From the NCBI GenBank assembly GCA_017628845.1, contig JAGBYI010000189.1, positions 1 through 35,027 on the forward strand: 35,027 nt of DNA, written 5' to 3'. Made by a program: the position numbers and the translations under genes. Origin of the DNA: Bacteroidaceae bacterium (lineage in GTDB: Bacteria; Bacteroidota; Bacteroidia; Bacteroidales; Bacteroidaceae). The notes under the pieces were generated by a model. The model ran no database searches. It saw only the letters and a list, made by a program, of their open reading frames with translations, and had not been told where the DNA came from. The stretch's first letter is position 1; each line of letters opens with the position of its first letter. Shown here piece after piece: positions 1 to 35,027 of the stretch.

Positions 1-653
1 GTATCCACGGCAAAGGTGTAAATCACCAGGGTGACATAACCGAAGACCACCATCTGCCAGCTATGGAACAGGAAGTAGCAGCTGCCTATCACGAAGAGGT
101 CGAGATAGAGAAGCACACGTCCTATGCTCACATTCTTGTACTTGTTGATGATGGAGGCAATGATGTCCCATCCGCCGGTGCTGCCGCCGCTCATGAACAC
201 CATACCTATGCCTATGCCGTTGAGTATGGCGCCCAGGATACATGCCATGCCCTCCTGGTTATCGCCAAGCACACGCCAAAGTCCGTATGCCTCGTTGGAA
301 ACGATGTCCTGGCCGACCTCCAGATAGAAGGTCAGCGAGAGCACGGCGTAGAGAGTCTTCATTGTGAACTTGGTGCCCAGCTGCCACCATGCCAGCAACA
401 GCAATGCGGCGTTTACGATGAGCAAACTGTACTGCATGGGAAAGCCCGTGGCATACTGCACTATGGCACACATACCGGCACCACCGCCCGTGGTAATCTT
501 GTAGGGCAAGAGGAACAAGGCCCATCCCACGTCGTAGATGGCCATACCAAGGTTGATGAATATCATGTCCTTGATGAAGTCCAGGACATGATACTTGCGT
601 AGGCGGCCTTGCAATTTCTCGCGTTGCTCGGCCAGAGCGATTTTTGTCTTCAT
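1..653 (-). CDS. YitT family membrane protein (3' end outside window)
   Basis: The reading frame starts with ATG at 653 (MKTKIALAEQREKLQGRL) and stays open to the window edge, giving 217 codons without a stop, so the C-terminus is missing. After a basic, amphipathic N-terminus it has several hydrophobic segments and glycine-rich loops such as ITTGGGAGM and MSGGSTGGWDI, which are the repeated GG(S/T)TGG-type motifs of the YitT/DUF161 family of polytopic inner-membrane proteins. The family's substrate is not established. It lies 22 bp downstream of leuS on the same strand and is probably co-transcribed with it. The family call is fairly secure; the transport role is inference. Confidence 0.8.
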   Translation of the reverse strand, partial: MKTKIALAEQREKLQGRLRKYHVLDFIKDMIFINLGMAIYDVGWALFLLPYKITTGGGAGMCAIVQYATGFPMQYSLLIVNAALLLLAWWQLGTKFTMKTLYAVLSLTFYLEVGQDIVSNEAYGLWRVLGDNQEGMACILGAILNGIGIGMVFMSGGSTGGWDIIASIINKYKNVSIGRVLLYLDLFVIGSCYFLFHSWQMVVFGYVTLVIYTFAVD

Positions 654-675
654 AAGACAAGTGTGTTTTATTATC

Positions 676-3516
676 TTACTTTACCACAATGTTCACGATA
701 CGCTTGGGCACGGCAATGGTCTTAACGATCTGCTTGCCCTCCAGGTGCTTCTGTGCCTCGGGTGCGGCAAGAGCCATCTCTACCATCTGCTCGGGAGTGG
801 CATCGGCGGGGAACTGCATGGCAAAGCGAACCTTGCCGTTGAACTGTACGCCCAACTGCACACTGCTCTCCACCAGATACTTCTCGTCGAATGCAGGCCA
901 CAGGGCATCGCATACGCTGCCTTCCTGGCCAAGCGCCTCCCACAACTCCTCTGCCATGTGAGGTGCGAAAGGTGCGAGCAGGGCAACTATCTGTGTCATC
1001 ACCTCGCGGCTACGGCACTTCTGTGCGGTGAGTTCGTTTATTGCCACCATGAAGGCAGAGATGGAGGTATTGTATGAGAACTCCTCAATATCGGCGCTCA
1101 CCTTCTTGATGAGCTTGTGCAGAGACTTCATGTTGTCGGCGGTGGGTTCGGTGGCATCTGCCTGCAGGTTGCCGTCCTTGTCCCAGAACAGTTGCCACAA
1201 CTTCTTCAGGAAGCGATGACATCCGTCAATGCCGTTGGTATCCCAGGGCTTGCTCTGCTCCACAGGGCCGAGGAACATTTCATACAGGCGCAGGGTGTCG
1301 GCACCGTAGCGCTCAACTATCATGTCGGGGTTCACCACGTTGAACATACTCTTTGACATCTTCTCCACGGCCCAGCCGCAGATGTACTTGTCGTCCTCCA
1401 GGATGAACTCTGCCGTCTCGTATTCGGGGCGCCATGCCTTGAAGGCCTCCACGTCCAGGACGTCGTTCTTCACTATGTTCACGTCCACGTGGATGGGCGT
1501 TGTGTCGTACTGGTCCTTGAGGCCCAGGCTTACGAAGGTGTTGGTGTCCTTGATACGGTATACGAAGTTGCTTCGTCCCTGGATCATACCCTGGTTGATG
1601 AGTTTCTGGAAGGGTTCCTCCTTCTTGCTCACGCCCAGGTCGAAGAGGAACTTGTTCCAGAAGCGAGAGTAGATAAGGTGACCGGTGGCATGCTCGCTGC
1701 CGCCCACGTAGAGGTCAACGTTCTGCCAGTATTCCGATGCCTTCTCGCCAACGAGCGCCTCGCCGTTGTTGGGGTCCATGTAGCGCAGGTAGTATGCACT
1801 TGAACCGGCAAAGCCAGGCATGGTAAAGAGTTCGATGGGGAAGACGGTCTTCTCGTCGATGAGTGCCTTGTCCACAATCTTGCGGTTGGCCTCATCCCAC
1901 GCCCAAAGTTGTGCGTTGCCCAGTGGGGGTTCACCACTCTCGGTGGGCAAGAAGTTCTCCACCTGTGGAAGTTCCACGGGCAGGCATTCCTCTGGAATCA
2001 TGCAGGGGATGCCATGCCTATAGTAGACGGGGAAGGGTTCGCCCCAATATCTCTGACGGGAGAAGATGGCATCGCGCAGGCGGTAGTTCACCTTCACACG
2101 GCCAAGGCCGTTCTCGCTGACGAACTTCTTTGTTGCAGCGATGGCCTCCTTGATAGTCAAACCATTCAGGGTGAAACCGTTCAGCGAAGGCTTGCCCTCC
2201 ATGGGAGAGTTCATCACTATACCCTCCTTGGCATCGTAACTCTCTTCACTCACGTCGGCACCCTCCACCAATGGGATGATGGGCAGGTTGAAATGGCGTG
2301 CAAAGGCATAGTCACGAGAGTCGTGTGCAGGTACTGCCATGATGGCACCAGTACCATAACCGGAGAGGACGTACTCGGCAATGTATATGGGGCACTTCTC
2401 GCCAGTGATGGGGTTGATGCCGTAAGAACCGGAGAACACGCCTGTTACGGTGCGGTCAATCTGGCGCTCACGCTCGGTGCGGCTCTTTACGTAGGTCAGG
2501 TACTTGTCCACCTCCTCCTTCTGCTCGGCAGAGGTGAGTTGTGCTACTAGTTCGCTTTCTGGAGCCAGAACGAAGAAGGTGACACCGAACATGGTGTCGG
2601 CACGGGTGGTGAAAATGGTGAACTCTATGTCGCTGTCTGCCACCTTTATCTGCACCTCGGCACCTTCGCTACGGCCTATCCAGTTCTTCTGTGTCTCCTT
2701 GATGCTATCGCTCCACTGTATGGTATCCAAACCATCCAGAAGTCTCTGGGAATATGCGCTCACACGCAGACACCACTGGCGCATCTTCTTCTGCTCCACG
2801 GGGTATCCGCCACGCTCGCTCACGCCGTCGATAACCTCATCGTTGGCCAGTACGGTACCCAACTTGGGACACCAGTTCACCATTGTCTCGCCCAGGAAGG
2901 CTATGCGGTAGTTCATCAGCGTCTGGCTCTTCTCCTGCTCGCTCATGGCCTTCCACTCATCGGCGGTGAAGCAGAGTTCTTCCGAGCAGGCGGCATTGAT
3001 GCCCTCGGTACCCTTTGCCTCTAAGTTGGCAACAAGCTGGTCGATGGGTTGTGCCTTGCCCAGAGCTGTGTCGAAGTATGAGTTGAACATCTTCTGGAAG
3101 GCCCATTGTGTCCAGTGGTAGTAGCCGGGGGCACAGGTGCGCACCTCGCGGTCCCAGTCGAAGCAGAATCCTATCTTGTCCAGCTGCTCGCGATAGCGGT
3201 CAATGTTCTGGAAGGTGGTCTTCTCGGGGTGCTGACCTGTCTGTATGGCATACTGCTCGGCAGGCAAACCATATGAGTCATAGCCCATAGGATTAAGCAC
3301 GTTATAACCCTGCTGGCGTTTGAAACGCGCATAAATGTCGCTGGCAATATAGCCAAGGGGATGACCCACGTGCAAACCTGCACCGCTGGGATAGGGGAAC
3401 ATGTTCAGGACATAGAACTTCTTCTTTGCCTCATCCTCCTCGACGTGGTATGTCTTGTTGGCCACCCACAGGGCACGCCACTTCTCTTCAATCTTTCTAA
3501 AATCGTAGTCTCTCAT
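676..3516 (-). CDS. leuS: Leucyl-tRNA synthetase
   Basis: Class I aminoacyl-tRNA synthetase that charges tRNA-Leu in the cytoplasm. The HIGH signature is HVGH at residues 49-52 and KMSKS is at 719-723. The CP1 editing domain shows TTRADTMFG (303-311) and [16 protein letters not shown] (388-403), so post-transfer editing is probably intact. At 946 aa it is longer than the roughly 860 aa of E. coli LeuRS. The extra length appears mainly as an insertion near residues 148-200 and another of about 55 residues between GRSN (647-650) and KMSKS; such insertions are, to my knowledge, common in Bacteroidota LeuRS. ATG at 3516 gives a normal N-terminus ([13 protein letters not shown]). A consensus promoter lies 27 bp upstream. 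Confidence 0.97.
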
Positions 3517-3542
3517 CTTATATTATTATTTTATTTTGCCTA

Positions 3543-3574
3543 CAAAGATACAATTTCGTGAGAGAATAAGCAAA
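3543..3574 (-). promoter_or_regulatory. leuS promoter (Bacteroidota -33/-7 type)
   Basis: Read on the minus strand, TTTG (3574-3571) is followed by 20 nt and then TATCTTTG (3550-3543), an exact match to the -7 consensus TAnnTTTG. The leuS ATG at 3516 follows 26 nt after the -7 box, implying a short leader of about 20 nt. Confidence 0.75.
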
Positions 3575-3886
3575 AGAATTTAGTTTTTTCCTAATATGAT
3601 TGTCAATGAAATCTATCCAAACTATGGATTATATTATGCTTAGGTAGTAGAAATTAAAGAATTGAGTCCAAAACGGAAAGGGAATGTATTCCTTTTATGC
3701 AGAATAAAAACAAATAGGACAATACGTTAGATAAATTTGTATAGAAGCTGATTAAGGTAAATTAGAAGCGTGTTCTTCTGCAATCAGTCTATTGTGTAAA
3801 AATGACAAAAAGCTTTGATTTCCGTCAACATGTTTTGATATAAATCAACAAATAAGTGTTTTTCTTACAATAATTAGTCCGTAGCT
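3575..3886. other. AT-rich intergenic region with no gene seen
   Basis: About 310 bp between the leuS promoter and the promoter of the noncoding RNA. No credible reading frame on either strand. A short imperfect hairpin (AAAGGGAAT/ATTCCTTT, about 3678-3697) and an isolated TAAATTTG near 3732 without a -33 partner are the only structures noticed. I assign no function. Confidence 0.6.
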
Positions 3887-3917
3887 CTTGCGTATATCAA
3901 GAAAAGCCGTACCTTTG
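3887..3917 (+). promoter_or_regulatory. Promoter of the orphan noncoding RNA
   Basis: CTTG (3887-3890) as a -33 element, a 19-nt gap, then TACCTTTG (3910-3917), a perfect TAnnTTTG -7 box. Predicted transcription start is about 3922-3925. No protein-coding gene follows on the plus strand; the next plus-strand gene is a tRNA more than 3.5 kb away. Confidence 0.75.
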
Positions 3918-3921
3918 CAAT

Positions 3922-4148
3922 GCCTTCCGAGAGGAACGCATGACATATAAGAGAAGTTGTTTTAGGTTTTTCATGATATTAGATTAGGTTAAGTTTGTTT
4001 AGGTTAACACCACTCAACTAATACTTGTTTAAGGTAAAGGAAAACTGATTGCTTTCAGGAATTAAAAGTAGAAGTTTGAGAGATTAATCATAACATTAGT
4101 CATGGTGTGAAGGGCGCTTGGTTCGTGAGAATCGGCGCTCTTTTTCGT
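3922..4148 (+). ncRNA. Orphan structured noncoding RNA, about 225 nt, possibly 6S-like
   Basis: A stand-alone transcription unit bounded by a consensus promoter (3887-3917) and an intrinsic terminator (4111-4145), with no open frame of note. The ends can pair: CCTTC (3923-3927) with GAAGG (4109-4113), then, across an internal loop, CATGAC (3939-3944) with GTCATG (4099-4104). The interior is A/T-rich with three TTAGGTT motifs between 3962 and 4006. A long irregular rod closed by paired ends and an open internal loop resembles 6S RNA or the Bacteroidales-1 motif; I cannot decide between these or exclude a new family. The closing pairs at 4111-4113 compete with the terminator stem. That it is an RNA gene is well supported; its identity is not. 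Confidence 0.65.
4111..4145 (+). terminator. Intrinsic terminator of the noncoding RNA
   Basis: AGGGCGC (4111-4117) pairs with GCGCTCT (4135-4141) with one G-U pair, followed at once by a run of five T and then CGTTTT. Confidence 0.75.
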
Positions 4149-4228
4149 TTTAATATACTAATATTAAACCAAGCTGGGCAACAGCAGGATGTGATGGCGT
4201 GTTGTCTACTGTATAATATTTAATATTC

Positions 4229-4258
4229 TTTATTGTAAATGGGAGAATTCACAATAAA
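4229..4258. other. Small inverted repeat
   Basis: TTTATTGT (4229-4236) and ACAATAAA (4251-4258) form a perfect 8-bp stem with a 14-nt loop, followed on the plus strand by A residues, which read as a T-tract before the stem on the minus strand. It may help end minus-strand transcripts from the S41 protease unit, but it is AT-only and weak. Confidence 0.3.
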
Positions 4259-4326
4259 AAAAAGAGGACACGACAATTTGTGATAAATGTCTGTCCTACG
4301 ATGTAGTGAGTATCTCCTTCGTTTGT

Positions 4327-4428
4327 CTCCCCGACGTCTCGGCTTGGTCGTCGGGAGGACGGACCTTTGTCTTCCCGGAACTTTCGGCTAAGGATACGGG
4401 AGCGTTCGCCCTTGTTCTCGGGAGGGCA
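4327..4428. repeat. Intergenic GC-rich repeat, copy A (divergent)
   Basis: GC-rich block in an AT-rich spacer. It contains the hairpin CCCGACG (4330-4336)/CGTCGGG (4349-4355), the module TTCCCGGAACTTTCGG (about 4372-4387) and the end TCTCGGGAGGGCA (about 4416-4428). The module and end match copies B (18969-19071) and C (34787-34865) with few changes, but the left arm is rearranged. The block accounts for the odd Arg/Ser/Pro-rich frame at 4249-4527 on the minus strand, which I do not call a gene. The rest of 4149-4641 shows nothing else I can support. Confidence 0.65.
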
Positions 4429-4641
4429 GAAAGTGAGGCTTAGGGCATATTTGCCTGTAAGATTTGGTGATAGTACTATTGTGCTGATATTTAGGGTAAT
4501 ATCAGGGAGCGCATAACTGGCAGGCATCTTTAGCGTACCTTTGTCTTGCAGGTATAGTCGGATAGGTGCATGATTCCTTTCAGAATCGGGTGCAGTGTGG
4601 GATTACGTCTATTGAAAAATACTTACATTTATCCCCTTGCG

Positions 4642-4758
4642 CTATTTGGCCGGAAGGGATAGGTAAAGGAACAGTCCTGCCACTATCAAGACGATAAAGG
4701 CCATGGCCATAATGCCAAACATGAAGGACAGGTTTGATTTGCGCGCGTTGTGTCTCAT
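4642..4758 (-). CDS. Small single-span membrane protein (38 aa)
   Basis: A 39-codon frame (ATG 4758, stop TAG 4644-4642) that short-ORF filters would miss. It begins with a basic segment (MRHNARKSN) followed by one strongly hydrophobic span from about residue 10 to 35 (FMFGIMAMAFIVLIVAGLFL) and ends LSLPAK, which suggests an N-in, C-out single-pass topology. The start codon is 6 bp after the S41 protease stop, with AAAAAGGT in front, so translational coupling to the protease is likely. I recognise no family. It could be a protease accessory or inhibitor peptide, but this is conjecture from position. Confidence 0.55.
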   Translation of the reverse strand: MRHNARKSNLSFMFGIMAMAFIVLIVAGLFLYLSLPAK

Positions 4759-4764
4759 ACCTTT

Positions 4765-6426
4765 TTATTTCTCTTTCTTTGACAATATTCTTTCGTATGC
4801 CTGAGGGTTTTTCAATAGGTTCACAGCGCAGCGGTACGCCTTGTCCTTGGGCATGGCATGCCGTATGCTTCCATTCTGGTGATAGTACCTGATGACAGCC
4901 TCTCCCTCAAGGTATGGGATTATGTGCTTTTTCAAGCGTTCGAGATCCTTTTTGGTGTCGGGTGCGAACTTTGCCTCAAGCGCAGCCATCTCTTCCTTGG
5001 CGTCTTCCAGGTAACCTTCCATTTCGGCAACTTTGCGAAGAAGTTCCATCACCTCGTCCGAGCGTCGGTTGTATTTGAAATCCGACTTTTCCACATAGGC
5101 GCAGAAATCGGCATATATGCTGTCCGTGATATGGAATTCTCCAGGAGGTGCTATGGTGGGGTGGGCGGAAGCAAAGTCGGTTCCCCAGTCGAAGAACACG
5201 TCGCTCTGTACCAGGTCGTACACCATGGTGGGCAGTGTGTCGTTGTGCATCAGGCTGTCCGGCTGGATGCCGCCTCCATCGGTAACCGGACGCCCTGCTT
5301 GGGTGTAGAAGGTTCTTCGCAAGGAATCAGGTATGGACTTGGTGCTGCCGTCGTGGTTGTACTCGTGCGCCTGGATGCAACGCCCAGAGGGTATGTAGTA
5401 GCGACCCGTGGTAATCTTCAGTTCTCCACGATAAGGCACATCGCGTATAGCTTGTACAAGGCCCTTGCCGAAGGTACGTGTACCCATGATGACAGCACGA
5501 TCCATGTCCTGCAAGGCTCCACTGACAATCTCGGAAGAAGAGGCCGACATCCCGTTTACTAGCACCACCAAGGGCATGTCTGGTGCTATAGGATCAGTGG
5601 TTGTGTAGTATTCGTGGTTCATGGAAACTTGCTTGCCCTTGGTGTAGACCACCTTCACTCCCTTGGGCAGGAACAGGTTGGTTATGTCTACAGCCTCGTT
5701 TATGGCACCACCCACATTGTCGCGGATGTCCAGGACAAGGCCTTTTGCTCCCTGCGACATGAGTTGCAGAAGGGCATGGCGCACCTCGCGGGCGCACCCG
5801 GATGTAAAGCTATTCAGGTTGATGTAGCCGATACCATCGTCCATTATGCCATAGTAAGGTATGGCGGGCAATTGGATGGTACGGCGAGTGATGTGAACAA
5901 TACGTGGTTTCTTTTCTCCGGGGCGCTGAAAACAAAGTTCAAGCGTTGTGCCTGCCTCGCCACGGAGCATTTCCGTCACTTTCGTTGGCGTCATGCCCTT
6001 AATGTCCTTGCCGTCTACTGTCAGGATAATGTCACCGGCTCTTAAGCCTGCATCCTGACTGGGAGTGTTGGTGTACGGCTCGTCTATCACCACGCGGTCG
6101 TGTTTCCTGTGGAAACGTATTATGCTGCCTATGCCGGCATATTTGCCCGTTGCCATCTGGCGCAGGTCGTCATCGTCGGCAGGGTAGTATCCGGTGAATG
6201 GATCCACTTTCATGAGCATGCCGTCAATGGCCCAACGGATAACGGTGTCGGCAGCCAGCGTGTCTACATAGAAAAGGTCCAGGGCCTTGTATATTTCGTT
6301 GAATATTTCTAAGTTGCGTGCTACCTTGGAATTATGGTTCTCTACTACCTGCGCACCGACAGGAGTGTGTATGCCTGCCCAAAGGGCAAGTGCTGAAACA
6401 AGGAAAAACTGACGTATTATTTTCAT
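4765..6426 (-). CDS. S41 (C-terminal processing type) protease with PDZ domain
   Basis: Secreted or periplasmic serine protease of the CtpA/Tsp family, 553 aa. I chose ATG 6426 over an in-frame GTG 15 bp upstream because GAGG sits 5 nt before it and the product then opens with a clean signal peptide (MKIIRQFFLVSALALWAG, with GAQ near residue 26). The PDZ domain is around residues 95-180 (AGLRAGDIILTVDGKDIKG). The catalytic core has the nucleophile in NGMSASSSEIVSGAL and the general-base lysine in GTRTFGKGLV, the usual Ser/Lys dyad. A helical, charged C-terminal extension follows. It lies 66 bp downstream of the PfkB kinase and directly upstream of the 38-aa membrane peptide. Confidence 0.93.
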   Translation of the reverse strand: MKIIRQFFLVSALALWAGIHTPVGAQVVENHNSKVARNLEIFNEIYKALDLFYVDTLAADTVIRWAIDGMLMKVDPFTGYYPADDDDLRQMATGKYAGIGSIIRFHRKHDRVVIDEPYTNTPSQDAGLRAGDIILTVDGKDIKGMTPTKVTEMLRGEAGTTLELCFQRPGEKKPRIVHITRRTIQLPAIPYYGIMDDGIGYINLNSFTSGCAREVRHALLQLMSQGAKGLVLDIRDNVGGAINEAVDITNLFLPKGVKVVYTKGKQVSMNHEYYTTTDPIAPDMPLVVLVNGMSASSSEIVSGALQDMDRAVIMGTRTFGKGLVQAIRDVPYRGELKITTGRYYIPSGRCIQAHEYNHDGSTKSIPDSLRRTFYTQAGRPVTDGGGIQPDSLMHNDTLPTMVYDLVQSDVFFDWGTDFASAHPTIAPPGEFHITDSIYADFCAYVEKSDFKYNRRSDEVMELLRKVAEMEGYLEDAKEEMAALEAKFAPDTKKDLERLKKHIIPYLEGEAVIRYYHQNGSIRHAMPKDKAYRCAVNLLKNPQAYERILSKKEK

Positions 6427-6492
6427 AATCCTCAATATCACTTTCCGTTGAAAGAGGGGAAGTGAACCATTATATACTATGTAGGGGTGCGT

Positions 6493-7473
6493 TTATCTGC
6501 AATCTATGCTTGTCTTGATTCTGTTCCATGCGGCAGGACTCAACTGGCTGCCCATAACCTGAACTGCTTCTGTTGCCAAGACTGTTCCTGTATGTAAACA
6601 TTTCTGCAGTCTATGCCCACGTGTGAGGGCATGCAGGAAGCCAGCGGCAAAATAGTCTCCGGCCGCTGTTGTATCTACTACGTTTTCCACATATTCGGCA
6701 TGGCATTTGTATATTCGTCCGCCTTCATGCATGGCAATGGAACCCTGCTCGCCAAGTTTGACAACGGCAGTCTCACACAGGTGGGCAATATGTCTTAACT
6801 GCTCTTGAGAGTCGAAACTTCCTGTGAAGGCACGTGCCTCTCCCTCATTTGCAAAGACTATGTCAATATAGTCAGAAATCAAGTGATGGAAATAAGTGCG
6901 GTGCTTGCTTACAACATTGAAACTGGAAAGGTCCAGACTGAGGATGAGGCCAGCCTGCTTGGCTTTTTGGCAGATTGTCTCGATTAGTTCCTCGTTCTGC
7001 ACCAGATATCCCTCTATGTGAAGCAAGTCATATCCGCAGAACATATCCTCAGTGATGTCATTGGGGGCCAGATAATATGCAGCGCCCAACAGAGTGCCGA
7101 AGGTACGACTTCCACCAGGAGTGATGAAAGTATGTGCAACACCTGTGGCCTCGTCTCCGCGGATCAATTGTGTGTGCACACCGGCATCTGATAGTTTCTG
7201 TTCGAAGAAACTGCCCATACCATCGTTGCCGACTCGGCCAATGTAACCAGGTTCGTTGCCAAGCCGAGCCAATGCCACCATAGTGTTTCCTATGCTGCCA
7301 CCACTGGCCATTCGCTTTTCTATGTCGCTGGTCAAATTCTCAATCTCATGCTCCCAACGCTCGTTTATGAGCGTCATGGCATCCTTCTTCAAATGTATTT
7401 CACTGAGCAGATGTTCGTCGTCCAAACGATAGAGCACATCCACCAAAGCGTTGCCTATTCCTAATATTTTCAT
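6493..7473 (-). CDS. PfkB-family carbohydrate/nucleoside kinase
   Basis: Ribokinase-like sugar or nucleoside kinase, 326 aa. ATG 7473 (MKILGIGNALVDVLYRL) gives the family's usual start; an in-frame TTG 24 bp upstream would add an AT-rich extension and is rejected. The first PfkB motif is GGSIGNTMVALARLG and the second is DTTAAGDYFAAGFLHAL, in which the anion-hole/catalytic AAGD replaces the commoner GAGD. Overall it resembles the adenosine-kinase-like branch common in Bacteroidota, but the substrate cannot be read from the sequence. Probably first gene of a unit with the S41 protease. Confidence 0.88.
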   Translation of the reverse strand: MKILGIGNALVDVLYRLDDEHLLSEIHLKKDAMTLINERWEHEIENLTSDIEKRMASGGSIGNTMVALARLGNEPGYIGRVGNDGMGSFFEQKLSDAGVHTQLIRGDEATGVAHTFITPGGSRTFGTLLGAAYYLAPNDITEDMFCGYDLLHIEGYLVQNEELIETICQKAKQAGLILSLDLSSFNVVSKHRTYFHHLISDYIDIVFANEGEARAFTGSFDSQEQLRHIAHLCETAVVKLGEQGSIAMHEGGRIYKCHAEYVENVVDTTAAGDYFAAGFLHALTRGHRLQKCLHTGTVLATEAVQVMGSQLSPAAWNRIKTSIDCR

Positions 7474-7494
7474 GGTCTTTGCGTATTTTTTTTG

Positions 7495-7502
7495 CAAATA
7501 TA
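7495..7502 (-). promoter_or_regulatory. Probable -7 box of the PfkB kinase promoter
   Basis: TATATTTG on the minus strand (7502-7495) matches TAnnTTTG and lies 21 nt before the ATG at 7473. No clear TTTG occurs 19-20 nt upstream. It abuts the -33 region of the divergent tRNA promoter. Confidence 0.45.
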
Positions 7503-7533
7503 TTGTTTATTTCCGAAAAAACCTATATCTTTG
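7502..7533 (+). promoter_or_regulatory. Promoter of the tRNA-Asn pair
   Basis: ATTG (7502-7505), a 20-nt gap, then TATCTTTG (7526-7533), a consensus -7 box. The predicted start is about 7538-7540, some 26 nt before the first tRNA. Confidence 0.65.
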
Positions 7534-7565
7534 CACCGCAATTGAGAAAAAACTCTCAAAAACTT

Positions 7566-7639
7566 GCTTCAGTAGCTCAGTTGGTTAGAGCACATGACTG
7601 TTAATCATGGGGTCGTTGGTTCAAGCCCATCCTGAAGCG
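7566..7639 (+). tRNA. tRNA-Asn(GTT), copy 1
   Basis: A complete cloverleaf: acceptor GCTTCAG (7566-7572)/CTGAAGC (7632-7638) with discriminator G at 7639, D arm with AGTTGGTTAGA, anticodon stem CATGA/TCATG around CTGTTAA (anticodon GTT), variable loop, and a T arm with loop TTCAAGC. The T stem has one U-U mismatch in its second pair, present in both copies. CCA is not encoded. Confidence 0.95.
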
Positions 7640-7675
7640 CAAAAAAGAAAGAGTGAATGACTTGATTGCAAAACT

Positions 7676-7749
7676 GCTTCAGTAGCTCAGTTGGTTAGAG
7701 CACATGACTGTTAATCATGGGGTCGTTGGTTCAAGCCCATCCTGAAGCG
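7676..7749 (+). tRNA. tRNA-Asn(GTT), copy 2
   Basis: Identical over all 74 bases to the copy starting at 7566, with a period of 110 bp. The 36-bp spacer shows no promoter, so both are probably cut from one precursor. Confidence 0.95.
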
Positions 7750-7757
7750 CAAAATAA

Positions 7758-7781
7758 TAGCCTGTCGGTAACGGCGGGCTA
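7758..7781 (+). terminator. Probable terminator after the tRNA pair
   Basis: TAGCCTGTC (7758-7766) pairs with GGCGGGCTA (7773-7781) with two G-U pairs and a 6-nt loop, followed by TATTTG. The sequence TATATTTG (7780-7787) at its end also matches a -7 box and could serve the serine acetyltransferase gene, though no -33 element is visible. Confidence 0.5.
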
Positions 7782-7860
7782 TATTTGTAAAATAATCGCG
7801 CGCACGTTATACATACACGATAAAAGAGGTCCAAGTGCATGCGTAAACTGACACAGAAAG

Positions 7861-8550
7861 ATGGTAAAGAAAGTAGAGAACATAATAAGCAGCTTCCGTT
7901 CCATCCTGTTCCCGAAGTTCTACGGAGATGGGGTGAGCGAGGAATTGCTCTATGCCCAAATGTGCGCCATAATGCCCAGAGAGAAGGCTGCGCAGATGAC
8001 GGAATACCTGCCAGAACTGAAACGTCAGCTGGACATGGATGTGGAGGCTGCCTACAACGGTGACCCCGCGGCAGAGTCCTATGACGAGATTATATGCTGT
8101 TATCCAGTAATCAAGGCTATGATAAACTATCGCATAGCACACAGGATGTTGGAACTGGGGGTAAGCCTCATCCCACGCATAATTACGGAGAAGGCGCATT
8201 CAGAGACCGGTATAGATATACATCCGGCAGCCACCATAGGACACCACTTCGCCATAGACCACGGTACGGGTGTTGTAATAGGTGCTACCTGCATCATAGG
8301 TAATAATGTAAAATTGTACCAGGGTGTTACACTCGGTGCAAAGAGTTTCCCTTTGGACGAGAATGGCCATCCCATCAAGGGCATTCCGCGCCACCCCATT
8401 CTGGAGGACGATGTGATAATATACAGCAACTCCACGGTACTTGGGCGTATAACAATAGGCCGTGGAACGGTAATCGGGGGCAACCTGTGGGTAACAGAAG
8501 GAACCAAACCCGGTGAAAAACTGATGCAGGGAAAGAAAATCAAGAATTAG
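7861..8550 (+). CDS. cysE: Serine O-acetyltransferase
   Basis: Makes O-acetylserine from serine and acetyl-CoA, the first committed step of cysteine synthesis. The N-terminal helical part (residues 1-115) contains the family region SYDEIICCYPVIKAMINYRI. The C-terminal left-handed beta-helix has hexapeptide repeats from about residue 118, including IDIHPAATIGHHFAIDHGTG, whose histidines and aspartate match the catalytic region of serine acetyltransferases, then VIGATCIIGNNVKLYQGVTLGA. At 229 aa it is shorter than E. coli CysE (273 aa). The C-terminus ends in a short basic tail. A stand-alone promoter is uncertain. Closely related hexapeptide acyltransferases are the main alternative. Confidence 0.85.
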   Translation: MVKKVENIISSFRSILFPKFYGDGVSEELLYAQMCAIMPREKAAQMTEYLPELKRQLDMDVEAAYNGDPAAESYDEIICCYPVIKAMINYRIAHRMLELGVSLIPRIITEKAHSETGIDIHPAATIGHHFAIDHGTGVVIGATCIIGNNVKLYQGVTLGAKSFPLDENGHPIKGIPRHPILEDDVIIYSNSTVLGRITIGRGTVIGGNLWVTEGTKPGEKLMQGKKIKN

Positions 8551-8570
8551 TAATATAACAGATACAATAG

Positions 8571-10088
8571 ATGGAATTCGAACTAATTGCCAAGACCTTC
8601 CAAGGCTTGGAGACAGTGCTGGCATCTGAACTGATTGACCTCGGTGCCAACAACATTCAGATAGGACGCCGCATGGTGTCCTTTACGGGTAATAAGGAGA
8701 TGATGTATCGTGCCAACTTTCAGTTGCGCACAGCCATACGAATACTGAAGCCCATAAGCCATTTCAAGGCGAAAACCGCAGATGAGGTGTACGATGCAGT
8801 AAAGCAGATAGACTGGACGCAGTACCTGAGCAATGATACTACCTTTGCCGTGGACAGCGTAGTGTTCAGCAACGAATTCAAACATTCCAAGTTTGTGGCA
8901 TACAAGGTGAAGGATGCCATCGTGGACCAATTCCGTGAAAAAACAGGCAACCGCCCCAATATCCGCATAGTGAACCCCGATATCCAGCTGCACATCCATG
9001 TGGCAGAATACGACTGCACCCTGGCACTGGACAGTTCTGGCGAAAGTCTGCATCGTCGCGGCTACCGCCAGGAGGCAGTGGAGGCTCCGTTGAACGAAGT
9101 TCTGGCAGCAGGTATAATCCTGCAGACAGGCTGGAGAGGCGAGTGCGACCTTATTGACCCAATGTGCGGTAGCGGCACTTTTGCCGTGGAGGCAGCGCTC
9201 ATAGCACGTGGCATTGCCCCCGGAGTGTTCCGTAAGGAGTATGCCTTTGAGAAGTGGCCCGACTTCGATAGCGAACTCTTTGAGCGCATATACGAGGACG
9301 ATAGCAGAGAGAGGGAGTTTGAGCACCATATCTATGGATACGACAACAACCGCCAGGCGGTGGAGATATCCACTCGCAACGTGAAGGCTGCTGGTCTTAG
9401 CAAGGAGGTGACCATTACTTTGCAGGACTTCAAGGACTTTACCCAACCTAAGGAGAAGAGTATCATCATCACCAACCCACCATACGGCGAGCGAATCTCT
9501 GCTCCCGATCTGCTGGGATTGTACAAGATGATTGGCGAGAGGTTCAAGCATCAGTTTGTGGGTGGCGATGCATGGGTATTGAGCTACAGAGAAGAGTGCT
9601 TCGAGGCCATAGGTCTGAAACCCTCGCTGAGAACACCTCTCTACAACGGTTCCTTGGAGTGCGAACTGCGCAAGTACCAGATTTTCGACGGCAAGTTCAA
9701 CGACATGCGTGCCGGTGGCGGTGACATAAAGACAGCACAGGAACGCCGACTGATGGCCGACCAGAAACGGTTCAAGCAGAAGCGCGACTTCAAGACACGC
9801 TTGGGAGAACAGCCCGAGGAACGCGAACTCAAGGGCGACCGCAACTTTGGCAAGGGCAAGTATGCTCGCGAAGACAGAAAATTCAATCGCGAAGACAGAA
9901 AGTTCGGGCGTAAGGACAGCAACCGCAATGACGACAGGCCATTCCGTAGAGACAACGGGGAGCGTGAGTTCAAACGCAATGGAGAAGGACGCGACTTCAA
10001 GCGTGGCGGTGACAAGTTCGGCAAGAAGAATTTCGAGAGAAGAAACGACAAACCATTCAATAAATTCCGTAGAAACAATGAAGACTAA
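8571..10088 (+). CDS. THUMP-domain class I SAM-dependent RNA methyltransferase with basic low-complexity tail
   Basis: RlmL N-terminal/YpsC-like methyltransferase, expected to methylate a guanine N2 in 23S rRNA. It opens with the ferredoxin-like and THUMP region (residues 1-160, ELIAKTFQGLETVLASELIDLG), followed by the Rossmann fold with motif I DPMCGSGTFAVEAAL and the catalytic motif NPPYGERI. Residues from about 400 to 505 form a disordered tail rich in Arg, Lys, Asp, Asn and Phe with repeated REDRKF/RRD/EFKR units; the DNA carries an adjacent near-identical 21-bp duplication near 9868-9909. This tail is likely an RNA-binding extension added in this lineage. Its last 11 bp overlap the start of the next gene. 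Confidence 0.9.
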   Translation: MEFELIAKTFQGLETVLASELIDLGANNIQIGRRMVSFTGNKEMMYRANFQLRTAIRILKPISHFKAKTADEVYDAVKQIDWTQYLSNDTTFAVDSVVFSNEFKHSKFVAYKVKDAIVDQFREKTGNRPNIRIVNPDIQLHIHVAEYDCTLALDSSGESLHRRGYRQEAVEAPLNEVLAAGIILQTGWRGECDLIDPMCGSGTFAVEAALIARGIAPGVFRKEYAFEKWPDFDSELFERIYEDDSREREFEHHIYGYDNNRQAVEISTRNVKAAGLSKEVTITLQDFKDFTQPKEKSIIITNPPYGERISAPDLLGLYKMIGERFKHQFVGGDAWVLSYREECFEAIGLKPSLRTPLYNGSLECELRKYQIFDGKFNDMRAGGGDIKTAQERRLMADQKRFKQKRDFKTRLGEQPEERELKGDRNFGKGKYAREDRKFNREDRKFGRKDSNRNDDRPFRRDNGEREFKRNGEGRDFKRGGDKFGKKNFERRNDKPFNKFRRNNED

Positions 10089-12279
10089 TCCCGTAAAGTG
10101 GCTTTCACTGAAGGCTTTTTTATCATTGGCAATCAGTTTTATGTGTATGGCTCCTTTATCAGCACAGCAGAAGCAGTTCAGTTTGGATGAACTGTTGGGA
10201 GGTGGCGAAAGCTACTGGCGTCTGCGACCTGAGAACATTTATATCTCATGGTGGGGCAATATTGCCCTGAAGATTACTCCTGAGGCTGTGTACGACCTGA
10301 ATACAGGCAAGGAAATCATTACTGTGGAGCAGGTGAACAAGTGTTTCAGCGAAAAGGTTGCATTCAGCGCACACAACTTTACATTCCCCTTCCCTGACAA
10401 GCCCATAGTGATGTTTACCAAGGGGCAGCGCCGTATCATGTTAGATTTCCATGAATGGCGTGTGCTTTATGATGTACAAATGCCAAAGGGGGCGGTAACA
10501 CGTGATTTCAACCTGAAGTCAAGTCAGACGGCATATACCATTAGTGGCAACCTTTATGTGATTACAGACAAGGGTGATAACATTGCCATCAGTAAGGACG
10601 GCAGCACCGATGGCAGCGACAACATCGTCTACGGTCAGAGTGTACATCGCGACGAATTTGGTATCAGCGGCGGAACCTTCTGGTCTCCCGACGGCAAGAC
10701 TTTGGCATATTATCGTATGGACCAGAGCATGGTGCCAAGCTATCCTCAGGTGGACATAAAGTCCCAAGGTCCTGCTGAGGGCGAGAGTCGTATGGCAGAG
10801 ACATATTCATGCCACTATCCCATGGCTGGAGAAAAGAGTCATGTGGTGAAAGTGGGCGTGTTCAACACCGAAACCAAGCAGAATGTGTGGCTGGATCTGG
10901 TGGGTGAAAAGGAGGACTATCACACCAACATCTCATGGGCTCCCGATAGCAAAAGCATCTATGTGTTTGAACTGAACCGCGACCAGAACCACATGCGTCT
11001 GGTACAGTACGATGCAGCAACAGGTGCCGTGATGCGCACTGTTCTGGAGGAGAAGCACGACAAGTACGTGGAACCCATGCATCCTCTGGCATTCCTGCCC
11101 TGGGACGACAGCAAGGCTATTATGCAGAGCCAGCGCGATGGTTACAACCATCTCTATGTTCTGGACCTCAAGACCTGTGAGTTGAAACAGGTTACCAGCG
11201 GCAGATGGGTGGTGCAGGATTTTGTTGGCTTCAATACAATAGCACGTCGTCTTATCTTCCGTAGCAATGAGGCCGACCCACGCACATCATGCCTCTACAG
11301 TGTTAAGGTTTCCGGAGGCAAGCGTACTCCCCTTGGGATACAGGAGGGTGTATGTTATCAGGCACAGTTGAGCAATAACGGTGCTTTCGTTATATCAGGT
11401 TATACAGCACCCGATGTGCCTCGTAGTATAAACCTGCTTTCCACTACAACAGGAAAGGGTACAAACATCCTGACAGCCAAGGATACATGGAAGGAGCAGG
11501 GCTACAGCATTCCCACTTTCAAGAGCGGAAGCATCAAGGCTGCTGATGGCGTTACAGACCTTTATTATCGTATGGTTCTGCCTGCCGACTTTGACGAGAA
11601 GAAGCAATATCCCACTGTCGTGTATGTGTACGGTGGTCCTCATGCTCACCTTGTAGATGCTTCATGGCACTGGTCAAGCCGTGGCTGGGAAACATACATG
11701 GCACAGAAGGGATATATCATGTTTATCTTGGACGGACGTGGCAGCGAATGGCGCGGCCGCGAGTTCGAGCAGGCTACCTTCCGCCAGTTGGGAACTGTGG
11801 AGTGCCAGGACCAGTACAAGGGTGTAGAGTTCTTGATGTCACTGCCCTATGTGGACAAGAACCGTATGGGTGTGCACGGATGGAGTTTCGGCGGCTTTAT
11901 GACCACCAACCTTATGCTTACCTTCCCTGAGGTGTTTAAGGTGGGTGTGGCAGGTGGTCCCGTAATAGACTGGAACTACTACGAGGTGATGTATGGCGAA
12001 CGCTATATGGACACTCCCCAGCAGAACCCCGAGGGCTACAAGAACAGTAACCTGCGTCTGCGTGCAGGCAACCTGAAGGGCCGTCTGCAGCTTATCATCG
12101 GCTACAACGACCCCGTCTGTGTTCCTCAGCACACACTCAGTTTCATCCGTGCATGTATTGATGCCGGCACACAGTGCGACTACTTCCTCTATCCCGGTGG
12201 CGAGCACAACATGTACGGCAAGGATGCCGTGCACCTGCACGAGAGAATTACAAGATACTTTGACGATTATTTGAAATAA
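10078..12279 (+). CDS. S9B dipeptidyl-peptidase IV-like serine protease
   Basis: Periplasmic or outer-surface exopeptidase expected to release N-terminal X-Pro dipeptides. The start at 10078 gives a signal peptide (LKAFLSLAISFMCMAPLSAQ), so the longer open frame that begins inside the methyltransferase gene is not used. Residues 30-470 form the beta-propeller, including DEFGISGGTFWSPDGK. The C-terminal alpha/beta hydrolase has the triad Ser603 (GWSFGG), Asp678 (GYNDPV) and His710 (GGEHNMYG) plus the oxyanion-hole region YGGPHAH. At 733 aa it is of normal family length. The start overlaps the methyltransferase stop by 11 bp, so the genes are probably coupled despite unrelated roles. Confidence 0.93.
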   Translation: MKTNPVKWLSLKAFLSLAISFMCMAPLSAQQKQFSLDELLGGGESYWRLRPENIYISWWGNIALKITPEAVYDLNTGKEIITVEQVNKCFSEKVAFSAHNFTFPFPDKPIVMFTKGQRRIMLDFHEWRVLYDVQMPKGAVTRDFNLKSSQTAYTISGNLYVITDKGDNIAISKDGSTDGSDNIVYGQSVHRDEFGISGGTFWSPDGKTLAYYRMDQSMVPSYPQVDIKSQGPAEGESRMAETYSCHYPMAGEKSHVVKVGVFNTETKQNVWLDLVGEKEDYHTNISWAPDSKSIYVFELNRDQNHMRLVQYDAATGAVMRTVLEEKHDKYVEPMHPLAFLPWDDSKAIMQSQRDGYNHLYVLDLKTCELKQVTSGRWVVQDFVGFNTIARRLIFRSNEADPRTSCLYSVKVSGGKRTPLGIQEGVCYQAQLSNNGAFVISGYTAPDVPRSINLLSTTTGKGTNILTAKDTWKEQGYSIPTFKSGSIKAADGVTDLYYRMVLPADFDEKKQYPTVVYVYGGPHAHLVDASWHWSSRGWETYMAQKGYIMFILDGRGSEWRGREFEQATFRQLGTVECQDQYKGVEFLMSLPYVDKNRMGVHGWSFGGFMTTNLMLTFPEVFKVGVAGGPVIDWNYYEVMYGERYMDTPQQNPEGYKNSNLRLRAGNLKGRLQLIIGYNDPVCVPQHTLSFIRACIDAGTQCDYFLYPGGEHNMYGKDAVHLHERITRYFDDYLK

Positions 12280-12288
12280 ACACTATAT

Positions 12289-13560
12289 ATGGAAAGAATA
12301 CTTCTGCTCGGCTCCGGTGGCCGCGAACACGCTTTGGCATGGAAGATAGCCCAAAGCCCCAAGTTGGAGAAACTATTTATTGCTCCTGGTAACGCAGGTA
12401 CAGCACTGGTTGGCGAGAACGTGGCCATGAAGGCTGACGACTTTGATGCCATAAAGACTTTTGTTCTTGCCAATGCCATTACCATGGTGGTTGTTGGGCC
12501 CGAGGACCCTCTGGTTAAGGGTATCTATGACTACTTCAAGGCCGATGCTGAACTAGCATCCATCCCAGTGGTAGGCCCTTCCAAGCTGGGTGCCGTTCTC
12601 GAGGGCAGCAAGGACTTTGCCAAGGGCTTCATGCAGCGCCATGGCATCCCCACTGCTGCATACCAGACCTTTACAGGTGAGACTCTGGAAGAGGGCAAGG
12701 CATTCCTGCGTACCCTTCAGGCTCCATACGTTTTGAAAGCCGACGGTCTTTGTGCCGGTAAGGGCGTTTTGATTCTTGAAACTCTGGAGCAGGCCGAGAA
12801 GGAACTGGAAGAGATGCTTGGCGGTATGTTTGGCGGTGCTTCCAGCCGTGTTGTCATTGAAGAATTCATGAGCGGTATAGAATGCTCAGTATTCGTGCTG
12901 ACTGATGGCAAGGACTATGTAATCCTGCCCGAAGCAAAGGACTACAAACGCATCGGTGAAGGTGATACTGGTCTCAATACTGGTGGCATGGGTAGCGTTT
13001 CTCCTGTTCCCTTTGCCGATGAGGCTTGGATGAAGAAGGTGGAGGACCGCATAATCCGTCCCACGGTCAATGGCCTTGCTCAGGAAGGTATCGATTACAA
13101 AGGTTTCATCTTCTTTGGTCTTATCAACGTTGACGGTGAGCCCAAGGTGATAGAATACAATGTCCGCATGGGCGACCCAGAAACGGAGACCGTAATGCTC
13201 CGCATAAAGAGCGACCTTGTGGACCTGTTGCATGGCGTTGCCACCCAGACACTGGGGCAGAAGACCATAGAATTTGACCAGCGCAGTGCCGTTTGCGTAA
13301 TGATGGTAAGCGGAGGCTACCCAGGTTCATACGAGAAGGGATTCCCCATCACGGGCATCAACGACGTGGAAGGCAGTATCGTATTCCACGCCGGCACAGA
13401 CAACAAGGACGGTCAGGTTGTTACCAGCGGTGGTCGTGTCATAGCCGTAAGTTCCTATGGCACCACCAAGGCCGAGGCTCTGGCAAAGAGCATGCAGGAA
13501 GCCCAGAAGATACAGTTCGAAGGCAAGTACTACCGCAGGGATATCGGTCAGGATCTGTAA
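12289..13560 (+). CDS. purD: Phosphoribosylamine-glycine ligase (GAR synthetase)
   Basis: ATP-grasp enzyme that joins phosphoribosylamine and glycine in purine synthesis. Visible motifs are [15 protein letters not shown] at the N-terminus, [11 protein letters not shown], the ATP-grasp segment [15 protein letters not shown] and the signature [12 protein letters not shown] near residue 300. The 423-aa length is typical. It lies 9 bp after the peptidase and 9 bp before the next gene. No other purine genes are in the window. Confidence 0.97.
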
Positions 13561-13569
13561 GGAGACAAG

Positions 13570-14535
13570 ATGCGTAACAGTCGTTTCCAGAATCATGTAA
13601 GCGAGAGTTCCATCACCCTGCCATTGTGCATGGTGATTGGGACTCTCGTGTGGTTTTGGGATAAGAACAGTTGCACATTCAACTATAACCTTCCCGGCTT
13701 AGCGGGTTTGGTTCTTGCCATGCTTACAACCTATGTTGTATTGGAGACTGCCAATGTTTTCGCACTTCTGCGAATTCGCTCCAGAATGATTACAGCAGTG
13801 TGGGTGACAGGAATATCATTGATGAGTTTTACTCACTCCTATTCCGTTGAATGGCTGGCAGCCTTGGCTTTGGCAGGGAGTCATTACATAATGTTCCTGA
13901 CATATCAGCAACACCAGCCAATTGCTCATATCTTCCACACGTTTGTCCTTTTGGGCATAGGCTCGTTGATTTTACCGCAGTTATTGGTTCTTGTACCTCT
14001 GTATTACTGGTATTTGCTGGTATTCATGCGTGCACTGACGTGGCGAGGATTTTGGGCTGGTATAGTTGGCCTGACCCTTCCAATATGCTTTGTTCTGGCA
14101 TTCTGCATATTGCGTAACAACTTTTCCCTTATATGGAACAGAATAGATATACTGTTGACAACCAAACTCTTTGCAACTGCCGACTATAGCTGGTTGCTCT
14201 CATACAGGAATCCCGAGACACTTGTCTTTGTATTCATTTCCATACTGTCGTTTATTGGCATAATACATTATCTTCGTAACTATTACAACGACAATATACG
14301 AACCAGAATGTACCTATACATCTATGCCATGCAAACTATTGGATGCTGGTTGATGATAGTATGTTCTCCATACATGTACCATCAGCTTGCCCCAATTCTC
14401 ATGATTAGTTCAAGCACAATGATAGCACATTTCTTTGCCCTCACAGGTTCTGTCATTAGTAATATCTTCTTTATCCTTTCGGTAATAACAACAATCCTAT
14501 TATTGACACTTAACATAGGCGTATGGAGTTTCTGA
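13570..14535 (+). CDS. Uncharacterised polytopic membrane protein
   Basis: A 321-aa, very hydrophobic protein with roughly nine or ten predicted spans, for example TLPLCMVIGTLVWFW, LAGLVLAMLTTYVVLETANV, HTFVLLGIGSLILPQLLVLV and ISNIFFILSVITTILLLTLN. GGAG sits 7 nt before the ATG. I recognise no catalytic or transport motif. It is packed between purD (9 bp) and the YqaA gene (13-bp overlap), with a TMEM260-like protein and a polysaccharide deacetylase following, which suggests an envelope role by association only. Confidence 0.8.
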   Translation: MRNSRFQNHVSESSITLPLCMVIGTLVWFWDKNSCTFNYNLPGLAGLVLAMLTTYVVLETANVFALLRIRSRMITAVWVTGISLMSFTHSYSVEWLAALALAGSHYIMFLTYQQHQPIAHIFHTFVLLGIGSLILPQLLVLVPLYYWYLLVFMRALTWRGFWAGIVGLTLPICFVLAFCILRNNFSLIWNRIDILLTTKLFATADYSWLLSYRNPETLVFVFISILSFIGIIHYLRNYYNDNIRTRMYLYIYAMQTIGCWLMIVCSPYMYHQLAPILMISSSTMIAHFFALTGSVISNIFFILSVITTILLLTLNIGVWSF

Positions 14536-14978
14536 TACAATTGTTGGAGGAATATGGCTATTGGGGCATGACAGTGGCTGCTTTTCTGGCAGGCAGCGTC
14601 TTCCCGTTCAGCAGCGAAGCCGTTATGGTGAGCCTGCAATTGGCAGGTTTGGAGCCATGGCCGTTATTCCTGAGTGCCACTATTGGCAATGTGGCTGGTT
14701 CCATGTTTAACTATTGGATAGGAACATTCGGTCGTTTGGAATGGATAGAGAAGTATCTGCATATAAAACGCGAGAAGGTAGAGAAGACCAGGCTTTGGCT
14801 CGACGGAAGAGGAGCGTGGGTGGGAAGCCTTTGTTTCCTTCCTATTCTGGGCAGTGTCCTTAGTGTGACACTTGGGTACATGAGAGCCAACCCTTACGTT
14901 ACACTCGTTGCCATATTCGTAGGCAAGGCAGTAAGATACAGCCTCCTGATAATAACGACATATTACTTAAACAACTAA
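14523..14978 (+). CDS. YqaA family (DedA-like/VTT) membrane protein
   Basis: 151-aa inner-membrane protein of the SNARE-associated/DedA superfamily. Residues GSVFPFSSEAVMVSLQLAG and the loop ATIGNVAGSMFNYWIG match YqaA, as does the arginine in KAVRYSLLI near the C-terminus. DedA-type proteins are linked to lipid flipping or envelope homeostasis; the precise role of YqaA is not known. Its start overlaps the previous gene by 13 bp and the DUF2723 gene begins 12 bp after its stop. Confidence 0.85.
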   Translation: MEFLIQLLEEYGYWGMTVAAFLAGSVFPFSSEAVMVSLQLAGLEPWPLFLSATIGNVAGSMFNYWIGTFGRLEWIEKYLHIKREKVEKTRLWLDGRGAWVGSLCFLPILGSVLSVTLGYMRANPYVTLVAIFVGKAVRYSLLIITTYYLNN

Positions 14979-14990
14979 ACAAACACAATA

Positions 14991-17900
14991 ATGAAACAGT
15001 TCAAACTGATTGACACCCTCATGGGGTGGATTGCTTTTGCCATTGCGGCCTTCGTGTATTGCAGCACGATAGAGCCAACGGCAAGCTTCTGGGACTGTCC
15101 AGAATTCATCACAACTGCATTCAAGTTGGAAGTAGGACACCCGCCTGGCGCACCTTTCTTCATGCTCACTGGCAACATTTTCTCTCAGTTTACCGACGAC
15201 CCCACAAAGGTGGCCATGATGGTAAACATTATGAGTGCCTTGTTGTCTGCCGCATGTATAATGTTCCTGTTCTGGAGCATCAGCCATCTGGCACGCAAAC
15301 TTGTTGGTGAAAACGGACAGATAAAGACCTGGGGGCAGGGGCTGACCGTTGAGTTGGCTGCCATGACAGGTGCTTTGGCATACACTTTCTCCGACACATT
15401 CTGGTACTCTGCCGTAGAGGGCGAGGTTTATGCCTACTCCAGCCTCTTCACCGCCGTTGTATTCTGGCTTATCCTCAAGTGGGAGGACAATGCCGACAAG
15501 CCTGGTGCCGATCGCTGGCTTATCCTCATAGCCTATCTTACCGGTCTCAGTATTGGCGTACACCTGCTGAACCTGCTCTGTCTGCCTGCACTTGTGCTGG
15601 TATGGTACTTCAAGAGACACACCAATCCCAATGTCAAGGGCAGCCTGGTGGCTCTGCTGGGCAGTTTCGTACTCGTAGCCGTAGTGCTGTATAGCATCGT
15701 TCCCGGTATCGTAAAAGTGGGCGGCTGGTTCGAGTTGTTGTTTGTAAACCAACTTAGCATGCCCTTCAATACAGGCCTTGTTATCTACATCTTCATCCTC
15801 ATTGCCACAGTGCTTTGGGCCATCCGAGAATCCACCACGCAGAAGAGCCGTCTCCGCATGAACCTGTCCTTCATAGCCAGCATTGGCATGTTGGGTATCC
15901 CGTTCTACGGACACGGTATCAGCAGTATTGTGATGGGAGTGTTGGCAATGGTTGTCCTGTACTTCGTGCTGAACTATGCCAAGGATGGTATCCACTGGAT
16001 TTCTGCCCGACTGATGAACACCACCCTGCTCTGTTTGCTGATGATTATGATTGGCTATTCTTCCTATGCAGTAATTGTTATCCGTTCCGAGGCCAATACT
16101 CCCATGGATCAGAACTCTCCCGAGGATGTCTTCACTTTGGGAAGTTATCTGGCTCGCGACCAATATGGCGACAGCCCCCTGCTCTATGGCCAGCCATATT
16201 CTTCTCCAGTGAAGATGGAGGTAAAGGGACAGTATTATGTACCTTCATTTATAGAGGGTGCGCCACAGTACCAGCGTGTGGAAAAGAAAACGGAGGAAGA
16301 ACCAGACCGTTATGAAATCATCGACCACAAGAAGAAGTATATCTATGCCTACAACATGCTCTTCCCGCGTATGCATTCCGAACGCCACAAGAGTAACTAC
16401 GAAGAATGGATGGGAGGTATCAAAGGCAAGAACGTTACCATAGACTATCTTGGCGAGCGCAAGACCATAAAGGTACCCACCATGATGGAGAACCTCTACT
16501 TCTTCTGGTCCTATCAGGTGAACTTCATGTACTGGCGCTACTTCATGTGGAACTTTGCCGGTCGCCAGAATGATATTCAGGGACATGGCGAACTGGAGCA
16601 TGGCAACTGGATTACGGGTATTCCATTCTTCGACAACCTGCGTCTGGGCGACCAGAGCAATTTGCCCACCGAACTTCGCGAGAACAAGGGACGCAACGTA
16701 TTCTACTGTCTGCCTCTTATCCTCGGTATCCTGGGCCTGGTATGGCAGGTGAACAAGCGCATCAGCACCAAGGACGGCATGGTGGACGAGGGCGTGAAGC
16801 AGTTCTGGGTTGTCTTCTTCCTGTTCTTCATGACAGGTTTGGCTATTGTTCTTTACTTGAACCAGACACCTGTCCAGCCTCGTGAGCGCGATTATGCCTA
16901 TGCCGGTTCGTTCTATGCCTTTGCCATCTGGATTGGCTTGGGTGTTGCTGCTATCAGCGACTTGCTCAATAAATATGTATTCAAAAAGAAGGAGGTCTAT
17001 GGTGCCGTGCTGAGCGGTCTCTGTCTGTTTGTGCCCGTGCAAATGGCATCACAGACATGGGACGACCACGACCGTAGCGGACGCTACACTTGCCGCGACT
17101 TCGGCCAGAACTACCTTATGAGCCTGGACGAGGGCAAGGCTCCTATCATCTTCACCAATGGCGACAACGATACCTTCCCCCTCTGGTATTGCCAGGAGAC
17201 AGAAGGCTTCCGTACCGATGCCCGCGTCTGCAACCTTTCATACCTGCAGACCGACTGGTACATAGACCAGATGAAGCGTCCTGCCTACGACTCTCCTGCC
17301 GTACCCATCAAGTGGAAACGTCTCCAGTACGTAACAGGTACCAGAGAGGGAATCTCTGTGCGTCCCGGCGAATTGGAGCGTGCCATAGAGATACTGAAGG
17401 ACGACCCTCAGGCCATGAAGGAATACTTGGGCGATAATCCCTACGAGTTGAGCAACATCATTGACAGGTGGATTCTGAACGACAACGAGGACCTGCAGTG
17501 CTTCCCGACAGACTCTGTGGTCATTACCATCGACAAGGATGCCGTGCGCCGTAGCGGCATGATGATAGCCGGCGATTCCATCCCCGACGTTATGCACATC
17601 AGCCTGAAGGGCAAGCGTGCCGTGTACAAGAGCGAGATGATGATATACGAGATGCTGTGCCGTACCAACTGGGAGCGCCCTCTTTACGTGGCATGCACCG
17701 TGGGCAGCGACAACTATGGCTCTCTGGGCAACAACTTCGTGCGCGAAGGCCTGGTGGACCGCATCACTCCCTTCAATACCAAGAAGTCAGGCATGACCAT
17801 GGATACCGAGCGCATGTATGACAACATCATGAACAAGTTCCGCTTCGGAGGTCTGGACAACCCCAATATCTATCTGGACGAGACCGTTCTGCGCATGTGC

Positions 17901-18317
17901 TACACTCACCGCCGCCTGATGTCTTCCTTGGCCATGCAGCTCATGCGTGAGAACAAGGTTGAAAAGGCTGAAAACATAGTTAGATATGCCGAAGAGGTGA
18001 TCCCCGCGCAAACAGTAAAGCATAACTACATGAGCGGCAGCCTGGATCTGGCAAGGGTTTGGCTGATGCTGGGCAACAAGCAGAAGGCCGAGGAAATTGT
18101 CATGAGCATTGCCGGCAATTCATGCGAATATCTGCAATGGTATGCAGGGCTTGCGCCGAAGATACAGAATTCCTGTGCAAATGATATTCTATACAATGTG
18201 TACCAGCTCAATGCCTCGGTGGACATTCTGGCCGATGCCGAGTCAGAGAAGCACAAGGAAATGGACGATATGCTCCGTATGTATCACATGATGTTCCAGG
18301 AATATCTCTACAGATGA
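14991..18317 (+). CDS. DUF2723/TMEM260-like GT-C type membrane glycosyltransferase
   Basis: 1108-aa protein. The N-terminal half is a polytopic membrane domain of the DUF2723 family, which includes TMEM260, a eukaryotic protein O-mannosyltransferase. The hallmark region at residues 30-55 holds WDCPEF and VGHPPGAP, and acidic residues of this first loop are the expected catalytic site of GT-C enzymes. Further spans extend to about residue 700, with PVQPRERDYAYAGSF in a later loop. The C-terminal third is soluble, ending in helical TPR-like repeats (ENKVEKAENIVRYAEEVIP). A role in glycosylating exported proteins or an envelope polymer is inferred from the family. The last four bases (ATGA) overlap the deacetylase start. 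Confidence 0.85.
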   Translation: MKQFKLIDTLMGWIAFAIAAFVYCSTIEPTASFWDCPEFITTAFKLEVGHPPGAPFFMLTGNIFSQFTDDPTKVAMMVNIMSALLSAACIMFLFWSISHLARKLVGENGQIKTWGQGLTVELAAMTGALAYTFSDTFWYSAVEGEVYAYSSLFTAVVFWLILKWEDNADKPGADRWLILIAYLTGLSIGVHLLNLLCLPALVLVWYFKRHTNPNVKGSLVALLGSFVLVAVVLYSIVPGIVKVGGWFELLFVNQLSMPFNTGLVIYIFILIATVLWAIRESTTQKSRLRMNLSFIASIGMLGIPFYGHGISSIVMGVLAMVVLYFVLNYAKDGIHWISARLMNTTLLCLLMIMIGYSSYAVIVIRSEANTPMDQNSPEDVFTLGSYLARDQYGDSPLLYGQPYSSPVKMEVKGQYYVPSFIEGAPQYQRVEKKTEEEPDRYEIIDHKKKYIYAYNMLFPRMHSERHKSNYEEWMGGIKGKNVTIDYLGERKTIKVPTMMENLYFFWSYQVNFMYWRYFMWNFAGRQNDIQGHGELEHGNWITGIPFFDNLRLGDQSNLPTELRENKGRNVFYCLPLILGILGLVWQVNKRISTKDGMVDEGVKQFWVVFFLFFMTGLAIVLYLNQTPVQPRERDYAYAGSFYAFAIWIGLGVAAISDLLNKYVFKKKEVYGAVLSGLCLFVPVQMASQTWDDHDRSGRYTCRDFGQNYLMSLDEGKAPIIFTNGDNDTFPLWYCQETEGFRTDARVCNLSYLQTDWYIDQMKRPAYDSPAVPIKWKRLQYVTGTREGISVRPGELERAIEILKDDPQAMKEYLGDNPYELSNIIDRWILNDNEDLQCFPTDSVVITIDKDAVRRSGMMIAGDSIPDVMHISLKGKRAVYKSEMMIYEMLCRTNWERPLYVACTVGSDNYGSLGNNFVREGLVDRITPFNTKKSGMTMDTERMYDNIMNKFRFGGLDNPNIYLDETVLRMCYTHRRLMSSLAMQLMRENKVEKAENIVRYAEEVIPAQTVKHNYMSGSLDLARVWLMLGNKQKAEEIVMSIAGNSCEYLQWYAGLAPKIQNSCANDILYNVYQLNASVDILADAESEKHKEMDDMLRMYHMMFQEYLYR

Positions 18318-18931
18318 TTATAGAACAGCCACCACGTTTGCTCCGATGGCTGTTTCCACACGCCTTATGGAGAATGGACCAAAGTCAAAGGTCGGTATAT
18401 CTGACCTTTGACGATGGACCTATTCCCGAGGCTACTCCATACGTCCTTGATGTCCTTGATTCCTTGGACATCAAGGCTACTTTTTTTATGGTTGGAGAAA
18501 ATGCGCAACGTTATCCGTATTTATTAGAAGAGGTACGCAGGCGCGGGCATCGCATAGGTAACCATACTCACAACCATATTGGAGGTTTCCGATGGTTCTC
18601 GTGGAAGTACCTGGGAAATGTACAGAAGGCCGAGGATATTCTGCAAACTGGAAAACTGTTCCGTCCTCCACGCGGTTGGATGAAGATTATGCAGTACCGT
18701 GTGCTCAGACACACGGGATGGCGTGTGGTAATGTGGGACGTGGTAACTCGCGACTATAGCAATATACTTACAGCCGATGATGTGCTGCAGAATGTAAAAC
18801 GCTATACTCGCAATGGCAGCATCATAACCTTTCACGACAGCATTAAAAGCATAGACAAGCTTCGCCAGATGCTGCCAGAAGCCCTTTCCTGGCTGAAGGA
18901 ACAGGGATATGAATTCAAGGTGTTTGACTAA
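18314..18931 (+). CDS. Polysaccharide deacetylase (NodB domain)
   Basis: 205-aa carbohydrate esterase family 4-type protein. Motifs are in the usual order: TFDDGP (residues 31-36, with the catalytic base and metal Asp), HTHNH (metal-binding histidines), RPPRG, and the closing FHDS. No signal peptide is evident; the N-terminus (IIEQPPRLLRWLFPHALWRM) is amphipathic, so it may act at the inner membrane. It overlaps the TMEM260-like gene by ATGA, which strongly suggests joint expression. N-acetylated glycans such as peptidoglycan or a surface polysaccharide are the likely substrates. Confidence 0.92.
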   Translation: MIIEQPPRLLRWLFPHALWRMDQSQRSVYLTFDDGPIPEATPYVLDVLDSLDIKATFFMVGENAQRYPYLLEEVRRRGHRIGNHTHNHIGGFRWFSWKYLGNVQKAEDILQTGKLFRPPRGWMKIMQYRVLRHTGWRVVMWDVVTRDYSNILTADDVLQNVKRYTRNGSIITFHDSIKSIDKLRQMLPEALSWLKEQGYEFKVFD

Positions 18932-18968
18932 TCCCCCGGGCACCACCCTAATACCTTATCGGCAAAAG

Positions 18969-19071
18969 GCGCCAAAAACGCCCTCCCGACGACAAAAGCC
19001 TGTCCTCCCGAGGACCGAGGCGAGAGTTCCCGGTACTTTCGGTTCGGTCCTCGGGAGGGCATTTTTTGCGC
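18969..19071. repeat. Intergenic GC-rich inverted repeat, copy B
   Basis: The most complete copy of the family. An inner left arm (19004-19018, CCTCCCGAGGACCGA) pairs perfectly with 19044-19058. An outer left arm (18969-18989) pairs at 19 of 21 positions with 19051-19071. Because both left arms share part of the same right arm, the two hairpins exclude each other. The loop contains GCGAGAGTTCCCGGTACTTT. The outer stem ends in a T-rich stretch, so it may also end transcription from the deacetylase operon. It sits between convergent genes. The remaining bases from 18932 to 19218 hold only the terminator at 19162-19193. Confidence 0.75.
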
Positions 19072-19161
19072 TCCTGAAATCAGCAAATCGTAATGCGGAA
19101 TTATCACCCCCATCGCTAAATGATGTGGATTTGGGGAGGGGGTAAGGTGTCTATAAAATAG

Positions 19162-19193
19162 CAGCCGCTATGGCTGAAATGCCACAGCGGCTG
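19162..19193 (-). terminator. Terminator of the CoA-transferase gene
   Basis: CAGCCGCT (19162-19169) and AGCGGCTG (19186-19193) pair perfectly, extended inward by TGGC/GCCA around one mismatch. On the minus strand the stem is followed by CTATTTTATAG. It lies 25 bp past the stop of the CoA-transferase gene. Confidence 0.7.
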
Positions 19194-19218
19194 TTGTATG
19201 CGTAGGGGATTAGGCTCT

Positions 19219-20730
19219 TTATTTTACATACTCTGACAGATTGGTGTTGCGCATGTCGCCTGTGCGGAGGAATGTGTCGTGCATGGCAAATGCGGCAGAG
19301 AGGCAGTGCTGGGTGTGGCCACCGCCCTTTTGGGCAAAACGGAGGTAATCCTGCAACAAGGGACGATAGTCGGGATGAGCCACCTTGATGAGCTCCTGTG
19401 CCTTCTGCATGTCGCTCTTGCGGCGCAGGTCTGCCACGCCATACTCGGTGATAACCGCATCAATGAAGTGGTTGGTATGGTCGATGTGGCTGGCAAAGGG
19501 TACGATGCTGCTGATGGCACCACCCTTCTGTGTGGAACCGCAGGTGAAGATGCTCAGATAAGCATTGTTAGTAAAGTCGGCACTACCTCCCAAACCATTC
19601 ATCATTTTTGTACCGCAGATCTTTGTGCTGTTCACATGGCCATAGATGTCGCACTCGATGGCGGTATTCAGCGAGCAGACACCGATGCGTGCGATAACCT
19701 CGGGGCAGTTGCTTATCTCCGAGGGACGCAGAACTAACTTGTCCTTGAAGAAGTCAATATCGCGGTAGATGCCTTCCAGACACTCGTTTGTAACGGTCAG
19801 AGAGCAAGAGCTGGCACTGAGTACACGGCCATCGCGCATGAGCTGTACAGGAGCATCCTGAAGCACTTCGGTGTAGATGTTGAAGTTGGGTACCTCGGGG
19901 CACTGGCCCAGAGCGCCAAGCACGGCATTGGCGCCGCTGCCCACACCGCTCTGCAGGTTTAGGAAGGTTTTGGGGATGAGGCCCTTGCGCATGTTGTCCA
20001 ACAGGAAGTCTGCCACGTTCTGGCCAATCTGGTTGGTGATAGGGTCGGCATCCTTGAAACCACGAGCCTCGTCGGGTACGTTGCACTCTATTACGCCCAC
20101 AATGCGGTCGGCATCAACCTCGATGTAGGGCTTACCGATGCGGTCGGAAGCCTTGGTAATCATGATGGGAGTGCGGAAGGGATGGTCCTCAATCTCGTAC
20201 ACGTCGTGAATACCCTTGCTCTGAGGGGAGTGGAAGGCATTCAGTTCAATGATGATGCCACGTTTTGCGAGGCGGCACACGGTGGGACTGATGCCACCTG
20301 CTGCGGTCAGGTAGATGTGAGCCTTTGAACCCACCTTCTCAATGGCACATGCCTCGATGATACCCCAATCCAGTTCGCCCAGATAACCTTGGCGCATTTG
20401 TGTGGCCAGGTTGCTAAGGTTCAGGTCGTGGTAGTTGATCTCGTTCATGTTCACACGCTTGCGGAAGTCGGCATTGGTGGTGTAGGGCGTGCGGAAGTCT
20501 ATTGCCTGTGCATTTGCCAGTGCGCCATCGCAGCTCTGTCCGGTGCTGGCACCAGAGATTATACTGATTTTGAAGGGTCGGCCGGCTTCGTGCTCGGCTT
20601 CTGCCTTCTTGGCTATTTCTGCAGGGGTGCACTTTGGTGTACCAGCAGGGGTGAAGCCACTAAGACCAATGGTCTGACCGTTCTCTATGAGGGCTGCGGC
20701 CTCTGCGGCTGTGATTTTGTTGAATTCCAT
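19219..20730 (-). CDS. Acetyl-CoA hydrolase/succinyl-CoA:acetate CoA-transferase family protein
   Basis: 503-aa class I CoA-transferase that moves CoA between succinyl-CoA and acetate (or propionate), in keeping with fermentation to succinate, acetate and propionate. The likely catalytic glutamate is Glu288 in NIYTEVLQDAPVQLM. Other family segments are LSGFTPAGTPKCTP near the N-terminus, SGVGSGANAVLGAL (261-274), NGLGGSADFTNNAYLSIF and ITEYGVADLRRKS. ATG 20730 gives the expected MEFNKITAAEAAALI start. The enzyme may act as hydrolase, acetate:succinyl-CoA or propionate:succinyl-CoA transferase; sequence alone does not decide. It has its own terminator; no convincing promoter was seen upstream. 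Confidence 0.92.
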   Translation of the reverse strand: MEFNKITAAEAAALIENGQTIGLSGFTPAGTPKCTPAEIAKKAEAEHEAGRPFKISIISGASTGQSCDGALANAQAIDFRTPYTTNADFRKRVNMNEINYHDLNLSNLATQMRQGYLGELDWGIIEACAIEKVGSKAHIYLTAAGGISPTVCRLAKRGIIIELNAFHSPQSKGIHDVYEIEDHPFRTPIMITKASDRIGKPYIEVDADRIVGVIECNVPDEARGFKDADPITNQIGQNVADFLLDNMRKGLIPKTFLNLQSGVGSGANAVLGALGQCPEVPNFNIYTEVLQDAPVQLMRDGRVLSASSCSLTVTNECLEGIYRDIDFFKDKLVLRPSEISNCPEVIARIGVCSLNTAIECDIYGHVNSTKICGTKMMNGLGGSADFTNNAYLSIFTCGSTQKGGAISSIVPFASHIDHTNHFIDAVITEYGVADLRRKSDMQKAQELIKVAHPDYRPLLQDYLRFAQKGGGHTQHCLSAAFAMHDTFLRTGDMRNTNLSEYVK

Positions 20731-20847
20731 TTCTTATGTATGTTTTGTTATTGTTTATTTATATCTCGTTGTCCTGCTTTTAGCGTGGATGTTACAATTC
20801 CGCCTGTTGTCCAGACGCTGCGCAGTGCTTGATTATGTTTTGTTCTC

Positions 20848-20867
20848 GGACGCTGCACGCAGCGTCC
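20848..20867. repeat. Palindrome with 8-bp perfect arms
   Basis: GGACGCTG (20848-20855) and CAGCGTCC (20860-20867) flank CACG. A related half-site, GACGCTGCGCAG, lies about 36 bp upstream near 20814-20825. The element sits in the 217-bp gap between the CoA-transferase gene and yidD, next to the heptamer array. It looks like a dispersed REP-type palindrome, but only one full copy occurs here. Confidence 0.6.
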
Positions 20868-20880
20868 CTACTGTTGGGTG

Positions 20881-20950
20881 TTTTTCACCTCTCATTTCTC
20901 ACCTCTCACTTCTCATTTCTTACCTCTCACCTTTCACCTTTCACCTTTCA
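20881..20950 (-). repeat. Array of ten degenerate heptamers at the end of yidD
   Basis: Read on the minus strand from 20950, the sequence parses without gaps into ten 7-mers: TGAAAGG three times, TGAGAGG, TAAGAAA, TGAGAAG, TGAGAGG, TGAGAAA, TGAGAGG and TGAAAAA (consensus TGARARR). The first TGA is the yidD stop codon, so the array starts exactly at the end of the gene. It is purine-only on the transcribed strand apart from the leading T of each unit. Confidence 0.85.
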
Positions 20951-21178
20951 AGGTACCGGGTCGTATCCGTGTCCTCCCCATGGATGGCACCTGAGTATGC
21001 GCCGTATGGCAAGGTACATTCCCTTGAAAGGACCGTGCTTGCGCAGTGCTTCTATGGCATATTGGCTGCATGTGGGCGTGAATCTGCACGATGGCGGTGT
21101 CAGCGGCGATATGCATAGTTGGTAGAAACGTATGGGAAGGATCAGCAGCTTGCTCAGGAAGTTTAGTATCTGGGTCAT
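20948..21178 (-). CDS. yidD: Membrane protein insertion efficiency factor YidD
   Basis: 76-aa membrane-associated protein that helps YidC-dependent insertion. The family core [21 protein letters not shown] is present with the conserved CxFxPTCSxYAxxA pattern ([14 protein letters not shown]), and [12 protein letters not shown] closes the protein. ATG 21178 overlaps the rnpA stop as ATGA. A longer in-frame extension upstream would lie inside rnpA and is rejected. The rnpA-yidD order is widely conserved in bacteria, although here rpmH is not adjacent. Confidence 0.94.
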
Positions 21179-21564
21179 GATGTTATCTGTTCTGCCTGTA
21201 CTATCTTTTCCAGCAGGGCAACCATTTTTCTTGCTACCAGGCTGGAAGGCTGGTGCTTGTCTGTGAGCCAAATAAAGGCTATGTCCATGCCCAGAGGCCG
21301 TGCTTTTATGGTATCCATTACGTGCTTGTTCAGCCTGTATGCCTCGCGCAACTGGCGTTTTACCCTGTTGCGGTCTACGGCATGGCGGAAGCGGCGCTTG
21401 GAAACAGAAACGAGGATGCGGATACCCGCTTCCTCGGTGTTCTTGTATACTGCACGTATGGGATAAGCCGACAGGGACTTGCTGTCTGAGCCGGCAAATA
21501 GGGCATCAATAGACTTCTTGCTACAAAGTCTTTCTGCCTTCTTCAGGCCAAGGCCATTATCCAT
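21175..21564 (-). CDS. rnpA: Ribonuclease P protein component
   Basis: 129-aa basic protein that binds the RNase P RNA and aids 5' processing of tRNA precursors. The N-terminus carries [16 protein letters not shown], and the RNR signature is seen as [18 protein letters not shown] near residues 61-78. It overlaps hemD by 8 bp and yidD by 4 bp, so translation is probably coupled along the run. Confidence 0.95.
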
Positions 21565-22300
21565 TATGCTGCTTTAGGTATGCGTCCAGTGCTGCGGTAA
21601 TGCTGGGGAACTCTGGTGTGGGAGCTTGGAGATCAAGTCTCAGGCCAGCATCCTCCACGCTCTTTGCCGTTGCAGGACCAAAAGTGGCTATGACGGTATT
21701 GCCCTGTTCGTAGTTGGGGAAGTTCTTCATCAGTGACTGTATGCCACTGGGGCTGAAGAAGACCAGCATGTCGTAGTCGAAACTTTCCTCGGCAGAGAAA
21801 TCATTGCTTACCGTGCGATACATCACACCGCTGGAGTAGAATATTCCCTTGCCGTCCAGCATGTCTGTGAGTTCGTTGCTGTGGACATCGCTTTGGGGAA
21901 TAAAGTATTTCTCGCTCTTGTGCTTCAGAATCAAGGGCATGAGGTCGGCAATCTTGCCGGTTTCTCCGTAGAACACCTTGCGCTTGCGGTACTGGACATA
22001 CTTCTGGATGTAGTGCGAGATGGTCTCGGTGATGCAGAAGTACTTTATGCTTTCCGGTATTTCCACACGCATTTCCTGACATAGTGAAAAGAAGTTGTCA
22101 ATGGCATGACGACTTGTGAAGATGATGGCGGTATGGTCCAGGATATTTATGCGCTGTGCACGGAATTCGCGGGGGGTAAGGCTTTCCACCTTGATGAAAG
22201 GGCGGAAGACTACCTCCACGTTGTGCTTGCGCATGATATCATAATAAGGAGACTTCTCCGATGAAGGCTTGGGTTGTGAAACCAGAATCTTCTTTATCAT
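21557..22300 (-). CDS. hemD: Uroporphyrinogen-III synthase
   Basis: 247-aa two-domain HemD-fold protein that closes and inverts ring D of hydroxymethylbilane in tetrapyrrole synthesis. Typical stretches are ILVSQPKPSSEKSPYY at the start, IIFTSRHAIDNFF in domain 1, and FFSPSGIQSLM with IATFGPATAKSVEDAGLR in domain 2. HemD sequences are poorly conserved, so the fold call is firmer than the activity. No other haem genes are in the window; the rnpA-side grouping looks like lineage-specific operon packing. Confidence 0.9.
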   Translation of the reverse strand: MIKKILVSQPKPSSEKSPYYDIMRKHNVEVVFRPFIKVESLTPREFRAQRINILDHTAIIFTSRHAIDNFFSLCQEMRVEIPESIKYFCITETISHYIQKYVQYRKRKVFYGETGKIADLMPLILKHKSEKYFIPQSDVHSNELTDMLDGKGIFYSSGVMYRTVSNDFSAEESFDYDMLVFFSPSGIQSLMKNFPNYEQGNTVIATFGPATAKSVEDAGLRLDLQAPTPEFPSITAALDAYLKQHNG

Positions 22301-22312
22301 AATTTTTCTATG

Positions 22313-23362
22313 TCAAAATGTTATTGTCAATCTTTCTGTGATCCCGCTCAGTATTGCCCATAGGGATAGGAGGGGTACGATTTCAAGGGCACAAAGGTAC
22401 GACAATAAATGCAGAATGCCATAGAAATGAGGCAGAAATATTGAATAGGTGCTGAATAATAGTCCTAATTTGAAGATAGTTACGACAATGGCGGACATCA
22501 GAAGCAGGCTTTCTGAAGGGATGTTGAGATATATTCCTGCCATTGTTGCAGGCACAAGCAACAGTATTTCGCACAGAAACAGGAAATGCTGCGCTCGTCT
22601 CCATTGTTGTCTTTTTGTTTTATCAAAGAATATCCAGTTTATGAAGCTGGATAGCATTATTTTCGCCACAAGGAATAGCATGAAACAGGCGAAGTATATG
22701 ACCAGAAGCCAGTATGCTGAAAAGGGGCACAGCATCAGGTTGTAACTGCTCTGTGCATGGTAGAAGAATATCAGGCTGCCGATGATAGCTGTGAGCACAC
22801 TGAAGAAGACAGAAGTTATGCCACCCATTTCTACGGAGTTGTCCGCAGAGTTTTCTTTGCCATTGTGCGGGAAGAAGAACTCTTGTGCCTGGTGGCCGAT
22901 GAAGCGCCGTGTCCGTGTCAGTATAACAGATGTCAGCACGAAGCAGAAGATAATGATGCTGCCCAGTATGTCGTCGTTTTTGACCTGATATGGAACGGAT
23001 TCGGCAGGAATGCCTCGTTGCCTCACCATAAGTTCCGGGTGCAGCAAAGTGTCTCCACGGAAGTATCCGAGTTCGTAGCACTTGGGCAGATTGTCTATGG
23101 AGTATGCCACTCTGCCCTCCAGTCCTGGGATTTCCAGTGTGTCGGGGCGTTGGCTCCATTGTATCTTTCTTGGGGGCAGATTTGCCTGTATTACAGAGTC
23201 TATCTTGGCAGGCGAGCAGCCCTTCATCTGCCTGACGACACGAGTCACCCAGTACTCGGATGTGTCGTTTCCGGTACTGGGTGATGCGTTTGTGGCTTCG
23301 GGCGCATGAGCGTTGGTTTTGTATTGTGCTATGGCCGTTGTCGTATCGTTGTGCTGTATCAT
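22313..23362 (-). CDS. DUF4271 domain-containing membrane protein
   Basis: 349-aa protein. Residues 1-125 are polar, with a Thr/Asn/Pro-rich start and no clear signal peptide. From about residue 130 it has some seven hydrophobic segments (IIIFCFVLTSVILTRT, FSVLTAIIGSLIFFYH, YWLLVIYFACFMLFLVAKIM and others), consistent with DUF4271, a Bacteroidota family usually found beside hemD. Function unknown. Its ATG directly abuts the LOG gene stop (TGA then ATG) and hemD follows 12 bp on. Confidence 0.8.
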   Translation of the reverse strand: MIQHNDTTTAIAQYKTNAHAPEATNASPSTGNDTSEYWVTRVVRQMKGCSPAKIDSVIQANLPPRKIQWSQRPDTLEIPGLEGRVAYSIDNLPKCYELGYFRGDTLLHPELMVRQRGIPAESVPYQVKNDDILGSIIIFCFVLTSVILTRTRRFIGHQAQEFFFPHNGKENSADNSVEMGGITSVFFSVLTAIIGSLIFFYHAQSSYNLMLCPFSAYWLLVIYFACFMLFLVAKIMLSSFINWIFFDKTKRQQWRRAQHFLFLCEILLLVPATMAGIYLNIPSESLLLMSAIVVTIFKLGLLFSTYSIFLPHFYGILHLLSYLCALEIVPLLSLWAILSGITERLTITF

Positions 23363-23941
23363 TCAGAGTTTTGCAAAGCGGCGCACGTTGGCATCCCACA
23401 TGGGTGTGCTCATGGCCAGTTCCAGTGCCTCCTGTGGAGTGGAAGCCACGGCAAAGGTCCTGAGGTGTTCGTCGCGAAGGAAGTTTTCCTCCATACCCTT
23501 ATGCAGGAAGGCGATGAGTTCGTCGTAGTAACCGTCGGTGTTGAGCAGGATGATAGGTTTCAGATGTATGCCCAACTGCTTCCACGTTACCAGTTCGCTG
23601 AACTCTGCCAGTGTGCCGAAACCTCCTGCCAGGACGATGCCTGCATCGGAAAGTTCGGCCATCTTCTGCTGGCGTGTGTGCATGTCCGGTGTCTCTATGA
23701 GTTCGGTCATGCCCGTGTGGTGCCAGTTTTCCTCTATCATGAAGGTGGGAATGATGCCCACGGCCTTGCCTCCGGCCTCCATGCATGCATCGGCACCGGC
23801 ACGCATCAGGCCCATGTTGCCTGCTCCGTTTACCAGTGTCATGCCCTGCTCGCCCATCAGGCGTCCCAGCTCCCTGGCTGCCTCGAAGTACTTTTCGTGG
23901 ATCTGGTCGCTGCTGGCGCAATATATGCAAATACTTTTCAT
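23363..23941 (-). CDS. LOG family Rossmann-fold protein
   Basis: 192-aa protein of the lysine-decarboxylase-like/LOG family, whose members cleave nucleoside 5'-monophosphates to the base and ribose 5-phosphate. It begins MKSICIYCASS and has NMGLMRAGADACMEAGGKAVGIIP and MHTRQQKMAE. The usual PGGxGTxxE active-site motif appears as AGGFGTLAE, with alanine in place of proline and the catalytic glutamate kept. Annotation as cytokinin-activating enzyme would be over-reading. It follows metK by 18 bp. Confidence 0.9.
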   Translation of the reverse strand: MKSICIYCASSDQIHEKYFEAARELGRLMGEQGMTLVNGAGNMGLMRAGADACMEAGGKAVGIIPTFMIEENWHHTGMTELIETPDMHTRQQKMAELSDAGIVLAGGFGTLAEFSELVTWKQLGIHLKPIILLNTDGYYDELIAFLHKGMEENFLRDEHLRTFAVASTPQEALELAMSTPMWDANVRRFAKL

Positions 23942-23959
23942 GCCTTGCCTTCTGGGAGT

Positions 23960-25219
23960 TTACAGAGAGAAAGCCTTGCGTATCTCTTCCACGTAGTCAA
24001 GTTTCTCCCATGTGAAGAGTTCCACCTCCACGGTCTTCTTGCCGCAGTTGTAGTTGGAGTCGAAGGTCTTGGTAACGATTCGTGGCTCGCGACCCATGTG
24101 GCCGTAGGCTGCTGTCTCCTCGTAGATGGGGTTGCGCAACTTCAGGCGCTGCTCTATGGCGTAGGGGCGCAAGTCAAAGATGTCCTTTATCTTCTCGGCA
24201 ATTTCGCCGTCGGTCATCTGCACTTTGGCACGGCCGTAGGTGTCCACACAGATGCTCACTGGCTGTGCCACACCGATGGCATAGGAAATCTGTACCAGCA
24301 TCTCGTCGGCCACACCGGCAGCTACCATGTTCTTGGCAATGTGGCGAGCGGCGTATGCAGCTGAACGGTCCACCTTTGAGGGGTCCTTGCCGCTGAAGGC
24401 GCCACCGCCGTGTGCCCCCTTGCCGCCATAGGTGTCCACGATGATCTTACGGCCGGTAAGACCTGTGTCGCCATGAGGACCGCCGATTACGAACTTGCCG
24501 GTGGGGTTTACGTGATAGGTGATGTCGTCGTTGAAAAGGGCCAGGATTTTCTCGCTGGTGATGGTTTCCTTGACGCGAGGGATGAGGATGTTGACGACGT
24601 CGTGGCGTATCTGCTGCTGCATGGCCTCGTCGCTGGCAAACTCGTCGTGCTGGGTGCTCACTACGATAGTGTCTATGCGCACGGGCACGTTCTCGTCGCT
24701 ATACTCGATGGTAACCTGGCTCTTGGAGTCGGGGCGCAGGTAGGTCATCACCTTGCCCTCGCGGCGGATGTCTGCAAGAACACGCAGCAGACGGTGGCTC
24801 AGGTCGAGGCTCAGAGGCATGTAGTTCTCTGTCTCGTTGGTAGCATATCCGAACATCATGCCCTGGTCGCCGGCACCCTGGTTCTCGCGCTCCTCGCGTT
24901 CCACACCACGGTTTATGTCGCTGCTCTGCTCGTGAATGGCGCTGAACACACCGCAGGAGTTGCCCTCGAACATGTATTCGCTCTTGGTGTATCCGATGCG
25001 GTTGATAACCTCACGTGCAATACGCTGGAGGTCAACGTAAGCCTGAGTCTTGATTTCGCCAGCCAGTACCACCTGACCGGTAGTTACGAGAGTCTCGCAT
25101 GCCACCTTCGACTCGGGGTCAAAAGCAAGCAGTTTGTCCAGCACGGCATCGCTGATCTGGTCTGCCACCTTGTCGGGATGGCCTTCGGAAACAGATTCGG
25201 AAGTAAATAGGTAACCCAT
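23960..25219 (-). CDS. metK: S-adenosylmethionine synthetase
   Basis: 419-aa enzyme that makes SAM from methionine and ATP. Signatures are [18 protein letters not shown] near the N-terminus, [16 protein letters not shown], and [20 protein letters not shown] chose ATG 25219 ([17 protein letters not shown]), the family's normal start. The frame stays open upstream to a GTG at 25369 inside the leader, but that would add 50 residues unlike the family and encoded by a riboswitch-like sequence. It heads a run with LOG, DUF4271, hemD, rnpA and yidD. Regulation is probably by a SAM-II type riboswitch and two tandem promoters upstream. Confidence 0.97.
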
Positions 25220-25248
25220 AGTTTTAATAATTAAATTTGTGTTATTAA

Positions 25249-25332
25249 TTAGTAATGTATGGGGAAAGAAATAGGGCGGAATGCGTGAAAGTCCTGTGTG
25301 CCATTGGCCAAGCAGGTCTTTTCTTTTAGCAT
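25249..25332 (-). CDS. Possible 27-codon upstream ORF in the metK leader
   Basis: ATG at 25332 lies within the conserved AUGCUAAA of the riboswitch-like element and follows seven A residues, a favourable context for Bacteroidota translation starts. The frame runs [18 protein letters not shown] and on to a TAA at 25251-25249, 29 nt before the metK ATG and out of frame with it. Coding status is unproven; it may be a chance frame. Confidence 0.25.
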
Positions 25333-25372
25333 TTTTTTCTGTGGTTGCAAGCAGCCCAAATCTATCCACATG
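25315..25372 (-). promoter_or_regulatory. Candidate SAM-II riboswitch in the metK leader
   Basis: Minus-strand reading: TGTGG (25370-25366) pairs with CCACA (25344-25340) as P1. Between them lie GATTT and CTTGCAA, and after them come AAAAAAATGCTAAAAG (core GCTAAA at 25330-25325) and GACC (25318-25315). The order P1, GAUUU loop, UUGCAA, P1', A-rich stretch, AUGCUAAA, then a G/C pair closing a pseudoknot is that of SAM-II aptamers, known from alphaproteobacteria and Bacteroidota methionine genes. The aptamer begins about 13 nt after the predicted start site. The pseudoknot stem P2 is not convincing by eye, which is the main uncertainty. Confidence 0.7.
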
Positions 25373-25388
25373 TTCATGAAATCGGGTG

Positions 25389-25420
25389 CAAAGGTACGAA
25401 TAAGTGAGTGAAAAAGCAAA
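25389..25420 (-). promoter_or_regulatory. metK proximal promoter P1
   Basis: TTTG (25420-25417), 20 nt, then TACCTTTG (25396-25389): both boxes match consensus with ideal spacing. The predicted start near 25384 gives a leader of about 165 nt containing the riboswitch candidate. Confidence 0.8.
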
Positions 25421-25463
25421 TAAAATTTGATTTTTCCGAATGCAAGTACCTTAGAACGGAGTT

Positions 25464-25495
25464 CAATGTTACGAATAAGTGAGTGATTTACCAAA
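25464..25495 (-). promoter_or_regulatory. metK distal promoter P2 (duplicated)
   Basis: TTTG (25495-25492), 20 nt, then TAACATTG (25471-25464), which departs from TAnnTTTG at one position. Its spacer is the same sequence as in P1: the 17-bp direct repeat TACGAATAAGTGAGTGA occurs on the plus strand at 25395-25411 and 25470-25486. P2 overlaps the 5' edge of the gene remnant. Confidence 0.5.
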
Positions 25496-25851
25496 TTTGT
25501 TTGAGGAAATTCAAACTGACGCGCTAAACAAGACTTTTGATAAGGATACCGTCAAGAAACTCCAACGCATGGTGGATGCCGTGGACAATGCCTACGATGC
25601 CATGATAGAAAAACTGCTGGACGCCCACAAGGGTACCACTGGTGGAGGTATCCAACGCCTACAATGCCGAGAACCGCATCAACAATCTGCGCAACGACCT
25701 CCGCGATGCCGAGATAGATGACACCGAGAACAATACGAATAATTACCAGACAAGCGTCTACTACATAGACATACTGAACTCTCTGGAGCGCATGGGCGAC
25801 TTCATCATCAACATCTCCCAGGATTTGGAGAAGACCTTCGTACGCAAGTAA
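25479..25851 (+). pseudogene. Remnant of a Na/Pi cotransporter PhoU-like C-terminal domain
   Basis: Two overlapping frames encode one helical domain. The first (from 25479) runs to LLDAHKGTT; near 25641 an extra G shifts the frame, and the second continues VEVSNAYNAENRINNLRNDL and ends NISQDLEKTFVRK at 25851. Removing one G restores 123 continuous residues. The SNAYNAENRIN, YQTSVYYIDILNSLERMGDF and NISQDL segments are those of the PhoU-like tail of NptA/YjbB-type Na/Pi cotransporters. The whole membrane domain is absent, and the first codons lie in the metK promoter region. A sequencing error could explain the shift but not the missing 5' part. Confidence 0.75.
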
Positions 25852-25875
25852 CCAGTTCCTTTGGAACGACTCATA

Positions 25876-25946
25876 AACGTTCTCGGTTATCCTCAACCGA
25901 ATGTTCCCATAATGCTCGCCCAACTTCCCACTACAGTTCGGCGAGC
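25876..25946. other. Two adjacent hairpins after the gene remnant
   Basis: TCGGTT (25883-25888)/AACCGA (25895-25900), extended by ACGT/ATGT outside a 2-nt bulge, is followed by GCTCGCC (25914-25920)/GGCGAGC (25940-25946) with a 19-nt loop. A short GTTCC/GGAAC hairpin precedes them at about 25854-25866. No T-tract follows, so these are not simple terminators. The rest of 25852-26008 shows nothing further. Confidence 0.45.
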
Positions 25947-26008
25947 GTTCATACATCGTCATGACAAGATTCATAGAGACAGGAAATCCTCTGCCTTAGA
26001 AAACAAGA

Positions 26009-26053
26009 CTACCCTCGTGAGATAAATTTTTCCTTCTCACAAGGGCAGTTTTT
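26009..26053. terminator. Bidirectional terminator between the remnant and tsaE
   Basis: CCCTCGTGAGA (26012-26022) pairs with TCTCACAAGGG (26035-26045) with one mismatch, extended outward by CT/AG. The plus strand then has GTTTTTAGTTTT; the minus strand reads CTTGTTTTC after the stem. It lies between convergent units. Confidence 0.75.
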
Positions 26054-26077
26054 AGTTTTAAAAGAAACGCAGAGAGG

Positions 26078-26497
26078 CTACGGGATATCCAAAATGACCG
26101 TCCTTCCGCCTCCTGGTGTTTCAGAAATATTTACGTTAACCGTGTTTTCTGGCAAAAGTTCCTCTATCAACTCTGGCCATTCCATCAGGCAAAGATTGCC
26201 ACTATAGGCATAATCCTCAAAACCAAGGTCCATGACCTCTCCAAGATTCTTTATGCGGTAAAAGTCAAAGTGATAAATAGCCCCCATGTCTGACTCATAC
26301 TCATTGACTATGGCAAAGGTGGGGCTCGTAACGGCATCCTTGACCCCCAACTGTTCACAAACAGCCTTTATGAAGGTGGTCTTGCCTGCCCCCATATTGC
26401 CATAGAAGGCAAATACTCTGTTAGTGCCTATCTGTGCCACGAACTCGCGTGCGGCGCCTGCAATTCCGTCAAGCGATGGGATATAAATCTCAATCAT
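26078..26497 (-). CDS. tsaE: tRNA threonylcarbamoyladenosine biosynthesis ATPase TsaE
   Basis: 139-aa P-loop ATPase that works with TsaB and TsaD to form t6A on ANN-decoding tRNAs. The Walker A motif is GNMGAGKTTFIKAV near residue 34, followed by SPTFAIVNEY and the Walker B-like HFDFYRI. LMEWPELIEELLP is the conserved C-terminal TsaE block. Length is normal. It overlaps pssA by 8 bp and is the last gene of the psd-pssA-tsaE unit. Confidence 0.95.
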   Translation of the reverse strand: MIEIYIPSLDGIAGAAREFVAQIGTNRVFAFYGNMGAGKTTFIKAVCEQLGVKDAVTSPTFAIVNEYESDMGAIYHFDFYRIKNLGEVMDLGFEDYAYSGNLCLMEWPELIEELLPENTVNVNISETPGGGRTVILDIP

Positions 26498-27212
26498 TGT
26501 CCTTATCGGGTGAAATCAGCGGAGATATGATTGACAGGAGCACATACCAAAGGATGATACCGGCAAAGCAACTTTCGGCCAGCAGGAAGCATGGCAGACA
26601 ACCAAGCAGGAAAATGTACTTCACCTTGTTGTCTGCCCATCCGAAATTCTTGAACTTCAATGCAAACAACGGCAATTCGGCCACCAGCAGGAAGCAGAAC
26701 AGAAGCATGAAGAGGAAGAGAAACATGGCATTGAACCTGCCACTTACCAGAAAGGCATGCTGTCCCACAATCAGGCTACCCCAGAACAAGGCATTGGCTG
26801 GCGTGGGCAAACCTATAAAGGAAGAAGTCTGTCTGGTATCAATGTTGAACTTGGCCAGTCGCAAAGCTGAGAATGCCGCCATAAGGAAAGCAGTATAGGG
26901 CATAAATCCGCGCAGGGGCATCATGAATTCGGGATACTGCACCTCCTGAAACAGGCTGAACAACATTGCGCTTGGAGCAACACCGAAGGTAACGACATCG
27001 GCAAGCGAATCCAACTCCTTTCCTATGGGCGACGACACTCCTAAGGCACGGGCTACCATTCCGTCAAAGAAGTCAAAGACAGCACCCAGCACAATGAACA
27101 CTATAGCCCAAAAGTAGTTGGCAGGAATAGGGTTCTGGAACGCTGCACCCACCGCTATGCATCCGCACACGAGATTGCAGCAGGTAATTATATTCGGAAT
27201 ATGCTTCTTCAT
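26490..27212 (-). CDS. pssA: CDP-diacylglycerol-serine O-phosphatidyltransferase
   Basis: 240-aa inner-membrane enzyme that makes phosphatidylserine from CDP-diacylglycerol and serine. The CDP-alcohol phosphatidyltransferase signature DGx2ARx8Gx3Dx3D is complete, from DGMVARALG to GKELDSLAD near residues 50-72. Several hydrophobic spans follow, and the tail is acidic. It lies 2 bp after psd, the next enzyme of the pathway, so the pair supplies phosphatidylethanolamine. Confidence 0.95.
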   Translation of the reverse strand: MKKHIPNIITCCNLVCGCIAVGAAFQNPIPANYFWAIVFIVLGAVFDFFDGMVARALGVSSPIGKELDSLADVVTFGVAPSAMLFSLFQEVQYPEFMMPLRGFMPYTAFLMAAFSALRLAKFNIDTRQTSSFIGLPTPANALFWGSLIVGQHAFLVSGRFNAMFLFLFMLLFCFLLVAELPLFALKFKNFGWADNKVKYIFLLGCLPCFLLAESCFAGIILWYVLLSIISPLISPDKDND

Positions 27213-27214
27213 GC

Positions 27215-27910
27215 TCAGAGTCTGGCTATTATGGTTTCGTTTCCTGTTGTACGCTGACCGAGTTCTACGTTCACCTTAGTGCCTACAGGAAGGTAGATAT
27301 CCACACGGCTTCCGAATTTTATAAAGCCCATGTGCTCGTCTATCTCGCAGTTATCACCCTCATTAAGATATGTCACAATGCGGCGTGCCATGGCACCTGC
27401 AACCTGCCTGACAAGAATATCCTGCCCAGTGGTAGTGGTTATAACCACGGTACTGCGTTCGTTTTCCGTGCTGGCCTTGGGTAGCCAAGCAGCCTTGAAA
27501 CGTCCGTCGTGATGGCGGACAAGTTTCACCTTTCCGTCGCATGGAGTCCAGTTGGCATGTACGTTGAACAGGCTCATAAAGATACTTACCATCAGACGAC
27601 GGTCGTGGAAATACTCGTTCTCCTCCACCTCTTCTATTACCACAACCTTTCCGTCGGCTGGGGCTATAATCAACCCTTCTGTGTCGTCTTCCTCGTAATG
27701 CCTGATGGGACAACGGAAGAAATTGACAACAACCAGATATACTATGGTGGTTATTCCTGCAAAAACATAACTTGCCATGGGGCATGCAGGAACAGCCAAA
27801 TAATACACTAAAGCGTTCAGTACCGCAAAGACGATGAAACCAAGGATAAGTGTAGAAGTACCTTCTCTGTGGAGACGGATTTTCTTAAGTTTACGTAATC
27901 TTTTGCCCAT
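27215..27910 (-). CDS. psd: Phosphatidylserine decarboxylase, short (archaeal-type)
   Basis: 231-aa proenzyme that decarboxylates phosphatidylserine to phosphatidylethanolamine. Two N-terminal membrane segments (residues 20-65) precede the catalytic domain with [30 protein letters not shown] and the self-cleavage site in [15 protein letters not shown], where cleavage between Gly and Ser yields the pyruvoyl group. The short form is usual in Bacteroidota. First gene of psd-pssA-tsaE, divergent from dnaE. Confidence 0.95.
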
Positions 27911-27929
27911 TCTAAGTAAAATTTATGCA

Positions 27930-27937
27930 CAAAGATA
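27930..27937 (-). promoter_or_regulatory. -7 box of the psd-pssA-tsaE promoter
   Basis: TATCTTTG on the minus strand (27937-27930) matches the consensus and lies 19 nt before the psd ATG. The -33 region has no clear TTTG at the right spacing. Confidence 0.5.
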
Positions 27938-28071
27938 CAAATATATATGAATAATGTGCCATTAACCGGCCTTTTTTTTGTGTTTTATCATAAAAATCCC
28001 ATGCCCCTCGCAAGACTACGGGAAATTGGCATACCTTTATGCCGTAATTGGTATCTTAAGGTATAGACATA

Positions 28072-31000
28072 ATGCAAGACTTCGTACATCTCCACGTTCA
28101 TACCCAATATTCTTTGTTGGACGGACAGGCCAGCATTTCGCGCCTTGTGGACAAGGCCATAGCAGACGGAATGCGCGGAATGGCCGTAACAGACCATGGC
28201 AATATGTTCGGCATAAAGGATTTCTTCGACTATTGCTGTAAAGTGAACGGCAAACGCAAGAAAGAGGGGTTGGAACCATTCAAACCCATCTTTGGTTGTG
28301 AGATGTATGTGGCACGCCGTGGCGACAAGGGATTGCGCGAAATCAAGCAGGACCAAAGCGGATGGCATTTGATTGTACTGGCAAAGAACGAGATTGGATA
28401 CAAGAACCTCGTGAAGCTGGTAAGTCGCTCGTGGGTGGATGGCTACTATATGCGTCCCCGTACAGACCACACAGACCTCGCCAAGTATCACGAGGGACTG
28501 ATAATAGCCTCCGCTTGTCTCGGCGGAGAGATTCCCAAGAAGATTATGTCCGGCGACATTGCTGCCGCAGAGGAGGCCATACTGTGGTTCAAGGGCATAT
28601 GGGGGGATGACTATTATCTGGAGGTCCAACGCCATCAGGTCCGCGACCCTCGTCAAAGGGCAAACCGCGAGGTCTTCGAGTTGCAACAAAAGGTGAACAA
28701 GGTAATCCTTGACCTGGCCAGAAAACATGACATCAAGGTGATTGCCACAAACGATGTACATTTCGTTGACGAAGACAATGCCGAAGCACACGACCATCTG
28801 CTTTGCCTCTCAACAAACAAGGACCTGAACGACCCCACACGCATGCTGTACACCAAGCAGGAGTGGTTCAAGACCCGCGAGGAGATGAGTGAAGTATTCC
28901 CCGACCTGCCGGAGGCACTTGCCAATACGGCAGAGATACTGGATAAGGTGGAAACATACAATCTGGACTCCAACCCCATCATGCCTTTCTTCCCCATACC
29001 TGAGGAGTTTGGCACGGAAGAACAGTGGCGCCAGCGCTTTACCACAGAGGACTTGTTCAAAGAGTTCACTTCCGACGAGAACGGAGAGAACCCCATGCCT
29101 CGCGAGGAGGGAGAGAAAAAGATTGGCAAACTGGGCGGATTGGATAAACTGTACCGCATAAAGTTCGAGGCAGACTACCTCGGACACCTTGCATACGAGG
29201 GAGCGAAGAAACTATACGGAGAAGACCTTTCCAAGGAGGTGGATGACCGCATACGCTTTGAGTTGCACATAATGAAGACCATGGGTTTCCCTGGCTACTT
29301 CCTTATCGTACAAGATTTCATAAACTCTGCACGCAACGAACTTGGAGTATGGGTAGGCCCCGGACGCGGTTCGGCCGCCGGCAGTGTTGTGGCATATTGT
29401 CTGGGAATCACACGTCTGGACCCCATGAAGTACGACTTGCTATTTGAGCGTTTCCTGAATCCCGACCGTATATCACTGCCTGATATAGATACCGACTTCG
29501 ACGATGACGGACGCGGACGTGTCCTCCAGTGGGTCATGGACAAGTACGGCAAGGAGAACTGCGCGCACATCATCACATACTCCACCATGGCCACTAAGAA
29601 CAGTATAAAGGATGTGGCCAGAATTGAGAAATTACCTCTGGACAAGGCCAATGCACTTTGCAAAGCCATTCCAGACAGACTCAGTTTGGACGGAAAGGAT
29701 CTGAAGATGAACCTTACCAATGCCATCAAGTGTACCGTGGAACTGCAGCAGGCAGAGGCCAGTTCCGACCCCGTGCTTGCAAACACCATCAAATATGCCC
29801 GAATGCTGGAGGGTAATATTCGCGGTACCGGCATACATGCCTGTGGATTCATCATCTGTCGCGACCCTATATCGGAGCATGTTCCAGTCAGTACGGCAGA
29901 CGACCCTGATTTCCCTGGACAGAAGACTGCCGTTACACAGTACGACGGTCATGTCATAGAATCCACAGGCTTGATAAAGATGGACTTCCTCGGTCTGAAG
30001 ACACTCTCGGAAATGAAGGAGGCCTGTCGCGTGATAAAGGAAGCCCACGGCATAGACATAGATCCAGATTCGCTACCAATAGACGACGAACTGACATACA
30101 AGCTTTATCAGGAAGGCCGTACCATCGGTACGTTCCAGTTCGAGTCTGCCGGCATGCAGAAGTATCTGAAGGAGCTTCGTCCCACTGTGTTTGAGGACCT
30201 CATTGCCATGAATGCCTTGTATCGCCCAGGCCCCATGGACTATATCCCGTCCTTCATTGCCCGAAAGAATGGGCAGGAGGAAATCAAGTACGACATCCCC
30301 ATCATGGAGAAGTACCTGAAGGACACCTATGGCATTACCGTATATCAGGAACAGGTGATGCTACTCAGCCGTCTGCTTGCCGACTTCACCCGTGGCGAGA
30401 GCGATGCGCTCCGCAAGGCAATGGGTAAGAAGAAGAAGGACATTGTAGATGCCATGAAGCCCAAGTTCATAGAAGGCGGAGTGCGCAACGGACACGATCC
30501 GAAGATTCTGGAAAAGATATGGGGCGACTGGGAAAAGTTTGCTTCATACGCCTTTAACAAATCACATGCCGCCTGCTACTCATGGGTGGCATACCAGACG
30601 GCTTACCTAAAGGCACATTACCCCGCCGAGTTCATGGCCGCACTGCTGACACGACGCAAAGATGACATCAAGGAAATCACCAAACTTCTTGATGAGTGCA
30701 AAGCGCTGAAGATTGAAGTATTAGGACCCGATGTAAACGAATCACACGCCAACTTTGGTGTTAACGCAAAATCGCAGATACGTTTCGGCCTAATGGCCAT
30801 CAAGGGTTTGGGCGAATCGGCAGCTGAGGCCATAGTGGCAGAAAGGGAAAAGAATGGCCCGTACAAGGATCTGTTCGACTTTGTCCAGCGAGTTCCCATG
30901 TCATCGGTCAAACGTAGCGGTATGGAATGTCTGGCACTGAGCGGAGCCTTTGATGCATTCAAGGAACAGATAAGACGCGAGCAGTTCTTCGGAATTAACG

Positions 31001-31788
31001 CCAAGGGAGAACTGTTCTTAGACACGCTTACACGCTATGGCAACAGTTACCAGCAAAGCATGATGGAAGCGCAGTTCTCGCTCTTTGGAGCAGATATGGT
31101 GGAGGTGAGCACTCCTCCCATACCGCAGGCAGAGTCGTGGGGGATGCTGGACCGCCTGAACAGGGAACGCGACCTCGTGGGCATATACCTCTCCGGGCAT
31201 CCTCTCGACGAATATGCCGTAATAATACGCGACATCTGCACCATGCACGCTTCAGATCTTGAAGACCCATCGGAATTCGTTGACTGCGACTTCACCCTTG
31301 GGGGTATCATAACGAACGTAAAGACGGGCATAAGCAAACGAGGGTCAGGCTATGGCATTGTGACCATAGAGGACTATAGCGGACAGGGCGAAATCGCATT
31401 GTTCGGACAGGACTGGCCCAAATGGGGCGGTTACATGATGGTTGGCAGCACGCTGTATATTTCCGGACGTGTGCAACCGGGGCGCTACGATCCCACCAAA
31501 GTACAGATAAACATAGGAGAGATACAGTATCTGGACGATATCAAGGATAATCTTATACAGAAACTTACTATCCGACTCAAGACAGAGGCATTGTCCGAAG
31601 AACTTGTCCTTTTGCTGAGCGAGGAACTGAAAAAAGAAACGGGCAATGTGGCCGTGGAGTTCGTCTTCCACAACAGCGACGGTTCTTCTCTCTCAATGAA
31701 ACCCGCAGACCTTAAAATCAAGGTTACCCGTACGCTCATGGACTTTCTGCAGAGCCAGGAAAGCATGGAGTACACTATAAACGATTGA
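28072..31788 (+). CDS. dnaE: DNA polymerase III alpha subunit
   Basis: 1238-aa replicative polymerase. The N-terminal PHP domain starts at once with FVHLHVHTQYSLLDG. The catalytic acidic motif PDIDTDF puts Asp471 and Asp473 at the active site (equivalent to E. coli Asp401/403), and MNALYRPGPMDYIPSF carries the third-acid region. A helix-hairpin-helix stretch (FGLMAIKGLGESAAEAIV) and an OB fold (residues about 1075-1150, IITNVKTGISKRGSGYGIVTIED) follow. This is DnaE1-type by order and length. TACCTTTA (28032-28039) is a weak -7 candidate. Probably heads the unit through trxA and beyond, with a 36-bp gap to trxA. Confidence 0.97.
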   Translation: MQDFVHLHVHTQYSLLDGQASISRLVDKAIADGMRGMAVTDHGNMFGIKDFFDYCCKVNGKRKKEGLEPFKPIFGCEMYVARRGDKGLREIKQDQSGWHLIVLAKNEIGYKNLVKLVSRSWVDGYYMRPRTDHTDLAKYHEGLIIASACLGGEIPKKIMSGDIAAAEEAILWFKGIWGDDYYLEVQRHQVRDPRQRANREVFELQQKVNKVILDLARKHDIKVIATNDVHFVDEDNAEAHDHLLCLSTNKDLNDPTRMLYTKQEWFKTREEMSEVFPDLPEALANTAEILDKVETYNLDSNPIMPFFPIPEEFGTEEQWRQRFTTEDLFKEFTSDENGENPMPREEGEKKIGKLGGLDKLYRIKFEADYLGHLAYEGAKKLYGEDLSKEVDDRIRFELHIMKTMGFPGYFLIVQDFINSARNELGVWVGPGRGSAAGSVVAYCLGITRLDPMKYDLLFERFLNPDRISLPDIDTDFDDDGRGRVLQWVMDKYGKENCAHIITYSTMATKNSIKDVARIEKLPLDKANALCKAIPDRLSLDGKDLKMNLTNAIKCTVELQQAEASSDPVLANTIKYARMLEGNIRGTGIHACGFIICRDPISEHVPVSTADDPDFPGQKTAVTQYDGHVIESTGLIKMDFLGLKTLSEMKEACRVIKEAHGIDIDPDSLPIDDELTYKLYQEGRTIGTFQFESAGMQKYLKELRPTVFEDLIAMNALYRPGPMDYIPSFIARKNGQEEIKYDIPIMEKYLKDTYGITVYQEQVMLLSRLLADFTRGESDALRKAMGKKKKDIVDAMKPKFIEGGVRNGHDPKILEKIWGDWEKFASYAFNKSHAACYSWVAYQTAYLKAHYPAEFMAALLTRRKDDIKEITKLLDECKALKIEVLGPDVNESHANFGVNAKSQIRFGLMAIKGLGESAAEAIVAEREKNGPYKDLFDFVQRVPMSSVKRSGMECLALSGAFDAFKEQIRREQFFGINAKGELFLDTLTRYGNSYQQSMMEAQFSLFGADMVEVSTPPIPQAESWGMLDRLNRERDLVGIYLSGHPLDEYAVIIRDICTMHASDLEDPSEFVDCDFTLGGIITNVKTGISKRGSGYGIVTIEDYSGQGEIALFGQDWPKWGGYMMVGSTLYISGRVQPGRYDPTKVQINIGEIQYLDDIKDNLIQKLTIRLKTEALSEELVLLLSEELKKETGNVAVEFVFHNSDGSSLSMKPADLKIKVTRTLMDFLQSQESMEYTIND

Positions 31789-31824
31789 TTATTAACAAAA
31801 GTAAAACCTTAAAACATCATTATT

Positions 31825-32139
31825 ATGGCACAAGTCATCAACAGTACAAATTTCGAGGAACTGATAGCAACAGGCAAGCCTGTAGTATTGGACTTCTGGG
31901 CAACATGGTGCGGTCCATGCAAGCGTGTGGCTCCATTGGTAGAACAACTTGCCGAGGAATATGAAGGCCAGGCCATCATTGGCAAGTGCGACATTGAGGA
32001 GGACGAGGACCTTCCCATGCGCTTTGGCATACGCAATATCCCCACAATTCTGTTCATAAAGAACGGCGAGATTGTGGACAAGCAGGTAGGCGCCTGCACC
32101 AAGGCCGTTCTGGAGGACAAACTGAAAAACATCCTTTAA
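31825..32139 (+). CDS. trxA: Thioredoxin
   Basis: 104-aa cytoplasmic disulfide reductase. The active site WCGPC is at residues 28-32 within DFWATWCGPCKRVAPL, and the cis-proline loop is seen in IRNIPTILFIKNGEIV. No signal peptide. Directly downstream of dnaE. Confidence 0.96.
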   Translation: MAQVINSTNFEELIATGKPVVLDFWATWCGPCKRVAPLVEQLAEEYEGQAIIGKCDIEEDEDLPMRFGIRNIPTILFIKNGEIVDKQVGACTKAVLEDKLKNIL

Positions 32140-32170
32140 TGGTCTTTTAATACAACAAATACCGACAATT

Positions 32171-32488
32171 ATGAGTGAGATTAGTGAAGAACTGCTCTTT
32201 GCAGAGGAAGACCGCCAGACTGTCGCTTTCATACAGGGTTATCTGCCACAGGAGATAAAGGACAAGTTCACGGAAGACGATTTATACTATTTCCTGGATG
32301 CCTTTGCCGAATATTGCGAAACATCCGGCCTGATGGACAATGAGGATGAGGAGGCAGAGATAGACATTGAGGAAGCAGCCGTCTTCATGGTCAAGCAGGC
32401 AAAAAAGGAGAAGATTGGAACCTTCGACGCAGAGGATGTCCGTTGGATAGTGGACGGCCAACTGGAGTTCTGGGAAACACAGGAATGA
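32171..32488 (+). CDS. Acidic conserved-looking protein of unknown function
   Basis: 105-aa soluble protein with no motif I recognise. It is strongly acidic, especially MDNEDEEAEIDIEEAA near residues 56-71, with predicted helices on either side and an aromatic-rich middle (DDLYYFLDAFAEYCETSG) and end (DVRWIVDGQLEFWE). Codon use is like its neighbours. Its stop overlaps the tadA start as ATGA, and it follows trxA by 31 bp, so expression and translation are probably coupled to tadA. Confidence 0.8.
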   Translation: MSEISEELLFAEEDRQTVAFIQGYLPQEIKDKFTEDDLYYFLDAFAEYCETSGLMDNEDEEAEIDIEEAAVFMVKQAKKEKIGTFDAEDVRWIVDGQLEFWETQE

Positions 32489-32916
32489 CCGACGAACAGT
32501 ATATGAAGCAGGCCCTTCAGGAAGCGCACAAGGCGTTTTCTGAAGGCGAGGTACCCATAGGTGCCGTAATAGTGTGCCGCGGGCAGGTTATTGCCCGTGG
32601 ACACAACCTCACGGAACGCCTGCACGACGTCACAGCCCATGCCGAGATGCAGGCCATCACTGCCGCAACGGAATACCTTGGAGGCAAGTACCTGACGGAA
32701 TGTACCCTTTATGTCACCGTGGAACCATGCATAATGTGTGCTGGCGCTCTTGGATGGAGCCAGATTCCACGCATCGTATATGGTGCCGGAGATGAGAAGC
32801 GTGGCTTCCGCCGTTTCGCCCCGCAGGCACTGCACCCCCGATGCGAAGTCATTGCAGGCGTGCTGGAGGAAGAGTGTGCCACGTTAATGAAGTCCTTTTT
32901 TCAAAAGAAACGGTAA
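32485..32916 (+). CDS. tadA: tRNA-specific adenosine deaminase
   Basis: 143-aa zinc deaminase that converts A34 to inosine in tRNA-Arg(ACG). The zinc and catalytic motifs are HAEMQ (residues 52-56, His52 and Glu54) and PCIMC (81-85, Cys82 and Cys85). ATG 32485 overlaps the preceding stop; a longer frame starting at 32443 would sit inside the previous gene. GFRRFAP replaces the usual linker after the zinc site. Nucleoside deaminases of other specificity are the alternative. Confidence 0.93.
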   Translation: MTDEQYMKQALQEAHKAFSEGEVPIGAVIVCRGQVIARGHNLTERLHDVTAHAEMQAITAATEYLGGKYLTECTLYVTVEPCIMCAGALGWSQIPRIVYGAGDEKRGFRRFAPQALHPRCEVIAGVLEEECATLMKSFFQKKR

Positions 32917-32921
32917 CGCAC

Positions 32922-33290
32922 ATGGCACAGCACAACGACTTCGGCACACAAGGCGAAGACATTGCCATAGACTTTCTGCGCAGGAAAGGATATATCATTC
33001 TGGACAGGAACTGGCGTAGCGGACACAAGGAGATAGACATCGTGGCGCGCAAGGATGATACAGTGGTGTTTGTGGAGGTAAAGGCCCGAGCCAACGCCTT
33101 TTACGGCAATCCAGAGGATGCCGTCACACGCAGAAAGATGCACCTGCTGGTGCTTGCCGCAGATGCCTATCTGCGCTACAATGCCATTGACCTTGAGGTC
33201 CGGTTTGATGTGGTTACCATCACCGGCACAAGCGAGAAACCCTACATAAGACACTACGAACATGCATTCAGACCTGGCATTGGAATATAG
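32922..33290 (+). CDS. YraN family (UPF0102) endonuclease-fold protein
   Basis: 122-aa protein with the restriction-endonuclease-like core: GTQGEDIAIDFLRRKGY, then HKEIDIVARKDDTVVFVEVK, which has the E-x-D...ExK metal-binding arrangement, then AVTRRKMHLLVLAADAYL. The cellular role of YraN is unsettled. ATG 32922 is 6 bp past the tadA stop; the gene overlaps birA by 29 bp. Confidence 0.92.
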   Translation: MAQHNDFGTQGEDIAIDFLRRKGYIILDRNWRSGHKEIDIVARKDDTVVFVEVKARANAFYGNPEDAVTRRKMHLLVLAADAYLRYNAIDLEVRFDVVTITGTSEKPYIRHYEHAFRPGIGI

Positions 33291-34008
33291 GCATCTGGAC
33301 GAGACAAGTTCCACAAACGACTTCCTCCGTTCCTACATCCCCTCTACCGACATCACTGTGGTGTCGGCCGATTTCCAAACGAAAGGACGTGGACAGATGG
33401 GCAACACATGGGTGAGCAATGCAGGAGAAAACGCCTTGTTCAGTGTGCTTGTATGCCCAAGGGACCTGAAGGCCACGGATGGTTTCATCCTCAGTCAGGC
33501 CATGGCCCTGAGCATCAAGGAGGAACTGGAGCAATATGTTGGTGATGTCTGCATAAAGTGGCCCAACGACATATATGTAAACGGCAAGAAAATATGTGGC
33601 ACTCTCATAGAGAACTCACTCATGGGCAAGAACGTGGGCCGCTCGGTCATAGGCAGCGGAATAAACGTCAATCAGACGGACTTCCCCGATGGCTTGGCTG
33701 CGCCGCCCACTTCCCTGCACCTTTGTACGGGCAACGAAATGCCGCCCTCTGAAATAATTCATGCCGTAACACTTAGGTTTGCATCATACTACAAGGAAGT
33801 GCAGGCAGGCATGTTAGACAAGATAAGAGAAAGGTACCATTGCTCGCTCTACCTGAAAGGGCAGAAGTGCTACTTCCATGACGAAGAAGGAAAGTTCATG
33901 GGGGCAATATCCCACGTGGAGCCGGACGGGCATATCATCATCAAGGACGACGAGGGGAAAGAAAGAAGATATGCCTTCAAACAAGTGAAATTAGTTCGTT
34001 CAATATAG
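33262..34008 (+). CDS. birA: Biotin-[acetyl-CoA carboxylase] ligase
   Basis: 248-aa biotin protein ligase without the N-terminal DNA-binding domain, so it is an enzyme only and not a repressor. DETSSTNDFL precedes the biotin-binding loop GRGQMG (residues 42-47), and KWPNDIYVNGKKICGTLIE follows at 99-117. The C-terminal SH3-like domain is present (LKGQKCYFHDEEGKFMGAI). Its start lies 29 bp inside yraN. Confidence 0.94.
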   Translation: MHSDLALEYRHLDETSSTNDFLRSYIPSTDITVVSADFQTKGRGQMGNTWVSNAGENALFSVLVCPRDLKATDGFILSQAMALSIKEELEQYVGDVCIKWPNDIYVNGKKICGTLIENSLMGKNVGRSVIGSGINVNQTDFPDGLAAPPTSLHLCTGNEMPPSEIIHAVTLRFASYYKEVQAGMLDKIRERYHCSLYLKGQKCYFHDEEGKFMGAISHVEPDGHIIIKDDEGKERRYAFKQVKLVRSI

Positions 34009-34034
34009 AAAGAAACAACCAAACATCTACAACT

Positions 34035-34742
34035 ATGAAATTCAATCGTATCTTACTGAAACTCTCAGGCGAGAGTCTGGCAGGAGAGCAGAAGCAGGGC
34101 ATCAACACCGAACGTCTCAACGACTATGCTCGCCAGATTAAGGAAATCGCCGAAATGGGCGTGCAAATAGGCATTGTCATCGGAGGCGGAAACATCTTCC
34201 GTGGCCTTACAGGTGCAGGCAAGGGGTTTGACCGCGTGAAGGGCGACCAGATGGGCATGTGCGCCACAGTCATCAACTCACTGGCTCTGAGCAGTGCCCT
34301 TGGTGCCATCGGACAGAAGAACCGTGTTCTTACCGCTATCCGCATGGAACCTATAGGCGAGTTCTACACCAAGTGGAAGGCCATCGAGGCCATGGAACGT
34401 GGCGAGGTGGTCATCATGAGTGCAGGCACAGGCTCTCCCTATTTCACCACCGACACAGGCTCTTCCCTGCGTGGCATAGAGATAGAGGCCGACGTTATGC
34501 TGAAAGGAACCCGTGTGGATGGAATCTATACCGCAGACCCCGAAAAGGACCCAACAGCCACCAAGTTCCAGGACATCACCTATCAGGATGTCATTGCCAA
34601 GGGGCTGAAGGTCATGGATATCACCGCTACGGCCATGTGCATGCAGAACGATCTCCCCATCTACGTGTTCAACATGGACATCGTGGGCAACCTAAAGAAA
34701 GTTATCTCCGGTGAGGACATTGGCACTTTAGTGCACAACTAA
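34035..34742 (+). CDS. pyrH: Uridylate kinase
   Basis: 235-aa amino-acid-kinase-fold enzyme that phosphorylates UMP to UDP. Motifs are ILLKLSGESLAG, VIGGGNIFRG, AGTGSPYFTTDT and the late KVMDITATAMCMQNDLPIYVFN. Length is normal. It follows birA by 26 bp. In many bacteria frr is next; here the window ends first. Confidence 0.97.
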   Translation: MKFNRILLKLSGESLAGEQKQGINTERLNDYARQIKEIAEMGVQIGIVIGGGNIFRGLTGAGKGFDRVKGDQMGMCATVINSLALSSALGAIGQKNRVLTAIRMEPIGEFYTKWKAIEAMERGEVVIMSAGTGSPYFTTDTGSSLRGIEIEADVMLKGTRVDGIYTADPEKDPTATKFQDITYQDVIAKGLKVMDITATAMCMQNDLPIYVFNMDIVGNLKKVISGEDIGTLVHN

Positions 34743-34786
34743 GCATACCTTGCTGATATAACACGATTCCACAACTATTTACTAAT

Positions 34787-34865
34787 CCCTCCCGAGGACC
34801 GACCCTTGACGTCCCGAGGACCGAGGCGAGAGTTCCCGGTTCTTTCGGTCGAGTCCTCGGGAGGA
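34787..34865. repeat. Intergenic GC-rich inverted repeat, copy C
   Basis: CCTCCCGAGGAC (34788-34799) pairs perfectly with GTCCTCGGGAGG (34853-34864). A second left arm, CCCGAGGACCGA (34813-34824), repeats the first. The 37 bases from that arm onward match copy B at 36 positions. It lies 45 bp after pyrH. The flanking bases from 34866 to 35027 show no gene or clear signal. Confidence 0.75.
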
Positions 34866-35027
34866 CTAATTTACATCAATACTATGCCCTGTCTTTTCCT
34901 GATTTCAGTAGACGTTTTTTTGCTTCATTAGCTGAAAAGATTTACACCTTTTCTCTATCCATACTGTTGATGTTTACGGTATCCTTGATTCCATGCTGTT
35001 GTTGTTGACACTTTCGCTCAGATGGGA

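Follow-up and report, generated by a model that had tools for sequence, protein, structure and literature searches.

What kind of gene occupies the gap between leuS and an S41 peptidase gene in this Bacteroidaceae genome, and what might its product do? The window (the whole stretch of DNA analysed, 35,027 nucleotides) is the entire contig C206 of a 2.67-Mb genome that is 84.6% complete and distributed over 223 contigs. Within the gap, positions 3835-4146 carry, in order, a palindrome, a Bacteroidota promoter, approximately 225 nucleotides with no open reading frame (ORF) and a terminator. We call this form of the RNA 'type A', to distinguish it from related forms of approximately 320 nucleotides (type B) and approximately 95-150 nucleotides (type C).

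Organization of the locus

The features of the locus are as follows.

3835-3848, no strand: palindrome TTGATATAAATCAA, from the aligned promoters
3888-3917, plus strand: Bacteroidota promoter (TTG at 3888-3890, -7 box TACCTTTG at 3910-3917), from sequence and alignment
3922-4146, plus strand: type-A RNA, approximately 225 nucleotides, from ten distinct aligned sequences, both ends placed from promoter and terminator
3922-3939, plus strand: 5' hairpin GCCUUCCGAGAGGAACGC (consensus helix 1), 86.7% of cells paired
3966-3992, plus strand: FopS-like seed GUUUUUCAUGAUAUUAGAUUAGGUUAA, with the anti-start CAU at 3972-3974
3982-4004, plus strand: invariant segment GAUUAGGUUAAGUUUGUUUAGGU, the same in 10/10 type-A sequences
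4007-4108, plus strand: folded body, from the consensus fold of ten type-A sequences
4111-4145, plus strand: intrinsic terminator with a GUGA loop (stem 4111-4140, 13 pairs; T5 at 4141-4145)
676-3516, minus strand: leuS, divergent neighbour (Pfam)
4765-6441, minus strand: S41 peptidase, the next gene downstream of the RNA

A first-pass annotation, made from the sequence alone, had described a free-standing RNA gene with a consensus promoter, no open frame and an intrinsic terminator, and had placed it downstream of leuS. The RNA in fact lies 5' of leuS. The promoter is present and is of the Bacteroidota type, with 19 nucleotides between TTG and TACCTTTG; a scan for Escherichia coli-type promoters does not list it. 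No stretch free of stops exceeds 22 codons in any of the three sense frames, in agreement with the proposed absence of an ORF. The terminator is missed by a simple terminator scan; its stem is paired in 100% of cells in 10/10 sequences, with two pairs changed on both sides, which bears out the original call. Elsewhere, the window includes a SAM-II riboswitch (25316-25375, minus strand, 55.8 bits, Rfam) and two adjoining tRNA genes with identical Rfam scores (7566-7639 and 7676-7749, plus strand).

Conservation and folding

A DNA search of 139 genomes of the genus matched 18, and a full ortholog occurs in ten, including the genome of origin. Seven of the ten are also present as named contigs (L070, L080, L082, L087, L093, L127 and L128); contigs with the RNA are labelled Bacteroidaceae, Prevotellaceae or Bacteroides and several come from ruminant guts. 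Mean column identity in the alignment (n = 10) is 75%. A block of 23 nucleotides is invariant in all ten, and its first 21 nucleotides recur in the short type-C relatives (L053-L055). The promoter box TAnnTTTG is kept in 14/14 aligned promoters. No DNA similar to the type-A RNA was found in the plasmid collection, and the exact invariant segment is absent from the viral contigs.

The consensus fold has 46 pairs, with 97.2% of cells paired compared with 95.7% in shuffles. Over the whole RNA, six pairs have changed on both sides, a number reached in 0/500 shuffles; the number of additional pair types does not rise above shuffles (196/500). Two of the pairs with changes on both sides are in the 5' hairpin. 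The body is closed by the helix ACACCA (4007-4012)/UGGUGU (4103-4108), paired in 100% of cells, whose first pair varies between A-U, G-U and G-C. It encloses the helices CUCAA (4013-4017)/UUGAG (4076-4080) and UACUU (4022-4026)/AAGUA (4066-4070) and the hairpin GAUUAAU (4082-4088)/AUUAGUC (4095-4101). Folded as a single sequence, the window RNA is unremarkable (z -1.35; -5.23 for L070 and -3.08 for L051), so that the case for an RNA rests on conservation. Orthologs, conserved promoter and covarying fold together uphold the free-standing gene: this is a real, conserved RNA gene of approximately 225 nucleotides.

The self-complementary ends on which the first-pass annotation built a 6S-like rod do not survive alignment. 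CATGAC occurs in one of the ten sequences, that of the window itself. GTCATG (4099-4104) is kept in 8/10, with its letters used by two other helices: GUC pairs with 4082-4084 and UG with 4011-4012. CCTTC pairs within the local 5' hairpin. The 11 proposed end pairs are paired in 71.3% of cells versus 70.4% in shuffles, with a covariation score (0.174) identical to the average of the shuffles. The suggested competition between these pairs and the terminator stem falls with them.

Comparison with RNA families

At the Rfam thresholds, no family matches the type-A RNA. The two families proposed earlier do not match in the window: Bacteroidales-1 (RF01693) has its own copy elsewhere in this genome (C98:8715-8881, 126.8 bits), and the 12.4 bits for 6S (RF00013) also fall elsewhere in the genome. 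In permissive mode FopS (RF04319) scores highest, with 24.2 bits at 3964-4033 (cut-off 56, E-value 0.26); two to three further sites in this genome, devoid of FopS features, score at a similar level. Membership of FopS was rejected on score and on length, and we retain FopS as a description of how the RNA may work. In a literature search covering mainly open-access papers, none was found that names the longer type-A RNA. The alternative of a new RNA, offered in the event that neither family matched, stands as regards Rfam, but seed and promoter link the RNA to the known FopS small RNAs (sRNAs).

The genome has one FopS above the Rfam threshold (L001, 83.6 bits). Its seed and positions 3966-3992 are identical at 26/27 nucleotides (one mismatch) plus a 2-nucleotide gap, and 0/2000 shuffles align as well. 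By this alignment the type-A RNA carries the R1/R1' seed of FopS, and its TACCTTTG box gives it the canonical sigma-ABfr-type promoter. It departs from FopS in length (approximately 225 rather than 65-70 nucleotides) and in seed position (from approximately nucleotide 45, not at the 5' end). Five of the ten type-A sequences retain the CAU seed.

Promoter architecture and a possible regulon

A palindrome, TTGAN6TCAA, lies 60-62 nucleotides before the -7 box in 14/14 promoters, including that of the genome's own FopS, and in 17/17 type-B relatives. In this genome, both FopS and the type-A gene have TTGATATAAATCAA 60 or 61 nucleotides before TACCTTTG. We take the palindrome to be of FNR/CRP-like shape. 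In a 389-kb sample of the genome, which contains the type-A and FopS contigs by choice, only these two genes among seven palindromes show the arrangement. If TTTGCA is also required, there are four such sites in the entire genome, two of which are the type-A RNA and FopS. The pattern occurs in 40/41 genomes of the genus and its reversed control in 0/41. FopS-like seeds at two loci of another genus and in four viral contigs lack the palindrome; in the viral contigs (L330-L333) a terminator-like hairpin comes after the seed, which is exactly that of FopS.

The downstream genes were read at 31 of these sites from 30 loci. They include FopS (three) and type B or C (four). Pfam analysis of six other downstream proteins identified P-II (two), diaminopimelate epimerase, semialdehyde dehydrogenase, a winged-helix protein and DUF2807. 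The presence of the palindrome promoter before P-II, dapF, asd-like and winged-helix genes (by Pfam in L302, L305, L316 and L324; by eye in L303, L310 and L318) suggests a nitrogen or amino-acid regulon. A palindrome at fixed distance, common to FopS, the type-A RNA and a few such genes, would constitute a testable operator.

Other RNA-like sequences (AGATTTGTTTGAAGGTTAATAATAG) follow the palindrome promoter in L313 and L317 (from approximately position 1584). The SnoA/HcpR RNA, considered in connection with the palindrome, was set aside: as far as the accessible part of the source goes (PMC13370916), it is another RNA at another locus.

The GGTTCGTGAGAATCGGC terminator hairpin was rejected as a family marker, and kinship was not argued from it, because it recurs as a terminator on other Bacteroidota RNAs and genes. 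One free-standing element recurrent in Bacteroides, for example, combines a TATCTTTG promoter and GAAGACT..AGTCTTCATTCATAGATGATGATTGG with the same hairpin (L072, approximately 7250-7410; also L078, L096, L107, L131 and others); in L072 and L095 it meets no Rfam threshold.

Related forms

A 64-nucleotide seed search of the 139 genomes found type A in ten, type C in three and, assigned by a typical 26-nucleotide match, type B in 35; none falls under two types. Seventeen of the 35 type-B loci were read, and 16 of these were aligned after removal of one near-duplicate. The first CAU block is kept in 16/16, the second in 15/16 and GAUUUGUUCAUAG in 16/16; ACGGTTTTTCATGGTATTAGGTTAGTTTTAA is also kept in 16/16 and CGCAGUGAUGCG is exact in 12. 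Ten of 28 predicted pairs have changed on both sides, and the type-B RNA of L177 folds better than 100/100 shuffles. Three type-B and two type-C loci were below the Rfam thresholds. Type A resembles both type B and type C more than any of 2000 shuffles; the similarity of type C to FopS does not go beyond shuffles (41/2000 as good).

Synteny between the forms is partial. leuS adjoins type A in L045, L046, L049 and L050 (duplicates L080 and L087) and all three type-C loci (L053-L055), and was not found at the 17 type-B loci read. A mutS cluster (Pfam on two members) flanks the distinct type-A relatives L047, L048, L049 and L051, in some cases via named duplicates, and 5/17 type-B loci; by eye, mutS begins after all three type-C RNAs. 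That mutS lies beside some of each type suggests that A, B and C are variants of one gene. Model R1, run over 399 genomes of the family, matched 31; the 27 loci read comprise three of type A, two of type B (L177 and L187) and two short FopS-like RNAs (L185 and L199), the others being terminators or unclear places.

Potential targets

The type-A seed is antisense to UUAACCUAAUCUAAUAUC-AUG-AAAAAC. Among its 44 best non-ortholog matches, 31 are antisense at an ORF start and three are sense; for a shuffled seed (n = 30) the figures are 15 and two (p = 0.09). As the shuffled seed already places 15/30 at ORF starts, much of the strand bias can be put down to base composition. The whole start codon falls inside the match in 21/44 compared with 2/30 for the shuffled seed (p = 0.0002; two further control matches overlap it in part). 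Only 15 different N-termini stand behind these 21 matches; besides, a preference for start codons is to be expected of any query containing CAU in that context.

In the top SusC gene (L138), ATAAACAAACTAACCTTATT lies directly 5' of the ATG and gives, by eye, a bulged match to the invariant segment. Among 17 SusC loci it alone looked complementary; several starts could not be set. Predicted pairing in 286 genes from the 389 kb, a non-random sample of contigs listed in prior searches, that of FopS among them, is not clearly above shuffled seeds (z -0.8). In a second test of these genes the best z is 2.6, and coding-region controls for the same segment give 1.8. The seed is predicted to be only partly unpaired (mean 0.44). 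The target evidence is no more than suggestive: with little enrichment at the sampled starts, and with much explained by composition, the mechanism rests mainly on identity with the FopS seed.

Proposed function of the type-A RNA

By analogy with FopS, we consider it somewhat better than an even chance that the type-A RNA works in trans by pairing with translation starts, as a long and folded counterpart of the FopS sRNAs. It would be transcribed from the Bacteroidota promoter below the palindrome that it has in common with FopS. The U/G-rich stretch antisense to start-codon regions, between the 5' hairpin and the folded body ending in the terminator, would pair with mRNAs and block initiation of translation, and the body may serve to stabilize the transcript or to offer additional segments for pairing. 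This is how FopS-10 acts in Bacteroides thetaiotaomicron, where, in the part of the source available, it masks the start codon of susC and prevents translation of that mRNA (PMC11697453). Counting against such a mechanism are the retention of the CAU seed in only half of the type-A sequences, the low score with the FopS model, the shuffle-level similarity of type C to FopS and the failure to find an RRM protein in this genome. If correct, it would extend FopS-type control to larger folded RNAs of another lineage.

The loss of CAU from 5/10 sequences, while body and terminator persist, also fits an RNA whose working part is the body, which would bind a protein, or titrate one shared with FopS, the U-rich segment being a protein site and not a seed. 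In B. thetaiotaomicron, according to the part of the source available, RbpB binds the FopS seed region and counteracts repression by FopS-10 (PMC11697453). No RRM protein was found in the present genome (84.6% complete), however, and type B keeps its three CAU-containing blocks (16, 15 and 16 of 16), so we regard this explanation as unlikely, although with a real share of the probability. Action in cis on leuS and mutS, which flank several copies, is improbable: the RNA has a terminator of its own, leuS is transcribed in the opposite direction, and at 12/17 type-B loci neither gene was seen within the fetched flanks. A leader or leftover with no present function might be read from the minus-strand peptidase that follows in the window, where some relatives have mutS; strong terminator, covariation and promoter conservation make this very improbable. 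Length and a free-standing gene are what a 6S-like regulator of RNA polymerase has in its favour. With a branched fold, end pairing that is not conserved, no RF00013 or RF01693 match and Bacteroidales-1 located elsewhere, it is scarcely credible.

A wider version of the FopS-like reading, which we put forward tentatively and think rather unlikely to hold in full, would unite types A, B and C, across the genus, in a single class of anti-start-codon RNAs that are large, folded and multi-seed, co-regulated with FopS through a palindrome-binding regulator acting also on other promoters, among them those of glnB (P-II), dapF and asd. Through such an RNA, the translation of exported proteins would respond to nitrogen or amino-acid status.

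Comparison with known systems

Bacteroidales-1 (RF01693) and 6S (RF00013) RNAs resemble the type-A RNA in length and in being free-standing, and neither matches it. Two sRNAs of B. thetaiotaomicron are likened to it by description only, from partly available sources. BatR (154 nucleotides) is likewise structured and binds translation starts, and differs in relying on 5' processing (PMC10861873). GibS (145 nucleotides) is also a longer RNA with an R1-type seed covering start codons, and differs in having a PM2 promoter; besides R1 it has an R2 seed (PMC7366714, PMC11697453). The FopS of Bacteroides, as described in the part of the source available, form a family of approximately 65-70-nucleotide RNAs, possibly boosted by an unnamed regulator (PMC11697453). 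With FopS (RF04319) the type-A RNA shares the seed GUUUUUCAUGRUAUUAGAUU..AGGUUAA, the Bacteroidota promoter, a terminator with a GUGA loop and, in this genome, the palindrome 60-61 nucleotides upstream; it is distinguished from FopS by its length, its internal seed and its folded body.
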